Made by a program: the position numbers and the translations under genes
The notes under the pieces: model-generated
What the model was told of the DNA's origin: nothing
Seen by the model: the letters and a program-made list of their open reading frames with translations, nothing else
The model's database searches: none
DNA from: Flagellimonas abyssi
Lineage (GTDB): Bacteria; Bacteroidota; Bacteroidia; Flavobacteriales; Flavobacteriaceae
Assembly (NCBI RefSeq): GCF_019457905.1
Contig: NZ_JAHZSV010000001.1
Location: forward strand, 1 to 64,000
Reading direction: 5' to 3'
DNA: 64,000 nt
In this document: positions 1-64,000 of the stretch, piece after piece
Layout of the letters: every line of letters begins with the position of its first letter
Position numbering within the stretch: the first letter of the stretch is position 1

Positions 1-22
1 CAAATAGAATCGATCTTTTTAG

Positions 23-96
23 TGGCTCACTTTCATCCGCCCCACTATGCTCACTTTGGTCCGCCGCGGGTGGCTCAGTTTAATCCGCCGAAGGTG
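23..96. mobile_element. Terminal repeats of an IS21-like insertion sequence (element end only)
   Basis: Three imperfect direct copies of a roughly 19-bp unit (TGGCTCA-TTT--TCCGCC type) start at 23, 48 and 71, about 23-25 bp apart. Multiple tandem terminal repeats that bind the transposase are characteristic of IS21-family ends. The istA/istB genes are not in the window; the body of the element would lie to the left. Right after the third copy the sequence becomes the coding 3' end of a Crp/Fnr gene, so the element boundary is probably near 90-104. The family assignment is an inference from the repeat pattern. Confidence 0.5.
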
Positions 97-98
97 GT

Positions 99-1356
<1,258 letters not shown>

Positions 1357-1412
1357 TCTTTGATTGCAATGGTAGCTTCAGTGAAGCTTTGATACCAATC
1401 ATCCCATCTCTA

Positions 1413-1444
1413 CTACAGGCCAGCTCCAATGGAGCGGCCTGTAG
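1413..1444. other. Strong hairpin between AKR gene and HxlR remnant
   Basis: A near-perfect palindrome: 9-bp outer arms (CTACAGGCC at 1413-1421, GGCCTGTAG at 1436-1444) enclose a second 5-bp stem (GCTCC/GGAGC) with a 3-nt loop and a single bulged A at 1422. No T-run follows, so it is not a classical intrinsic terminator. It may end the AKR transcript or serve as an operator for the adjacent regulator. Confidence 0.5.
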
Positions 1445-1467
1445 TGAATGGAATGTCTAAAGTTGCC

Positions 1468-1790
1468 ATGAAATCCATAGGGATTAAAAATTTTGTAATT
1501 CCCATTGCCCTCTCACAAGGGCCATTGGGAAGGTCGGGAATAAGTGGAAGCCCATTATCTTCAATGTAATCCGTGACCGGACCATTCGTTTTGGTCAATT
1601 GGATGCAATCATTCCCGATGTTACCCGAAAGGTATTGACCGAACAGTTAAGGGAATTGGAGGAAGATGGCATTATTTTGAGAACGGCCTATAAGGAAATA
1701 CCACCACGGGTGGAATATCAGCTTACAGATCAAGGAAAGGCAATGCTGCCTATCCTGGACTCCTTAAAAGATTGGGTTCTGGAATTTTAA
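1468..1790 (+). pseudogene. HxlR-family transcriptional regulator, broken by a 1-nt deletion
   Basis: From 1488 to the stop at 1788-1790 one frame encodes a HxlR winged-HTH: the conserved Cys start (CPLTRAIGKVGNKWKPIIF), then the recognition helix region (TRKVLTEQLRELEEDGI) and wing (PRVEYQLTDQGKAML). An in-frame TAA at 1485 precedes it and there is no start codon before the conserved block. An ATG at 1468 in another frame encodes a fitting N-terminus (MKSIGIK). Adding one A to the A5 run at 1486-1490 joins the two into a 107-residue HxlR protein of normal length. This is therefore a recent frameshift, a slippage site or a sequencing error. The only intact ATG (1599) would drop the first half of the DNA-binding domain. 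Confidence 0.7.
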
Positions 1791-1820
1791 AGTAACGAAA
1801 TGGGGGCCAAGGGATTTTGT

Positions 1821-2729
1821 CTAATTGTATAAAATCCGAAACTCGGAAGGGCTCATACTCGTTTTCTTTTTGAACAGTTTACTGAAACTCTGTGGATGCT
1901 CAAACCCAAGGTCATAGGCAATCTCGCTGACGGACTGTTCGGTAGTCGATAATTTTTCCTTTGCCCTATCGACCAACATGTCATGGATGTGCTGCTGTGT
2001 ATTTTTACCGGTATACATTTTTAACAATCCGCGAAGATAGTTCTGGGAGATATGCAGCCCTTCCGAGATATACTGTACGGTCGGCAACCCTCTTGAAACC
2101 AAGTCCCCATCATCGAAGTAGGTGGACAAAAGCATGTCCAATTTTTCCAAAATTTGATGATTGGACTTTTCCCTTGTGATATATTGTCTATTGTAAAATC
2201 GCTCTACATAGCTCAGCAAATTTTCAACATGGCTTATTATAATTTGCTTGCTGAATTTATCAATGGTGGAATGATATTCATTCTTGATGGCAGCGACGAT
2301 GCCATTGACAATGGTTTCTTCCTTGTCGGATAAAAAGAGTGCTTCATGTACGGCATATCCAAAGAATTCATATGTCTTGATCTTTTTGGCCAACGTTGTA
2401 TTCCATATAAAATCGGGATGGATGAGCATGATCCATCCCTTAAGGTCATCCTCAGGGGATGGTCCACCACCCGATATCAATTGGTTTGGGGCCATGAAGC
2501 CCATGAGTCCCTCATCGAAATCATAGGTCTGTTGTCCATATTGTAGTTTATTCTTGAATCCCCTTTTCAAGGTGATGTAATAAAAATCCAATATGGCCCT
2601 CATTTCAGTGAAGCCCTCGGGCATTTGTACATCCGCATAGTTCATTACACTGATTAGGGGATGCTCTGGTGGGGCCAAACCTATCATCCGGTGCAGTTCG
2701 GTTATTGATTTAATTCGTAGCGTGTTCAT
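1821..2729 (-). CDS. AraC-family transcriptional regulator
   Basis: A 302-residue regulator. The C-terminal ~100 residues form the double-HTH AraC domain: LPTVQYISEGLHISQNYLRGLLK, then the second helix pair (VSEIAYDLGFEHPQSFSKLFKKKTSMSPSEFR). The N-terminal ~190 residues look like the small cupin-like sensing domain of Bacteroidota AraC proteins. It is transcribed towards the HxlR remnant. The SDR gene at 2871-3812 lies upstream on the same strand, separated by about 140 bp, so regulation of that gene is plausible but not shown. Confidence 0.9.
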   Translation of the reverse strand: MNTLRIKSITELHRMIGLAPPEHPLISVMNYADVQMPEGFTEMRAILDFYYITLKRGFKNKLQYGQQTYDFDEGLMGFMAPNQLISGGGPSPEDDLKGWIMLIHPDFIWNTTLAKKIKTYEFFGYAVHEALFLSDKEETIVNGIVAAIKNEYHSTIDKFSKQIIISHVENLLSYVERFYNRQYITREKSNHQILEKLDMLLSTYFDDGDLVSRGLPTVQYISEGLHISQNYLRGLLKMYTGKNTQQHIHDMLVDRAKEKLSTTEQSVSEIAYDLGFEHPQSFSKLFKKKTSMSPSEFRILYN

Positions 2730-2870
2730 CCATTTGAATTTTGGGTAAAAGGATATGTCGATGGATTATTAAGGCATGATCATAAAAGGGAAACCCGGCC
2801 AGGACAAATTTGGTGCTGCCCGGCCATAGTGCCAAACCAATCGATCAGACCATATATCACGTATTTAAAA

Positions 2871-3812
2871 TTAATACTTTTTATGGTCATAGGTAACATT
2901 GGCCAACTCAAGGGATATGTCCCATAATTTTTTGGCAACCATTTTATCCTCGGCCTGTACCGGTATTTTTGCCGGAGTGGGAAATCCTCGGGTCTCACTC
3001 AATTTATTTGGGCCATAATAGGCTCCTGGTTCCGCCTCAGGGGAGGTAGCGGCAAACAATGTCGGCAAGGCCCCCATGGCGGGTGGTTGGAACATAAAAG
3101 GAAGAAATGTCCTCATTATCCCCGAAGAACTCCATCTACCCGCACCGGTGATCAAAAGATTGGTGCGGGAAACACCGGGGTGGGCTGATAAGCTCATGAT
3201 GCCCCAATCATGCTTGTAACTTTGACGTTGAAGCTCAAAGGCAAACATGAGATTGGCCAGTTTGGATTGTGCATAGGCTTCCATGGGCTTATAGGAAGAT
3301 GTTGACTGGAGATCGTCGAAATTGATCCTGCCATCGCGGTTTCCGATACTCGAAACGGTGACCACGCGGGGATTGTTTCCCATGGTTAAAAGTGGCACAA
3401 GATGGGCTGTCAATGCAAAGTGCCCAATATGGTTCGTGCCAAACTGTAGTTCCAGACCATCGGCGGTTTCAAGCCGTTTGGGTGGGGTCATGATACCGGC
3501 ATTGTTGATAAGAAGATCAATGGATCTGCCTTTTTCCTTCATTCTCTCCCCAAAGGCCTTGACCGAGGAAAGGTTGGCAAGATCGATTTTCTCGAAACTC
3601 ACCTTGGCCTTTTGATATGATTTGTGGACCTGTACAATGGACCCCATACCTTTTTTGGGGTCACGCCCTGTCATGATGACTTCCCACCCGGCCGATGCCA
3701 GTGCAAGGACATCTTGAAAGCCGATACCCTCGGTTCCACCCGTTACCACTGCCAACCCCCCGCTACTTTTGGGAATATCGGATGCAGTCCAATTTTTGAT
3801 TTTGTTTTTCAT
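2871..3812 (-). CDS. SDR-family NAD(P)-dependent oxidoreductase
   Basis: A 313-residue short-chain dehydrogenase of the retinol-dehydrogenase/protochlorophyllide-reductase-like group. The Rossmann glycine motif is TGGTEGIG (residues 24-31). NNAG follows (LINNAGIM), the catalytic Ser is in VVTVSSIGN, and the YxxxK pair is in AYAQSKLANL. The C-terminal part, with the sequence around PGVSRTNL, is typical of this subgroup. The length is normal for the group. The substrate is unknown. It is followed on the same strand by an AraC regulator. Confidence 0.88.
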   Translation of the reverse strand: MKNKIKNWTASDIPKSSGGLAVVTGGTEGIGFQDVLALASAGWEVIMTGRDPKKGMGSIVQVHKSYQKAKVSFEKIDLANLSSVKAFGERMKEKGRSIDLLINNAGIMTPPKRLETADGLELQFGTNHIGHFALTAHLVPLLTMGNNPRVVTVSSIGNRDGRINFDDLQSTSSYKPMEAYAQSKLANLMFAFELQRQSYKHDWGIMSLSAHPGVSRTNLLITGAGRWSSSGIMRTFLPFMFQPPAMGALPTLFAATSPEAEPGAYYGPNKLSETRGFPTPAKIPVQAEDKMVAKKLWDISLELANVTYDHKKY

Positions 3813-3931
3813 TCTTCGATGCTTTTAATTCTAAACTGTTACTGTAGTTCGTTGTAATTTCAATGAAACCCCTAGGTCGACTTGAACTGTACTTTTTATT
3901 CAGGTGTGTTTTTGAAGTACTGGCAAATACG

Positions 3932-4138
3932 TTATGAGGTCAAGATGTAATTATTGAAGATATATCCCATGATCATGGCGATTGGAATCCCTACGGCAGC
4001 GTTGATCAGTGCCTTTTTGGCCTTGTTGGGAAAGGCATTTCTGTACCTGAAATACAAAAAGAACCCAATGGGTGGAATTGCGTTTGATAGTAGGGTCTGA
4101 ACCACAGAAAGTTTGTCAATTTTGATGTTTTTTTCCAT
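3932..4138 (-). CDS. Small membrane protein, unknown function
   Basis: A 68-residue ORF with a charged N-terminus and two hydrophobic stretches (about residues 14-30 and 44-62: ALINAAVGIPIAMIMGYIF) separated by a basic loop (RYRNAFPNKAKKA). This pattern fits a two-helix inner-membrane protein. I recognise no family. It lies upstream of the SDR gene on the same strand with a 119-bp gap. The coding call rests on the coherent membrane pattern and start context, not on homology. Confidence 0.5.
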   Translation of the reverse strand: MEKNIKIDKLSVVQTLLSNAIPPIGFFLYFRYRNAFPNKAKKALINAAVGIPIAMIMGYIFNNYILTS

Positions 4139-4752
4139 TTTATTCTTATTTAATTGTTACCAATAACTCTTCAACAAATAGACGGATGTGATTCACCCGA
4201 ATGGTTGATTGAATGCTTCTTTCTTCTTTACTGTCCACTACTTTTAGGATGTATTTCTTATCTGTCCAAGCCCACTTACACATTGTGCTTTAGTAGATAC
4301 CAGAGGCATTTCCAAATGCTATCATTTTGATGAGTAATGACACCCCAAAATTCAGTTTAATTGGATGGACCGACGTATCTAGAACGCCTTTTGTTGTAGT
4401 CATAAATCACAGTATTGCAGGATTATCACATAGGGGATATCACCACTTTGCTTATGGGTGTGGATTCATTCCTTGAAAAATGATCTGTATTGTGAAAGCT
4501 TGGATCTGTCACGAACAGGTTCTAAAATATTGATTTGAGCCATCTCCTTCTGAATGTCATAGGCAACAAAAAGTTTTTCAGTATGATCACTTCTTGATAA
4601 AGACCGTCAAGAGTTCTGAAGCTTTTTTAGTCTTATCATACCCAAAGGGACTTGTGAACTTATTTTTTGGACTTTTCAATAAAGTGTGTTTGGGCTTTTC
4701 AATAAACTAAAACTGTCAAAGTATATTGAGATTTGCAGGAGATGAAAACTAA
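4139..4752. other. 614-bp intergenic stretch with possible decayed coding remnants
   Basis: No intact gene is visible. On the minus strand two short frames read like C-terminal tails without starts. One ends at 4466-4468 (last residues DRSKLSQYRSFFKE). One ends at 4587-4589 (FGYDKTKKASELLTVFIKK). They are in different frames and could be fragments of one or two lost genes; I cannot assign a family. The right end carries the direct repeats described separately. Confidence 0.3.
4666..4706 (+). promoter_or_regulatory. Pair of 18-bp direct repeats upstream of reductase operon (candidate operator)
   Basis: TTTGG-A/G-CTTTTCAATAAA occurs at 4666-4683 and 4689-4706, differing at a single position, with a 23-bp period (about two helical turns). 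The second copy ends 46 bp before the ATG at 4753. AraC-type regulators often bind direct repeats on one DNA face, and an AraC gene is the third gene of this operon, so autoregulation is a reasonable inference. Confidence 0.5.
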
Positions 4753-5796
4753 ATGATGAACCGCAAAGAAACAGTGTTGGTAACAGGTGGAACCGGATTT
4801 GTAGGGATGCACATCCTGTTCCAATTGTTACAGAAAGACTATTCCGTCAGAACAACTATAAGAGATAAAGCAAGTATTGATGGGATACTACAAACCTTAA
4901 AGGACAATGACATCACGAATCTTGAAGGATTGTCCTTTTATGAGGCGGATCTAACCAATGACAAGAACTGGGAAAAAGCAATTAAAGGCTGTACGTATAT
5001 CATGAGCGTGGCCGCTCCGGTATTTTTCGACAGGCCAAAAAATGAAGAAGAAGCCATGGGCCTCGCAAGGGATGGGATATTACGTATTTTGGAATTGGCC
5101 AAAAAGGAGGGGGTCAAAAGGGTTATAATGACCTCAAATTTTGGAGCGGTTGGATTTACCCAGACCGATAGGACCAGACCCACCACCGAGGAAGATTGGA
5201 CAAACACGGAGCATAGGGCGATTTCCGTGTACGAAAAATCAAAGACCATGGCAGAAAAGGCAGCGTGGGCGTTTATCAAAAAAGAAGGGGGAAACCTTGA
5301 ATTTGCCACCATCAACCCAGTTGCCATCTTGGGACCTAGCTTGAATTCCCATGTTTCCGGAAGTTTTCACTTGCTTGAGGCTCTATTGGACGGTTCCTTA
5401 AAGGCAATTCCAAACATTCCATTGAATATCGTTGATGTCAGGGATGTTGCCAAATTGCATATTTGTGCCATGGAGACCGTCGAGGCCAATGGTAATCGTT
5501 TTATAGCCTCTGCTGATGGACAGATCTCATTGCCCCAAATCGCCGAATTGTTGAAAAAGGAAAGACCTGAAGTGTCCCTTAATGTTTCGTCCAGAACACT
5601 TCCCAGCCTTGTTCTTACCATAGCTTCACTGTTCAATGCCAAAGCCAGGGAAAGTGCCTTGCTGGCCAAAATCAACCGGAATGTAAGCAATCAAAAGGCA
5701 AAGAGCATATTAAAATGGACCCCTATGGCCACTCAGGAAGAGACCATTTTGGCTGCAGTGGATTCAATGAAAAAATATAACTTAATAAAAGGGTGA
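4753..5796 (+). CDS. NAD-dependent epimerase/dehydratase (extended SDR, dihydroflavonol-reductase-like aldehyde reductase)
   Basis: A 347-residue extended SDR. The N-terminal NADP-binding motif TGGTGFVGMHI is at residues 11-21. The catalytic YxxxK is in SVYEKSKTMAEKAAW. The fragment NPVAILGPSL and a C-terminal substrate lobe match the dihydroflavonol-4-reductase/cinnamoyl-CoA-reductase-like 'aldehyde reductase' group. Two adjacent ATGs (4753, 4756) are possible starts. It is the first gene of a three-gene run with a DoxX-like membrane protein (4 bp later) and an AraC regulator. The direct repeats upstream suggest induced expression. The substrate is unknown. Confidence 0.85.
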   Translation: MMNRKETVLVTGGTGFVGMHILFQLLQKDYSVRTTIRDKASIDGILQTLKDNDITNLEGLSFYEADLTNDKNWEKAIKGCTYIMSVAAPVFFDRPKNEEEAMGLARDGILRILELAKKEGVKRVIMTSNFGAVGFTQTDRTRPTTEEDWTNTEHRAISVYEKSKTMAEKAAWAFIKKEGGNLEFATINPVAILGPSLNSHVSGSFHLLEALLDGSLKAIPNIPLNIVDVRDVAKLHICAMETVEANGNRFIASADGQISLPQIAELLKKERPEVSLNVSSRTLPSLVLTIASLFNAKARESALLAKINRNVSNQKAKSILKWTPMATQEETILAAVDSMKKYNLIKG

Positions 5797-5800
5797 ACAT

Positions 5801-6154
5801 ATGACCACTAGGATCATTAGCGGAATCGTATTGCTTATCACTGTCTATATCGGGATAAGCCATGGTTTAAGGGTGTTTCAAAAGCCCTCTGAACAATATT
5901 TGGACATGATGAATTCTTTGGGCATCACCGACACAATGAGAATTGTGTTCGGTGTTTTGTCCTTTGGTTCGGTGCTGCTGATACTATTGCCAAGGACATT
6001 CTTCATCGGAAACACAATAAGGGCCTTACTTTTGGTATTTTTAATGGCCTTGTCCCTTAAGGCAGGGAATTATAAATTTGCGTTGGTTGAAATCCCATTT
6101 GTCCTAATGCCCTTGCTACTGATTTACCTGGGACATCCTTTGAAGTTCAATTAG
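5801..6154 (+). CDS. DoxX-like integral membrane protein
   Basis: A 117-residue protein with four predicted membrane helices: residues about 5-22, 47-63, 70-88 and 92-110. The loop residues and length resemble DoxX-like small membrane proteins, a loosely defined group often found next to reductases. It starts 4 bp after the reductase stop, so the two are probably co-translated. Its biochemical role is unknown. Confidence 0.65.
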   Translation: MTTRIISGIVLLITVYIGISHGLRVFQKPSEQYLDMMNSLGITDTMRIVFGVLSFGSVLLILLPRTFFIGNTIRALLLVFLMALSLKAGNYKFALVEIPFVLMPLLLIYLGHPLKFN

Positions 6155-6205
6155 TATTTAAAAAAACAACAGCTGAGAGCGATTACAGAAGATACAAGAG
6201 TCCAT

Positions 6206-6961
6206 ATGTTGAAGGAACAGTTTGTTCCGGACACTGTGCTCATGTATGTGGCCAGGGGTGCCATCCAAACGTATGATGGGAATCAAAGAACGATTTTTAG
6301 GGCCGGTGAATATGGAATAGCTCAAAAAAACAGATTGGTAAAGTATGAACTCGTGGGAAGTGAAACGTCTTTTGAGCCTGTCATATTCTGTTTTGGTGAA
6401 TCATTTTTACAGGCCTTTAAAAACAAACACCAGATTGAGGCACAACAGAATGCATTCCGTGATGCATTTATAAGGATATCCAGTTCACCATTGATAAACA
6501 GTTTTATGGATTCCATTAAACCGTATTACAAAGGAGCCATGGAATTGGAAGCGGAATTTGAGGATATAAAATATGAAGAACTTTTGATCATTCTATTGAA
6601 AGAAAAGCCTGAACTGGCCGATGTCTTGTTTGATTTCCGAAAACCTGGAAAAATAGACTTGGAAAAGTTTATGGTCAAAAACTTTACGTTCAATGTGAAC
6701 ATAGACCAGTTTGCAACGTTGACAGGGAGGAGCCTATCAGCCTTCAAGAGGGATTTTAAGGAAATATTTGGGGAATCCCCAAGTCGATGGCTGGTGAAAA
6801 AACGTTTGGCGGAAGCCTATTTTTTGATTGATAAAAAGCGTAGAAAGCCAAACGATATTTACCTAGATCTAGGATTTGAAAGTTTATCCCATTTTTCAGT
6901 GGCATTTAAAAAACAATTTGGCCAAACCCCCACGCAACTTGCAACAGATAATAACAGCTGA
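6206..6961 (+). CDS. AraC-family transcriptional regulator
   Basis: A 251-residue protein from the first ATG. The C-terminal AraC domain is clear: first HTH (NIDQFATLTGRSLSAFKRDF), a GESPSRWLVKKRL linker, then the second HTH (PNDIYLDLGFESLSHFSVAFKKQFG). The N-terminal half is a cupin-like sensing domain. The same frame is open upstream to 6155 and reads coherently (KKQQLRAITEDTRVH), so the real protein may begin at a non-ATG codon; CTG at 6173 is one option. It is the third gene of the 4753-6961 operon and the likely regulator of its promoter repeats. Confidence 0.85.
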   Translation: MLKEQFVPDTVLMYVARGAIQTYDGNQRTIFRAGEYGIAQKNRLVKYELVGSETSFEPVIFCFGESFLQAFKNKHQIEAQQNAFRDAFIRISSSPLINSFMDSIKPYYKGAMELEAEFEDIKYEELLIILLKEKPELADVLFDFRKPGKIDLEKFMVKNFTFNVNIDQFATLTGRSLSAFKRDFKEIFGESPSRWLVKKRLAEAYFLIDKKRRKPNDIYLDLGFESLSHFSVAFKKQFGQTPTQLATDNNS

Positions 6962-7195
6962 ACTCATTTGGATGAACCCGGATTCTAATTAAAGGTGTGT
7001 CATAACAATGATTTATTGGATTGCGAGGGTATATTGAGAAAATGGTCCCAACTCTAATTTTTTGAGTGAAAAATTGAACAATAAATTTTTCACATAACCA
7101 AAGCAAAATTTATGCTAGCCCTTGCAATGGTCATGTAGGACCATGGGTGACTAATCGGTTCTCTTACGAAACTTTCCACTACATTATCTAATTAA

Positions 7196-7241
7196 AGCCC
7201 GTGGACGGGACTCGAACCCGCGACCCCTTACTTGACAAACA
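7196..7241 (-). pseudogene. 3' half of a tRNA (probable integration-site remnant)
   Basis: On the minus strand the sequence has the 3' anticodon stem, a 5-nt variable region, a complete T-arm (GCGGG-TTCGAGT-CCCGT) and a 7-nt acceptor strand. It stops being tRNA-like inside the anticodon loop (TTGTCAA; the anticodon would be GUC, Asp-type). No D-arm or 5' acceptor strand exists upstream. A 3' tRNA fragment beginning in the anticodon loop, 110 bp from an integrase gene, is a typical attachment-site duplicate. The rest of the 6962-7352 gap shows nothing recognisable. Confidence 0.6.
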
Positions 7242-7352
7242 GGTTTTTAAAGCTTTTATGAAAAAAATATATAAAATAAATATCCTGAACGCTATAATAT
7301 AAAAACAGAAAACGCGTGCAAAAGTTAGGGGTAAGATTATGGGACAAAAAGC

Positions 7353-8582
7353 TTAGGTATTTTTGGATAAGACCTTTTGCTGAAAGTTAAGTTTCTTTTT
7401 TAATAGTTGCATGTCCTCACTCACTTTTCTGTTCAAAATCTTGGCGTAATGTTGTGTTGTTCGGAGTGATTTGTGCCCCAGCATCTTGCTTACAGACTCA
7501 ATTGAGACGCCATTGGAGAGGGTTACAGTAGTCGCAAAAGTATGTCTGGCCAAATGAGTGGTCAGGTGTTTGTTGATTCCGCTAAGGTCCGCTATTTCCT
7601 TTAAATAGGCATTCATTTTTTGATTGGTCAATACGGGCAATACTTTTTTATCCACGAGTAGGGGACTGTGCTCATACTTTTCGAGGATCATCAAGGCAGT
7701 AGGTAAAACAGGAATGTTACTTTTTGTTTTAGTTTTAGTCCGTTTTGTGTTGATCCAAAGGTCTCCGTCAATCCCTACAACAAAATCGTCATGCGTCAAT
7801 TTTTTTACATCCGCATAGGCCAATCCGGTAAAGCAACAGAAAACAAAACAATCCCTTACATGCTCCAAGCGCTCATTTGTAAAAGGATAATCCATCAATT
7901 GTTGTAGTTCTTCATTGGTCAGAAATTCCCGTTCAACATTTTTCAATCTTGCTTTCCAATTGGCAAAAGGGTCTTTGGTAATCCATCCATTGGCATAGGC
8001 AATCCGAATTATTTTTTTAAAGTTCACCACATATTTAATGGCCGTATTGTGACTACATTTTCTTTTAGTCTTTAAGTAATATTCAAACCCTGAAATGAAG
8101 GCATGGTCTACATGCTGTACTGGAATATCCTTTTTTCTGAGTTCCCTACGGAGATATTCGCACAGATGGCTTTTTGCGGTTTTGTACCGTTCTGCTGTAC
8201 CGGCAACGAAATCTTTTCCTATTAATTCATTGACCCTGTCATTGTGTTCCTGAAATATCTCCAAAAGCATTTTGCTGGGCCTGTCCAATCCCAAATAGGA
8301 CTCTTTAAGTGACACCGCGGTGAGCACTTGATCTCGACCCCTCAACTTGTCTGCATGGAGGTAAAGGTCAGTGCGTATCTTGCTCAAATAGGAATTTAAC
8401 TGCCTTACTTCTTGGGAGAACCCCAATACCTTACCATATGCCGCATCCCATGCACTGGGGTGCACCTTGCGTCTTGTACTGAACTCAGCACGCTTTCCGT
8501 CGATTGTAATTCTGACATAAATGGTTGACCTGCCAATGCGGTCTTGTTTGTATTTTCTGAGATAGAAGAGAAGAGATACCAT
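7353..8582 (-). CDS. Tyrosine recombinase (Bacteroidota mobile-element integrase)
   Basis: A 409-residue site-specific recombinase. It has an N-terminal arm-binding domain (LRKYKQDRIGRSTIYVRI), a core-binding SAM-like domain (~105-200) and a catalytic domain. Catalytic residues are visible: His343/Arg346 (HLARHTFA), His370 (LGHKSL) and nucleophile Tyr379 (HYAK). The box-I arginine is replaced by Ala255 (FTGLAYADV), a substitution region known from Bacteroides CTn integrases such as IntDOT, so activity is not excluded. No other mobile genes accompany it. It lies between a tRNA 3' fragment and tRNA-Ser, suggesting the integration end of a lost or rearranged island. Confidence 0.93.
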   Translation of the reverse strand: MVSLLFYLRKYKQDRIGRSTIYVRITIDGKRAEFSTRRKVHPSAWDAAYGKVLGFSQEVRQLNSYLSKIRTDLYLHADKLRGRDQVLTAVSLKESYLGLDRPSKMLLEIFQEHNDRVNELIGKDFVAGTAERYKTAKSHLCEYLRRELRKKDIPVQHVDHAFISGFEYYLKTKRKCSHNTAIKYVVNFKKIIRIAYANGWITKDPFANWKARLKNVEREFLTNEELQQLMDYPFTNERLEHVRDCFVFCCFTGLAYADVKKLTHDDFVVGIDGDLWINTKRTKTKTKSNIPVLPTALMILEKYEHSPLLVDKKVLPVLTNQKMNAYLKEIADLSGINKHLTTHLARHTFATTVTLSNGVSIESVSKMLGHKSLRTTQHYAKILNRKVSEDMQLLKKKLNFQQKVLSKNT

Positions 8583-8685
8583 AAAAGTGACACCGATTTT
8601 AACATTATTTGCCTTGAAATTAGAAAAAAAATATTAAACAATAATCATTATAAATATCTGATATACAATATTTTAAATGTTATTA

Positions 8686-8735
8686 GGTGCCCCTTTTTGA
8701 TGAGATTGGAGGGGGCACCGAAAGGGGTGCTTTTT
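8686..8735. other. Overlapping GC-rich hairpins upstream of integrase
   Basis: Arm 1 (GGTGCCCC, 8686-8693) pairs perfectly with arm 2 (GGGGCACC, 8712-8719). The inner part of arm 2 (GCACC) can instead pair with GGTGC at 8726-8730, which is followed by five Ts. The two pairings exclude each other. This may be a terminator with a competing fold or part of an attachment site. The surrounding 8583-8778 stretch is AT-rich and has no convincing gene. Confidence 0.35.
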
Positions 8736-8778
8736 AATATAGTTTCAAATGATATTATTTGATACTATAAAAAATGAA

Positions 8779-8809
8779 AAACCCTGTAAATTATTGATTT
8801 ACAGGGTTT
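8779..8809 (-). terminator. Intrinsic terminator of tRNA-Ser
   Basis: Perfect 13-bp inverted repeat (AAACCCTGTAAAT at 8779-8791, complement at 8797-8809) with a 5-nt loop. On the minus strand it is followed by a T-rich tract and lies 26 bp downstream of tRNA-Ser. Confidence 0.75.
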
Positions 8810-8834
8810 AATGTTTTGAGATGATATCTCTCAG

Positions 8835-8919
8835 CGGAGGAAGAGGGATTCGAACCCCCGGAGGTGTGACCCTCAACAGTTTTCAAGACTGCCGCATTCG
8901 ACCACTCTGCCATTCCTCC
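8835..8919 (-). tRNA. tRNA-Ser (anticodon UGA)
   Basis: An 85-nt class II tRNA. The 7-bp acceptor stem is GGAGGAA/TTCCTCC with discriminator G. The anticodon loop CTTGAAA gives UGA, flanked by the GCAGT/ACTGT stem. There is a long variable arm as expected for serine, and the T-loop is TTCGAAT. CCA is not encoded. It is the only complete RNA gene I find in the window. Confidence 0.95.
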
Positions 8920-8994
8920 TAAGCGGGTGCAAATATATAAAGCTTTTTCTTATCCCAAAAGACCTTTTTGGTTTATTGTTGTATAAAAATAAAA

Positions 8995-9024
8995 ATCCGA
9001 TGTACCTGTTGGAGCACATCGGAT
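8995..9024 (-). terminator. Intrinsic terminator of the outer-membrane protein gene
   Basis: Inverted repeat ATCCGATGT (8995-9003) / ACATCGGAT (9016-9024), followed on the minus strand by a T-rich run. It lies 24 bp downstream of the stop of the gene at 9048-9548. Confidence 0.7.
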
Positions 9025-9047
9025 AGTGTTTTAAGGATAGGTGGGTT

Positions 9048-9548
9048 TTAATCAATGCCAAACTCCAATCCTAAGGAGATAATGTCCCAACTACCTCCAT
9101 CTAGGGCTACCCCCCTGTAAGCTAGCACAATGTCCATCATTTCGGTTATGGAGTATGCGGCTCTTGGTGCATAATAAAATCCACCATCGTTGCCATCACT
9201 TATTCCTAGGGCATAGCCAAGGTCCGCGCCTAGCGAGAATTCATCGGAAACACTGAAACGACCTGCCGCGGCAATGGGTAGGAACTGCACGTCATCAACA
9301 TCGATAGTTCCAAAACCAGTATCTATTTCGTCACCGAAAGAATGTGAATAGCCCAAAGTCGGGCCAGCTTGGAACTCATCGGACACATCGAACAAGTAGC
9401 CTAATTCCACGGCAATTGCAAATGTCGATAAGTCTCCAGCATCCCCGATGGGAAGACCTGCATGGATTCCTGCTTTGAAATCACCTTGTGCTTGTACACA
9501 GGTTAATCCAAAAAATGCGGCTAGTGTAAATAATGCGATTTTTTTCAT
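9048..9548 (-). CDS. Small outer-membrane beta-barrel protein
   Basis: A 166-residue secreted protein. The signal peptide (MKKIALFTLAAFFGLTCVQAQ) is cleaved after about residue 20. The mature part alternates Gly/aromatic-rich strands (VELGYLFDVSDEFQAGPTLG, FSLGADLGYALG, ISLGLEFGID) and ends in a beta-strand, as in eight-stranded OmpX/OmpW-like porin-fold proteins. It is strongly acidic. It is monocistronic with its own terminator. The specific function is unknown. Confidence 0.75.
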   Translation of the reverse strand: MKKIALFTLAAFFGLTCVQAQGDFKAGIHAGLPIGDAGDLSTFAIAVELGYLFDVSDEFQAGPTLGYSHSFGDEIDTGFGTIDVDDVQFLPIAAAGRFSVSDEFSLGADLGYALGISDGNDGGFYYAPRAAYSITEMMDIVLAYRGVALDGGSWDIISLGLEFGID

Positions 9549-9731
9549 GAGATTGTATTTAAGGTTAAATCAAATGTAATAATTTTTAAAAAAATGACAT
9601 TTTTAACACTATTAAAATATGTTTTTGGCAAATTAGTAGTATTCTTTCTTGCTTATTTTGATGATTCTTGATTTTACTAAAGTTCATCAATTCTATATGC
9701 CGTTCAAAACAATGGTCATACCTTTGTTTTT

Positions 9732-10484
9732 ATGCTTGAGTGGTACCATTATTTGCTATTGATTGCTGTTGGTTTTGCAGTGGGGTTTATTAACACCGTA
9801 GCAGGGGGTGGGTCGTTACTGTCATTGCCAACCTTAATCTTTTTGGGGCTACCGCCGGCCGTTGCCAACGGCACCAATCGGGTGGCCATTGTTATCCAAA
9901 CGGTGATGGGTACTGCAGGGTTCAAGAGTAAAGGGATTTCTACGTATCCTTTTAATATTTATTTGGGGATATCGGCTTTTTTGGGAGCTATAATAGGTGC
10001 ATACATTGCAGTGGATATTGATGGGGAAACCTTCAATAGGATTTTGGCCATAGTAATGATTGCCGTAGTACTTATCATCATTTTTAAGCCCAAAATGAGG
10101 ATAGACGAGATGCAAGAACGACTCACGGGCAAATATCTTTGGATTGCTCTTGTGGTTTTCTTCTTTTTTGGTATCTATGGGGGCTTTATCAATGCGGGTC
10201 TTGGATTTTTAATGATGCTGTTTTTGCATTATTTTAATCAAATGAATCTAGTAAGGTCCAATGCGACCAAAGTGGCCGTGGTTTTTGTTTATATGTTGGC
10301 CGCATTGGCGGTTTTTGTATTGAACGATAAAGTGGATTGGAAAATGGGCCTTGTTCTTGCTATCGGAAATGGGTCGGGAGCATGGTTCGCCAGTAGGTTT
10401 TCTGTAAAAAAAGGAGACGGATTTATAAAAACGTTTTTGATCATAGCAGTGGTTTTGATGGCCATCAAACTATGGTTCTTTTAA
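9732..10484 (+). CDS. TSUP-family permease (TauE/SafE-like sulfite/organic anion exporter)
   Basis: A 250-residue inner-membrane protein with about eight hydrophobic helices. The family motif near the N-terminus is clear (GFINTVAGGGSLLSLPTL) and is repeated in the second half (GFINAGLGFLMMLFLHY), as expected for the internal duplication. The family exports sulfite, sulfoacetate or similar anions; the substrate here is unknown. A perfect TAnnTTTG -7 element (TACCTTTG, 9719-9726) ends only 5 bp before the ATG, which suggests a leaderless or nearly leaderless mRNA. The downstream DegT gene starts 12 bp after the stop. Confidence 0.88.
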   Translation: MLEWYHYLLLIAVGFAVGFINTVAGGGSLLSLPTLIFLGLPPAVANGTNRVAIVIQTVMGTAGFKSKGISTYPFNIYLGISAFLGAIIGAYIAVDIDGETFNRILAIVMIAVVLIIIFKPKMRIDEMQERLTGKYLWIALVVFFFFGIYGGFINAGLGFLMMLFLHYFNQMNLVRSNATKVAVVFVYMLAALAVFVLNDKVDWKMGLVLAIGNGSGAWFASRFSVKKGDGFIKTFLIIAVVLMAIKLWFF

Positions 10485-10496
10485 ATAATATTTACT

Positions 10497-11690
10497 ATGC
10501 CGGGATTTGAACTCTTTGGGGATAAGGAGAGAAAAGAAGTACAAGATGTAATGGACTCCGGAGTGCTCATGCGCTACGGGTTTGATGATTTGCGAAACGG
10601 ACATTGGAAAACCAAGGAGCTGGAGTCCGGACTGTCCCAACGAATGCAATCCAAATATACACATGTTGTGAGCAGTGGAACTGCTGCATTGACAGTGGCT
10701 TTGGCCAGTGCAGGAGTTGGAGCGGGGGATGAAGTGATTATACCTACTTTTACCTTTGTAGCCAGTTTTGAGTCCATTCTCGCTTTGGGAGCAGTACCTA
10801 TTTTGGTCGACATTGATGATACCCTTACCTTGAAACCTGAGGCGGTCGAAAAGGCCATTACCCCACAGACCAAAGTGGTGATGCCCGTGCACATGTGTGG
10901 TTCTATGGCCAATTTATATGCTTTGAAAGCCATTTGTAACAAACATGGTCTGTTATTACTGGAAGATGCCTGTCAGGCCATAGGAGGCACCTATAATGGA
11001 AAACCACTGGGGAGTATTGGAGATTTGGGCTGTTTTTCTTTTGATTATGTAAAAACTATTACTTGTGGAGAAGGCGGTGCAATGATTACCAACAATCACG
11101 ATTATTATGAAAATGCCCATAAATATTCCGATCACGGTCATGATCATATGGGAAACAACAGAGGGGCGGAAGAACACCCATTTTTAGGATATAATTTTAG
11201 AATCTCTGAAATGAATGCCGCAGTAGGTGTTGCCCAATTGGCCCGTTTGGATGAGTTTTTGGCCATTCAAAAGCGGAATTATACCATTTTGAGGGAAGCG
11301 TTGTCCAATATTCCCGAGGTTGTTTTTAGAACTGTTCCAGATGGGGGAGAGGAGAACTATTCATTTCTAAACTTTTTCATGCCTACAGAAGAATTGGCCC
11401 AAGTGGCCCATCAAGAATTGATTGAGGCAGGGGTGGATGGTTGTTTTTATTGGTACGACAATAACTGGCACTACTATAAAAAATGGGAACATCTCACTAA
11501 TTTGAAATCTTTGGGTAAGCTGCCAAAAGATGTACAAGAGGCTTTGCCCGATTACAGCAAAGCTGATTTTTCCGAATCTGATAAATGGATGTCCAGAAAC
11601 ATATCCTGTTTGATTAAATTGGGATGGTCGGAAGAAGAAACCGTTGCCCGGGCCAACACAATGGCAGAGGCCATAAAGGCATCAATCTGA
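10497..11690 (+). CDS. DegT/DnrJ/EryC1/StrS-family PLP aminotransferase
   Basis: A 397-residue PLP enzyme of the sugar-aminotransferase fold. The cofactor lysine is Lys186 (FDYVKTITCGEGGAM). The aspartate for the pyridine nitrogen lies in LLLLEDACQAIGG. The segment SSGTAALTVALAS binds the phosphate. Members usually aminate nucleotide-linked keto sugars. No sugar-biosynthesis partners are nearby, so the substrate is open. It follows the TSUP permease with a 12-bp gap and converges with ribB. Confidence 0.87.
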   Translation: MPGFELFGDKERKEVQDVMDSGVLMRYGFDDLRNGHWKTKELESGLSQRMQSKYTHVVSSGTAALTVALASAGVGAGDEVIIPTFTFVASFESILALGAVPILVDIDDTLTLKPEAVEKAITPQTKVVMPVHMCGSMANLYALKAICNKHGLLLLEDACQAIGGTYNGKPLGSIGDLGCFSFDYVKTITCGEGGAMITNNHDYYENAHKYSDHGHDHMGNNRGAEEHPFLGYNFRISEMNAAVGVAQLARLDEFLAIQKRNYTILREALSNIPEVVFRTVPDGGEENYSFLNFFMPTEELAQVAHQELIEAGVDGCFYWYDNNWHYYKKWEHLTNLKSLGKLPKDVQEALPDYSKADFSESDKWMSRNISCLIKLGWSEEETVARANTMAEAIKASI

Positions 11691-11718
11691 TGGTGATCAG
11701 TGGAACTGGAATCGTCTG

Positions 11719-12858
11719 TTAGTAATTCACATACTCCACAATTTCAAGACCGTAGCCTACCATGCCCACACGTTTGGTTTGACCAGAGTTTGTCAATAAT
11801 CTAATCTTGGAGATGTTGATATCATGCAGTATTTGAGCTCCAATGCCAAAATCTTTATTGTCCATTTCAACTTTAGGGGCTTTACTTATGCCTTCGTCCT
11901 GTAATTTTTTGAATTCGGACAGTCTGTTCAACAAGTTCATGGATTGGTTCCCTTGGTTAATAAAAATCATGGCACTCTTCTCCTCTTTGTTCAAGGCATC
12001 GAACATGTGCTGAAGCGCCTCATCCGGATTATTGGTCAGGGTGCCCAGAATATCGTTGTTCACCAAGGTAGAGTTGATTCGTGTCAGCACAGGCTCCCCG
12101 GTTTTCCAATTTCCTTTCAAAAGGGCGATATGGATTTGGTCGTTCGTGGTTTGCTTGTAAGCTCTCAAACGGAACTCGCCAAACCTTGTTTGTATGTTAA
12201 AAGCTTCCTTGAGCTCTATCAAGCTATCGTGTTCCATTCGATAGGCGATCAAATCCTCAATCGAAACAATTTTAAGATCAAACTTTTCGGCCACTTTCAA
12301 TAGTTGTGGCAAACGGGCCATTGTTCCGTCTTCATTCAATATTTCAACCAAAATACCGGCTGGTTCCAATCCCGCCAATCGTGCAAAATCAATAGCAGCT
12401 TCTGTATGTCCGGAACGGCGTAGAACACCTCCATTTTTGGCCCTCAAAGGGAAGATATGACCAGGTTTCCCTAACTCGTGAGGTTTTATGTCTTTATTTA
12501 CAAGCGCAGCTATGGTCTTGGCCCGATCATGGACCGAGATACCTGTAGTACAACCATATCCCAATAAATCCACGGATACGGTAAACTGAGTTTGATGAAG
12601 TACAGTGTTGTTCTGCACCATCATGTTCAATTCCAGTTCTTCGCATCTATCTTCCGTAAGTGGCGCGCAGATAAGCCCACGACCGTGCATGGCCATAAAA
12701 TTGATCATTTCGGGGGTGACCTTCTCGGCAGCGGCAATAAAATCACCTTCGTTTTCTCGGTTTTCATCATCAACTACAATAATTACCTTACCGTCTCTAA
12801 TGTCGGCAATGGCTTCTTCAATGGCGTTCAATTGTATTTTTTTATCCTTGGCGATCAT
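11719..12858 (-). CDS. ribB: 3,4-dihydroxy-2-butanone-4-phosphate synthase with degenerate GTP cyclohydrolase II-like domain
   Basis: A 379-residue RibBA-shaped protein of riboflavin synthesis. The N-terminal ~205 residues are a full RibB domain: [13 protein letters not shown] and [12 protein letters not shown] contribute the metal/substrate residues, and [20 protein letters not shown] is conserved. The C-terminal domain keeps the GCH II fold ([11 protein letters not shown]), but the zinc-cysteine region is changed to [18 protein letters not shown], with no cysteine where RibA has three. GTP cyclohydrolase activity is therefore unlikely. Its start overlaps the end of the upstream LptF/G-type permease gene by 4 bp. 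It is the last gene of the tpx-dgkA-ftsK-lolA-permease run. Confidence 0.9.
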
Positions 12859-14348
12859 TGGTCTTCAGCTTCTTTCTCTTTCTTTTTAAATAATGATTTG
12901 ATACGGTCTATAAAATGACCAAACCCTACTAATCCCTTGTCAGCAGTAGCCCTTCTGGTCAGCGAAATGCCCAACGGCAGCATGATCATAGTGGGCAGCC
13001 AGGCTCCGATAGCGGGATGAATGTTTCCTTCCTTGGCATAATTACCGGCAAATACGCCGATAAAGTAATAGGTCAAAAATAGGATAATGGCCACAACCAT
13101 GGGCAATCCCAACCCTCCTTTACGGATGATGGCTCCCAAAGGTGCCCCCACAAAAAATAGGATAATGCAGGAAAGTGCAAGCGCGTATTTTTGATGCAGC
13201 GACAATATATGGCTGTTGTAAAATTTATATCGGCTCTGGAGTTCGTCTTTTTTGGAATCTACCGTATTTATGATACTGGAAACCTCGTTCAGAGCTTTTT
13301 TCATGACTTGAATCTGTTCCCATTGTTCTAAACCGGACACAAATTGGTCAATACTTTTAATGGAATCCCTTTGAATGGTGTCCTTTGCCTTTAAAAGTTC
13401 TAATTTCTGTGTTGTAGTGTCTATGGGTGCCTTAACAGGAAAGGCTCCCATACGGTTCACCACGTTTTTGGAAAACGCCGTTACTTTTTCCAGATTGTTT
13501 TCCCGTAGGGAATCGATGTCCTTGATCAGGCGGCCAACATTTTTCATTTTGTTGGTGGTGATATTTTGGTCCTCTTCCAAATCTTGGTCGTTGAGTTCCG
13601 AAATGTCAATATTGATGGTGTAGGTATCAAAATTGGATTTTGCAAAGGGTTGTTTGCGTTTTTCTTGGGCGTCTTTTTTTACGATTTCTTCGTAGTAATT
13701 CCCATCTTTCAGTACCAATTGGATAATATCGGATTCCTCGCTACTGATCAATTCACCCGCTTTGGCCTTGATGACCGTATTATTGATGTTTTGGTCCGTT
13801 TTCTTGTGGATGATTACATTGTCCAAAAAACGGTCCTGTTCGCCATATTTTTTATCCACCTTGATGTTCATTCCTTGACCGGTTCCCTCAAAGTCGCTAA
13901 AAACACCTTCGGTAATTGCCGCGGCTGGTTTCACCTTGGCGATGTTCCGTCTAAGATTGAACATTTTTTGTTCGGATTTTGGGATAACATCATTGGCAAA
14001 AAAGAAGGTCACCAATCCCAAGAACAATACAAATACGATAAGGCTGCGCATCCCTCTTTGTAGGGATATCCCGGAAGCTTTCATGGCGGCGAACTCATAG
14101 TTTTCCGCAAACGTACCAAAGGTAAGGATGGAGGAGAGGAGTACTGTGAGGGGCAGTACTTTGTCCACCAATGTGGGAATAAAGTAAAAAATAAACTTGC
14201 CAATAATGACCATGCCCAGTCCCTTTCCAGCTAAATCATCGATGAAAAGCCATATTCCCTGAAAAATGAATATGACGATCAGGATGAAAAAGGAACTGAA
14301 GAAGTTGTAAAGAAATCTTCTTAGTATATACTGGTCAAGTATTTTCAA
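12855..14348 (-). CDS. LptF/LptG-family lipopolysaccharide-export permease
   Basis: A 497-residue YjgP/YjgQ-type permease of the LPS transport ABC system. It has the N-terminal start typical of the family ([16 protein letters not shown]), three helices before a large periplasmic jellyroll region (~110-380), and three C-terminal helices (e.g. [16 protein letters not shown]). The periplasmic part is longer than in E. coli, as usual in Bacteroidota. It follows lolA by 3 bp and overlaps ribB by 4 bp. Neighbouring lolA supports an envelope-biogenesis role. I cannot separate LptF from LptG by sequence alone. Confidence 0.9.
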
Positions 14349-14351
14349 TGC

Positions 14352-14999
14352 CTAGTTTCTTATGATGTAGTACCCTTTGTCCTCGTACTTTTTCTCGTCA
14401 AAGGTAAACAGAGTACTCGATATGGGCTGATTGGTTTTGAAAGAATTAACGGTAATAGTGGTTTTGGTACCATTGCTTCCCGTTTGGATCAGCTTGTAGA
14501 TGTGTTTTGTTTGCGTATCGATTCCCAAAAGCACTGATTTGATCTCGGTATTGGAATCAATCGGAATCAATTTTACGTATTGAATTTTCCTGCCCCCCAC
14601 ATTTTGAAGGATGTCCCATTCGTAATTATGCCCCGTTTTGTAAAAGGTCAACATTTTGGAAGGGCTTACGTTGTCGTTGTCCTCATTAACGTCCTCAATG
14701 GTAACCTCTTCGTTTTCGGGCACTACGGTGTAGACTTTTTTGCCATCGTACATTTGCTTGGCCCCAAAATAGTTCAGTAGGTACTTTTCACCATCCAAGG
14801 TCACGTTTCCGTTGGTTTCTTGTTTTAGGTTGGCCTCTGTGTTCTCCAAAGTGGATTGGAAATCAATATAAATATTATCGTAGCTCTGTACTTTGTTGTA
14901 CACCTCGTCCAACAAAGCTTTTGCTTTACCTGAGTTTTGCCCGTAAGAAAAAAGTCCAACTGCAAACAATGTTATAAAAAGAATACTTTTCTTGATCAT
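14352..14999 (-). CDS. lolA: Outer-membrane lipoprotein carrier protein LolA
   Basis: A 215-residue periplasmic chaperone that ferries lipoproteins to the outer membrane. It has a signal peptide (MIKKSILFITLFAVGLFSYG) and a LolA-like body (YDNIYIDFQSTLENTE, then KYLLNYFGAKQMYDGKKVYT). I chose ATG 14999 because it begins the signal peptide and lies 4 nt after the ftsK stop. An alternative ATG at 15017 would overlap ftsK and put polar residues before the signal peptide. Confidence 0.87.
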   Translation of the reverse strand: MIKKSILFITLFAVGLFSYGQNSGKAKALLDEVYNKVQSYDNIYIDFQSTLENTEANLKQETNGNVTLDGEKYLLNYFGAKQMYDGKKVYTVVPENEEVTIEDVNEDNDNVSPSKMLTFYKTGHNYEWDILQNVGGRKIQYVKLIPIDSNTEIKSVLLGIDTQTKHIYKLIQTGSNGTKTTITVNSFKTNQPISSTLFTFDEKKYEDKGYYIIRN

Positions 15000-15003
15000 G
15001 ATT

Positions 15004-17394
15004 TTATTTTGCTTCATTTTCTAATAATTGATCTAAGGCATACATATCGGGGACCAAAACCTGTCGGGCCTTACTGCCTTCAAATGGCCCAACAATTCCG
15101 GCAGCTTCTAATTGATCTATGATTCTACCGGCACGATTGTATCCCAATTTTAATTTTCGTTGGATCAAAGAGGCCGAACCTTGCTGCGCTGTAACGATTA
15201 CTTCGGCAGCTTCCCGGAACATGGCATCCCTGTCCTCGATATCATTATCAAGACTTGTGCCAGATTCTTCACCTACATACTCTGGCAGCAAGTGGGCTTC
15301 CGGATAGGCACGCTGTGATCCAATGTAATCGGTGATTTTGGCTACTTCGGGTGTATCAACGAAGGCACATTGCAATCGGGTAACATCGTTCCCTTGAGTG
15401 TAGAGCATATCCCCTCGACCAATGAGCTGGTCGGCCCCCTGGGCGTCCAAAATGGTTCTTGAGTCGATTTTTGAAGTTACCCTGAACGCAATCCGCGCCG
15501 GGAAGTTTGCTTTGATAATACCCGTAATCACGTTTACCGAAGGTCTTTGTGTTGCAATGATCAAGTGAATACCGATGGCACGTGCCAACTGTGCCAATCT
15601 GGCAATGGGTGTTTCCACTTCTTTGCCAGCTGTCATGATCAAATCGGCGAACTCATCTATCACCAAAACAATGTAGGGAAGAAATTTGTGCCCGTCGTTC
15701 GGGTTGAGCTTTCTCGCCTTGAACTTCACATTATACTCTTTAATATTACGTACCATTGCCGTTTTTAGCAGCTCGTAGCGGTTGTCCATTTCAATGCAGA
15801 GAGAGTTCAAAGTGTTGATTACTTTGGTATTGTCCGTTATGATGGCCTCATCGGAATCTGGTAATTTGGCCAAGAAATGACGCTCAATTTTGTTATAGAG
15901 GGTCAATTCCACTTTTTTGGGGTCAACAAATATAAATTTGACCTCCGCTGGATGCTTTTTGTAGAGGAGGGAAGTAATGACGGCATTTAGACCCACGGAT
16001 TTACCTTGACCGGTGGCACCTGCCATGAGCAAGTGGGGCATTTTGGCCAAATCCACCACAAATGTTTCGTTGCTGATGGTTTTTCCGAAGGCAATCGGCA
16101 GTTCCATCTCTGCCTTTTGGAATTTATTCGATGCAATCACCGAGCGCATGGAAACGATGGTGGCGTTTTTGTTCGGTACCTCGATACCCACGGTTCCTTT
16201 TCCGGGAATAGGGGCGATGATTCGGATACCCAATGCAGCCAATGACAAAGCGATGTCGTCTTCCAAGTTTTTGATCTTGGAGATTCGGATTCCGGCCTCT
16301 GGAACAATCTCGTATAGGGTTACGGTCGGACCTATGGTCGCTTTGATCTGCGCAATCCCAATTTTATAGTTTTTGAGGGTGCTAACGATTCGGTTTTTGT
16401 TTTCCTCAAGCTCCTCTTGATTGATGGTGATTCCACCGGAAGCCCCATGTGCTTCGAGCAGGTCCATGGTAGGGAATTTGTAGTTGCCCAATTCCAATTT
16501 GGGGTCGAACTCTCCAAAATCCTCTACCAGTTTGGCTGCTTTGGCATCGGTTTCTTCTTCCTCAACCGGAGTTTCCTCGACTTTTAATGCTATGTCTGAT
16601 TCTTCCTCTTCGGGAATGTTTACGTCGAGCCCAGCTTCATCCAAAGGAGGAATATCTTTTTTATGCGTGTAGGTGTCCACTTTTTCGGGAACCGTCTCTT
16701 CTGTGGTCAATATCAGACCGTCTTCGTCATCTTCTTGAACTGGGGTATCCTTGGTGTGGACAGTTGGTTCTTCCTTAAAATCTGATTTTATCTTTTGTTT
16801 TTGTCGTCTGAAGAAGTTGGCGAACCCTTCGGGGGTGAAATTGAACAATCGCACCAAGATTACCATCAAAACAAATATCAGAATCAAGAACACACCAATT
16901 TTACCAGTGTAATCTTGAAGAAAATCGTTCATCTCATAACCTATCAGTCCGCCTAAAAGAGGATAATCGGCCGCAAAAAAGCCCAAGGCAATAGACCCCC
17001 AGATAACTCCGACCAATCCCCAAATCCATTTGTATATCAGTCGCTTGCCATCTAAAGCAAGAAATAAATAGAGTCCGGTAATGGCCAATAAAAAAGGGAA
17101 TACAAAGGAGGCAAGCCCAAATCCCCGGTACATAAAAAAGTGGCTTACGTTGGCACCAAATTTGTTGAGCAGATTGCTGGCTTCGACATTGCGGTCTGCA
17201 AATTGTGATAGCATACTCTGATCTTCCTGCCATGTAAAATAGAAAGACATGAAGGAGAAGAAAAGCGCTATGCTGAGAACGATCAAAAGACTACCGAAAA
17301 TAATCTTGTTCTGCTTGGAAGGTTTAAAGGACAGCTTCCTTTTGGCAGTTGTGGTAGTTTTTTTTGATTTTGATTTTGTTCTTTTTTTGGCCAT
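15004..17394 (-). CDS. ftsK: DNA translocase FtsK/SpoIIIE
   Basis: A 796-residue membrane-anchored ATPase that pumps DNA at the division septum. The N-terminus is basic (MAKKRTKSKSKKTTTTAKRK), followed by four helices (residues ~30-195) and an acidic linker (~215-300). The motor has Walker A (AGATGQGKSVGLN), Walker B (YIVLVIDEFADLI) and RecA-like core motifs (IIATQRPSVNVITG). A C-terminal winged-helix gamma domain (KLGYNRAGRIIDQLEAAGIVG) recognises KOPS-like sites. The length is typical for Bacteroidota. It lies between dgkA and lolA in the same orientation. Confidence 0.96.
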   Translation of the reverse strand: MAKKRTKSKSKKTTTTAKRKLSFKPSKQNKIIFGSLLIVLSIALFFSFMSFYFTWQEDQSMLSQFADRNVEASNLLNKFGANVSHFFMYRGFGLASFVFPFLLAITGLYLFLALDGKRLIYKWIWGLVGVIWGSIALGFFAADYPLLGGLIGYEMNDFLQDYTGKIGVFLILIFVLMVILVRLFNFTPEGFANFFRRQKQKIKSDFKEEPTVHTKDTPVQEDDEDGLILTTEETVPEKVDTYTHKKDIPPLDEAGLDVNIPEEEESDIALKVEETPVEEEETDAKAAKLVEDFGEFDPKLELGNYKFPTMDLLEAHGASGGITINQEELEENKNRIVSTLKNYKIGIAQIKATIGPTVTLYEIVPEAGIRISKIKNLEDDIALSLAALGIRIIAPIPGKGTVGIEVPNKNATIVSMRSVIASNKFQKAEMELPIAFGKTISNETFVVDLAKMPHLLMAGATGQGKSVGLNAVITSLLYKKHPAEVKFIFVDPKKVELTLYNKIERHFLAKLPDSDEAIITDNTKVINTLNSLCIEMDNRYELLKTAMVRNIKEYNVKFKARKLNPNDGHKFLPYIVLVIDEFADLIMTAGKEVETPIARLAQLARAIGIHLIIATQRPSVNVITGIIKANFPARIAFRVTSKIDSRTILDAQGADQLIGRGDMLYTQGNDVTRLQCAFVDTPEVAKITDYIGSQRAYPEAHLLPEYVGEESGTSLDNDIEDRDAMFREAAEVIVTAQQGSASLIQRKLKLGYNRAGRIIDQLEAAGIVGPFEGSKARQVLVPDMYALDQLLENEAK

Positions 17395-17456
17395 TAATCG
17401 TTTTTAAGCAGGGCTAAGTTACAAATTTACGTTGCTACTCGGGGTCTTGGATTTTA

Positions 17457-17822
17457 CTAAAAAATCTTGGGGACATAGATGATCAAACCTATAATACTTG
17501 CCAAGACTGATACTATCATAACGGCCCCTGCGGAAATATCTTTTATAAAACCAATCTTAGGATCCAAATTGGGCTGGATATAGTCGCAGATTTTTTCAAT
17601 GGCCGTGTTAACACCTTCTACGCCCATCACCATCCCTATCGCCAAAACCTGAACTATCCATTCGGTGGAGGAGATTTCAAAGTAAAAGCCACAAGCAGTG
17701 ACAATCAATGTGATAAAGAACTGGATTTTGATGCTGGGTTCTGTCCGTAACAACAGAAACATGCCCTTAAGGGCAAAGCCAATGCTTTTGATCCTGTTCT
17801 TAAAAAAAGATTCTTTAGGCAT
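17457..17822 (-). CDS. dgkA: Diacylglycerol kinase-family protein
   Basis: A 121-residue integral membrane protein with three hydrophobic segments and the conserved DgkA/undecaprenol-kinase signature around EGVNTAIEKICDYIQP. The family phosphorylates diacylglycerol or undecaprenol with ATP. Its first codons overlap the tpx stop by 8 bp, pointing to coupled translation. Confidence 0.88.
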   Translation of the reverse strand: MPKESFFKNRIKSIGFALKGMFLLLRTEPSIKIQFFITLIVTACGFYFEISSTEWIVQVLAIGMVMGVEGVNTAIEKICDYIQPNLDPKIGFIKDISAGAVMIVSVLASIIGLIIYVPKIF

Positions 17823-18321
17823 CCATCAAAGCTTCAAGAGCGGCTTTGTAATTTGGCTCATCTACAGTTTCCGATACCTGTTCAGAGTAAACTACCTCTC
17901 CATTTTCATTGACCACTACAACGGAGCGAGATAACAATCCTTGTAACGGACCATCAGTAAACTCAACATGGTAGGATTTACCAAAGTTCCCATCCCTAAA
18001 ATCGGAAAGGGTCTCTACTTTGTCAATACCTTCTGCGCCACAAAAACGTGCCTGGGCGAAAGGCAAATCTTTGGAGATGCACAATATTGCGGTATTATCC
18101 AATTCAGCAGCTTCTTGGTTGAACTGTCGCACAGATTGCGCACAAGTTCCCGTATCGATGCTGGGAAAAATATTAAGAACAACCTTTTTACCCTTGTAAT
18201 CGGATAGGCTAGTGGAGGAAAGGTCGGTTTTTACTAAAGTAAAGCTTGGGGCTTGGGAACCATTTTCTGGTAGGTTGCCAAGTGTATGAATTTCATTTCC
18301 TTTAAGTGTTACAGTTGCCAT
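17815..18321 (-). CDS. tpx: Thiol peroxidase (Tpx)
   Basis: A 168-residue atypical 2-Cys peroxiredoxin reducing H2O2 and alkyl peroxides at thioredoxin's expense. The peroxidatic Cys60 is in PSIDTGTCAQSVRQF and the resolving Cys94 is in FAQARFCGAEG, at the spacing of E. coli Tpx. It is full length. It heads the run tpx-dgkA-ftsK-lolA-lptF/G-ribB. A second peroxiredoxin/thioredoxin operon lies immediately upstream, giving a redox-defence neighbourhood. Confidence 0.95.
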   Translation of the reverse strand: MATVTLKGNEIHTLGNLPENGSQAPSFTLVKTDLSSTSLSDYKGKKVVLNIFPSIDTGTCAQSVRQFNQEAAELDNTAILCISKDLPFAQARFCGAEGIDKVETLSDFRDGNFGKSYHVEFTDGPLQGLLSRSVVVVNENGEVVYSEQVSETVDEPNYKAALEALMDA

Positions 18322-18358
18322 AGTAGTAGTTTTGATTCGGAACCAAAAATACTAAAAA

Positions 18359-18388
18359 AACCTTCCCGAAGTCTGTTCCGGGAAGGTT
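18359..18388 (-). terminator. Intrinsic terminator of the peroxiredoxin-thioredoxin operon
   Basis: 10-bp inverted repeat (AACCTTCCCG at 18359-18368, complement at 18379-18388), followed on the minus strand by seven Ts. It separates the upstream operon from tpx. Confidence 0.8.
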
Positions 18389-18416
18389 CTTATTATAGTG
18401 TTTGTGACAATGTCCG

Positions 18417-18674
18417 TTACTTGTCTATAGAGCCAAGCACCCTCGACATAAAACCATTGAGTGCTTCCTTTTTGGGAGTACCGTTCTTGATTTCATGCGT
18501 CACTTCGATGGCTCCGTAAATATTGGAGATCAATTCCCCGATCATATCCAGTTCCTCATCTTTTAAACTGGAAACTTCGCAAACACTTTCGAGGGTATCC
18601 GCAGTTTCCTGCAAGTAGTCCTCATCGTGCTCCTCGGCAAAATTGACCAATTGTTTAATTATGGGCAACTTCAT
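18417..18674 (-). CDS. Small conserved flavobacterial protein (DUF6952-like)
   Basis: An 85-residue acidic, mostly helical protein (KLPIIKQLVNFAEEHDEDYL, then ELDMIGELISNIYGAIEV). It is widely seen behind thioredoxin genes in this family of bacteria; I associate it with DUF6952 from memory. It overlaps the thioredoxin gene by 20 bp, implying translational coupling and a likely partnership with the Prx/Trx pair. The function is not known. Confidence 0.7.
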   Translation of the reverse strand: MKLPIIKQLVNFAEEHDEDYLQETADTLESVCEVSSLKDEELDMIGELISNIYGAIEVTHEIKNGTPKKEALNGFMSRVLGSIDK

Positions 18675-18969
18675 GGATCAAGTCTTTTAAAACATCATAC
18701 TTATTGGTCTGCACCTGATTCTTCAAAGATCCTTTTGAAAAAGCGGCGAAAGTGGGTAGGTTGTCCACATTGGCCAGTTTTCTGGATTCCGGGAATTTTT
18801 CGGCATCGACCATAACAAAGGTTACGTTCTCGTTCAAAGACGCTTCCTTTTTGAACTTTGGCTTCATGATCCTACAGTTGCCGCACCAAGATGCGCTGTA
18901 CTGCACCACTACGTTGTCATTGTTGGCAATGACCTCGCTTAAATTGTCTTTGTCCAATTCTACAACCAT
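18655..18969 (-). CDS. Thioredoxin-family protein
   Basis: A 104-residue thioredoxin fold with the active site SWCGNCRIMKP (Cys29, Cys32; CGNC instead of the classical CGPC) and the cis-Pro in VDNLPTFAAF. It is cytoplasmic (no signal peptide). It lies 7 bp after the peroxiredoxin gene and probably recycles it. Confidence 0.9.
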   Translation of the reverse strand: MVVELDKDNLSEVIANNDNVVVQYSASWCGNCRIMKPKFKKEASLNENVTFVMVDAEKFPESRKLANVDNLPTFAAFSKGSLKNQVQTNKYDVLKDLIHEVAHN

Positions 18970-18976
18970 AGCGCTC

Positions 18977-19621
18977 TTAGTTTACGTGATTGGCCAAGTA
19001 ATCGGAAACACCGGCTCTGTCCGCATTCATGGCTTGTTTTCCTTCTTCCCAGTTGGCTGGGCAAACCTCACCTTTTTCCTGCACGTGGGTGTAGGCATCT
19101 ACCAAACGCAAAAATTCCTTTACGTTTCTTCCCAACGGCATGTGGTTGATACTTTCGTGGAATACGGTTCCTTCTTCATCAATCAAGTACGTAGCTCTGT
19201 ATGTTACGTTGTCGCCTTCCACTACAACAGAGTTGGTCTCTTCGTTATAGTCTTCTTTCATAATGTCCAAGATGCCCAATGCGGATGCCAAGTTTCTATT
19301 GCTGTCAGAAACGATAGGGTAGGTAACTCCTTCGATGCCTCCATTGTCCTTTTCGGTGTTCAACCAAGCAAAATGTACTTCGGCAGTATCACAAGAAGCT
19401 CCGATAACAATGGTATTTCTCTTTTCAAACTCACTTAGGTTTTGTTGAAAGGCAAAAAGCTCGGTCGGACAAACAAAAGTGAAATCTTTTGGGTACCAGA
19501 ACAACAAAACCTTCTTGTTTTCTGCTTTGGCTTTCTCTAAAATGTTGATTTTGAACGTGTCGCCCAATTCGTCGATGGCGTTTACTTCAATGTTTGGAAA
19601 TTTTCTTCCTACTAAAGTCAT
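18977..19621 (-). CDS. Typical 2-Cys peroxiredoxin (AhpC/TSA family)
   Basis: A 214-residue peroxidase. The peroxidatic Cys51 is in the hallmark motif FTFVCPTELFAFQ. The resolving Cys is in the C-terminal EKGEVCPANWEEG. It would reduce H2O2, organic peroxides or peroxynitrite using the adjacent thioredoxin. It is the first gene of the operon that ends at the terminator at 18359-18388. Confidence 0.95.
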   Translation of the reverse strand: MTLVGRKFPNIEVNAIDELGDTFKINILEKAKAENKKVLLFWYPKDFTFVCPTELFAFQQNLSEFEKRNTIVIGASCDTAEVHFAWLNTEKDNGGIEGVTYPIVSDSNRNLASALGILDIMKEDYNEETNSVVVEGDNVTYRATYLIDEEGTVFHESINHMPLGRNVKEFLRLVDAYTHVQEKGEVCPANWEEGKQAMNADRAGVSDYLANHVN

Positions 19622-19830
19622 TTATTGGATGTTTTTTAAATTCTCGAGTAGCAAAAATAGGGTGGTTTTACGGCTTTTACCAACTTAAAAATTAGTATTT
19701 CTTATGGTTGGATAAGCCGTGACTATGCCATAAAAAAGCACTATCAATATTGAGGTTGTGGCAAAATTGCACATCGAATTTTAACGACTTCTCAAAGATA
19801 CCGGGCTATTGAAAAAGCTGAAAATAAAAT

Positions 19831-21321
19831 TTATTCAGAGGCCGTGGTAGTAAGTTGCTTGATCTTGATTCGGAAAGCAGCGAAAAGCAACGTCATTATA
19901 GGGCTTAACCAATTAAAAATAGCATATAGGAAGTACTCACCGACACCAACGCCCAAAACGCTACTATGATAAGCACCGCAGGTGTTCCAAGGCACCAGAA
20001 CGGAGGTCACCGTTCCTGAATCCTCCAATGATCGGCTCAGGTTTTCGGGGGCAAGACCACGTTCCTTATAGGCTTTCGAGAACATTTTTCCGGGCACTAC
20101 AATCGCCAGATACTGGTCGGAAGCGGTTACGTTCAATGCCAAACAGCTTCCCACGGTGCTTGCAAACAGTCCAAAAGTGGTCTTGGCCAATTTTAAAAGG
20201 GATTCCGTGATACGCTCCAAAGCCCCGATACCGTCCATAATTCCGCCAAATACCATGGCGCAGACTATCAGCCAAATGGTGCCGAGCATACCCGACATTC
20301 CACCCGAAGAGAATAAATCGTTCAGGGCAGGATCATTTGTGGCAATTTCAGTATCAACTGTGATGGCATTCATAATTCCTTTGTACCCTGTTTCAAAATT
20401 CAATGCGGTGCCTCCACCGATATTGGCTACGATGTCAGGCTGAAAAATTAGCGCAAAAACACCGCCCAACAAAGTTCCTACCAAAAGAGCCATCAATGGC
20501 GGCGCCTTTTTAAGAATCAATCCAATTACGACCAAGGGTACAATAAACAGCCAACCATTAATATTGAAGGTAGACCCAATATTGGTAAGGAGCGAACTTG
20601 TGTCTGCCACTCCGGATGTATCAATTGTAAAACCAAGAATAATAAAAACAATCAAGGTCACCACAATGGTCGGAACCGTAGTGAGGGTCATATATCGAAT
20701 ATGGGAAAACAAATCCCCTCCCGCCATGGCGGGGGCCAAGTTGGTGGTATCGCTCAATGGTGACATTTTATCCCCGAAGTAAGCACCGGAAAGCACGGCG
20801 CCTGCCGTCATCCCCAACGAAATGCCCAAGGCCTCGCCGATACCTATCAATGCAATACCAACAGTTGCGGCAGTGGTCCAGCTACTTCCCGTAGCAATGG
20901 AAATAATGGCGCAGATTACCACACAGGCCGCCAAAAATATGGTTGGATTCAAAATTTGAAGTCCGTAATAGATCATTGCCGGAATAATTCCGCTTACCAG
21001 CCATGTTCCGGATAATGCGCCCACCATTAAAAGGATAAGCAAAGCACCTGTGGTGGATCGAACATTTTCGGCCACCTCATCGATCATTTGATCATAGGAT
21101 ACCTTGTTGAAAAAACCAACGATTGCCGCGACCGCTCCGCCCATTAAGAGTATAAACTGGTTGGAACCGCTTAGGGCGTCATCACCAAAAACAAAAACAT
21201 TGTAGGCCAGCATGGCAACAAGGGCGAATACGGGTATCAACGCTTCCGTGATGCTCAGTTGTTTGTTCTCTACAATATGTTCGTCTTCCCTAAATTTTGG
21301 TTTTTCCTCTTTGTTCGGCAT
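19831..21321 (-). CDS. nhaC: Na+/H+ antiporter NhaC family
   Basis: A 496-residue inner-membrane antiporter with about 11-12 helices. Family-typical segments are present: SGTWLVSGIIPAMIYYG, ATGSSWTTAATVGIALIGIG, SGAYFGDKMSPLSDTTNLAP (conserved Asp-rich region) and VPWNTCGAYHSSVLGV. It would exchange sodium for protons, consistent with a marine habitat. It is preceded by the PLP lyase on the same strand with a 72-bp gap containing a hairpin. Confidence 0.92.
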   Translation of the reverse strand: MPNKEEKPKFREDEHIVENKQLSITEALIPVFALVAMLAYNVFVFGDDALSGSNQFILLMGGAVAAIVGFFNKVSYDQMIDEVAENVRSTTGALLILLMVGALSGTWLVSGIIPAMIYYGLQILNPTIFLAACVVICAIISIATGSSWTTAATVGIALIGIGEALGISLGMTAGAVLSGAYFGDKMSPLSDTTNLAPAMAGGDLFSHIRYMTLTTVPTIVVTLIVFIILGFTIDTSGVADTSSLLTNIGSTFNINGWLFIVPLVVIGLILKKAPPLMALLVGTLLGGVFALIFQPDIVANIGGGTALNFETGYKGIMNAITVDTEIATNDPALNDLFSSGGMSGMLGTIWLIVCAMVFGGIMDGIGALERITESLLKLAKTTFGLFASTVGSCLALNVTASDQYLAIVVPGKMFSKAYKERGLAPENLSRSLEDSGTVTSVLVPWNTCGAYHSSVLGVGVGEYFLYAIFNWLSPIMTLLFAAFRIKIKQLTTTASE

Positions 21322-21355
21322 TTGGTCTGAGTTTGTTAAGAGGTAATATTACGAT

Positions 21356-21375
21356 TTTGCACCTTGTTGTGCAAA
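21356..21375. other. Short hairpin between PLP lyase and nhaC
   Basis: 7-bp perfect inverted repeat TTTGCAC/GTGCAAA with a 6-nt loop. No T-run follows, so it could be a weak processing or attenuation structure between the two genes. Confidence 0.35.
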
Positions 21376-21393
21376 CCCCATTAGTCGACTTAA

Positions 21394-22614
21394 CTAGGCC
21401 AAACTTGCATCTGGCGATAGAATATCCAACTTTTCCATACAGCTTCGCATGGTGGTGTATGTCTTTCGGATATCATTGTCCAGACCAATGGAAAAACGGA
21501 TAAGTCCTTGGGATAGACCCAGTTCCTTTTGCTCTTCTTCTGGAATTTCTGAAGATGTGGAGGTTCCCGAAGCGCTGAACAATGTTTTGTAAAAGCCAAG
21601 ACTTACTGCCAAATAGCCCAATTTTTCTTTTTGCATCAGTTCCATCAAGGTATTGGCACGTTCCACGGAACCTACATCAAGGGTAAGCATTCCGCCAAAA
21701 CCGTATTCTGGGTTCATTTGGGATTTCATCAAACGATGCCCGGAATGACTTTCCAGACCGGGATACACTACTTTTAAACCATCTTTTTCAAACTGTTCGG
21801 CGAGGTAGTGGGCATTTTCACTATGTTTTTTTATTCGGATGTGCAACGTTCGCATATTCTTCAAAATGGAAGCGGCACGAAGGCTGTCCAACGTACTGCC
21901 CAAGAGCATTCCCGCTCCGTTGTTCACATCTTTCAAACTCAAACAGAAATCTGTGGATGCACAAACAGCGCCAGCAACACAATCACTGGTGCCGTTGATG
22001 AATTTGGTAAGACTGTGCACTACAATATCGGCACCCAGCTTTGCTGCGTTAATGGTCAGCGGCGAAAACGTATTGTCCACCACCAAGGGCATATCATTGT
22101 TCTTTGCGATTTTCGACAACGAAGGAATGTCCGCAATTTCCAACAATGGATTGCTTACTGCCTCGCAATAGACCATCTTGGTCTTTGGTGTGATGGAGTT
22201 CTTCACCGTTTCCAAGTCGGTAATGTCCACAAAGGAGACTGCGATATTGAACTTTTTCACAAAATTCTTCAGGAACGCATAGGTTCCTCCGTAAATGGTT
22301 CGGCTGCAAACGATATGATCGCCTGTATCACACAATTGAAGAATCATCGCAGTAATGGCGCCCATTCCGCTTGCGTACACATTGGCCGATTCCGTGCCTT
22401 CCAGTTGTGCCATGGCCTCGCCCAAATACAGGTTGGAAGGGGAGGAGTGGCGGCTGTACAGGTAGCACCCTTCGGTATTGCCCTCGAAGGTATCGAACAT
22501 GGTTTTTGCCGATAGAAATGTGTAGGTCGATGAATCTGATATGGAAGGGTTTACACCTCCGAATTCACCAAAATATTGAAGGTCCTGTATGTGTTCCGAT
22601 GCTTTGTATTCCAT
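21394..22614 (-). CDS. Cys/Met-metabolism PLP-dependent lyase (methionine gamma-lyase/cystathionine gamma-synthase family)
   Basis: A 406-residue PLP enzyme of the trans-sulfuration family. The Schiff-base lysine is Lys204 (VVHSLTKFINGTSD). Other family segments are YSRHSSPSNLYLGEAMAQLE, ASGMGAITAMI (phosphate binding) and LVVDNTFSPLTINA (Asp contacting the pyridine nitrogen). Lyase, synthase and sulfhydrylase activities cannot be told apart from sequence alone. It is transcribed divergently from an Lrp/AsnC regulator, which probably controls it; a candidate operator lies between them. Confidence 0.9.
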   Translation of the reverse strand: MEYKASEHIQDLQYFGEFGGVNPSISDSSTYTFLSAKTMFDTFEGNTEGCYLYSRHSSPSNLYLGEAMAQLEGTESANVYASGMGAITAMILQLCDTGDHIVCSRTIYGGTYAFLKNFVKKFNIAVSFVDITDLETVKNSITPKTKMVYCEAVSNPLLEIADIPSLSKIAKNNDMPLVVDNTFSPLTINAAKLGADIVVHSLTKFINGTSDCVAGAVCASTDFCLSLKDVNNGAGMLLGSTLDSLRAASILKNMRTLHIRIKKHSENAHYLAEQFEKDGLKVVYPGLESHSGHRLMKSQMNPEYGFGGMLTLDVGSVERANTLMELMQKEKLGYLAVSLGFYKTLFSASGTSTSSEIPEEEQKELGLSQGLIRFSIGLDNDIRKTYTTMRSCMEKLDILSPDASLA

Positions 22615-22690
22615 AATGTGCTGTTTTTAGTAAAATTAGGAATTGATAGACCTAAAATCAATAGATGTATTAAAATGAAGATGATTGGTC

Positions 22691-22734
22691 GGAATAGCTA
22701 TAAAAATTAGGAAATTATTCCGTAAAATTGGAAT
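22691..22734. promoter_or_regulatory. Candidate Lrp operator in the divergent promoter
   Basis: ATTCC (22717-22721) and GGAAT (22730-22734) form an inverted repeat with an 8-bp spacer. Another GGAAT lies at 22691-22695, 26 bp upstream of the inverted repeat. The site lies between the PLP lyase and the Lrp gene, where a local autoregulated Lrp-type protein would bind. Based on position and symmetry only. Confidence 0.35.
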
Positions 22735-22764
22735 TTAGCGGTTCACCATAGAAAAATAGTCGGT

Positions 22765-23223
22765 ATGAAATTGGATAACGTGGACATTGAATTGATCAGG
22801 CTGCTGCAAAAGGACAGTAAAAAGACCACCAAACAATATGCGGATGCTTTGCATTTGTCCAAGACCGCCGTTTACGAGCGTATTCGCCGACTGGAACGCA
22901 ACGGGGTGATCACCCAGTACACCGCCTTGGTGGACAAGGTGAAGGTGGGCCGTGATTTTATGGTACTTTGCCAAATACGGTTGGTACAGCACACCAAGGA
23001 AAATGTGATAAAGTTCGAGCGCGAGGTACTGCAGCTTAAGGAAGTATCCGAGTGCTTTCATGTGGGTGGGGACTACGACTATATCCTTAAAATCTTCGTA
23101 AAGGACATGAAGAGCTACCGCGAATTTATGCTCACCAAACTTACCGCCATTGCCAATATCGGCAACACGCAAAGCTCTTTTGTGATCAACGAGGTGAAGA
23201 ACAGCCCTTCGGTTCATATTTAG
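22765..23223 (+). CDS. Lrp/AsnC-family transcriptional regulator
   Basis: A 152-residue regulator. The N-terminal HTH is clear (MKLDNVDIELIRLLQKDSKK, then LHLSKTAVYERIRRLERNGVI). The C-terminal RAM/ligand domain has the FHVGGDYDYILKIFVKD motif. It is divergent from the sulfur-amino-acid lyase, so it probably senses methionine or a related amino acid and controls that gene. Confidence 0.93.
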   Translation: MKLDNVDIELIRLLQKDSKKTTKQYADALHLSKTAVYERIRRLERNGVITQYTALVDKVKVGRDFMVLCQIRLVQHTKENVIKFEREVLQLKEVSECFHVGGDYDYILKIFVKDMKSYREFMLTKLTAIANIGNTQSSFVINEVKNSPSVHI

Positions 23224-23231
23224 TTTTTTAA

Positions 23232-23280
<49 letters not shown>

Positions 23281-23283
23281 TTG

Positions 23284-23580
23284 GCAGTTTACAATGAACA
23301 ATTACCAATAACCGAATCACCAAATAATCAAGAGCCAAGACATAAGACATAGGACGACAATTAACGATCAGAAGTCAGAAGTCAGTGGGCAGAAGTCAGT
23401 GGGCAGTTGATAATGAACAATTACCAATAACCAAATAACAGAACAGCCCTAAACCATCCAACTTCCAAAAACCAACTATCCCTTCACCTTTTACCCTTTC
23501 AACCAAACCCCATCAACCCAAACCCCTCATCCGTCAACCCAAAAGGGGCATCGGTCAATTGGTGGGCAAAAACCTCACGA
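23284..23580 (+). repeat. Dispersed intergenic repeat, two copies upstream of the surface lipoprotein
   Basis: The core CAGTTTACAATGAACAATTA (23285 on) recurs as CAGTTGATAATGAACAATTA (23404 on), each followed by CCAATAACC. A pyrimidine-poor, CCA/CAA-rich tail (CCTTTTACCC, CCCATCAACCCA) leads up to the promoter of the next gene. The same order of motifs occurs after that gene at 25426-25556. No coding frame is convincing in 23224-23628. Confidence 0.8.
23528..23558 (+). promoter_or_regulatory. 21-bp-period direct repeat (CATCCGTCAA / CATCGGTCAA), candidate LytTR-type operator
   Basis: CATCCGTCAA at 23528-23537 and CATCGGTCAA at 23549-23558 lie in the same orientation exactly 21 bp apart, ending 70 bp before the lipoprotein ATG. 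The same pair, with the same period and preceded by the same AAAAGGGGCAT string, is found upstream of yifB (36374-36404). Two ~9-10-bp direct repeats at a 21-bp period is the geometry used by LytTR-domain regulators; the regulator identity is inferred. Confidence 0.5.
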
Positions 23581-23628
23581 GAACTCCCGAATTTATCTTG
23601 ATTTTTTAATAACTAAAATTTTAAGATT

Positions 23629-25326
23629 ATGAAAAAGATACTTTTTTCGGTGTTGTTGGCCATGGCCATCCTTTGGTCTTGTGGCAAGGACGATGGCCCA
23701 GCTACTCCGCCAGTACAGAGCAAACCTACCATAACTGATTTCGACCCCAAAACGGGCACAGTGGGCACAGTGGTTACCATTACAGGAACCAATTTCTCCA
23801 CCATCGCTGCCGACAATGCAGTTAAGTTTGGTTCGGTAGCGGCCAGTGTTGTTACTGCTACGGCCACCAAGATAGTTGTGAACGTACCTACAGGAGCAAC
23901 AACGGCCAAGATTTCCGTTAGTGTGAGTGGAAATACCGCGACCAGTACTGGTACGTTTATCGTTACAAAAGCTGATACGGAGAATAAATCCCCTGTAATG
24001 GAAAATCAGGAATTCAGCGTTGAACAGACCATTACGGATACGGACGAAATAGGACAGATCCAGGCCACGGATCCCGAAGGGGGCGAACTTACCTTTAACA
24101 TTGTTGCCAACGACAACAACCTGTTCTATATAACAGAAAAGGGAATATTGACCCTTGCCGAGGGCAAAAGCCTTGATTTTGAATCTGCAACGGAGCACGA
24201 AATTACCATAGGGGCATCCGATGGGAGCACTATTACAGAGGCCAAGGTCCCTATAAATGTTCTGGAAGGTGACCCTGACAACCAATCCCCTTTGATGGAG
24301 GATCAGGAATTTGTGGTTTCAGAAAGTATTACGAATGCAGATGAAATAGGGCAGGTAGTGGCCACTGACCCCGATAACGACACCTTGACCTTTAGTATTG
24401 CCGACAGCGAACTGTTTGATATCTCGGATGCTGGTGTGTTGACACTTGCCGAAGGCAAAGCATTGGATTATGAAACAGAGACTTCTCACAGCCTTACGGT
24501 TAGCGCTACAGATGGTGAGGAGACCGTGGAGGCCACCATTACCATAACTGTCCAGAACGTTATTGATAGTATGGTAGAAGACCCGACCTCTTTTATCACT
24601 ACTTGGCAAACAGAGGCTAATGGAGAGGAAATAGGGTTTTACATTTCTGTTGACTACGAATACAATTTTACTGTTGACTGGGGCGATGGTATCGTGGAAA
24701 CTATTGATATTAATGAGGTTCCTGATAGTTTTAGTATACAGCATGAGTACGAGACGGCAGGCACCTATACCGTGGCTATTCAGGGTCAAATTCCTTATTT
24801 TAGTATAGTTAATGCAGATCAGGGTTTTGAGTCTCGTTTGTTGAGTATAGAGCAATGGGGAAAAATAGAATGGGAAAATTTTGAAGCTACTTTTGCCCAA
24901 TGTAGTAATATGGTATACAATGCCATGGATCTCCCCGACCTAACTAAAGTGCAAAACGTTATTGCTATGTTTCTGGATGCTACCTCGTTTAATGGGGATA
25001 TTAGTGGATGGAACACTGCCAACATAAAGAGCATGACGTTCATGTTCGATGGAGCTGTATCGTTTGATCAGGATTTGGGTAGTTGGGATATCAGCAGTGT
25101 AATAATGATGGAAAATATGTTCGATGATAGTAATATGTCGCCTCTCAACTTTTCCAACACTTTGATCGGTTGGGCAGCTCCAGGGGTAAAGTCAAATATC
25201 ATTTTAGGAGCGGAGGGTTTGTATCTCTGTTTAGACGATGATGATGGAATCAATGCTTTTATAACTCTTACTAATGCGCCCAATAACTGGGCTATTATTT
25301 CAGATGGTGTGAAACCCTGCGATTAA
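23629..25326 (+). CDS. Surface lipoprotein with IPT/TIG, cadherin, PKD-like and BspA-type domains
   Basis: A 565-residue exported lipoprotein. The signal peptide ends with the lipobox LWSC (Cys18). An IPT/TIG domain spans ~33-115 (ITDFDPKTGTVGTVVTITG). Two tandem cadherin-like repeats follow (~118-305), each with a TDPE/TDPD calcium-type motif and a TLAEGK-LD strand. A PKD-like segment (DWGDG ... YETAGTYTVAI) spans ~330-385. The C-terminus has DUF285/BspA-like repeats (SFNGDISGWNTANIKSM, SFDQDLGSWDISSV). It would be anchored in the outer membrane and act in adhesion. It is flanked on both sides by the same dispersed repeat, which hints at cassette-like gain. It has its own terminator. Confidence 0.88.
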   Translation: MKKILFSVLLAMAILWSCGKDDGPATPPVQSKPTITDFDPKTGTVGTVVTITGTNFSTIAADNAVKFGSVAASVVTATATKIVVNVPTGATTAKISVSVSGNTATSTGTFIVTKADTENKSPVMENQEFSVEQTITDTDEIGQIQATDPEGGELTFNIVANDNNLFYITEKGILTLAEGKSLDFESATEHEITIGASDGSTITEAKVPINVLEGDPDNQSPLMEDQEFVVSESITNADEIGQVVATDPDNDTLTFSIADSELFDISDAGVLTLAEGKALDYETETSHSLTVSATDGEETVEATITITVQNVIDSMVEDPTSFITTWQTEANGEEIGFYISVDYEYNFTVDWGDGIVETIDINEVPDSFSIQHEYETAGTYTVAIQGQIPYFSIVNADQGFESRLLSIEQWGKIEWENFEATFAQCSNMVYNAMDLPDLTKVQNVIAMFLDATSFNGDISGWNTANIKSMTFMFDGAVSFDQDLGSWDISSVIMMENMFDDSNMSPLNFSNTLIGWAAPGVKSNIILGAEGLYLCLDDDDGINAFITLTNAPNNWAIISDGVKPCD

Positions 25327-25347
25327 AAAATAAGAATCAGCAATTAC

Positions 25348-25382
25348 AAACCGGAGGGGCCACGTGCTTTTCCGGTTTTTTT
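25348..25382 (+). terminator. Intrinsic terminator after the surface lipoprotein
   Basis: 8-bp stem AAACCGGA (25348-25355) / TCCGGTTT (25371-25378) with a T-run to about 25382, 22 bp past the stop codon. Confidence 0.75.
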
Positions 25383-25425
25383 ATAATTAGATATGAAATG
25401 TTAGTATTTAGATTTTAGAAGTTGG

Positions 25426-25556
25426 AAGTCAGTAAGCAGTTAACAATGAGCAATCAACCAACAACCGAATTATCTAAATGTTCACACCCATTCAATCCTT
25501 TACCTTTTACCCATCACCCTTGACCCATTCAATCAAACCTCCATCAACCCAACAAT
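25426..25556 (+). repeat. Dispersed intergenic repeat, copy downstream of the surface lipoprotein
   Basis: Begins AAGTCAGTAAGCAG, then TTAACAATGAGCAATCAACC, AACCGAAT, CCTTTTACCC and CCATCAACCCA, the same motif order as the 23284-23580 copies in the same orientation. With those copies it brackets the lipoprotein gene. The 25327-25658 gap otherwise holds only the terminator and the lpdA promoter area. Confidence 0.75.
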
Positions 25557-25658
25557 CCCACATAATTCCTTGGTACTGTCCCGAAAAACATTCGTATTTT
25601 TACACTTGTTTTTACAAAAACACAGTTTTTTAGCAATTATCCTTACAAACAATACCAT

Positions 25659-27062
25659 ATGAATCAATATGATGTAGCCATCATCGGCTCTGGACCAGGA
25701 GGCTATGTGGCGGCCATTCGATGTGCCCAATTGGGAATGAAAACCGCAATTATAGAAAAGTATGCCACCCTTGGCGGAACCTGTCTTAACGTAGGCTGTA
25801 TCCCGTCCAAGGCACTGTTGGACTCATCGCACCACTACGAGGATGCCGTAAAGCATTTCGAGGAACACGGTATCGATATACCGGGTGAGATCAAAGTAAA
25901 CTTGGAGCAAATGATTGCCCGTAAACAAGGCGTTGTGGACCAGACCACCAAGGGCATCGAGTTTTTGATGGACAAAAATAAAATTGATGTGTACCACGGT
26001 GTAGGTAGCTTTAAAGATGCCACGCACATCAACATTGCAAAAGAGGGCGGAGAGGAGACCATTGAAGCTAAAAATATAATTATAGCAACTGGCTCCAAAC
26101 CATCGTCCTTGCCATTTATTGAAATTGACAAGGAGCGCGTGATCACTTCTACCGAAGCTTTAAAGCTGAGAGAAATCCCAAAACACCTGATTGTTATTGG
26201 AGGCGGTGTCATTGGATTGGAACTGGGCCAAGTATACAAGCGCTTGGGTGCCGATGTAACCGTAGTGGAGTATATGGACCGCATAATCCCAGGAATGGAC
26301 GGTGCATTGTCCAAAGAGCTGACCAAGGTGATGAAGAAACAAAAAGTAAAGTTCAACCTGTCCCACAAAGTAAAATCCGTGGAGCGTAAAGGTGATGAGG
26401 TCATCGTAAAAGCCGACGACAAAAAAGGAGGGGAAGTCACCATTAAAGGTGATTACTGTTTGGTAAGTGTGGGTCGTAAGCCCTACACCGATGGATTGGA
26501 CGCTGAAGCAGCGGGAGTAAAATTGGACGATAGGGGTAGAGTAGAGGTAAACGAACATCTACAGACCAATGTGTCCAACATTTACGCCATTGGCGATGTG
26601 GTAAAAGGAGCCATGTTGGCCCACAAAGCCGAAGAAGAGGGTACCATGGTCGCTGAAATTTTAGCGGGACAGAAACCACATATCGATTACAATTTGATTC
26701 CGGGAGTGGTCTACACCTGGCCGGAAGTTGCCGCTGTGGGCAAAACAGAGGAGCAATTGAAGGAAGAAGGCGTGGAATATAAATCAGGTCAGTTTCCAAT
26801 GAGGGCACTAGGAAGGTCCCGTGCCAGTATGGATTTGGATGGTTTTGTAAAAATCCTTGCTGATAAAAAGACAGATGAGGTTCTAGGTATCCATATGATT
26901 GGTGCACGTTGTGCCGATTTGATTGCCGAAGGTGTTACTGCTATGGAGTTCCGGGCATCTGCCGAAGACATTTCACGTATGAGCCATGCACACCCAACCT
27001 TTGCCGAAGCCGTTAAGGAAGCTGCGTTGGCCGCTACGGATGATAGGGCATTGCATGTGTAG
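25659..27062 (+). CDS. lpdA: Dihydrolipoyl dehydrogenase (E3)
   Basis: A 467-residue FAD disulfide oxidoreductase that reoxidises dihydrolipoamide in 2-oxoacid dehydrogenase and glycine-cleavage complexes. It has the FAD motif GSGPGG (residues 10-15) and the redox pair Cys42/Cys47 (GGTCLNVGCIPSK). The NAD motif is IGGGVIGLELG, the second FAD motif is YAIGDVV, and the C-terminal His-Glu dyad lies in HAHPTFAEAVKEA. It stands alone here, with a terminator shared with the convergent gene. Confidence 0.96.
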   Translation: MNQYDVAIIGSGPGGYVAAIRCAQLGMKTAIIEKYATLGGTCLNVGCIPSKALLDSSHHYEDAVKHFEEHGIDIPGEIKVNLEQMIARKQGVVDQTTKGIEFLMDKNKIDVYHGVGSFKDATHINIAKEGGEETIEAKNIIIATGSKPSSLPFIEIDKERVITSTEALKLREIPKHLIVIGGGVIGLELGQVYKRLGADVTVVEYMDRIIPGMDGALSKELTKVMKKQKVKFNLSHKVKSVERKGDEVIVKADDKKGGEVTIKGDYCLVSVGRKPYTDGLDAEAAGVKLDDRGRVEVNEHLQTNVSNIYAIGDVVKGAMLAHKAEEEGTMVAEILAGQKPHIDYNLIPGVVYTWPEVAAVGKTEEQLKEEGVEYKSGQFPMRALGRSRASMDLDGFVKILADKKTDEVLGIHMIGARCADLIAEGVTAMEFRASAEDISRMSHAHPTFAEAVKEAALAATDDRALHV

Positions 27063-27087
27063 ATAGAAAATCAGAACGATTTATACT

Positions 27088-27119
27088 AAAAGCATTCAGT
27101 CTTAGGATTGGATGCTTTT
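27088..27119. terminator. Bidirectional terminator between lpdA and the acyltransferase gene
   Basis: Stem AAAAGCATTC (27088-27097) / GGATGCTTTT (27110-27119) with one G-U pair. T-runs lie on both strands, between two convergent genes. Confidence 0.7.
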
Positions 27120-27120
27120 T

Positions 27121-28317
27121 TTAGCTCCTGACAGTTCGGAAAACGCGTCTTAGAAAAATACGAACACGGATAAAAACTTCTCGAAGTACCGGAATGGATA
27201 TTTCTTTTAGTTCGATTGCCTGGGTTTTGATGAACGCAAGACCTGTAGAAATCTGTGTTTTGATGCCCAATTCGTACTTGTTGTATTGAAGGGCCAACCA
27301 TGTGCACGTAATCATAAATGCAAGTGCACCGGGAACCACGATCTCGGGAGAAAGTGAATGGTGAAAGAACCGATAGAGCCCCAAGCCTGTAAGACTGCCA
27401 TAAAGGATAACAAAGTGAATCACATAGATGGACAAAGTACTTGCTCCGATTTTCAAAACAGTCTTGTTGGTCATTAATCTGCGGAGTACCATAAACACGG
27501 CAAAAACTACAAAAACATCGCCCAACCGAATAAATAGGTAGTTGTTGGTGAGCAGTTGTTTGAGAAAATTGAACCCAGTTCTTTCGTAAACGATTTCAAA
27601 GAAATTGGACGATTGATAAATCAACAGATAACCTACTGCCAATGCTATGGAAATAGCGACAGGGTATAAATATCTATAATTTTTGAATCTGGTAAAGAGC
27701 ACGGATACAAATGCCCCAATAGTGGTGTAGCCGAACCAGGGTATGATGGTAAATACAGAACCGTTGGACTTTGTAAAGTAATTTGCCAAAAAGTCGGGCA
27801 AAAATGCAAAGGACCAATCCTTGTAAACCCTTTCGAACAGGAAAAGCACCAATGTGATGATCACAAGAACAGTCGGAAAAACATAGCTTTTCTTTTTTGC
27901 AGTCAGTACATAAACACCTATAAGTCCCAAAATAGATAGACCAATACAGTGGAGAACATCTACCAGATAGAAAGAATCATAAATTTCTCCTTTAAATAAT
28001 CCTCCAAGATTCATTCGAAGCAAATAGCCAATGAGCAGTAATTGTATCCCACGTCTGATTCCCTTGGCCACCCTTGGGTTTTCCATACCACTTTGTGGAA
28101 CCCGAATCAATAGGTAGGTAAAAATAAAACCGGAAACCGTAAAAAACACGGGAGCAGTTATCCCCCTAAAATATAACCAGATGTTATAGGTCGTGTTGCC
28201 GGCATCCCTAAAAACAGGGTCTAGTAGGCCATCTATAAAATGTCCTTGCAGCATCATCAAAATTGCCCATGCACGCATGGCATCCACAAAAAATAGTCTG
28301 TCAGTCTTTGCAGTCAT
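27121..28317 (-). CDS. Heparan-acetyltransferase-like/acyltransferase-family membrane protein
   Basis: A 398-residue polytopic protein with about ten helices. The N-terminus RLFFVDAMRAWAILMMLQGH and the downstream RGITAPVFFTVSGFIFTYLL match the DUF1624 (HGSNAT-like catalytic) group and, more remotely, acyltransferase-3 enzymes. Such proteins transfer acyl groups to sugars at the membrane. I took ATG 28317 as the start. A 28398 start would add 27 residues (MRLFCIFLMRPTSKLL...) not expected in the family. The stop lies right at the shared terminator. The acceptor is unknown. Confidence 0.75.
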   Translation of the reverse strand: MTAKTDRLFFVDAMRAWAILMMLQGHFIDGLLDPVFRDAGNTTYNIWLYFRGITAPVFFTVSGFIFTYLLIRVPQSGMENPRVAKGIRRGIQLLLIGYLLRMNLGGLFKGEIYDSFYLVDVLHCIGLSILGLIGVYVLTAKKKSYVFPTVLVIITLVLFLFERVYKDWSFAFLPDFLANYFTKSNGSVFTIIPWFGYTTIGAFVSVLFTRFKNYRYLYPVAISIALAVGYLLIYQSSNFFEIVYERTGFNFLKQLLTNNYLFIRLGDVFVVFAVFMVLRRLMTNKTVLKIGASTLSIYVIHFVILYGSLTGLGLYRFFHHSLSPEIVVPGALAFMITCTWLALQYNKYELGIKTQISTGLAFIKTQAIELKEISIPVLREVFIRVRIFLRRVFRTVRS

Positions 28318-28447
28318 TTGTATTTGATTCACCCTATATACTTGTTTAGCAAGTAGTTTAGATGTTGGCCGCATCAAAAATATGCAAAATAGTCGCATCT
28401 AACTTCCAATTGGGGTATTTTAGCGAAACAATCAACAATTCCATGAT

Positions 28448-28984
28448 ATGGCTGCAATTTTGGCATTAGGGGGGAGTAATTCTTCCACTTCTATCAATTT
28501 TAGATTGGTGAAATTTACCGTTTCCTTGGTTCAACAGCATGATATTCAACTCCTAAACATGTCAGAACATGCATTTCCCATGTTTAGTGAAGATTTGGAG
28601 AAATCAGATGGATATGCTGATTCCTTACAGGATTTGAAAGCAAAAATCAACAGTTCGGATGCACTTATTTTGTCCGTAAACGAGCATAATGGCAATCCGT
28701 CTGCATATTTTAAGAATGTATTGGATTGGTTGTCCCGCATGGACCGTAATTTTTTGGAAGGCACCAAGGTGTTTTTGATGTCCACATCGGGCGGCAGACG
28801 TGGCGCAAAAGGTTCTTTTACAGTGATTGAAGGTATGCTGCCAAGATTTGGAGCGGAAATAACAGCGAGCTTTTCATTGCCCTCTTTTTATGAGAATTTT
28901 GGTGATGATGGTATTTTGGACAAGACCCTGCAGATTGAACACCAACAGGCGCTGGATACATTTTTGGATTCCCTAAACTCATAA
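28448..28984 (+). CDS. NADPH-dependent FMN reductase-family protein
   Basis: A 178-residue flavodoxin-like protein with the FMN-phosphate loop GGSNSSTSIN near the N-terminus (residues 8-17) and the second loop SVNEHNGNPSAYFKNVLDWL (typical EYNxSxPxxLKNxxDW). It would reduce FMN or quinones. It lies 3 bp upstream of pabB and may be co-translated with it; no pathway link to folate is evident. Confidence 0.87.
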   Translation: MAAILALGGSNSSTSINFRLVKFTVSLVQQHDIQLLNMSEHAFPMFSEDLEKSDGYADSLQDLKAKINSSDALILSVNEHNGNPSAYFKNVLDWLSRMDRNFLEGTKVFLMSTSGGRRGAKGSFTVIEGMLPRFGAEITASFSLPSFYENFGDDGILDKTLQIEHQQALDTFLDSLNS

Positions 28985-28987
28985 CTA

Positions 28988-30277
28988 TTGCGGACGCATC
29001 GCTCCTTTAAGATAAAATCCCTTTTACAAAGTAAAGAGGCGCTTTTTTGGTGGTCCAAACAATTTGAAACGGCCGTTTGGCTGGACAGCAATTCCCATCA
29101 GGACCGATATTCCAGTTTTGAAGCCTGTTTAGCGGTTGGCGCATCTCAAAAATTTGAAATCACTAAAACGCTCCACGATTTTTTAGAAAACGAAAAAGAT
29201 TGGCTATTTGGTTACTTTTCATACGATGTAAAGAACGAGTTGGAGGACTTGACCTCAAATAATTTTGACGGTCTCGGGTTTCCGGCGGTGCAGTTTTTTC
29301 AGCCGTTAAAGGTTATCCGGGTAGAAAATGATGAGCTTCATTTCATTTATTTGAATGAGGTTGCTCAGGAAATTGAAGCGGATTTTGAAGAAATCAGAGA
29401 TTTTGTCCCTTTACAATTGCCGCCCGAGCCACAAGATGCTATCAAAATAAAAATGAGGATTCACAAGGATGCTTATTTTGAAAAGGCCCATCGTTTTTTG
29501 GAACATATTCACAGAGGAGATATTTATGAAGCCAACTTTTGTCAAGAGTTTTATGCCGAAGATGCTACCATCAATCCATGGGAGACCTATCAAAAGTTGA
29601 ATGGCATATCGGAACCGCCGTTTGCCGCTTTTGCACGCCTCAACGATAACTATTTGATGTGCGCTTCGCCTGAACGATATTTAAAAAAGCAAGGACAAAA
29701 AGTAATTTCACAACCCATAAAGGGAACTGCAAGGAGAGGTGATGATGAGCGGGAAGATGAAAAATTCAAAAGAGATTTAGCTCAAGATGAAAAAGAACGC
29801 TCCGAAAATATTATGATCACCGATTTGGTTCGGAATGATTTGTCCAAGAGTGCAATAAAGGGTTCGGTGCGAGTAGAGGAACTTTGTAACCCCTATACTT
29901 TTAAGCAAGTACATCAACTTATTTCCACAATAGTTTCAAACGTGCCTAAGGATAAATATCCGCTGGAATTAATCAAAGAAACTTTTCCAATGGGAAGTAT
30001 GACCGGAGCTCCAAAAATTTCCGCAATGAAAATCATCGAGGAATTGGAGGAAACCAAACGAGGTCTGTACAGCGGAGCGGTAGGTTATTTTTCACCAAAT
30101 GGTGATTTTGATTTCAATGTCGTGATTCGCAGTATTCTGTACAATGCAAGCAATAAATATGTGTCCTTTTCCGTAGGCAGTGCCATTACAGCTAAATCCG
30201 ACCCAGAAAGGGAGTATAAGGAATGTTTGCTGAAAGCTAAAGCAATGCGAACGGTTTTGGAGGAAAGAGAAACATAG
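28988..30277 (+). CDS. pabB: Aminodeoxychorismate synthase component I
   Basis: A 429-residue chorismate-binding enzyme of the anthranilate/ADC synthase family, for p-aminobenzoate (folate). Motifs in the C-terminal domain are HIHRGDIYEANFCQEFY, ISQPIKGTARRGDD, MITDLVRNDLSKSA, FPMGSMTGAPKISAMKIIEE and RGLYSGAVGYFSPNGDFDF. The start is TTG at 28988, 3 bp after the previous stop; the sequence from there (RTHRSFKI) fits the family and no ATG lies near. No glutamine amidotransferase partner is adjacent. PabB is preferred over TrpE because of length and lack of trp neighbours. Confidence 0.87.
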   Translation: MRTHRSFKIKSLLQSKEALFWWSKQFETAVWLDSNSHQDRYSSFEACLAVGASQKFEITKTLHDFLENEKDWLFGYFSYDVKNELEDLTSNNFDGLGFPAVQFFQPLKVIRVENDELHFIYLNEVAQEIEADFEEIRDFVPLQLPPEPQDAIKIKMRIHKDAYFEKAHRFLEHIHRGDIYEANFCQEFYAEDATINPWETYQKLNGISEPPFAAFARLNDNYLMCASPERYLKKQGQKVISQPIKGTARRGDDEREDEKFKRDLAQDEKERSENIMITDLVRNDLSKSAIKGSVRVEELCNPYTFKQVHQLISTIVSNVPKDKYPLELIKETFPMGSMTGAPKISAMKIIEELEETKRGLYSGAVGYFSPNGDFDFNVVIRSILYNASNKYVSFSVGSAITAKSDPEREYKECLLKAKAMRTVLEERET

Positions 30278-30610
30278 GTAAGGAAACAAGACCGCTGCGC
30301 TTTTGGATAAAAGAACACAGACCTATAAACAGATAACTCAGTAATCAGTATGCAGGTGTAAAAGTTCAAACGTCAAAATCGATAAAAAACATTCGGGAGG
30401 ATTTGTGGAATTGGTGTCAAAAAGAGAAAAGAATGAAGTGCAAGAGAAAAAGTACCAAGACCACTCCGCCGTTGGACATAAGGACGGATTTAAAGATGCT
30501 ATCAAGTATCAATTCAACCTCATACACGGATAGAAAAACACAATAACTCAGAAACATACTAACAATATAACCTAGCCGTAAGGCTTAGGGTTTATTTGTA
30601 AATTCGCATC
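30278..30610. other. 333-bp intergenic stretch with a start-less open frame
   Basis: The plus-strand frame 30345-30533 is open and reads coherently (e.g. HSGGFVELVSKREKNEVQEK, then GHKDGFKDAIKY), but it has no start codon and I recognise no family. It may be the tail of a lost gene. No hairpin or promoter is convincing. Confidence 0.25.
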
Positions 30611-31918
30611 ATGGTCCAAAAATTCAATGAGCACATTGTAAAAAGCTTGCCATTTCTCAAAGAGAAAAAACTTTTAGTGGCCTGCAGTGGAGGACTTGAC
30701 AGCGTTGTTTTAACTCATTTATGCGCTGCTTCAAAATTTGATTTTGCCATAGCACATTGCAATTTTTCGCTTCGAGGCGCAGAAAGTGAAGGGGACGAGA
30801 CCTTTGTAGCTGATTTGGCATCACAATTAGGGGTAGAATGTTTTGTGAAGCAGTTCAATACGGAACAAGAAGCCAAAACAAAGCGTTTATCCGTGCAAAT
30901 GGCCGCCAGGGAATTGCGCTACCAGTGGTTTGATGAACTGTTGACATCCAAGGGATACGATTATGTGCTGACGGCCCACCATGCGGATGATAGTTTGGAA
31001 ACTTTTCTCATCAATTTATCCCGAGGAACAGGTATTCAAGGGCTTTCGGGCATTCCTAAGATGAACGGGAACATTGTGCGACCGTTATTGTCCTTTTCAC
31101 GGGAAGAAATTTTGGAATTTGCCACCTTGGAAGGTAAGGAGTGGCGGGAAGACAGTAGCAATGCGAGTATCAAATACCTTCGTAACAAGATTCGTCATCA
31201 AATAGTTCCTATCGTAAAGGAACTCAATCCAACATTTCTTCAAAACTTTCAGCATACCCAACATTTTTTAAGGCAGACGAGCGATTTGGCACACAATTAT
31301 TTGGAAGAATTAAAATCAAAATTGTTTCGTCAACGAGATGGGGCTGTTGCAATTCCAATTGCCGAGCTTCAGCAGTTAAATCCCTTGGACGCTTATATTT
31401 ATGGATTGTTACATAGTTATGGATTTACCGAGTGGAACGATGTGAAGGATTTATTGACGGCCGAGAGTGGCAAACAAGTCTTTTCCAAGACCCATCGACT
31501 TCTTAAGAACAGGGATTTCTTGATTCTTGCTGAAATCATTCCTGAAATAAAAGGAACGTATAACCTTCATTTGGATAAAACTTCGGATGGATTGCCCATT
31601 AAAATACAGTTAGAAGAGGTAGAATCCTTTGAAAAACAGACACAAAATGTCGTATTTTTGGATATGGAAAAGTTAATCTTTCCGTTGGTGTTAAGAAACT
31701 GGGAAAAAGGCGACTATTTTTATCCTTTTGGGATGCAAGGAAAAAAAAAGTTGTCCAAATTTTTCAAGGATGAAAAAATGGACCTCATTTCAAAAGAAAA
31801 GCAATGGTTGCTTTGTTCAGGCGATAAAATTGTCTGGATTGTAGGCAAGCGCGCTGACGAAAGGTTCAAGGTTGAGGAATCAACCCGAAAAATAGTAAAG
31901 ATTTCATGGCTAAAATAA
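30611..31918 (+). CDS. tilS: tRNA(Ile)-lysidine synthase
   Basis: A 435-residue enzyme that converts C34 of the CAU-anticodon tRNA-Ile to lysidine with ATP. It has the PP-loop SGGLDS at residues 26-31. Downstream family residues are AHCNFSLRGAESEGDE, LTAHHADDSLETFLINLSRGT and REDSSNASIKYLRNKIRH. The C-terminal TilS domain contains FYPFGMQGKKKLSKFFKDEK. It is full length and essential in most bacteria. It overlaps the dsbD gene by 13 bp. Confidence 0.96.
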   Translation: MVQKFNEHIVKSLPFLKEKKLLVACSGGLDSVVLTHLCAASKFDFAIAHCNFSLRGAESEGDETFVADLASQLGVECFVKQFNTEQEAKTKRLSVQMAARELRYQWFDELLTSKGYDYVLTAHHADDSLETFLINLSRGTGIQGLSGIPKMNGNIVRPLLSFSREEILEFATLEGKEWREDSSNASIKYLRNKIRHQIVPIVKELNPTFLQNFQHTQHFLRQTSDLAHNYLEELKSKLFRQRDGAVAIPIAELQQLNPLDAYIYGLLHSYGFTEWNDVKDLLTAESGKQVFSKTHRLLKNRDFLILAEIIPEIKGTYNLHLDKTSDGLPIKIQLEEVESFEKQTQNVVFLDMEKLIFPLVLRNWEKGDYFYPFGMQGKKKLSKFFKDEKMDLISKEKQWLLCSGDKIVWIVGKRADERFKVEESTRKIVKISWLK

Positions 31919-33894
31919 AATTATCGCTTCTCTTTTTAGGATTATTGCTCATCAATTTGAGCACATTTGCCCAAACTGATAAGAACCCCGCAGTTTGGAG
32001 CCATGAGGTGCATAAATTGTCCGATACCGAATACGAATTGGTGTTCAAGGCAAAAATTATGGATGGGTGGCACATCTATTCACAGTATACGGATGAAGGT
32101 GGTTCTTTGCCCAGCGAATTTACTTTTAAAAAATCCGGTGAGGATTACGAGCTGGTAGGTAAAACGCAGGAAAGTGAAACAATCATAGAATACAGCGAAA
32201 TTTTTGAGGTAGATGAAACTTTTTTCAAAGAAGAGGCCATATTCACCCAAAAAATTAAACTTCTCGACCCGGATGTCAACCAGATTTCTGTGAATTTGTT
32301 CTACCAAATCTGCAAGGAGGTTTGCATTCCTGTTGACGAACTGTTCCAGATTTCGTTGGACGGAACAGGGTTTGTTGCAGAAGAGGCAGCTCTGGACGAA
32401 CGGAGCGTTGCCCTGGGTGAATCACTTAAGGTTAATTTTAAGAACAAGAATCTTTTGAATCAAAACGGAGTTACGGATTCTGAAGGAAGGTCCAATCTGT
32501 GGATGATTTTTGGATTGGGTTTTATCGGGGGATTAATAGCCTTGTTGACGCCCTGCGTGTTCCCTATGATTCCTTTGACGGTGTCTTTTTTCACCAAGCA
32601 GACCCAGAATAAATCCAAAGGAATAGTAAACGCCTTGCTCTACGGTTTCTTTATCGTTTTGATTTATTTCTTGTTGAGCTTACCGTTCCATTTGTTCAAT
32701 TCGGTGGACTCGCAAATTTTGAACACCATCGCCACCAATATCTGGTTGAACGTGTTCTTCTTTGTCATTTTTGTATTCTTTGCCTTTTCATTCTTTGGCT
32801 ACTATGAATTGACGTTGCCCAGTTCTTGGGCGAACAAAATGGATTCGGCCTCGTCCAAAGTAGGAGGGGGATTGGGTATCTTTTTTATGGCCTTGACGCT
32901 GGCCATAGTATCATTTTCTTGTACAGGACCCATTTTGGGAGGTCTTTTAGGAAGTACAACCTTGGCTGAAGGGAACGTGGCCACCAACTTAACCTCGGGA
33001 ATGGTTGGTTTTGGTTTGGCATTGGCGCTTCCGTTTGCTTTGTTTGCCATGTTTCCAGCTTGGTTAAATTCGTTGCCAAAATCTGGTGGTTGGATGACGA
33101 CCGTAAAAGTGGTGCTTGGGTTCTTGGAATTGGCACTCGCCTTCAAATTCTTATCCAACGCAGATTTGGTGGGGAACTGGGGCATTTTTAAACGAGAAAT
33201 TTTTATTGGTATCTGGGTAGTGCTATTTGTTTTGATGACACTTTACCTATTCGGAATTTTTAGGTTTCCGCATGATGGACCCAAAAAGAATCTCTCAACG
33301 GCCCGAAAAGGATTTGGTTTATTGAGTTTTGCCTTCACGGTGTATTTGGTACTCGGATTGTTCAATATTACACCATTAAAATTGTTGAGCGGGTTCCCGC
33401 CACCAAGTTTTTACAGTGTGGTAGAAACAGAGAGCGATTGTCCGTTAGGGTTGGATTGCTATAAAGATTTTGAAAAAGGCGTGGCTTACGCGCAAGAAGT
33501 AAACAAGCCTATTTTACTCGATTTTACGGGCTGGGCCTGTGTAAATTGTAGAAAAATGGAGGAAAATGTGTGGAGCGATTCCAATATTTACCCCATTTTA
33601 AAGGAAGATTATGTGTTGATTTCACTTTATGTTGATGATAGAAAAGAACTGCCTGAATCCGAGCAGTTCGATTTTAAATATGACTCTGGACGGGTGAAAT
33701 CCATCCAGACGATTGGCCAAAAATGGGGGACGTTCCAGACCATTAATTTTAATGCCGCATCCCAACCCTATTATGTATTGCTTTCTCCAAATCTTGAAAT
33801 TCTTAACGAAGCGGTACAATATGTTGACGTTGAAACCTATGAGAAATGGTTAAAGTCAGGCTTGGAAAAACACCATCTTTCCATGATCAAATAG
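31906..33894 (+). CDS. dsbD: Protein-disulfide reductase DsbD family
   Basis: A 662-residue inner-membrane electron carrier. It has a signal peptide (residues 1-22, ending STFAQ) and an N-terminal immunoglobulin-like DsbD-alpha domain with a Cys pair (ICKEVCIPVD). Eight membrane helices carry the conserved TPCVFPMIPLT and SFSCTGPILGG cysteines. The C-terminal periplasmic thioredoxin domain has CVNC (Cys545, Cys548 in WACVNCRKMEE). It passes reducing power from thioredoxin to periplasmic proteins. Its start codon lies inside tilS. Confidence 0.93.
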   Translation: MAKIKLSLLFLGLLLINLSTFAQTDKNPAVWSHEVHKLSDTEYELVFKAKIMDGWHIYSQYTDEGGSLPSEFTFKKSGEDYELVGKTQESETIIEYSEIFEVDETFFKEEAIFTQKIKLLDPDVNQISVNLFYQICKEVCIPVDELFQISLDGTGFVAEEAALDERSVALGESLKVNFKNKNLLNQNGVTDSEGRSNLWMIFGLGFIGGLIALLTPCVFPMIPLTVSFFTKQTQNKSKGIVNALLYGFFIVLIYFLLSLPFHLFNSVDSQILNTIATNIWLNVFFFVIFVFFAFSFFGYYELTLPSSWANKMDSASSKVGGGLGIFFMALTLAIVSFSCTGPILGGLLGSTTLAEGNVATNLTSGMVGFGLALALPFALFAMFPAWLNSLPKSGGWMTTVKVVLGFLELALAFKFLSNADLVGNWGIFKREIFIGIWVVLFVLMTLYLFGIFRFPHDGPKKNLSTARKGFGLLSFAFTVYLVLGLFNITPLKLLSGFPPPSFYSVVETESDCPLGLDCYKDFEKGVAYAQEVNKPILLDFTGWACVNCRKMEENVWSDSNIYPILKEDYVLISLYVDDRKELPESEQFDFKYDSGRVKSIQTIGQKWGTFQTINFNAASQPYYVLLSPNLEILNEAVQYVDVETYEKWLKSGLEKHHLSMIK

Positions 33895-33974
33895 TTGATA
33901 TTTGTCAATATTTTATTAAAGTCATCTAAGAAATTAATTATACCTTAGAGTACTAATTGACTTAACCCATCTTC

Positions 33975-36362
33975 GTGAAAACGTACAAAAAGATTCTTCT
34001 TGTTCTTGCAGGATTCCTTCTACTTGTAATTATAGGTATTGCTATATTCTTAAATTCCCTAAAACCAGACTATAGCGGTGAAAAAAAACTGCCAGGTATT
34101 TCCAATGAGGTAACCACTTATTTTGACTCCTATGGAATTCCTCATATTTATGCCGAGAACGAGGCTGATGCATTGAAGGCATTGGGTTATGTTCATGCTC
34201 AGGACAGATTATGGCAAATGGAGTTGTTGCGAAGGGTGGCCAAAGGAAGACTTTCTGAGGTTTTTGGGAAGGATATGATTGGAACTGACAAGTTTTTTCT
34301 CTCTCTGGGCATTGCCGATCACACAAAAGAAACTGTTGCTAGTCTTGCTACCGATAGTGAAACCATTGTGCTCGCCGAAGCCTATCTGGATGGAGTCAAT
34401 GAATTTCTAAAACAGGGACCGACTCCCATAGAGTTTTATTTGACCGGCATCGATAAGGAGCCCTTTACCATTGAAGATGTGTACAATGCGGTGGGATATA
34501 TGGCATTCAGTTTTGCCATGGCCCACAAAACAGACCCTTTGTTGACAAGTATGCGCAACAAATTGGGGGACGAGTACATGAAGGACTTGGCCATAAGTTC
34601 GGATACCTCTACTGTATGGATTAAAAATTTTAAAGGAGAAGTTACCGATACTCTCGGTACAAATATTACCGCAAGTGTGAATACAGCCTTAAGCAAGCTA
34701 CCCATTCCGCAATTCGAAGGAAGCAACAGTTGGGTGATTGCTCCGCAAAAAACTAAAAATGGAAAGGTGATTTTGGCCAACGACCCTCACATTGGGTTTG
34801 CACAACCTTCGGTTTGGTATGAGGCCCACATAAGTACCCCAACCTATGAAAAGTACGGGTATCATTTGGCAGGAGTTCCATTTCCTTTATTGGGACACAA
34901 CAGAAATCTGGCGTACGGACTCACCATGTTCGAGAACGACGACATCGATTTTTATTATGAAGAAACCCACCCATCCGATAGTACCAAATACAAAACAGCA
35001 GAAGGATGGAAGGACTATGAATTTGTAAATAAAACCATCAAAGTAAAAGATGGTGAGGATGTATCGTTTACTTACAAGAAAACACATCACGGGCCTGTCT
35101 TAAACAATATAGCTGACCAAATTTCGGAGGAAAAACCAGTTGCCATGTCTTGGATATATACCAAACCCAAGAATATGGTGATGCATGCCTTATACGGATT
35201 GAGCCATGCAAGCAATATGAAAGAGTTTAAAAACGCTTTGCCCAATATTCATGCACCGGGACTCAATGTAATGTATGGTGATGCCCAAGGAAATGTGGCA
35301 TGGTGGGCCACCGCCAAGCTTTACGAGATGCCGGACATTCTGTCCACCAAGTTTATTTTGGATGGCACATCAGGCAAAGAAGAGCCATTGCGCTATTTGG
35401 ACTTTTCAGAGAATCCCATGGCCGAGAATCCACCATGGAACTATGTGTATTCTGCCAATAACCAGCCCGACTCCATTGCAGGGATGCTCTATCCTGGTTA
35501 TTATTTGCCTGAAAACCGTGCCAAGCGGATTGTGCAGTTATTGGACGCTAAAGATGATTGGGACAGGGAATCCATTTCTGAGATGATATTGGATGTTACC
35601 TCTCCAGTGAACACGGATGTGGTCACCGAGTTGATTAAATTGTTCGATGTTTCAAATTTGAACAATGAACAATTGGTGCTTTTGGACTCCATGAAAAATT
35701 GGAATGGGGAATATAGGCTCAAATCCATTAGCCCGGTGATATATCACAGGACACTATATTTTATGGTAAAGAATACCATGGAAGACGAATTGGGCCCAGA
35801 AATGTTCAAACAATTCTTGTCCACACATCTATTTAAGAGACAGATAGCTTGGGGCTCCAGTATGAAATCCGGAAAATGGTGGGACAACGTCAACACTCCA
35901 GATGTAGTGGAAACAAGGCAGGATATCGTGTTGATGTCGTTCGCTCAGACATGGGAATCATTGATTAAAGACTTTGGAGAGGATACTAGCCAGTGGACTT
36001 GGGACAAGGTACATACTTTGGAACATGGGCACCCCTTTGGCCAAGTGGCATCCTTGAGAAAATACTTCAATGTGGGGCCATTCCCTGTAGAAGGTACACG
36101 TGAGGTAATAAACAATCTTGCTTTTCCTTACGACAGCACCGGTTTCTATAAGGTGAATTCAGGACCTTCGACCCGTAGAATCATAGATTTCTCCGATATC
36201 GAGAACAGCATCAGTATTTTGCCGACCGGGCAATCCGGTAACCCCCTGAGCAAACATTACGATGATCAAGCACAGATGTATGTCAACGGAGAGTTCCGTA
36301 AAATGATGATGAACAAGAAGGAAATTGAAGAAACTGCTGCATCTGTTTTGATCTTTCGTTAA
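33975..36362 (+). CDS. Penicillin acylase-family Ntn hydrolase
   Basis: A 795-residue exported hydrolase. It has an N-terminal signal anchor (KKILLVLAGFLLLVIIGIAI) and an alpha-chain motif (GIPHIYAENEADALKALGYVHAQDRLWQMELLRR). The autocleavage site is at Gly-Ser250 (FEG-SNSWVIAPQKT), freeing the nucleophilic Ser250 of the beta chain. Conserved NDPHIGF and HGPVLNN segments follow. The family cleaves amide-linked acyl groups (penicillins, acyl-homoserine lactones, N-acyl amino acids); the natural substrate is unknown, and quorum-quenching activity is possible. The start is GTG at 33975. It stands alone. Confidence 0.92.
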   Translation: MKTYKKILLVLAGFLLLVIIGIAIFLNSLKPDYSGEKKLPGISNEVTTYFDSYGIPHIYAENEADALKALGYVHAQDRLWQMELLRRVAKGRLSEVFGKDMIGTDKFFLSLGIADHTKETVASLATDSETIVLAEAYLDGVNEFLKQGPTPIEFYLTGIDKEPFTIEDVYNAVGYMAFSFAMAHKTDPLLTSMRNKLGDEYMKDLAISSDTSTVWIKNFKGEVTDTLGTNITASVNTALSKLPIPQFEGSNSWVIAPQKTKNGKVILANDPHIGFAQPSVWYEAHISTPTYEKYGYHLAGVPFPLLGHNRNLAYGLTMFENDDIDFYYEETHPSDSTKYKTAEGWKDYEFVNKTIKVKDGEDVSFTYKKTHHGPVLNNIADQISEEKPVAMSWIYTKPKNMVMHALYGLSHASNMKEFKNALPNIHAPGLNVMYGDAQGNVAWWATAKLYEMPDILSTKFILDGTSGKEEPLRYLDFSENPMAENPPWNYVYSANNQPDSIAGMLYPGYYLPENRAKRIVQLLDAKDDWDRESISEMILDVTSPVNTDVVTELIKLFDVSNLNNEQLVLLDSMKNWNGEYRLKSISPVIYHRTLYFMVKNTMEDELGPEMFKQFLSTHLFKRQIAWGSSMKSGKWWDNVNTPDVVETRQDIVLMSFAQTWESLIKDFGEDTSQWTWDKVHTLEHGHPFGQVASLRKYFNVGPFPVEGTREVINNLAFPYDSTGFYKVNSGPSTRRIIDFSDIENSISILPTGQSGNPLSKHYDDQAQMYVNGEFRKMMMNKKEIEETAASVLIFR

Positions 36363-36373
36363 TTCAAAAGGGG

Positions 36374-36404
36374 CATTCGTCAATTCAAATAAGGGTATCG
36401 TCAA
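36374..36404 (+). promoter_or_regulatory. 21-bp-period direct repeat upstream of yifB
   Basis: CATTCGTCAA (36374-36383) and GTATCGTCAA (36395-36404) lie in direct orientation, 21 bp apart, 63 bp before the ATG. The preceding AAAAGGGGCAT matches the string before the second copy at 23541. See the matching pair upstream of the surface lipoprotein. Confidence 0.45.
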
Positions 36405-36467
36405 ACCATTGATTTTTTTGATTGGAGATTGGCTATTTTCTTAGCCTTTTTCAATTAGAAAGGTTAT

Positions 36468-38003
36468 ATGCTTATAAAAGTTTACGGAAGTGCCGTTTTT
36501 GGAATCGAAGCAACAACAATTGTTGTAGAGGTCAATATAGATAAGGGTATTGGTTATCATTTGGTTGGATTGCCGGATAACGCCATTAAAGAAAGCAATT
36601 TTAGGATAGCTGCGGCTCTTCAGAATAACGGGTATCGCATTCCCGGAAAAAAAATCACCATCAATATGGCACCTGCCGACCTAAGAAAGGAAGGTTCTGC
36701 CTATGATTTGACACTGGCCATCGGTATTTTAACCGCATCCAATCAGATTCGTTCCGAAAATATCGACAAGTATTTAATTATGGGGGAGCTGTCTTTGGAT
36801 GGGAGCCTGCAACCGATAAAAGGCGCTTTGCCCATTGCCATCAAAGCAAAAGAGGAAGGTTTTGAGGGGTTTATACTGCCCAAAGAAAACGCGAATGAAG
36901 CAGCGGTGGTAAATGGACTGAAAGTATATGGGGTCGAGAACATAAAAGAGGTAATCGACTTTTTTGATACCGATGCACCTTTGGAACAAACGGTGGTGGA
37001 TACCCGACAGGAATTTTATGAACACCTGAGCTTTCCCGAGTTTGATTTTTCAGATGTAAAAGGGCAGGAGAGTATTAAAAGATGTATGGAAATTGCTGCT
37101 GCCGGAGGCCACAACGTCATCTTGATAGGTCCACCGGGTGCGGGAAAGACCATGCTGGCCAAAAGGTTGCCTTCCATTCTGCCTCCAATGACACTTCACG
37201 AAGCACTGGAAACTACCAAAATCCACAGTGTTGTCGGAAAGGTAAAGAATAGGGGGTTGATGAGCCAAAGACCGTTTAGAAGCCCTCACCATACCATTAG
37301 CAGCGCTGCCTTGGTAGGAGGAGGCAGTTATCCGCAGCCAGGCGAGATTTCGTTGGCACATAACGGTGTTCTGTTCTTGGACGAACTGCCCGAGTTTGAA
37401 CGCCGTGTGCTCGAAGTTATGCGACAACCGATAGAGGATAGAGAGGTTACTATAGCCAGGGCCCAGTTTACGGTAACATACCCTAGCAGTTTTATGCTGG
37501 TGGCCAGTATGAACCCGAGCCCAGGGGGCTATTTTAACGACCCAGATGCGCCGGTCACTTCCTCACCGGCTGAAATGCAACGTTATTTGGGCAAGATATC
37601 CGGACCATTATTGGATAGGATCGATATCCACATTGAAGTGACCCCGGTCCCTTTTGATAAATTGTCCGAGGAACGAAAAGGGGAGAGCAGTGCCATTATC
37701 AGGGAACAAGTAGAGGCGGCACGCCAGTTACAGACCCGAAGATTCAAAAAGATTGAAGGAATTCATTACAATGCCCAAATGGGTACTAAGCATATTAGGG
37801 AGTTCTGTAAACTCAACGAATCCTCTAAATATCTCTTGAAAGAAGCGATGCAACGACTGAATTTGTCGGCCAGAGCTTACGACAGAATTTTGAAAGTGGC
37901 ACGTACCATTGCAGATTTAGAGGGTATTGAAGGGGTAGTGGAAAACCATATATCGGAAGCCATTCAGTACCGGAGTCTGGACAGAGAAGGCTGGTTGGGG
38001 TGA
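36468..38003 (+). CDS. YifB/ComM-family Mg-chelatase-like AAA+ ATPase
   Basis: A 511-residue protein. The N-terminal Lon-S5-like domain (VKVYGSAVFGIEA, YDLTLAIGIL) lacks a proteolytic role in this family. The AAA+ core has Walker A GPPGAGKT (residues 221-228), Walker B VLFLDELPEF and sensor segments (SFMLVASMNPSPGGY). The C-terminal helical domain is LNLSARAYDRILKVARTIADL. ComM, its best-studied relative, is a hexameric helicase that promotes branch migration during natural transformation. The 21-bp direct repeats upstream suggest controlled expression. Confidence 0.94.
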   Translation: MLIKVYGSAVFGIEATTIVVEVNIDKGIGYHLVGLPDNAIKESNFRIAAALQNNGYRIPGKKITINMAPADLRKEGSAYDLTLAIGILTASNQIRSENIDKYLIMGELSLDGSLQPIKGALPIAIKAKEEGFEGFILPKENANEAAVVNGLKVYGVENIKEVIDFFDTDAPLEQTVVDTRQEFYEHLSFPEFDFSDVKGQESIKRCMEIAAAGGHNVILIGPPGAGKTMLAKRLPSILPPMTLHEALETTKIHSVVGKVKNRGLMSQRPFRSPHHTISSAALVGGGSYPQPGEISLAHNGVLFLDELPEFERRVLEVMRQPIEDREVTIARAQFTVTYPSSFMLVASMNPSPGGYFNDPDAPVTSSPAEMQRYLGKISGPLLDRIDIHIEVTPVPFDKLSEERKGESSAIIREQVEAARQLQTRRFKKIEGIHYNAQMGTKHIREFCKLNESSKYLLKEAMQRLNLSARAYDRILKVARTIADLEGIEGVVENHISEAIQYRSLDREGWLG

Positions 38004-38145
38004 TAAAGGATACTTTACCTTATTAACCACTTCGAATAGTTTTTCCGCTTCACAAACTTACATGTGCCATGGTATGGTATTCCGAAGTTTGTTGTACAAT
38101 CTTATATCTTAAAACGTATGTTGTTTTTTAGTAAGGATTGCAAGA

Positions 38146-38685
38146 TTATTCCAATAAGTTCCACTCTTCTTCAGTTGCTTTGGATTTTTGATATTCCATT
38201 ACCAACAACCAAGCTTTATTGCGTTTTATCAGTAGGGCATCAAAATGTACGAATTGTTTTTGATTGGCGTTACCAGTCCCATTGTTGGATTGGTAAGCAA
38301 AAATTCCTGTTTCATGTGCGGTAGTTTCGTCACCTATTCGCTGTGAAAAACGGAATTCCACACTATTCTGTGTTTTTCCTGTCTTGGTGTCTGTGAAACC
38401 TTGCTTCCAATTTAGTAGCGCCTTTGCAATAGGTACGGATCCTTTGTTTTCACCAGTTGTAAATACAACAACCGCATCTTCATGGTAGGTAGCTTTATAG
38501 CCTTCAAAGTCCCCCTCATTTACAGTTCTCGAAACCTCGGCCCAAAAATTATTTAGTTCTGCTAGTCTTAACGAATCATTTGGAGTTTCAATTTTACCGT
38601 TTGTATCGTTTTTAGGGTTACCCGCATTAGCAATTGCAACACTTAGTGTAAGCATCAAAGTAATAACGATTCCAATGTTTTTCAT
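38146..38685 (-). CDS. Exported DUF4440/SnoaL-like protein
   Basis: A 179-residue protein with a signal peptide (MKNIGIVITLMLTLSVAIANA) followed by a compact NTF2-like fold: FWAEVSRTVNEGDFEGYKATYHEDAVVVFT, then KQFVHFDALLIKRNKAWLLVME. Such domains serve as small-molecule binding or isomerase modules. The substrate is unknown. It lies downstream of the M20 peptidase on the same strand. Confidence 0.75.
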   Translation of the reverse strand: MKNIGIVITLMLTLSVAIANAGNPKNDTNGKIETPNDSLRLAELNNFWAEVSRTVNEGDFEGYKATYHEDAVVVFTTGENKGSVPIAKALLNWKQGFTDTKTGKTQNSVEFRFSQRIGDETTAHETGIFAYQSNNGTGNANQKQFVHFDALLIKRNKAWLLVMEYQKSKATEEEWNLLE

Positions 38686-38699
38686 ATGTAAATTTGATT

Positions 38700-40127
38700 T
38701 TAATCGAACCTTTTGATCAAGTTGTAGGTAAAAACAATCATTTCCTTATAGTTATCTTTCGCAATTTTTTCATCGATCCCATGGAATCTTGTCATACTGT
38801 CCGGACCTATTCGAATAGGGTAGAACCTGTACACATCATCGGATACATCATAAAAGTATCTGGCATCCGTACCGCCACCTATCAGGCCCGGCACCACAAC
38901 GGCTTCGGGAAACACGGAGCGTATGGTTTTTTCAAGGTTTTTGAAGGCATCGGAATCTATTCCGGAAACAGGGGAAGGGTTTGTGGCAAAGCCATTCAGT
39001 TCAACCTCGATTCCATCCCCAACGGTTTTTTTGATATGTTCCTTAACCGATTCAATGGTCTCACCGGGCAATATCCTAAAATTAATAGTGGCTTTGCCCA
39101 CCGTGGGAATCACATTGTCCTTGACCCCGCCTTCTATTATGGTGGGCGACGTAGTGGTATGTGCGTTCAAAGCCTTTAGGACAGGGCCTTTGAAAAGCCA
39201 TGGGTTGGCAAATGCCATTTTTTTGAAAAAGGGCATTTCGGCACCCATATATTCGAATTGATAATCGATGGGCTTTACCAGTTTATAGGGACGCTGATTG
39301 TTCTCTAAATCCACAATGGCCTGGGCCAGCATGCCAAGGGTGTTGTTTTCCGGCGGTGCCGAACTATGGCCCCCGCTGGTTTTTACAATAAGTTGAAATG
39401 AAGCATAGCCTTTTTCCGCCAAATTGACCATAGCGACGGTCTTGTCAAAATCGGGAACCATATTTTCTGCTAAAAACCCACCTTCGTCCAAGGTCATGGC
39501 GGTATGGACGCCTTTATTTTTCAGGTATGCTGCAATAGCCTTTGCGCCGTTTCCACCTCCAAGTTCCTCATCATGTCCAAACGCCAGATAAATGGTTTGC
39601 TTTGGCACAAAGGATTCTTTCAACAACATTTCTACGGATTCCATAAGGGCCATCAAGGAGCTTTTGTCATCCAGAGTGCCCCTACCGATAATGTGGGTGT
39701 CCGTGATAGCCCCTTCGAATGGTCCCGCCTCCCATTCGGATAGGGTGGGTTGGTCCACAGGAACCACATCTTGATGGGAAAGCAATACAATAGGTTTTTG
39801 TGACGGGTCGGAACCTTCCCATTTGTAGAGCAGGCTATAATCGTTTATTTTCTCCAAAACGAGGTTCTGGTGCAGGAGAGGATAGGTTTCTTTTAAGAAC
39901 TGATGAAAGCCGTTGAACGCAGTAGAATCGGGGATGGCATCCTCACTCAAGGAGATGGTTCTGAACTGTATGGCTTTTGATAGATTTTGAAATGCACCTT
40001 CAGGGAAATCCATTGCTTCCAAAGGTTCCGAAGCAACTTGTTTTGATGTAAGGGAAAAGGTGTTGATTGTCAGTACGGCGATAAGAATCACAATGATAGC
40101 CAGAATGGCAAGGAGAATTTTTTTCAT
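38700..40127 (-). CDS. M20-family metallopeptidase (PM20D1-like)
   Basis: A 475-residue zinc peptidase with an N-terminal membrane anchor (KKILLAILAIIVILIAVLTI). The metal ligands are in LLSHQDVVPVD, HIIGRGTLDDKSSL and AFGHDEELGGGNGA (catalytic Glu-Glu). The C-terminal ligand is in GGTDARYF. A dimerisation domain is inserted at ~240-390. The closest group is carboxypeptidase S/PM20D1, acting on N-acyl or dipeptide substrates in the periplasm. Confidence 0.9.
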   Translation of the reverse strand: MKKILLAILAIIVILIAVLTINTFSLTSKQVASEPLEAMDFPEGAFQNLSKAIQFRTISLSEDAIPDSTAFNGFHQFLKETYPLLHQNLVLEKINDYSLLYKWEGSDPSQKPIVLLSHQDVVPVDQPTLSEWEAGPFEGAITDTHIIGRGTLDDKSSLMALMESVEMLLKESFVPKQTIYLAFGHDEELGGGNGAKAIAAYLKNKGVHTAMTLDEGGFLAENMVPDFDKTVAMVNLAEKGYASFQLIVKTSGGHSSAPPENNTLGMLAQAIVDLENNQRPYKLVKPIDYQFEYMGAEMPFFKKMAFANPWLFKGPVLKALNAHTTTSPTIIEGGVKDNVIPTVGKATINFRILPGETIESVKEHIKKTVGDGIEVELNGFATNPSPVSGIDSDAFKNLEKTIRSVFPEAVVVPGLIGGGTDARYFYDVSDDVYRFYPIRIGPDSMTRFHGIDEKIAKDNYKEMIVFTYNLIKRFD

Positions 40128-40338
40128 GGTCGGTTATGGTTGATGCCTCCAAATTAGATAAAAATCGCTAAGCAATCGATAAGAAAAAAATAATTTAATC
40201 TACTGTGATTGATCAAATTGTCAATTAAATCGGTTTAATTGGACGAATGTTCATGGATTACGTTAAACATTACTTAATCTACTGTTTTTAAGTATTTTAA
40301 AATCTATATTTGCGCCGTTTTTAAAAGAAAGTACAGGA

Positions 40339-40749
40339 ATGCAATGTGTGGAGTTGAACCCAATGGGCAATTTTGACCCTTGGGAGCAGGAGAAGATTGA
40401 TGAGTTGCTACATCAAAAAATCAAAGAGTCGTTAACGGACCAATTGGTATTCGAGAACGAGAGCGTTAAACTTTGGGACCTCAGACTTTTACCCGGCGAA
40501 AGGCTTGATTTTAGAAGGCACAATACCAATTATGGATGGGTGTGCACCACCGGAGGCCTTGTAATCACGCGTTATGGAAATGGTAAAATTGACATGATCA
40601 AACTGAATCAGGGAGATGCCGATTACTTCGAAAATAGAGGAAAAAATTACATCAATGATCTAGAGAACATCGGCGAGTACGCCATTGTCATCAATATCCT
40701 TGAATACAAGACTGTGGAAAAAAAGAGCAACATGCACTTTTCAAATTAA
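40339..40749 (+). CDS. Cupin-like protein, function unknown
   Basis: A 136-residue cytoplasmic protein with a double-stranded beta-helix pattern: SVKLWDLRLLPGERLDF, NTNYGWVCTTGGLVITRYGNG, then GDADYFENRG and YAIVINILEY. The usual histidine metal cluster is incomplete (one His in RRHNTNYGW), so an enzymatic role is uncertain. A perfect TAnnTTTG element (TATATTTG, 40305-40312) lies 26 bp upstream of the ATG. Its stop codon overlaps that of the convergent next gene. Confidence 0.7.
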   Translation: MQCVELNPMGNFDPWEQEKIDELLHQKIKESLTDQLVFENESVKLWDLRLLPGERLDFRRHNTNYGWVCTTGGLVITRYGNGKIDMIKLNQGDADYFENRGKNYINDLENIGEYAIVINILEYKTVEKKSNMHFSN

Positions 40750-41189
40750 ATCGCCTTGATATTTGCCTTAAGTCCGGATATGATGCCTAAAATATTCTCT
40801 ACCGTCTCTTCCAAATAATATTTAACCGCAAGATGAGGAATTCTAACGGTGGTAAAACCGTTTTTAAAGGAGTGCATTGCATCCTCTAGGTCGTTTATGG
40901 CCTGCTCATGCGTGATCATATTGTAATTCCTGTCGATTTCAATATTTAATTTGACCCTGGAAATGGCAATATCCACTGATTTTTTACCATCCCACCATTC
41001 CAACATGGGGTGAACACCGGCATCTTTTAGGGCGTAAAATAAATGGACCGCATCAATTGGGGTATCATTGTCTAGAATCACCTTTTTGATAAGTCGTGTA
41101 TGTCGTTCGCAAAGCGCTACACCTAAAGCTTCTTTTGAGGCCTTAAACTGTTGGGGGCTAATATCTTTGCCGCAATCCTTACATTTCAT
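40746..41189 (-). CDS. Zinc-finger protein with possible PD-(D/E)xK nuclease-like core
   Basis: A 147-residue protein. The N-terminus has a C-x2-C ... C-x2-H finger (Cys3, Cys6, Cys27, His30). The C-terminal part resembles DUF559/Vsr-type small nuclease folds: GVHPMLEWWDGKKSVDIAI (Asp73), KLNIEIDRNYN (Glu84, Asp86), then QAINDLEDAMHSFKNGFTTVRIP. The final His of the usual EIDG..H motif is not seen, so activity may be lost. No partner gene suggests a restriction system. The family assignment is inferred from motif spacing only. Confidence 0.6.
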   Translation of the reverse strand: MKCKDCGKDISPQQFKASKEALGVALCERHTRLIKKVILDNDTPIDAVHLFYALKDAGVHPMLEWWDGKKSVDIAISRVKLNIEIDRNYNMITHEQAINDLEDAMHSFKNGFTTVRIPHLAVKYYLEETVENILGIISGLKANIKAI

Positions 41190-41367
41190 TAGTTTTAGTC
41201 AAGTTTATGTCAAAGTATGATTTGGGATTATTATAACTTTGAGATTTTTGAAATAGTATAAAAATTCGACGTACGGCACCCCACTTTTATACGAATTGCC
41301 TTTTTTTGGATGAAATGCATTTTTTGTTAAGATATCTTTTAAATTCATCGTTTTAAATATAGTGCCC

Positions 41368-42564
41368 ATGTTCAATAAAATAGGTCCGGGAGTGTTGGTA
41401 GCTGCAGCATTCGTGGGTCCTGGAACCATTACGATGTGTACCTTGGCGGGAACAAACTTTGGATACGCCCTGCTGTGGGCCTTGCTCGTATCTGTATTGG
41501 CGACCATCGTATTGCAGGGCATGGCGGGCAGAATCGGCTTAGTGACCCAAAGCGGTCTTGTGGATGTCGTTAGGACAGAACTTAAGACCCGGTGGGTCAA
41601 AAATTTTGTGATTGCCATTGTTTTGGGTGCTATTTTGGTGGGCAACGCAGCCTACGAAGCCGGTAATATTGGAGGTGCAACTTTGGGACTTGAACAATTG
41701 TTGCCCCAACCGGAACTGAGACCCTTTTTGCCGACCATTATCGGGAGCATCATATTTCTATTGCTATGGTTCAGTAGCTACAAGATTTTGGAAAAGATAT
41801 TCGTTGGACTTGTTGGTGTTATGGGGGTCAGTTTTGTGATTTGTGCCGTTATGGTTCAACCATCGATTTCTGAAATATTCAAAGGAATGTTCATTCCAAG
41901 GTTGCCTGAAAATGGATTGCTTACGGTCGTTGCCCTAGTGGGAACTACGGTGGTGCCTTATAACCTTTTCTTGCATGCTTCATTGGTCAAGGAAAAATGG
42001 AATTCCAAAACCGATCTAAAAGCAGTGCAATGGGACACCATTGTTTCCATTGGATTGGGAGGGTTGGTATCCATGGCCATACTGATCACAGCTTCGGCAG
42101 CGCCAATATCAGAAATCAACAATGCATTGGATATGGCCAAGGCCTTGGAGCCTCTTTTTGGAAAAATGGCGTTTTTGTTCATGGCCATCGGGCTTTTGGC
42201 GGCAGGAATCACATCGGCCATTACCGCTCCTTTGGCCGCAGCCTATGTGGCCAGTAGTTGCTTTGGATGGGAAGGTGGCATGCAGAATAAAAAGTTTAAA
42301 ATGGTATGGGCCATTGTGCTTTTGTGCGGCGTCCTATTTCTTTCCTTTGATATTAAACCCATCGAGGTCATCCAGTTTGCCCAAGTCGCCAATGGCATTT
42401 TGCTCCCCGTAATGGCCTTGTTGCTTTTATGGGTGGTAAATAAGAAATCCGTAATGGGCGAAAACAAAAATTCCCTGGTCCAGAATGCATTTGGTGCGGC
42501 CATTGTGCTGTTCACGATATTTTTGGGCGCAAAAAGTATTTTTAAAGTAATCGGACTGTTTTAG
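41368..42564 (+). CDS. Nramp-like transporter of the 5-oxoprolinase operon (non-metal type)
   Basis: A 398-residue, roughly 11-helix protein with the Nramp fold (FNKIGPGVLVAAAFVGPGT; FGYALLWALLVSVLATIVLQ). The metal-coordinating motif DPGN of helix 1 is G17-P18-G19-T20. In helix 6 the MPHN motif is V196-P197-Y198-N199. Thus the Asp, Asn and Met that bind Mn/Fe are absent. The gene is followed directly by pxpA. B. subtilis has an Nramp homologue (ycsG) at its pxp locus, so uptake of 5-oxoproline or a related acid is the best guess. A GTG at 41362 is an alternative start. Confidence 0.85.
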   Translation: MFNKIGPGVLVAAAFVGPGTITMCTLAGTNFGYALLWALLVSVLATIVLQGMAGRIGLVTQSGLVDVVRTELKTRWVKNFVIAIVLGAILVGNAAYEAGNIGGATLGLEQLLPQPELRPFLPTIIGSIIFLLLWFSSYKILEKIFVGLVGVMGVSFVICAVMVQPSISEIFKGMFIPRLPENGLLTVVALVGTTVVPYNLFLHASLVKEKWNSKTDLKAVQWDTIVSIGLGGLVSMAILITASAAPISEINNALDMAKALEPLFGKMAFLFMAIGLLAAGITSAITAPLAAAYVASSCFGWEGGMQNKKFKMVWAIVLLCGVLFLSFDIKPIEVIQFAQVANGILLPVMALLLLWVVNKKSVMGENKNSLVQNAFGAAIVLFTIFLGAKSIFKVIGLF

Positions 42565-43308
42565 ATGCATAAATTCACTATTGATATTAATTGTGATGTA
42601 GGTGAGGGTGTGGACAATGAGGCTAATATTTTCCCGTTTATAAGTTCTTGCAATATTGCTTGTGGAGGCCACGCTGGTGACAAGGAAACCATGTTGGGAG
42701 TAGCTTCACTGGCCAAAAAGCATCAACTTAAAGTGGGCGCGCACCCATCATACCCCGATAAAGCCAATTTTGGCAGGGAAGTGATGGATATTTCCAACCA
42801 AGATCTAATACATAGTATTAGGCAGCAATTGTCGGTTTTTGATGAAGTATTGAAAAAGACGGAAGTCAGCCTGCATCACATCAAAGCCCACGGAGCATTG
42901 TATAATCAGACTGCAATGAACGATAATTTGGCCAAAGTATATTTGGACGCCATTGCCGATTATAAAGAAAAGACCATTCTTTATGTTCCTTTTGATTCCA
43001 TAATAGCAAGAATGGCAGAAGAGCGTGGATTTAAAATTTGGTTTGAAGCCTTTGCGGACCGAAATTACAATTCCGACCTTTCACTGGTCTCCAGAAAAGA
43101 TAAAAATGCGCTAATTGAAGACCCGGAAGCGGTATTGGAACATATTTTGCCCATCATCAAAAAGGGAGAAGTGTTATCGGTGCAAGGCCAATCCTTAAAT
43201 ATTCAGGCGGACACCCTTTGCATACACGGCGATACAGTTTCTGCCTTAAAAATATTAATGTATCTTTCTAAACAATTACCCCAAAACCAGGTGCGGATAC
43301 AAAAATGA
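42565..43308 (+). CDS. pxpA: 5-oxoprolinase subunit A (LamB/YcsF family)
   Basis: A 247-residue subunit of the ATP-dependent 5-oxoprolinase PxpABC, which opens 5-oxoproline to glutamate. Signature segments are DINCDVGEGVDNE, SCNIACGGHAGDKETM, KVGAHPSYPDKANFGRE, HHIKAHGALYNQ and CIHGDTVSALKI. It begins immediately after the transporter stop and overlaps pxpB by 4 bp, so the four genes form one operon. Confidence 0.95.
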   Translation: MHKFTIDINCDVGEGVDNEANIFPFISSCNIACGGHAGDKETMLGVASLAKKHQLKVGAHPSYPDKANFGREVMDISNQDLIHSIRQQLSVFDEVLKKTEVSLHHIKAHGALYNQTAMNDNLAKVYLDAIADYKEKTILYVPFDSIIARMAEERGFKIWFEAFADRNYNSDLSLVSRKDKNALIEDPEAVLEHILPIIKKGEVLSVQGQSLNIQADTLCIHGDTVSALKILMYLSKQLPQNQVRIQK

Positions 43309-44039
43309 AAAGTTACCCCATTAGCATTAAGCCTTTCGGAGAACGAGCCGTTTTAGTAGAATGGCCCGAAAAGGTGAGTGAATCCATTTTAGCGGACATC
43401 CTCGATTTTATGGATGCTTTCAAAGAACTGGAAATTCCAGATTGGGAAATGTCCGTGGCCTATAATTCCTTGACCATGGTCTATAACCAAGACCATATTG
43501 ATTTTGAGGAGACCAAAAACATGATTCTGGAGTGCCACGAAAAGCAGGCCAAATCCAAAACAGAGCGCATACAACATTTATGGACATTACCCGTGTGCTA
43601 TGACCTCGAATTCGGAATGGACATTGAAGAGGCCTCCAAAACATTAGGTTTATCGGTCAAAGAACTTATTGAGCAGCACACATCGCACCAATATGTGGTG
43701 TACGGCATCGGGTTTTTGCCCGGATTTATGTACTTGGGCGGACTTCCATCAACTTTGGAAATTCCACGCAGGGCAGAACCACGATTAAAAGTGCAGAAAG
43801 GTTCCGTAGGCTTGGCCAGTAAGCAAACCGGCATTTATCCGCAGGATTCTCCCGGGGGATGGAACATTATCGGGAATTGCCCCGTTGATTTATTCAACCC
43901 GATGAAGGACGACCCTTGTTTTGTAAAAGTAGGGGATAAGATACAGTTTGAGCGCATCTCCAAAGCAGAGTATAAACTCCATAAGATTGAAGGCGAAGTA
44001 GGTATTTACGAACCCGAAAAAGTTGTACTGAATGCTTAA
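43305..44039 (+). CDS. pxpB: 5-oxoprolinase subunit B (KipI family)
   Basis: A 244-residue subunit of PxpABC. Family motifs are ISIKPFGERAVLVEW, the loop GIGFLPGFMYLGGLP, PRRAEPRLKVQKGSVGLA and QTGIYPQDSPGGWNIIG. In B. subtilis the homologue KipI was first described as a kinase inhibitor; here the intact pxpABC set supports the metabolic role. It overlaps pxpA by 4 bp and pxpC by 8 bp. Confidence 0.95.
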   Translation: MKSYPISIKPFGERAVLVEWPEKVSESILADILDFMDAFKELEIPDWEMSVAYNSLTMVYNQDHIDFEETKNMILECHEKQAKSKTERIQHLWTLPVCYDLEFGMDIEEASKTLGLSVKELIEQHTSHQYVVYGIGFLPGFMYLGGLPSTLEIPRRAEPRLKVQKGSVGLASKQTGIYPQDSPGGWNIIGNCPVDLFNPMKDDPCFVKVGDKIQFERISKAEYKLHKIEGEVGIYEPEKVVLNA

Positions 44040-44871
44040 AGTTTTAAAACCCGGACTTTATACGACCGTTCAGGATTTAGGAAGGTACGGTCACAGAGAT
44101 ATTGGAGTGCCGATTGCAGGAGCCATGGATGTGGAATCGGTAAAGAAAGCCAATCTGCTATTGGAAAATGATGAAAATGATGCGGTTCTTGAAATAACCA
44201 TGACCGGGCCAACCCTCCAATTTGATACGGACACATATATAAGTTTGTCCGGAGCCCATATTGTGGCCACTTTGAACAATGAGCCGATAGATAATTACTC
44301 AGTCATCAAAATTGGAAAGGGAGATATTTTGTCCTACGGCCGATTGGAATTAGGTTTTAGAGGATATATCGCTATAAAGGGCGGTTTTCAGACCAAAAAG
44401 GTGCTCGATAGTCGCTCACAGTTTTATCCTGTTACAAAATCGGCACGACTTAAAGATGGTGATGAGGTGCCATACAGCGAAACCAAGAACTATGAACCAA
44501 AAATCTCAGAGGTGAAAATTGAAGAACATTTCGAAAATAATATTTTAAAGGTCTATAAAGGGCCTGAGTTTTCTCTTTTATCCGATGGCCAGCTTACAGA
44601 GATTTTTGCCAAACCGTATACCGTTTCCAAAGAAAACAACCGAATGGCCTATCAGCTCTCCGAATTGATTACCGGACATTCCCATTCCATGCTGACCTCT
44701 GGAACCTTGCCGGGAACTATACAATTGACACCAGCAGGCCGAATGATCATTTTAATGAAGGATGGCCAGACCACAGGAGGGTATCCCCGTATACTTCAAT
44801 TGAGCGAGGAATCCATATCTATATTGGCCCAGAAAAAGTATGGGGATGAGTTGAAGTTTAAACTGGTTTGA
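44032..44871 (+). CDS. pxpC: 5-oxoprolinase subunit C (KipA/biotin-dependent carboxyltransferase-like)
   Basis: A 279-residue subunit with the family start KPGLYTTVQDLGRYGHRDIG and PIAGAMD, the middle block FRGYIAIKGGFQTKKVLDSRS, and GQTTGGYPRILQLS near the end. The protein is a little shorter than the E. coli form (~310) but all conserved blocks are present. It is the last gene of the transporter-pxpABC operon; the ilv leader begins 56 bp later. Confidence 0.94.
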   Translation: MLKVLKPGLYTTVQDLGRYGHRDIGVPIAGAMDVESVKKANLLLENDENDAVLEITMTGPTLQFDTDTYISLSGAHIVATLNNEPIDNYSVIKIGKGDILSYGRLELGFRGYIAIKGGFQTKKVLDSRSQFYPVTKSARLKDGDEVPYSETKNYEPKISEVKIEEHFENNILKVYKGPEFSLLSDGQLTEIFAKPYTVSKENNRMAYQLSELITGHSHSMLTSGTLPGTIQLTPAGRMIILMKDGQTTGGYPRILQLSEESISILAQKKYGDELKFKLV

Positions 44872-44927
44872 GAAACATATTCTAATTCTTGATTCTAAAT
44901 TCATAATATTTTTCGTACCATTACAAT

Positions 44928-44984
44928 ATGAAAAGAAATAAACAAGTCATTGTCGAGGTCGTGATTATTCCAGAAATGGAGTGA
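44928..44984 (+). CDS. Candidate ilv leader peptide (18 residues, Val/Ile-rich)
   Basis: ATG AAA at 44928 opens a frame ending in TGA at 44982-44984, encoding MKRNKQVIVEVVIIPEME. Residues 7-14 contain four Val and three Ile codons out of eight. It is located between pxpC and ilvD, just ahead of a strong terminator, as expected for an attenuation leader sensing charged tRNA-Val and tRNA-Ile. There is no homology evidence; the call rests on codon content, position and the RNA folds downstream. Confidence 0.75.
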   Translation: MKRNKQVIVEVVIIPEME

Positions 44985-45019
44985 TACGGACTTGCAATTG
45001 ACTTAAAAAGGCCTGTATC
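44983..45019 (+). promoter_or_regulatory. Candidate antiterminator of the ilv attenuator
   Basis: GATACGGACTT (44983-44993), which overlaps the leader stop codon, can pair with AAGGCCTGTATC (45008-45019), the 5' arm of the terminator: ten base pairs with one bulged T and one A-G mismatch, closing a 14-nt loop. A ribosome stalled on the Val/Ile codons (44946-44969) would leave it free. One that reaches the stop codon would cover it and let the terminator form. Confidence 0.65.
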
Positions 45020-45041
45020 CCACACGATACAGGCCTTTTTT
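45005..45041 (+). terminator. ilv attenuator terminator
   Basis: Perfect 15-bp inverted repeat (AAAAAGGCCTGTATC at 45005-45019, complement at 45026-45040) with a 6-nt loop, ending in six Ts. It lies 20 bp after the leader stop codon and about 190 bp upstream of ilvD. Confidence 0.9.
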
Positions 45042-45175
45042 ATTACAATAAAATTAATTGAATATTGGAATTTTAATCAATCTAAAAAACTGAAATACAG
45101 TAAATTATGTTTATTATGTTTCCAGTGGATTTAAACAGCGAACAACTGTTAAAAATCTAGGGTATTTTAAACATA

Positions 45176-45183
45176 TATCTTTG
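45176..45183 (+). promoter_or_regulatory. Possible second ilv promoter (-7 element) downstream of the attenuator
   Basis: TATCTTTG matches the Bacteroidota -7 consensus TAnnTTTG and lies 49 bp before the ilvD ATG. No clear TTG is seen 19-22 bp upstream. If used, it would give attenuator-independent basal transcription. Confidence 0.35.
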
Positions 45184-45232
45184 AATTACGGTATAAATTC
45201 AGAAGAATACTGTATTTGAATGAAATTTGATA

Positions 45233-46909
45233 ATGGAATTGAACAAGTTTAGCAAAAAAGTAACACAGGACCCCACGCTGCCTGCCGCCCAGGCCATGTT
45301 GCACGCGATTGGGCTCACAGACGAAGATTTACAAAAACCCCTAATCGGAATAGCGAGTACGGGCTACGAGGGAAACCCCTGCAACATGCACTTAAATGAT
45401 TTGGCCCTCGAAGTGAAAAAAGGAGTGGAGTCTTCCAATTTGGTCGGCCTTATTTTCAACACCATTGGGGTCAGCGATGGAATCTCCAACGGAACACCAG
45501 GAATGCGATATTCCTTGCCTTCAAGGGATATTATTGCAGATTCCATTGAAACCGTGATCCAAGCGATGAGCTACGATGGGTTGGTCACTGTGGTAGGATG
45601 CGATAAAAATATGCCCGGTGCCCTAATGGCGCAACTGCGATTGAACCGTCCGTCCATTTTGGTATATGGCGGAACCATTGCGCCAGGTTGCCATAACAAT
45701 AAAAAACTCGATATCATCTCCGCTTTTGAGGCTTACGGACAAAAAGTTGCTGGAGCGATAGATGAAAAAGAATATAAGGAAGTCATTCACAAAGCGTGTC
45801 CGGGAGCCGGCGCCTGCGGGGGTATGTACACTGCAAACACTATGGCATCTGCCATTGAGGCCATGGGAATGTCCATGCCGTTCAACTCGTCCATTCCGGC
45901 GGTTAACGATAAAAAACAAGCAGATTGTGAAGCATCGGGAGCGGCACTGTATCATTTATTGAAAGAAGATATTAAACCAAGAGACATTGTTACCAAAAAA
46001 GCATTGGAAAATGCCTTTAGGTTGGTGACCGTGCTTGGTGGCTCTACCAATGCGGTGCTTCACTTTATGGCCATTGCGCACGCTGCTGAAGTGGACTTTA
46101 CCTTGGAGGACATCACAAGAATCAGTGAGTCGACGCCATTGTTGGCCGATTTAAAACCAAGTGGAAAATATTTGATGGAAGACCTACACAAGGTGGGAGG
46201 GGTTCCTGCGGTATTGAAATATATGTTGAAGGAAGGTATGCTTCACGGTGATTGTATGACGGTCACTGGAAAAACCTTGGCGGAAAACCTATTGGATGCA
46301 CCGGATTTACAAGAAGGGCAGGATATCATAAGAAAAAAGGAGCAACCTATTAAGGAGACGGGACATATTCGTATATTATATGGAAACCTAGCTTCCGAAG
46401 GTGCCGTGGCCAAAATCACAGGGAAAGAAGGACTGGAATTCACAGGAACTGCCCGTGTTTTTGACAGCGAAACAGCGGTGAACGAAGGCATCCACACAGG
46501 CAAGGTCCAAAAAGGGGATGTGGTGGTCATCCGTTACGAGGGGCCAAAAGGAGCTCCGGGAATGCCCGAAATGTTGAAGCCTACCTCCGCCATTATGGGC
46601 GCAGGCCTTGGAAAGGATGTGGCCCTGATTACCGATGGAAGGTTCTCCGGTGGTTCCCACGGATTTGTTGTGGGTCACGTTTCCCCCGAAGCACAAGTAG
46701 GTGGGGGCATCGCCTTGGTAAAAAATGGCGATGAAATCACCATTGATGCGGTAAACAATACCATCAATATTAATATTTCGGACGAAGAGTTCGAACAACG
46801 AAGAAAAGAATGGAAGCAACCTGAACTTAAAATAAAGTCGGGAAGCTTGTACAAATACGCCAAAACGGTATCATCTGCAGCAAAAGGCTGTGTTACCGAT
46901 TTGTTTTAA
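45233..46909 (+). CDS. ilvD: Dihydroxy-acid dehydratase
   Basis: A 558-residue Fe-S dehydratase making 2-keto acids from dihydroxy acids in valine and isoleucine synthesis. The three cluster cysteines are Cys50 (GNPCNMH), Cys123 (VGCDKNMPG) and Cys195 (GAGACGGMY). The C-terminal swivel domain contains [15 protein letters not shown] and [15 protein letters not shown] chose ATG 45233; a TTG at 45227 would add two residues. It is the first structural gene of ilvDB-MTase-ilvNCA behind the candidate attenuator. Confidence 0.97.
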
Positions 46910-46945
46910 CAATTATGATAGGGGTATCTCCCTAAATACAGGCTT

Positions 46946-48679
46946 ATGGAGACATTAAAAGCACAAAAAAAAGATAGTAAAAGTCAAAAATCAATCAGGA
47001 TTTCTGGTGCAGAAGCCATTATCCATTGTTTGCTCGCGGAAGGGGTCGATTTGATATACGGTTACCCAGGCGGTGCCATTATGCCCGTCTACGATGAACT
47101 TTACAAGTTTCAAGATAAATTGACGCATATTTTGACGCGTCACGAGCAAGGTGCCACGCACGCCGCCCAAGGCTATGCAAGGGTTACCGGCAGAGTAGGG
47201 GTCGCTATGGCAACTTCAGGCCCTGGTGCGACCAATTTGGTCACTGGAATTGCCGATGCGCAGATAGATAGCACCCCCATGGTTTGTATCACGGGCCAGG
47301 TGACCAGAAGCCTTTTGGGTTCCGATGCGTTCCAAGAAACGGATATCGTGGGCATTTCCACGCCAGTAACCAAGTGGAACTATCAGATTACCAGGGTGGA
47401 AGAGATTCCAGAGATTATGGCGAAGGCATTTTACATTGCCCGCTCAGGAAGACCGGGGCCTGTATTGGTGGACATTACCAAAAATGCCCAGTTTGATGAG
47501 CTTGATTTTGTATATGAAAAATGTACAGCGGTAAGAAGCTATAAACCAGCTCCCAAACCGGAGCCTAGTAGTCTTGAAAAAGCGGCCGAATTGATCAATA
47601 GTGCCAAAAAGCCATTTATTGTATTTGGTCAAGGGGTGATTTTGGGCGAAGCAGAAGCCGAACTCAAAGCCCTTGTTGAAAAAACCGGAATCCCCGCAGC
47701 TTGGACCATTCTAGGTCTTTCTGCCATGGATACCGACCATCCGTTGAATGTGGGTATGGTGGGCATGCACGGAAATTACGGTCCCAATATGTTGACCAAC
47801 GAGTGTGATTTGCTCATCGCCATCGGAATGCGTTTCGATGATCGTGTGACCGGAGATTTGAATACCTACGCGAAGCAGGCGAAGATCATTCATTTTGAGA
47901 TAGATCCAGCAGAGGTCAACAAAAACGTGAAAGTGGATGTGGCTGTTTTGGGCAATTCCAAGGAAACTTTAAGCCAGATATTGCCTTTGGTCAATAAAAA
48001 TGAGCATAAAGAATGGAAAGCCGAATTTGATAAAATGTATCAAATTGAATATGACACCTTGATCAACAACGATATTCATCCGACCAAGGAAGGGTTGACG
48101 ATGGGCGAAGTAATCGAGCAAATCAATATGGCTTCTGGCCATGAAGCCGTGATTGTTTCCGATGTGGGACAACACCAAATGATTGCTTGTCGCTATGCCA
48201 AATTCAAGCAATCCAAGAGCAATATAACCTCTGGAGGCCTAGGAACCATGGGATTTGGACTTCCAGCGGCCATTGGTGCCAAAATGGGTGCAATGGATCG
48301 CGAAGTGGTCGCTATTATCGGTGACGGCGGTTATCAAATGACCATTCAGGAACTCGGTGTTATTTTCCAGCACAATGTGCCCGTCAAAATCGTGGTGTTG
48401 AACAACGATCACTTGGGAATGGTGCGACAATGGCAAGAATTGTTCTTCGACAAACGCTATGCTTCTACGGTAATGACCAACCCGGATTTTGTAAAAATCG
48501 CTGAGGGGTATCATATCAAATCAAGAAGAGTGTCCGAACGTGGCGACCTTCAAGAGGCGGTAAAAGAAATGATGGCCTCCAAGGACCCATACTTTTTGGA
48601 AGTTAAGGTGGAAAAAGAGGATAATGTATTCCCAATGATTCCATCAGGGGCATCCGTTTCAGATATCAGGTTGAAGTAA
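46946..48679 (+). CDS. ilvB: Acetolactate synthase, catalytic subunit
   Basis: A 577-residue ThDP enzyme condensing pyruvate with pyruvate or 2-ketobutyrate. Motifs are GVDLIYGYPGGAIMPVYDEL, the catalytic-Glu region RHEQGATHAAQGYARVTG, and SGPGATNLVTGIADA. The FAD-binding middle domain contains GMVGMHGNYGPNMLTN. The ThDP/Mg motif is GDGGYQMTIQELG ... VVLNN. The stop TAA is followed with no gap by the ATG of a methyltransferase gene, which separates it from the regulatory subunit. Confidence 0.96.
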   Translation: METLKAQKKDSKSQKSIRISGAEAIIHCLLAEGVDLIYGYPGGAIMPVYDELYKFQDKLTHILTRHEQGATHAAQGYARVTGRVGVAMATSGPGATNLVTGIADAQIDSTPMVCITGQVTRSLLGSDAFQETDIVGISTPVTKWNYQITRVEEIPEIMAKAFYIARSGRPGPVLVDITKNAQFDELDFVYEKCTAVRSYKPAPKPEPSSLEKAAELINSAKKPFIVFGQGVILGEAEAELKALVEKTGIPAAWTILGLSAMDTDHPLNVGMVGMHGNYGPNMLTNECDLLIAIGMRFDDRVTGDLNTYAKQAKIIHFEIDPAEVNKNVKVDVAVLGNSKETLSQILPLVNKNEHKEWKAEFDKMYQIEYDTLINNDIHPTKEGLTMGEVIEQINMASGHEAVIVSDVGQHQMIACRYAKFKQSKSNITSGGLGTMGFGLPAAIGAKMGAMDREVVAIIGDGGYQMTIQELGVIFQHNVPVKIVVLNNDHLGMVRQWQELFFDKRYASTVMTNPDFVKIAEGYHIKSRRVSERGDLQEAVKEMMASKDPYFLEVKVEKEDNVFPMIPSGASVSDIRLK

Positions 48680-49258
48680 ATGGATCAATCCACTATCACA
48701 GAAAAACCCAAGCAATATCAAGATTTGCTTGAGAAGAGCAAGGAGATGGGATTTACCATGCCTTCCGATATTTATATTGGCACTTTATTGAAAACATTGG
48801 TGGCATCAAAACCATCAGGTAAGTTTTTGGAATTGGGTACAGGAATCGGACTATCATTGTCTTGGTTGATTCAGGGAATGGACGAGGATTCAAAAATCAT
48901 AAGTGTAGACAATGATGCTTCGCTCATCGAAGTGGCAAAATTGTTTTTTGAAGACGAAGACAGATTGGAGCTTGTGTGTGATGATGGAGGGAAATGGTTG
49001 GAGGAATACAATGGCGATACTTTCGATTTGATTTTTGCAGATGCGTGGCCGGGAAAGTACAGTCATTTGGACAGAACCTTGGGATTGTTGAAAAAGGGCG
49101 GTTACTATGTAATCGACGATATGAAAAAACAGCCCAATTGGCCGGAAGGACATGAACAAAAGGCAAACCAATTGATCAAATCAATTGAAAAAAGAAAAGA
49201 CATTACAATAACAAAGATGGACTGGTCCACAGGACTTATAGTCGCAGTAAAAAAATAA
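48680..49258 (+). CDS. SAM-dependent methyltransferase (O-methyltransferase-like) inside the ilvBN unit
   Basis: A 192-residue class I methyltransferase. The SAM motif I is KFLELGTGIGLSLSWL, followed by the acidic SVDNDASLIEVAK. Motif IV is FDLIFADAWPGKYSHLD and post-motif GGYYVIDDM. These match the caffeoyl-CoA/catechol O-methyltransferase-like group (family 3). It starts at the very next base after the ilvB stop and ends 7 bp before ilvN, so it is translated as part of the operon. No methylation step belongs to branched-chain synthesis, so its role is unknown. Confidence 0.88.
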   Translation: MDQSTITEKPKQYQDLLEKSKEMGFTMPSDIYIGTLLKTLVASKPSGKFLELGTGIGLSLSWLIQGMDEDSKIISVDNDASLIEVAKLFFEDEDRLELVCDDGGKWLEEYNGDTFDLIFADAWPGKYSHLDRTLGLLKKGGYYVIDDMKKQPNWPEGHEQKANQLIKSIEKRKDITITKMDWSTGLIVAVKK

Positions 49259-49265
49259 GAACAGC

Positions 49266-49793
49266 ATGGGAAAACAATGGTATACCATCTCGGTGTATTC
49301 CGAAAATCATGTAGGATTGCTCAATAGGATATCAGGAATATTCTTAAAGAGACACATTAATATTGAAAGTTTAAATGTTTCAAAATCAGAGATTGAGGGT
49401 GTTTCAAAATTTACGATTGTGGTTTTCACGACAGAGGATTGGACACGCAAGATCGTGGGTCAGATTGAAAAGCAGATAGAGGTCATTAAGGCCTATTACC
49501 ATACCGATGATGAAACCATTTATCAAGAATCGGCATTGTTCAAGATCGCTTCGCATTTGTTGTTCGATGAAAGGCAGATTCAGAATATCATCAAAGAAAG
49601 CAATGCACAGATCGTAACCGTGAACCGTGAGTTTTTTGCCTTGGCCAAAACAGGTCGCAGGCACGAAATAGACGAAATGCACGATGCGCTTTTGCCCTAC
49701 GGCATTATGCAGTTTGTGCGTTCGGGTCGCATTGCGGTGACGAAGGCGGCAATGCCGATCAGCGAAATATTACAGGAATTTCAAGAAAACTAA
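49266..49793 (+). CDS. ilvN: Acetolactate synthase, regulatory subunit
   Basis: A 175-residue regulatory subunit. The N-terminal ACT domain (YTISVYSENHVGLLNRISGI, FLKRHINIESLNVSKSE) binds valine for feedback inhibition. The C-terminal domain (residues ~85-170) contacts and activates IlvB. The length is normal for the large form. It is separated from ilvB by the methyltransferase gene and lies 24 bp upstream of ilvC. Confidence 0.94.
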   Translation: MGKQWYTISVYSENHVGLLNRISGIFLKRHINIESLNVSKSEIEGVSKFTIVVFTTEDWTRKIVGQIEKQIEVIKAYYHTDDETIYQESALFKIASHLLFDERQIQNIIKESNAQIVTVNREFFALAKTGRRHEIDEMHDALLPYGIMQFVRSGRIAVTKAAMPISEILQEFQEN

Positions 49794-49817
49794 ATAGCGT
49801 AAAATCAAATATTAAAA

Positions 49818-51293
49818 ATGGCAAATTACTTTAACACACTATCACTTCGCGAACAACTGACACAGTTGGGGAAATGTAGATTTATGGATTCCAGCGAGTT
49901 TGCTGATGGTGTTACCGCACTAAAAGGAAAAAAAATTGTAATTGTTGGGTGTGGTGCCCAAGGGTTGAACCAAGGACTGAACATGCGTGACTCCGGTTTG
50001 GACATCTCCTATGCTCTGCGTCCAGCTGCAATCAAGGAACAACGTCAATCCTACAAAAACGCAAAGGAAAACAACTTTACGGTGGGAACTTACGAGGAAT
50101 TGATTCCAACCGCTGATTTGGTCATCAACCTTACCCCGGACAAGCAGCACACCAATGTGGTAAGCACAGTAATGCCTTTGATGAAAAAAGGAGCTACGTT
50201 GTCCTACTCGCACGGTTTCAATATTGTGGAAGAAGGAATGCAGGTACGTGAGGACCTTACTGTGATTATGGTGGCCCCAAAAAGTCCTGGTTCGGAAGTG
50301 CGTGAAGAGTACAAAAGAGGGTTCGGTGTACCTACTTTGATTGCCGTTCATCCAGAAAACGACCCGGAAGGAAAAGGTTTGGAACAGGCCAAAGCGTATG
50401 CGGCTGGAACCGGTGGGGACAAGGCAGGGGTTCTTGAGTCATCATTTGTGGCGGAAGTAAAGTCAGATTTGATGGGAGAGCAGACTATTCTTTGTGGTTT
50501 GTTGCAAACAGGATCTATTCTTTCCTTCAACAAAATGGTCGAAAAAGGAGTGGATGAAGCCTACGCCTCCAAATTGATTCAATACGGGTGGGAAACCATT
50601 ACCGAAGGTTTGAAGCAGGGAGGTATTACCAATATGATGGACCGCTTGTCCAATCCAGCCAAGATCAAAGCCTTTGATTTGGCCGAAGAATTGAAAGTGA
50701 TCATGCGTCCATTGTTCCAAAAGCATATGGATGACATTATGAGCGGACATTTCTCCAAAACCATGATGGAAGACTGGGACAATGGGGATAAAAACCTATT
50801 GGACTGGAGAGCTGCCACGGGAGAAACCGCATTTGAAAAAACACCGGCAGGGGATATGGAAATCTCCGAGCAGGAATACTACGACAATGGCGTGTTGATG
50901 GTCGCCTTTGTGAAGTCCGGTGTGGAATTGGCCTACGAGACCATGACCGAGTCAGGGATCATCGGCGAGTCCGCGTACTACGAATCGTTGCATGAGACAC
51001 CATTGATTGCCAACACCATTGCAAGAAAGAAATTGTTCGAAATGAACCGTGTGATTTCCGATACGGCTGAATACGGTTGTTATTTGTTCGATCATGCTTG
51101 TAAGCCATTGTTGACCGATTTTATGAAGCAGGTGGATACGGAAATCATTGGAAAACACTTTGGCGAAGGCAAAGATACCGGCGTGGACAACGTAAGGTTG
51201 ATTGCTGTGAACAAAGCGATCCGCGAGCATGATGTAGAAGTTGTCGGTGCAAGATTGCGTGCATCCATGACCGCAATGAAGCCAATAGGATAA
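49818..51293 (+). CDS. ilvC: Ketol-acid reductoisomerase, class II
   Basis: A 491-residue NADP- and Mg-dependent enzyme. The Rossmann motif is [17 protein letters not shown]. The NADP loop ([20 protein letters not shown]) carries Arg/Gln residues for the 2'-phosphate. [20 protein letters not shown] and [18 protein letters not shown] carry metal ligands. The length and duplicated C-terminal knotted domain mark the class II type found in enterobacteria and plants. It lies between ilvN and ilvA. Confidence 0.97.
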
Positions 51294-51311
51294 CGCAAAA
51301 CCATTGGCCCC

Positions 51312-52577
51312 ATGACTGAAACTGTGGAAACCTATTTTCCGCAAATAGCGGATATTTATCAAGCAGCAAAGACCATTGCCCAAGTGGCAGAGGAAACACC
51401 CTTGCAGCAAAGTATCCGCTATTCCAAATCGCATGGGGCCAATATTCTTCTCAAAAGAGAAGATCTTCACAGGGTACGCAGCTACAAAATCCGCGGTGCG
51501 TACAACAAAATAAGTTCGTTAAGCCAAAAACAATTGGACAGCGGTGTGGTTTGCGCCAGTGCTGGAAACCACGCGCAGGGGGTTGCCTTTGCCTGTAGTC
51601 GTTTGCGGGTAAAAGGGACCATTTATATGCCCGTGGTGACTCCAAAGCAGAAAATAGACCAGACCAAGATGTTCGGTGGTGAATGGGTTGATGTGGTCTT
51701 GGAGGGAGACACCTTTGACGATTCCAAAAAATCCGCCCAAATATTTTGTGAGCAAGAGGGTAAAACCTTTGTACATCCGTTTGATGATGAAAAAACCATC
51801 GAGGGCCAAGCAACCGTTGGTTTGGAGATACTGCAACAATCCAATGAACCCATCGACTACGTTTTTGTGGCCGTTGGCGGTGGTGGATTGGCATCGGGAT
51901 TGTGTGGCACGTTCCGAGCATTGTCCCCCAAGACAAAGATTATTGGGGTGGAGCCGGAAGGAGCACCATCCATGCTTAAATCCATAGAAGAGGGTGAACT
52001 GGTGGAGTTGGAAAACATCGATAAGTTTATCGACGGAGCAGCCGTTCAAAAGGTTGGGTCGTTGACCTATCCCATTTGCAAAGCGCATTTACATAAAATG
52101 ATCACCGTTCCCGAAGGGAAAGTGTGCCAGACCATCTTGGATCTCTATAACAGGGATGCCATTGTGGTGGAACCCGCAGGCGCCCTGACGATTACGGCTT
52201 TGGACTATTTTAAGGAAGAAATCAAAGGCAAAAACGTCGTTTGTGTGGTAAGCGGAAGTAATAACGATATTACCCGTACGGCCGAAATCAAGGAAAGGGC
52301 CTTGTTGTATGCCCAATTGAAGCATTATTTTATAGTGAGGTTTCCGCAGCGTCCAGGAGCTTTGAAAGAGTTTGTAGTGGATATCTTGGGGCCCAATGAC
52401 GACATTACACATTTTGAATATTCCAAAAAATCGAGTAGGGAAAATGCGCCTGCCATTGTTGGGGTGGAACTAAAATCGCCCGACGATCTGGAGCCTTTGA
52501 TCCAACGGATGAAAGAGAACAATTTCTATGGGGATTATCTCAATAACAAACCTGATTTGTTCCAGTATTTGGTGTGA
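51312..52577 (+). CDS. ilvA: Threonine ammonia-lyase
   Basis: A 421-residue PLP enzyme making 2-ketobutyrate, the first committed step of isoleucine. The PLP lysine is in VRSYKIRGAYNKIS. The phosphate loop is VAVGGGGLASGL, and SAGNHAQGVAFAC is conserved. The C-terminal ~90 residues form one ACT-like regulatory domain (HYFIVRFPQRPGALKEFV), as in the short IlvA form, so feedback control by isoleucine is likely. It is the last gene of the operon. Confidence 0.95.
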   Translation: MTETVETYFPQIADIYQAAKTIAQVAEETPLQQSIRYSKSHGANILLKREDLHRVRSYKIRGAYNKISSLSQKQLDSGVVCASAGNHAQGVAFACSRLRVKGTIYMPVVTPKQKIDQTKMFGGEWVDVVLEGDTFDDSKKSAQIFCEQEGKTFVHPFDDEKTIEGQATVGLEILQQSNEPIDYVFVAVGGGGLASGLCGTFRALSPKTKIIGVEPEGAPSMLKSIEEGELVELENIDKFIDGAAVQKVGSLTYPICKAHLHKMITVPEGKVCQTILDLYNRDAIVVEPAGALTITALDYFKEEIKGKNVVCVVSGSNNDITRTAEIKERALLYAQLKHYFIVRFPQRPGALKEFVVDILGPNDDITHFEYSKKSSRENAPAIVGVELKSPDDLEPLIQRMKENNFYGDYLNNKPDLFQYLV

Positions 52578-52737
52578 TGCCACCAACATTTTCAAGCATC
52601 ATTATTATAAAGGTTGGTTTTCGATCTACACGAAAGCGTTTGCGTAAAAAACAACGTGATTTTCAATGGTTTTTCTGTTAGCTTTGTGTAGAATGGGCGA
52701 CCATTTATCAACACTAATCGCTTAAAAACAATAACTA

Positions 52738-54330
52738 ATGGCAACAACTACAAAGGCAATACCAGAAGCTTTTCAGATAACCGAAGAGATTCATCAAAAA
52801 ACATATTTGGTCAACGGGGAATTACGTAAATGGGAGGGTGAAACCACCCCAGTAGTATCTACCATTTCATCAACTGAAGAATACGCGCCTACCGCTTTGG
52901 GGAGTGTGCCCGATATGGGAGAAGCCGAGGCCTTGGATGCTTTGGAGGCCGCTTTGGCAGCCTACGACAAAGGACAGGGGCTTTGGCCAACCATGAAAGT
53001 GAAGGACCGTATTGAGTGTATGGAAGCCTTCGTAAAAAAAATGGAGCAAAAGCGTGAACAAGTAGTGAAGCTTTTGATGTGGGAGATAGGAAAATCCAAG
53101 CCAGATTCTTACAAGGAGTTCGATCGTACCGTTGAGTATATTTACGACACCATTGAGGAATATAAGCAATTAGACCGCAATAATGCGAAATTTGAAAAGC
53201 ATGATGGTGTTTATGCCCACATTCGCAGGGGGCCTCTTGGAGTGGTGTTGTGCCTTGGGCCATACAACTATCCGTTGAATGAGACTTTTGCTTTGTTGAT
53301 TCCCGCTATCATCATGGGGAACACGACCATTTTTAAGCCGGCAAAACACGGAGTTTTGTTGATTACGCCACTTCTGGAAGCTTTTCAGAGTTGTTTTCCA
53401 AAAGGAGTGGTGAATATACTTTTCGGCAGAGGAAGAACCGTAGCGGCCCCCATAATGCAAACAGGAAAGGTGGATGTGCTGGCCTTGATAGGAAACAGTA
53501 AATCAGCGAATGCCTTACAAGAACAACACCCCAAGAGCAACAGATTGCGTTTGGTTTTGGGCTTGGAAGCCAAAAACCCCGCCATTGTACTTCCCGATGC
53601 TGAATTGGATTTAACCGTCAACGAGTGTATTTCGGGTACCTTGTCCTTTAATGGGCAGCGTTGTACCGCATTAAAAGTGGTCTACGTTCACGATGAAATC
53701 AAGGATAAATTCCTAAAGAATTTCGCAGAGAAAGTCGATGGATTAAAATTCGGTAATCCATGGGACGACGGCGTTAACCTGACACCACTTCCCGAACCCG
53801 ATAAGCCTGCATATATTCAGGAGTTGTTGGATGATGCTTTGGCTAAAGGCGCTAAAATCATCAACAAAAAAGGAGGGAAGCATTTTGACAATTACATATG
53901 GCCAGCAGTGCTTTATCCTGTAACCAAGGATATGCGAGTATATCAAGAAGAGCAATTTGGACCAATAATTCCTGTACTTTCTTTTCAAGATATTGAAGAG
54001 CCATTGGATGATATGGCAGAATCCAACTATGGCCAGCAAGTAAGCTTGTTCGGGAAAGACGTGTATACTTTGTCACCGCTTATCGACAGCTTGGCCAACT
54101 TGGTGTGCAGGGTGAACCTGAACAGTTCTTGCCAGCGTGGACCGGATGTGTACCCATTTACGGGAAGAAAGGACTCTGCGCAATCCACATTGAGCGTGCA
54201 TGATGCATTGCGTTCGTTCTCTATCCGAACATTTGTCGCATTTAAGGACAACAATTTGAACGTTCAAACCGTGGAGCAACTAATGGAAGCCAAAGTGAGC
54301 AATTTTTTGAGTACCGATTATATTTTGTAG
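52738..54330 (+). CDS. gapN: NADP-dependent glyceraldehyde-3-phosphate dehydrogenase (non-phosphorylating, GapN-like ALDH)
   Basis: A 530-residue aldehyde dehydrogenase. The catalytic Cys is in [10 protein letters not shown] and the general base Glu in [35 protein letters not shown] and the C-terminal [19 protein letters not shown] are characteristic of plant- and Streptococcus-type GapN. It would oxidise GAP directly to 3-phosphoglycerate, making NADPH without ATP. Flanked by ilv and leu operons, it could help supply NADPH for IlvC, but this is inference. TAGCTTTG (52679-52686) is a candidate -7 element. A bidirectional terminator follows. Confidence 0.9.
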
Positions 54331-54356
54331 AGGAGAAACACATTTTTCATATAAAA

Positions 54357-54379
54357 AAAGCCCCGAAATTCGGGGCTTT
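54357..54379. terminator. Bidirectional terminator between gapN and leuB
   Basis: Stem AAAGCCCCG (54357-54365) / CGGGGCTTT (54371-54379) with a 5-nt loop. An A-run before and Ts after the stem make it usable on both strands between convergent genes. Confidence 0.85.
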
Positions 54380-54406
54380 CTTATTGGTTTTTATGTGGGG
54401 GGTCGA

Positions 54407-55465
54407 TTAAATATTTTCAGCCAACCAGTTGCCAACTTCGCTGGTCTTGTAAGCTTTTCCGCCATCGGCAAGGTCTTCGGTGACCACACCTTCGGCCAGT
54501 GATTTGTTTACCACTTCGCGAATGGCCTCGGCCTCGTCTTTAAGTCCAAATGCCGTTTCGAACATCATTGCAGCGGACAAAACCGTCGCCAATGGGTTGG
54601 CGATATCTTTTCCGGCCGCTTGTGGGTAAGAACCGTGGATGGGCTCGAACAACGATGTCTTTTCACCCAAAGAAGCGGAAGGCATCAAGCCCATAGATCC
54701 TGAAATCACAGAAGCTTCATCCGTTAGAATATCGCCAAATAGGTTTTCTGTGATCAACACATCATAAGCGCTTGGCCATTGTACCAAACGCATGGCCACG
54801 GCATCCACAAATTCATAGGACACTTCCACTTCAGGATAGTCTTTTTCCAGTTTCTGAACGGTTTCTCTCCACAAACGGGACGTTTCCAAAACGTTTGCTT
54901 TGTCCACACAGCATAGCTTTTTTGAACGCTGCATCGCCATTTCAAAACCTTTTTTGGCCAAACGCTCCACTTCTGCACGGGTATAGGTACAAGTATCGTA
55001 AGCCGTGTTGTCGTTATCCTCACGACCTCTTTTTCCGAAATAGATGCCTCCAGTGAGTTCACGCAGAAAAACAAGGTCGGTGCCTTCAATGCGCTCTTTT
55101 TTCAAAGGGGATTTTTCTATCAAAGATGGAAAGGTGAAGGTTGGGCGTACATTGGCAAACAATCCCAACTTCTGACGCATTTTCAACAAACCCTGCTCGG
55201 GACGTACCTTGGCAGATGGGTCGTTGTCAAAACGTGGATGACCAATGGCACCAAAAAGAACGGCATCAGCGGCCACACAGACTTCGTGGGTTTGATCTGG
55301 ATATGGTTCGCCAACAGCATCAATCGCTGCAGCACCCGTAAGTGCAGGTGTCCAACTAATTTCGTGTCCGAACTTCGCAGCTACGGCATCGGATACTTTT
55401 ACGGCTTGATCTATTACTTCTGGGCCAATTCCATCTCCGGCCAAGAGCGCTATGTTTAATTTCAT
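54407..55465 (-). CDS. leuB: 3-isopropylmalate dehydrogenase
   Basis: A 352-residue NAD- and Mg-dependent decarboxylating dehydrogenase of leucine synthesis. It has the N-terminal [11 protein letters not shown], the substrate segment [26 protein letters not shown] and [20 protein letters not shown]. The metal/NAD region is [29 protein letters not shown], and [21 protein letters not shown] follows. It is the last gene of leuC-leuD-leuA-leuB. The spacer to leuA contains a dispersed repeat. Confidence 0.97.
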
Positions 55466-55477
55466 TTCTTCAATTAT

Positions 55478-55503
55478 CAGTTTTCAATAAACAATTATCA
55501 ATG
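55478..55503 (+). repeat. Dispersed repeat core in the leuA-leuB spacer
   Basis: CAGTTTTCAATAAACAATTA followed by TCAATG matches the cores at 23285 and 23404 (CAGTTTACAATGAACAATTA type) with a few differences. It occupies most of the 43-bp spacer. Confidence 0.6.
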
Positions 55504-55508
55504 TATGG

Positions 55509-57026
55509 TTAAACCAAGTTTAGCATTTTCTCAGTGGCTTTTATGGCAGATACCGTTTGGTCTGAATCCAGCCCGCGTGTGGTAAAATCCTTATCCTTGG
55601 TCTGCCAAGTGATCAGGGTTTCACAAAGTGCGTCCGAGTTACTGCCTGGCGGGATACGAACGGCATAATCCACCAATTTTGGGAGTTCTCTCCCTTCCTT
55701 TTTGTATACTTTTTTCAATGCGTTGATAAAAGCATCGAATTGACCATCCCCTTGGGCGTGTTCCTCATAGGTCTTTCCTTCAATTTCGATGGAAAGGGTA
55801 GTGGAGGGCTTCAAACCTTTGGAATGGGTCAGCACGTACGATTTTACAAATACCTTTTGCTGATGCAGCTTGTTGTCCAGCACATCGGAAATGATGTAGG
55901 GCAAATCATCTTTGGTTACGCGTTCTTTTTTGTCTCCAAGATCAATGATGCGTTCGGTAACCTTTTTCAGTTCATCATCGTTCAAGGTCAATCCAAGCTC
56001 GTGAAGGTTCTTTTGGATGTTGGCCTTTCCTGATGTTTTGCCCAGTGCATATTTACGTTTTCTACCAAATCTTTCAGGGAGCAAGTCGTTAAAGTAAAGA
56101 TTCTTCTTGCTGTCTCCATCTGCGTGTATTCCAGCAGTTTGGGTAAAAACATTGTCTCCAACGATAGGTTTGTTGTCAGGTATGCTGAAGCCTGTAAAGG
56201 CAGATACCAATTTACTTACTTTGTAAAGAGATGATTCCTTTACGCCTATCTTGATTTCCGGTAAAAAATCGTTGATTACTGCAACTGCACTTGCCAAAGG
56301 TGCGTTTCCCGCGCGTTCGCCCATCCCGTTTACGGTAAGGTGCAATCCGTGGACCCCGGCCTTTAAGGCTTCCATTACATTGGCAACACTCAAATCGTAA
56401 TCGTTATGGCCGTGGAAATCGAAATGGGTATTGGGATACCTTTCAATGATTTCTTTTAGAAAAGCGCTTGTCTCGGTGTGTGTAAGAATTCCTAGGGTGT
56501 CCGGAAGCAGAATTCGTTTAACGGGTTGCTCGGTTAAAAAATCCAAAAACTGAAAAACATAGTCCTTGGAACTGCGCATTCCATTGCTCCAATCCTCAAG
56601 ATAAACGTTGGTGTCTATCCCTAGTTTATTCCCTTCCGAAACAACCTTTTCTATTTCCGTAAAGTGTTGTTTTGGAGTTTTTTTAAGCTGATGGGTTAAA
56701 TGATTCAATGAACCCTTGGTGAGCAAGTTTTGAACCTTGGCGCCAGCTTCTTGCATCCATTTGAGCGATACCCCATTGTCCACAAAGGTCAATACCTCCA
56801 CTTTGGACAAATAATCCTCCGTAGCGGCCCAATCGGTAATGCTTTTTACAGCTTGCAACTCTCCTTCGGAAACACGGGCCGAAGCCACCTCGATGCGATC
56901 TACCTTGAGTTCTTCCAACAAGAGTTTGGCCAGGGTAAGTTTTTCTGAAGCCGAAAAAGAAACCCCAGAGGTTTGTTCACCATCCCGTAGGGTGGTGTCC
57001 ATAATTTCTATGGTGCGTGTTTTCAT
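55509..57026 (-). CDS. leuA: 2-isopropylmalate synthase-family protein (LeuA; citramalate synthase not excluded)
   Basis: A 505-residue DRE-TIM metallolyase. It has the catalytic Arg and metal Asp (EIMDTTLRDGEQTSGVSF), the HxH metal ligands (FDFHGHNDYDLSVAN), NGMGERAGNAPLAS, and the HADGD flexible-domain motif. A C-terminal regulatory domain (~390-500) is expected for leucine feedback. The GEQTSGVSF variant and overall divergence resemble LeuA2/citramalate-synthase-like proteins. The position between leuD and leuB, and a separate ilvA nearby, favour a leucine role. Confidence 0.88.
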   Translation of the reverse strand: MKTRTIEIMDTTLRDGEQTSGVSFSASEKLTLAKLLLEELKVDRIEVASARVSEGELQAVKSITDWAATEDYLSKVEVLTFVDNGVSLKWMQEAGAKVQNLLTKGSLNHLTHQLKKTPKQHFTEIEKVVSEGNKLGIDTNVYLEDWSNGMRSSKDYVFQFLDFLTEQPVKRILLPDTLGILTHTETSAFLKEIIERYPNTHFDFHGHNDYDLSVANVMEALKAGVHGLHLTVNGMGERAGNAPLASAVAVINDFLPEIKIGVKESSLYKVSKLVSAFTGFSIPDNKPIVGDNVFTQTAGIHADGDSKKNLYFNDLLPERFGRKRKYALGKTSGKANIQKNLHELGLTLNDDELKKVTERIIDLGDKKERVTKDDLPYIISDVLDNKLHQQKVFVKSYVLTHSKGLKPSTTLSIEIEGKTYEEHAQGDGQFDAFINALKKVYKKEGRELPKLVDYAVRIPPGSNSDALCETLITWQTKDKDFTTRGLDSDQTVSAIKATEKMLNLV

Positions 57027-57056
57027 TGTAATGGACGTAGCGTTCCGACGAATGAG

Positions 57057-57653
57057 TTATAGGGGTGTGTTTTCTGCGTATTTTTCAATATCTCCTTGGA
57101 TGTTCAACAAATAGTCGATGTCATCAAATCCGTTGAGCATATTGCCTTTTTTATAATCGTTGATGTCGAAGCTTTCACTTTCACCGGTTGCCAGAATGGT
57201 AATCTTCTGTTCTGGCAGGTTGATTTCCAACTCCGTTTTTGGGTCGGCTTCAATTGCCTTGAAGATTTTGTCCAAAAACTCTGGACTCACTTGAACAGGA
57301 AGTACACCGATGTTCAGACAGTTGCCCCTAAAAATATCCGCAAAAAAGCTGGATACTACGCAGCGGAATCCGTAGTCGTAAACCGCCCAAGCTGCGTGTT
57401 CTCTTGAAGAACCGGAACCAAAGTTTTTTCCGCCCACCAAAATCTTTCCGGAATAGATGGGGTTGTTCAGCACGAATTGCTCCTTTGGTGTTCCGTCTGA
57501 ATTGTATCGCCAGTCACGGAACAAATTGTCGCCAAACCCTTTACGCTCGGTAGCTTTTAGGAATCGAGCAGGAATTATCTGATCAGTATCCACATTTTCG
57601 ATGGGTAATGGTACCGCTGAACTGGTTAGTATGTTGAATTTATCGTAAGCCAT
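57057..57653 (-). CDS. leuD: 3-isopropylmalate dehydratase, small subunit
   Basis: A 198-residue swivel subunit of isopropylmalate isomerase. It carries NVDTDQIIPARFLK, GDNLFRDWRY, ILVGGKNFGSGSSREHAAWA (substrate phosphate/carboxylate loop) and VVSSFFADIFRGNCLNIGVLP. I chose ATG 57653 (MAYDKFNILTSSAVPLP), giving the usual length; a 57686 start adds 11 residues from the spacer. It works with LeuC encoded just upstream. Confidence 0.95.
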   Translation of the reverse strand: MAYDKFNILTSSAVPLPIENVDTDQIIPARFLKATERKGFGDNLFRDWRYNSDGTPKEQFVLNNPIYSGKILVGGKNFGSGSSREHAAWAVYDYGFRCVVSSFFADIFRGNCLNIGVLPVQVSPEFLDKIFKAIEADPKTELEINLPEQKITILATGESESFDINDYKKGNMLNGFDDIDYLLNIQGDIEKYAENTPL

Positions 57654-57668
57654 TTCTAATTTAATTAT

Positions 57669-57694
57669 CAGTTTTTCAATTCTCAATTACCAAT
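57669..57694 (+). repeat. Dispersed repeat core in the leuC-leuD spacer
   Basis: CAGTTTTTCAATTCTCAATT followed by ACCAATGG is a more diverged copy of the repeat core also present in the leuA-leuB spacer and at 23.3 kb. AATTATCAG precedes the core in both leu spacers. Confidence 0.5.
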
Positions 57695-57728
57695 GGATTG
57701 TCCAATGATAATTGCACATTGTTTATTG

Positions 57729-59141
57729 TTACGCCAATACTTCTTCGTGAATTAACTCCCTTGGGTCGGTTACTTTACCTGTAACAGCAGCTGCAGCGGC
57801 CACCAATGGACTGGCCAAAAGTGTGCGGGCACCTGGGCCTTGTCTCCCTTCAAAGTTTCTGTTGGAAGTACTTACGGCATATTTGCCTGCGGGAATTTTG
57901 TCATCGTTCATCGCCAAGCAAGCAGAACATCCAGGCTCTCTTAATTCAAAACCAGCTTCGGTCAAAATATCCAAGATACCTTCTTCCTTGATGGCTTCTT
58001 CCACTTTGTGCGAGCCAGGAACCAACCAAACGGTTACGTTGTCGGCCTTTTTTCTTCCTTTTATGATCGATGCAAAAGCTCTAAAGTCTTCAATCCTACC
58101 ATTGGTACAACTTCCAAGGAACACAAAATCGATAGGCTTGCCCACCATAGGCTCTCCTTCTTTGTAGTCCATATACTCCAAGGATTTTTTGTAGGTCGCA
58201 ACGGCACCATCAATGGTTTCGGCCAAAGGAATGGTATTACTGATTCCAATGCCCATACCCGGGTTGGTACCGAAAGTGATCATAGGTTCGATTTCGCTCG
58301 CATCAAAAATGACCTCTTTGTCAAAATCAGCATCTCCATCAGAATAAAGCGTGCTCCAATATTCCATCGCAGCATCCCAGTCCTTGCCTTTTGGAGTATA
58401 TTCTCTTCCCTTGATGTAGTCGAATGTCTTCTCGTCAGGAGCAATCATACCACCACGGGCACCCATTTCAATACTCAGGTTACAAACCGTCATACGGCCT
58501 TCCATGGACATATTTTTGAAAACATCTCCAGCGTATTCCACAAAATATCCAGTAGCACCGGAGGTGGATAATTTGGAAATGATGAAAAGCGCCACATCTT
58601 TGGGAGTGACGGCTTCGCTCAATTCTCCACTTACATTGATACGCATACTTTTGGGCTTGGGCTGCATAATGCATTGGGTGGACAATACCATTTCCACTTC
58701 ACTGGTTCCAATACCGAAGGCAATGGCACCAAAGGCTCCGTGGGTAGAGGTATGCGAATCTCCACAAACAATAGTGGCTCCGGGGACCGTTATTCCGTTT
58801 TCCGGGCCAATTACGTGTACAATGCCGTTTTTCCTATGTCCAAGTCCCCAATACGGTATGTTGTGGGCGTTGGCGTTTTCTTCCAATGCCCTTAATTGAT
58901 TGGCGGACAAAGGGTCCTTAACGGGCAAGTGCTGGTTTCGGGTCGGGGTATTGTGGTCTGCGGTCGCAAAGGTGCGCTCTGGGTACAATACTTTAATTCC
59001 TCTGTTCTTTAATCCTAAAAAAGCTACGGGACTCGTTACTTCGTGGACCAAATGCCTGTCAATAAAGAGTACATCCGGACCATTCTCAATATGCTTTACC
59101 ACGTGGGAATCCCAAACTTTATCAAAAAGTGTCTTGCTCAT
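57729..59141 (-). CDS. leuC: 3-isopropylmalate dehydratase, large subunit
   Basis: A 470-residue aconitase-superfamily [4Fe-4S] enzyme. It has [45 protein letters not shown] and [15 protein letters not shown]. The cluster cysteines are in FLGSCTNGR and [15 protein letters not shown] took ATG 59141; a second ATG at 59153 adds four residues. It is the first gene of leuCDAB. TAACTTTG on the minus strand (complement of 59168-59175) is a candidate -7 element. Confidence 0.96.
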
Positions 59142-59189
59142 TGTGTCTTCCATAATTTGTAAGCCTACAAAGTTAAAATTTGTATGTGA

Positions 59190-59204
59190 AACCGATTTTC
59201 GGTT
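59190..59204. other. Palindrome in the leuC upstream region
   Basis: AACCGA-TTT-TCGGTT, a 6-bp inverted repeat just upstream of the candidate leuC -7 element. It could be an operator. No T-run or Leu-rich leader peptide accompanies it. Confidence 0.35.
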
Positions 59205-59341
59205 CTGGTAAAATTACGATGTTCAACCGCAATTTCAATGGGTTGTTTTTAAAGTTAACAAATCTTAAGGGTTGATTTTCAATTTATAACAAAGAAGTGT
59301 GCGGAATTGTATGGTCTTCCAATTACAAACCTAAATCGCTG

Positions 59342-61447
59342 CTAACTAATATAATTCCAAATGGTTTTGTTGGCCATCATTTTGGTGAAGGCATTTAGAA
59401 TAGGCGCATTTTCGGTTTTTTCCAGCCTTGGGTCCTCCTTCAGCAATTGAATGGCGTGATAGCGGGCCGTTTTCAAAATTTGATTGTCTTTAACGATATC
59501 CGCTATTTTGAGGTTCAGCATACCGCTTTGTTGGGTGCCCATCAAATCTCCCGGGCCACGAAGCTTAAGGTCGACCTCGGCAATTTCGAAACCATCATTG
59601 GTGCGTACCATAGTCTGTAAACGGGTTTTGGCATCTTCAGATAGTTTATGGCCCGTCATTAGAATACAAAAGCTCTGTTCCGCACCTCGGCCCACGCGAC
59701 CTCGAAGCTGATGCAATTGCGATAGCCCGAAGCGTTCGGCACTCTCAATGATCATTACGGAGGCGTTGGGAACGTTAACGCCCACTTCGATGACCGTGGT
59801 GGCGATCATGATATGTGTTTCGCCCTTAACAAAACGCTCCATTTCATAATCTTTGTCAGCCGGCTTCATTTTGCCGTGTACAATCGAAATCTGATACTCG
59901 GGTTGCGGAAAATCACGGACAATACTTTCATAACCATCCATCAAATCTTTATAATCGAGCGCTTCGGATTCTTGAATCAGTGGATAGACAATATAGATTT
60001 GTCTGCCTTTTTTAATTTCATCTTTGATAAAACCAAACACCTTTAGTCGGTTGCTATCGTATCTATGGACCGTTTTGATGGGTTTTCTTCCGGGTGGTAG
60101 CTCATCAATCACAGAGATGTCCAAATTTCCATAAAGGCTCATTGCCAAGGTTCTGGGAATAGGGGTTGCCGTCATAACCAAAATGTGGGGAGGCGTCTGA
60201 TTTTTATGCCACAATTTTGACCGCTGCGCCACACCAAACCGATGCTGTTCATCCACTATGGCCAACCCAAGATTTTGAAACTGCACTTTGTCCTCCAAAA
60301 CCGCGTGTGTGCCGACCAGTATGTTCAAATTGCCATTTTCCAGTTGATTGTGGAGCAAGGTGCGTTCGGACTTTTTCGTGGAACCGGTCAACAGGGCAAT
60401 CTTAACGTCCATGTTTTCCAACAGTTCTTTGAGCCCATTGTAGTGTTGGGCTGCCAAAATTTCAGTGGGAGCCATCAAACAGGTTTGGAAACCGTTGTCA
60501 ATGGCCAAAAGCATACACATCAAGGCCACAATCGTTTTCCCAGACCCCACATCGCCTTGCAGCAATCGGTTCATTTGGGCGTTGCTGCCCAAATCGTTCC
60601 GAATTTCCTTGATTACCCTTTTTTGCGCTGTCGTAAGCTCAAAGGGTAGGTGGTTTTCAAAGAATTCGGTAAATTTTTCGCCCACGGCCTCAAAGGGCAT
60701 CCCTTTTATCTTTTGCTTCCGCTGTAAATTCTGGGATATCAACCGCAACTGCACAAAAAACAACTCTTCAAACTTTAATCGAAACTGCGCTTTTGCCAAC
60801 AATTCTTGATTCTTCGGAAAATGAATGTTGAAGAGTGCAGAGCTCTTGGAAATCAACTTTAATTCTTCCAAAATGGGGCGTGACAAGGATTCGGGAAACT
60901 TGCCTTGGCATTCCAGGAACAATTGTTGAACCATTTTTCCGATGACCCGATTGGTGATCCCCTTGTTGCTCAATTTTTCCGTAGAAGGGTAGATGGGCTG
61001 CATTACCATTTTCAACCCTTGTTGATGCTTTTGCAAAGTCTCCATTTCGGGATGTGGCATCGAGAAGGCACTTCCGTATTTGTTTATCCTTCCAAAAACC
61101 ACGTAGGGCTCGTTCAGTTTTAAATTTTCCTTGATCCATTTGTGCCCTCGGAACCAAACCAGGTCCATTTGCCCCGTTTCATCCACAAAAGAGGCCACCA
61201 AACGTTTGCCCCGTTTTTGTTCCACCGTTTTTATATGAACAATTTTCCCAACCACTTGGACATCCGCACCGCTGGGCTGCAGTTGATCGATCTTATAATA
61301 ACTCGTCCGGTCCAAATAGCGATTCGGGAAGAGATGCAACAAGTCCCTAAAGGTCTCAATGCCCAATTCGGCCTTTAGGACATCGGCCCTATTGGGGCCA
61401 ACTCCTTTGAGATATGCTATGGGAGTTTGCAGAAAATTGGGATTCAT
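59342..61447 (-). CDS. recG: ATP-dependent DNA helicase RecG
   Basis: A 701-residue fork-reversal and branch-migration helicase. The N-terminal wedge/OB-fold domain spans ~1-160 (YLKGVGPNRADVLKAELGI; VQVVGKIVHIKTVEQKRGKRL). The helicase core has Walker A (LLQGDVGSGKTIVALM), DEQH (AIVDEQHRFGVAQRSKL), motif III (MTATPIPRTLAMSLYG) and motif VI (QLRGRVGRGAEQS). The C-terminal TRG-type motif is GPGDLMGTQQSG. It is full length and lies upstream of leuC on the same strand, 188 bp apart. Confidence 0.97.
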   Translation of the reverse strand: MNPNFLQTPIAYLKGVGPNRADVLKAELGIETFRDLLHLFPNRYLDRTSYYKIDQLQPSGADVQVVGKIVHIKTVEQKRGKRLVASFVDETGQMDLVWFRGHKWIKENLKLNEPYVVFGRINKYGSAFSMPHPEMETLQKHQQGLKMVMQPIYPSTEKLSNKGITNRVIGKMVQQLFLECQGKFPESLSRPILEELKLISKSSALFNIHFPKNQELLAKAQFRLKFEELFFVQLRLISQNLQRKQKIKGMPFEAVGEKFTEFFENHLPFELTTAQKRVIKEIRNDLGSNAQMNRLLQGDVGSGKTIVALMCMLLAIDNGFQTCLMAPTEILAAQHYNGLKELLENMDVKIALLTGSTKKSERTLLHNQLENGNLNILVGTHAVLEDKVQFQNLGLAIVDEQHRFGVAQRSKLWHKNQTPPHILVMTATPIPRTLAMSLYGNLDISVIDELPPGRKPIKTVHRYDSNRLKVFGFIKDEIKKGRQIYIVYPLIQESEALDYKDLMDGYESIVRDFPQPEYQISIVHGKMKPADKDYEMERFVKGETHIMIATTVIEVGVNVPNASVMIIESAERFGLSQLHQLRGRVGRGAEQSFCILMTGHKLSEDAKTRLQTMVRTNDGFEIAEVDLKLRGPGDLMGTQQSGMLNLKIADIVKDNQILKTARYHAIQLLKEDPRLEKTENAPILNAFTKMMANKTIWNYIS

Positions 61448-61493
61448 CGAACTAAAATATGTAATTTGGAAGGACTTTTGATAAGATGATGGT

Positions 61494-63584
61494 ATGAAGC
61501 TGAGCCCCGTATTTGTTTTTTTCTTATTCGCACAGTTGTTGTCCGCCCAAATTCAGGATAAGGTGGACTTTGTCCACGCCCAAGTCGCAATTGAACCCAC
61601 ACCCTCCGAAAACCGCATAAATGGTAGCGTGACCTATCAATTTGATGTAATTGAAGATGTAGGTTCCGTTTACCTTGATGCTGTGGACTTGGAATTTTCA
61701 TCGGTTTTGCTGGATGATACAAAGATAGATTTTGATTACAATGGCCGAAAAATTACCATCAATAAAAAGATGGAAAAAGGAGATACCCATATCTTGAAGC
61801 TGGATTATAAAGTCAAACCTAAACAAACGGTATATTTTTTAGGATGGAATGATGGCGTTAGGAACAATGAGCAAGTTTGGACGCAGGGACAGGGGAAATA
61901 TACCAGTCGCTGGTTGCCCAGTTTTGACGATATGACCGAAAAGGTCGAGTTTGATCTGGATATCATCCTAGAACAGGATTATACGGTAATTGCGAACGGC
62001 AAGTTGGTCAAGAAAGACACCTTGCCCGATTCCGAAGGGTATTCCTGGCAGTTTGATATGGAAAAACCAATGAGCAGCTATCTGGTGGGTTTTGCCATTG
62101 GGGACTACAATAAAAAAACGGTTGAATCCTCTTCTGGAATTCCAATTGAACTGTACTATGAACCCACGGATTTTACTAAAGTGGAGCCCACGTACCGATA
62201 CAGCAAACATATTTTTGACTTTCTAGAGGACGAAATCGGCGTGGGATATCCTTGGCAAAACTATAAGCAAGTTCCGGTTCAGGATTTTCTCTACGCTGGA
62301 ATGGAAAATACCACTTGTACCATTTTTTCCAATCAGTATGTGATAGATTCTACTGCCTTTGTGGACAAAAACTATGTAAACGTCAATGCGCACGAACTTG
62401 CGCATCAGTGGTTCGGCGATTTGGTCACGGAAACCAGTAGTGAACACCATTGGCTGCACGAAGGTTTTGCCACATTTTACGCATATCTGGCGGAAAAGGA
62501 TATTTTTGGCGATGATCATTATTATTGGCATTTATTGAAGACAGCACAAGCGCTGCGGAATTTTTCCGAGGATGATCAGGGCGAAGCTTTGCGAAATTCT
62601 GGAGCAGGTAGCTTAACCTTCTACGAAAAAGGTGCATGGGCCTTGGTGATGCTACAAGACAGGGTAGGAGAGACGGCCTTTAAAAAAGGGGTTCAAAACT
62701 ACCTTGGCAAATACGCATTTAAGAATGTGACCATTCCCAATTTTATAGCGGAAATTGAAAAAACAGCGAACGATAATCTTGAGGATTTTGAAAAATTGTG
62801 GTTGCAAAACCCAGATTTTCCCTATAATCAGGTGGTTTCTTTTTTGCAAGAAAAGAATGCATCCATTAAAACGTATTTTGAGCTTAAAAAACAGATAGCG
62901 GAGCAACCCGACAAGGCCGAAGCAATATTAAAGCACAATTGGAGAAAATTAAAATCCCGTCAATTAAAGGAAAACCTTGTTTTGGATTATGGGGACAAGT
63001 TGTCGGCCGATTTTTTGGGCACTATCCTTCAATCTGGAGATTTAAAGACCAGGCAGGCGACAATCCTCTCCCAAGACAAAATTCCAGCAGAGCTACAAAT
63101 GCAGATGGAGAACCTTTTAAAGGACAAAAGCTATACCACCAAAGAGGCTGCTTTGTACCGATTATGGACGGATTTCCCCAAAAATAGGAGCAAATACCTC
63201 AATGAAACCGATGGTATTATAGGTTTCCCAAATAAAAACATTCGACTGCTCTGGTTGACACTGGCTTTGGTAACCCCTGAATATAATCCCGATTCAAAGG
63301 CGCTTTATTTTGACGAATTGAGCGGTTACACGGGTGCGGAACACCATTTTGAGACCCGTTTGATAGCTTTTGAGTATCTTAAAAATATTGGTGGCTTTAC
63401 CGATATCGTGCTAAAAAACCTCGTGGATGCATGCAATCATCACGTGTGGCACTTTAAAAAATCGGCCCGAACCATTTTGGGCGACTTTCTGCAATCCGAA
63501 GGAAATACGGCCCGTATTAAAGGACTTTACCCTTTGTTAAGTCAGGAAGAAAAGCAATATTTGGAGAAAACTTTAGGTGAATGA
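61494..63584 (+). CDS. M1-family metallopeptidase (aminopeptidase)
   Basis: A 696-residue exported zinc peptidase. The signal peptide ends around FFLFAQLLSAQ. The exopeptidase motif is FLYAGMENTTCTIF (GAMEN-like). The zinc site is HELAH at residues 300-304 with the third ligand Glu323 (WLHEGFATFYAYLAEKD). Tyr in SLTFYEKGAWAL is the likely transition-state residue. An N-terminal beta-saddle domain (1-200) and a C-terminal helical domain are present. It probably digests peptides in the periplasm. It overlaps the patatin gene by 4 bp. Confidence 0.94.
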   Translation: MKLSPVFVFFLFAQLLSAQIQDKVDFVHAQVAIEPTPSENRINGSVTYQFDVIEDVGSVYLDAVDLEFSSVLLDDTKIDFDYNGRKITINKKMEKGDTHILKLDYKVKPKQTVYFLGWNDGVRNNEQVWTQGQGKYTSRWLPSFDDMTEKVEFDLDIILEQDYTVIANGKLVKKDTLPDSEGYSWQFDMEKPMSSYLVGFAIGDYNKKTVESSSGIPIELYYEPTDFTKVEPTYRYSKHIFDFLEDEIGVGYPWQNYKQVPVQDFLYAGMENTTCTIFSNQYVIDSTAFVDKNYVNVNAHELAHQWFGDLVTETSSEHHWLHEGFATFYAYLAEKDIFGDDHYYWHLLKTAQALRNFSEDDQGEALRNSGAGSLTFYEKGAWALVMLQDRVGETAFKKGVQNYLGKYAFKNVTIPNFIAEIEKTANDNLEDFEKLWLQNPDFPYNQVVSFLQEKNASIKTYFELKKQIAEQPDKAEAILKHNWRKLKSRQLKENLVLDYGDKLSADFLGTILQSGDLKTRQATILSQDKIPAELQMQMENLLKDKSYTTKEAALYRLWTDFPKNRSKYLNETDGIIGFPNKNIRLLWLTLALVTPEYNPDSKALYFDELSGYTGAEHHFETRLIAFEYLKNIGGFTDIVLKNLVDACNHHVWHFKKSARTILGDFLQSEGNTARIKGLYPLLSQEEKQYLEKTLGE

Positions 63585-64000
63585 GGGCATTGGTCATTTC
63601 GGGAGGAGGTAGCAAGGGTGCCTTTGCGGGCGGCGTTGCCCAATTTTTGATTCAAGAGGCCAAGCATGATTATGATCTTTTCGTCGGAACATCCACAGGA
63701 AGCCTTCTGATTTCCCATTTGGCCCTGAACAAGTTGGACAAGATCAAGAATATCTACTCAAACGTTAATCAGGATAGCATCTTCAACAATTGCCCTTTTA
63801 TCATCAAGAAAAAGCACGGAGTAGAGACCATTGCTATCAACCACTGGAACGTTATCAAAAACTTTATCAAAGGAAAAAAGACCTTTGGAGAAAGTGAGAA
63901 CCTTAGAAAATTGATTCGTAGTTCCATTACCGTCCAAGAGTTCAATAAGCTCAAAAAAAGTAAGGTAGATGTAGTGGTTACCGTATCCAACTTATCATTG
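63581..64000 (+). CDS. Patatin-like phospholipase (3' end outside window)
   Basis: ATG at 63581 overlaps the M1 peptidase stop (ATGA). The 140 visible codons encode the start of a patatin-type serine lipid acyl hydrolase: the oxyanion loop ALVISGGGSKGAFAGGVAQF and the nucleophile elbow FVGTSTGSLL (GxSxG, about residues 43-47). The catalytic Asp of the DG(A/G) motif would lie beyond the window. No signal peptide is seen, so it is likely cytoplasmic. Confidence 0.9.
   Translation, partial: MRALVISGGGSKGAFAGGVAQFLIQEAKHDYDLFVGTSTGSLLISHLALNKLDKIKNIYSNVNQDSIFNNCPFIIKKKHGVETIAINHWNVIKNFIKGKKTFGESENLRKLIRSSITVQEFNKLKKSKVDVVVTVSNLSL

Follow-up and report, generated by a model that had tools for sequence, protein, structure and literature searches.

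How is the ilv operon of Flagellimonas abyssi controlled, and what part is played by the DNA that separates its first gene from the pxp genes before it? The window, by which we mean the whole stretch of 64,000 nucleotides that was analysed, carries an ilvD-ilvB-(methyltransferase-like)-ilvN-ilvC-ilvA operon that runs to 52577 (ORF list and NCBIfam). Its ilvD, ilvB, ilvN, ilvC and ilvA genes are NCBIfam matches, and valine and isoleucine are the products of these genes 3' of the leader described here. On the 5' side of the leader lie pxpA, pxpB and a pxpC-like gene (NCBIfam; the pxpC-like scores fall below the curated cut-offs), the last of which ends at 44871 on the same strand, 56 bp before the leader ORF. 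The ORF located between ilvB and ilvN (48680-49258, 192 aa) is methyltransferase-like; its NCBIfam matches are limited to weak, sub-threshold ones to polyamine aminopropyltransferases.

The DNA in question very probably encodes a ribosome-mediated (leader-peptide) transcription attenuator of the trp/his/ilv type, which would sense charged tRNA-Val and tRNA-Ile ahead of ilvDB(x)NCA. In the enteric ilvGMEDA/ilvBN, trp and his attenuators, a short ORF rich in end-product codons is combined with the exclusive pairings 1:2, 2:3 and 3:4, and the terminator is placed before the first structural gene. The corresponding elements of the present locus, together with ilvD, are as follows.

44928-44984, + strand: leader peptide ORF, MKRNKQVIVEVVIIPEME, 18 codons with seven Val/Ile among codons 7-14, stop codon TGA
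44958-44972, + strand: region 1, the Val/Ile/Pro codons 11-15, which supply the 5' strand of the 1:2 (protector) hairpin (MFE fold, covariation)
44977-44993, + strand: region 2, overlapping the stop codon, with region 1 or region 3 as its partner (MFE fold, alignment)
45005-45019, + strand: region 3, the 5' arm of the terminator, with CTGTATC at 45013-45019 as the antiterminator partner of region 2
45005-45041, + strand: 3:4 intrinsic terminator of 15 bp with a loop of 6 and a U-run
45233-46909, + strand: ilvD, first gene of the operon (NCBIfam, ORFs)

The initial annotation had described an 18-codon ORF with seven Val/Ile codons in eight positions, and codons 7-14 indeed read V I V E V V I I. 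This ORF is unique in the 64-kb window when both strands are searched for ATG, GTG or TTG ORFs of 10-40 codons with at least seven Val/Ile in eight. Among 5000 dinucleotide shuffles of 44872-45226, such an ORF arose in five, a terminator of at least 10 bp in one and both together in none. The ORF of the window has zero Leu codons, and the leader peptides of the genus hold between zero and two, mainly at codons 6 and 17; the earlier remark, by which leucine is not the principal signal, therefore holds. The leu operon had been said to be without such a leader, and by eye there is no Leu-rich leader in 59154-59341 (- strand), upstream of leuC. A TAACTTTG box is present in that same interval.

Conservation in close relatives had been set beforehand as the condition on which this reading depends. 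We searched 59 relatives, 42 of which gave an IlvD match, and fetched 30 loci; one of these (L029) comes from another family, leaving 29 genus loci. The ORF and the pairings are kept in 24 of the 29, the distance to ilvD being about 305 bases for the leader ORF and about 230-190 bases for the terminator. In four loci (L005, L009, L010 and L025) the terminator escaped a simple hairpin filter but is visible in the alignment. The five loci without a leader (L020, L021, L023, L027 and L030) still contain ilvD and the promoter-like element P2 considered below. The leader ORF has exactly 18 codons in 23 of the 24 loci and 19 in one, by an extra in-frame Ile codon; its stop is TGA in all 24, and its start is ATG in 21 and GTG in three. 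Across the genus, Val/Ile occupy most of codons 7-14 and are kept at codons 11-14: in the 23 ORFs of 18 codons, codon 11 is Val in 23, codon 12 is Ile or Val in 21 and codon 13 is Ile in 21. The in-frame synonymous excess is small (S/N of 0.227, versus 0.192 and 0.104 in the other frames), which may be what a short ORF under RNA constraint shows.

With E below 1e-21 as the limit, a covariance model of the element matched 28 of the 36 genus genomes. Four of these matches come from genomes outside the training set of the model, and each is located just upstream of ilvD; the eight genomes without a strong match include G030, which is 71% complete and gave no IlvD. Another match in the window's own genome (G000:C38, E 7e-4) was rejected, as it is a hairpin without an adjoining Val/Ile ORF. 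A small TTG ORF 3' of the terminator (LNIGILINLKN in the window) was likewise discarded, its frame not being kept in all genus members.

The RNA structure of the leader was examined in the same 24 loci and in the window itself. The perfect 15-bp hairpin with a U-run reported by the initial annotation spans 45005-45040, with 15 pairs, a 6-nt loop and a U-run extending to 45041. The stop-overlapping segment 44983-44993 (GATACGGACTT), for which pairing with the 5' arm of the terminator had been claimed, is able to do so with G-U pairing and one mismatch. The fold of 44920-45050 (131 nt) has an energy of -49 kcal/mol (z of -8.8), equalled by none of 200 shuffles. This minimum-energy fold contains an extra hairpin, which the initial annotation did not mention, between the Val/Ile codons and the stop-codon region; it corresponds to the 1:2 protector hairpin of classical attenuators. 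The locus has the features of an attenuator: an end-product codon run, a terminator before the first structural gene, an exclusive antiterminator and a 1:2 protector.

Across the 24 loci, 95.1% of 696 cells are paired in the 1:2 and 3:4 helices, compared with 32.5-50.7% in slid versions. Both-side changes occur in 22 cells, versus 6.8 +/- 1.9 in shuffles, none of 500 being as high, whereas the number of pairs with double changes (five) is not above that in shuffles (4.0; 147 of 500). The 1:2 protector hairpin has both-side changes at two pairs, and the outermost terminator pair as drawn is unpaired in 15 of the 24 loci. For the 2:3 antiterminator, 96.7% of 240 cells are paired (23.2-52.9% when slid), and no covariation was detected in the 24 loci, 476 of 500 shuffles reaching its score. 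Since this helix is nearly invariant, covariation is no test of it, and its support is conservation. The attenuator architecture claimed at the outset is thus backed by covariation in 1:2 and 3:4 and by conservation without covariation in 2:3.

The hairpin could also be read as the terminator of the pxpABC operon, with the small ORF as a chance frame. The short distance to the pxpC-like gene, which lies on the same strand, speaks for this, as does the A-rich/U-rich character of the hairpin, which could terminate either strand; the covariance model weakly matches the minus strand. Nevertheless, 24 loci have kept the ORF in its frame, length, stop and Val/Ile codons, the 1:2 hairpin covaries and the combination of ORF and terminator was met in none of the 5000 shuffles. 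In two loci (L022 and L026), moreover, the upstream gene is divergent, and leader and terminator are kept at about the same distance from ilvD, which indicates that the leader belongs to ilvD and not to pxpABC. The divergent-neighbour loci and the conservation largely refute the reading as a pxp terminator with a chance ORF, which we regard as hardly credible; the leader terminator may also end pxp readthrough.

For the attenuator, how a response to amino acids would come about is suggested by the ORF and by three pairings, each exclusive of the others, conserved and in part covarying, all of them co-located with ilvD. RNA polymerase would start at or next to the start codon at 44928, and a ribosome would follow. 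With ample Val and Ile, translation would carry the ribosome to the TGA at 44982, where it would cover region 2, so that the 3:4 terminator would stop transcription near 45041. Stalled at codons 7-14, the ribosome would cover region 1, and region 2 could pair with region 3 (GATACGG/CTGTATC); the terminator could then not form, and the operon would be transcribed. If no ribosome is loaded, the 1:2 hairpin would form and termination would be the default. The 2:3 pairing begins at the G of TGA, and the masking of its 5' strand by a ribosome at the stop is a matter of geometry. When region 2 is masked, the terminator is predicted to fold at -20.6 to -32.7 kcal/mol in all 24 loci, and when the leader is masked to 4 nt before the stop, region 2 is predicted to pair with region 3 at -5.7 to -11.7 kcal/mol in 24 of 24.

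How far does this element extend beyond the genus? Our family survey comprised 168 loci including that of the window, taken from overlapping collections, and 20 further loci, of which L215-L217 are longer fetches of genomes already surveyed; L191 and L206 were left out of the counts owing to their short flanks. Because some loci appear in both the named and the unnamed collection (L130/L003, L134/L038, L157/L075 and L168/L093, among others), the counts are of loci and not of independent genomes. Two types of attenuator were distinguished by regular expressions that were written after viewing the data, and a few type-A assignments, such as that of L207, are doubtful. Type A has about 20 codons (e.g. 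MKKQILNIISIIVIVIISQG) and a GCCTTCC/GGAAGGC terminator; type B has about 18 codons and a GCCTGTATC/GATACAGGC terminator. In raw counts with a permissive ORF filter (four of nine I/V/L in the 168-locus set, five of nine in the 20-locus set), the survey without the window's locus gave 37 single A, 29 single B, nine tandem A-B, three unclassified single and two unclassified tandem attenuators, with none found in 87 loci; the 20-locus set gave four A-B, four A, one B, one unclassified and ten with none. An earlier, stricter classifier (exact mimic of at least 5 nt) had yielded 27 single and three double attenuators in 90 loci.

Against composition shuffles, with p at most 0.05 as the threshold, region 2 paired better with the 5' terminator arm in 27 of 37 single A and eight of nine first A leaders, in 15 of 30 single B and nine of nine second B leaders, and in six of seven unclassified ones. 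At E at most 0.001, 90 of the 299 family genomes contain a match to the covariance model, although many of the weak matches are probably ordinary terminators (one was checked). At least 18 of the 87 none-found loci have ilvE-like motifs directly before ilvD. In all five ilvE-first loci that were picked for a model match about 1 kb before ilvD, a tandem A-B pair is located further upstream. In L040, an ilvE gene before ilvD (596-1495) is confirmed by NCBIfam, and in several genera the attenuators lie ahead of ilvE.

The leader might respond to a signal other than Val/Ile charging, such as the overall speed of translation or the Pro at codon 15, which is conserved about as well as the best Val/Ile codons (22 of the 23 18-codon ORFs). 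The third base of this Pro codon covaries with region 2, however, so its conservation is partly structural; codons 7-14 are mostly Val/Ile, the downstream genes make Val and Ile, and in the family the peptides of both types contain about 42-44% Val+Ile. We therefore consider another signal very improbable and retain Val and Ile charging as the probable signal.

Two promoter-like elements, both missed by the initial annotation, flank the attenuator.

44916-44923, + strand: P1, a -7-like box TACCATTA, separated by 4 nt from the start codon of the leader; transcription predicted to start at 44928
45148-45183, + strand: P2, GTTAAAA-N21-TATCTTTG, between the terminator and ilvD; predicted start near 45188

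The first concerns the beginning of the RNA. In Flavobacterium psychrophilum, the sigma-A box TAnnTTTG occupies positions -12 to -5, and leaderless mRNAs account for 5.5% (PMC9723704). In each of the 24 genus loci with a leader, exactly 4 nt separate a TAnn[AT]TT[GA] box from the start codon of the leader ORF; the version in the window, TACCATTA, departs from TAnnTTTG at two positions. The -12 to -5 rule and the 4-nt spacing together put the 5' end of the RNA at the initial base of the start codon, so we predict that transcription starts at 44928 itself and that the leader ORF is leaderless. Among 29 other single type-B leaders, three of them Flagellimonas/Allomuricauda and some duplicated between collections, the box occurs 3-5 nt before the chosen start codon in 20 (18 of the 26 distinct upstreams), compared with 0.7 of 29 in composition shuffles. 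In L082, L132 and L163, inspection by eye showed an ATG further upstream in the same frame, at this distance from the box. None of the 18 type-B leaders standing second in tandem (nine plus nine loci) has a P1 box at 3-5 nt, as expected if they are transcribed through.

The second element lies behind the terminator. In all 29 genus loci, with the leader present or absent, TAnnTTTG is found 56-58 bases before ilvD with GTTAAAA upstream of it; the box is TATCTTTG in 28 of them and TATATTTG in L025. A stricter version of the pattern was found in 28 of the 167 other family loci, namely in 17 of 29 single B and 11 of 87 none-found loci, and in none of the 37 single A, nine tandem A-B and five unclassified loci. 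As a general promoter, GTTAAAA...TAnnTTTG was not enriched in the genome (three matches, versus three for the reversed control), so the case for P2 is one of local conservation. P2 would probably supply basal, unattenuated transcription from 3' of the terminator and, if active, would probably let part of ilv transcription bypass the attenuator. As P2 is kept in all 29 genus loci, the five without a leader among them, only a part of the operon's transcription is probably under the control of the attenuator.

These distributions raise the question of whether the attenuator is real but minor, with P2 as the main driver and the leader RNA or peptide acting in trans, as do rnTrpL/peTrpL of Sinorhizobium meliloti. 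P2 has a wider distribution than the leader within the genus, and 11 of the family loci with the stricter pattern have no attenuator that was found; a leaderless attenuator RNA with trans roles is described in S. meliloti (PMC7298713). Set against this, the leader keeps its cis features, that is, the 2:3 pairing and a near-constant distance to ilvD, and P2 is a conserved sequence without enrichment in the genome. We judge a minor role of this kind to be unlikely, and favour control in cis by attenuation of a part of the transcripts.

Two further observations were made around P2. Between the terminator and P2 (45042-45147), a block around TTGAATATTGGAATTTT and CTGAAATACAG is recognisably conserved in the genus, also in loci without the leader; it is perhaps a regulator site. 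In the predicted 5' UTR of the P2 transcript (45187-45214), a small hairpin TACGGTAT...ATACTGTA is possible, and by eye both of its sides seem changed in some relatives.

The element belongs to a known kind of switch, since leader-peptide, leaderless and tandem attenuators have already been reported in F. psychrophilum, S. meliloti and Salmonella, respectively. With the enteric ilv, trp and his attenuators, it shares the short codon-rich ORF, the three exclusive pairings and the placement of the terminator; it differs in its Val/Ile run without Leu, its probable leaderless start and the promoter-like element after its terminator, and no sequence relation is implied. A T-box or other Rfam leader was rejected, as the sole match of the window at gathering score is a tRNA (8835-8919); Rfam RF00506 (Thr_leader) scores 37.8 bits over 44909-45043, below its gathering score of 55, and the element is not a member of it. 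In F. psychrophilum, which belongs to the same family, Flavobacteriaceae, leader-peptide attenuation upstream of amino-acid biosynthesis operons is reported in general terms, with ilv occurring zero times in the main text (PMC9723704), and small ORFs reminiscent of leader-peptide attenuation are described in Bacteroides thetaiotaomicron (PMC7366714). The 5' end of the trpL attenuator RNA of S. meliloti is the ATG of the leader ORF (PMC7298713); that system concerns tryptophan in an alphaproteobacterium and its start is reported, whereas the start in the window is predicted. The mgtCBR leader of Salmonella contains two leader ORFs with attenuators in series, which sense ATP and proline (PMC3641672). 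Its layout resembles that of the window's relatives (A then B), but the signals differ there, whereas both leaders are Val/Ile-rich in Flavobacteriaceae; the window itself has one. None of the open-access matches listed describes a Flavobacteriaceae ilvD attenuator or a tandem whose members sense the same amino acids. What seems uncommon here is that the leader ORF apparently begins at the first base of the RNA and that a second promoter apparently lies behind the switch.

Attenuation requires a ribosome close behind RNA polymerase. A conserved, partly covarying leader-peptide attenuator whose start codon has almost nothing in front of it allows leaderless initiation and the coupling of transcription to translation in Bacteroidetes to be tested at a single short locus, with the natural variants, single and tandem, as ready comparisons. 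Bacteroidetes mRNAs are described as being without Shine-Dalgarno sequences (PMC6847099).

Finally, the survey bears on how this arrangement arose. We tentatively suggest, at slightly less than even chances, that the ancestral ilv layout of Flavobacteriaceae had A and B Val/Ile attenuators in series, and that some lineages retained the pair and others just A or just B, Flagellimonas having B alone, leaderless and with a second promoter behind the terminator; the order of gain and loss of the two types is a guess. If this is true, termination would be multiplied where two attenuators in series answer to the same amino acids, with a response steeper than that of a single attenuator, and the Flagellimonas ilv operon would have one attenuated and one unattenuated supply. 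Type A followed by type B was seen upstream of ilvD or ilvE-ilvD in L036, L039, L041, L048, L089, L133, L141, L173, L200, L040, L211-L215, L220, L222 and L230. In Aquimarina (L192 and L208), two attenuators also stand in series, with another type of terminator.
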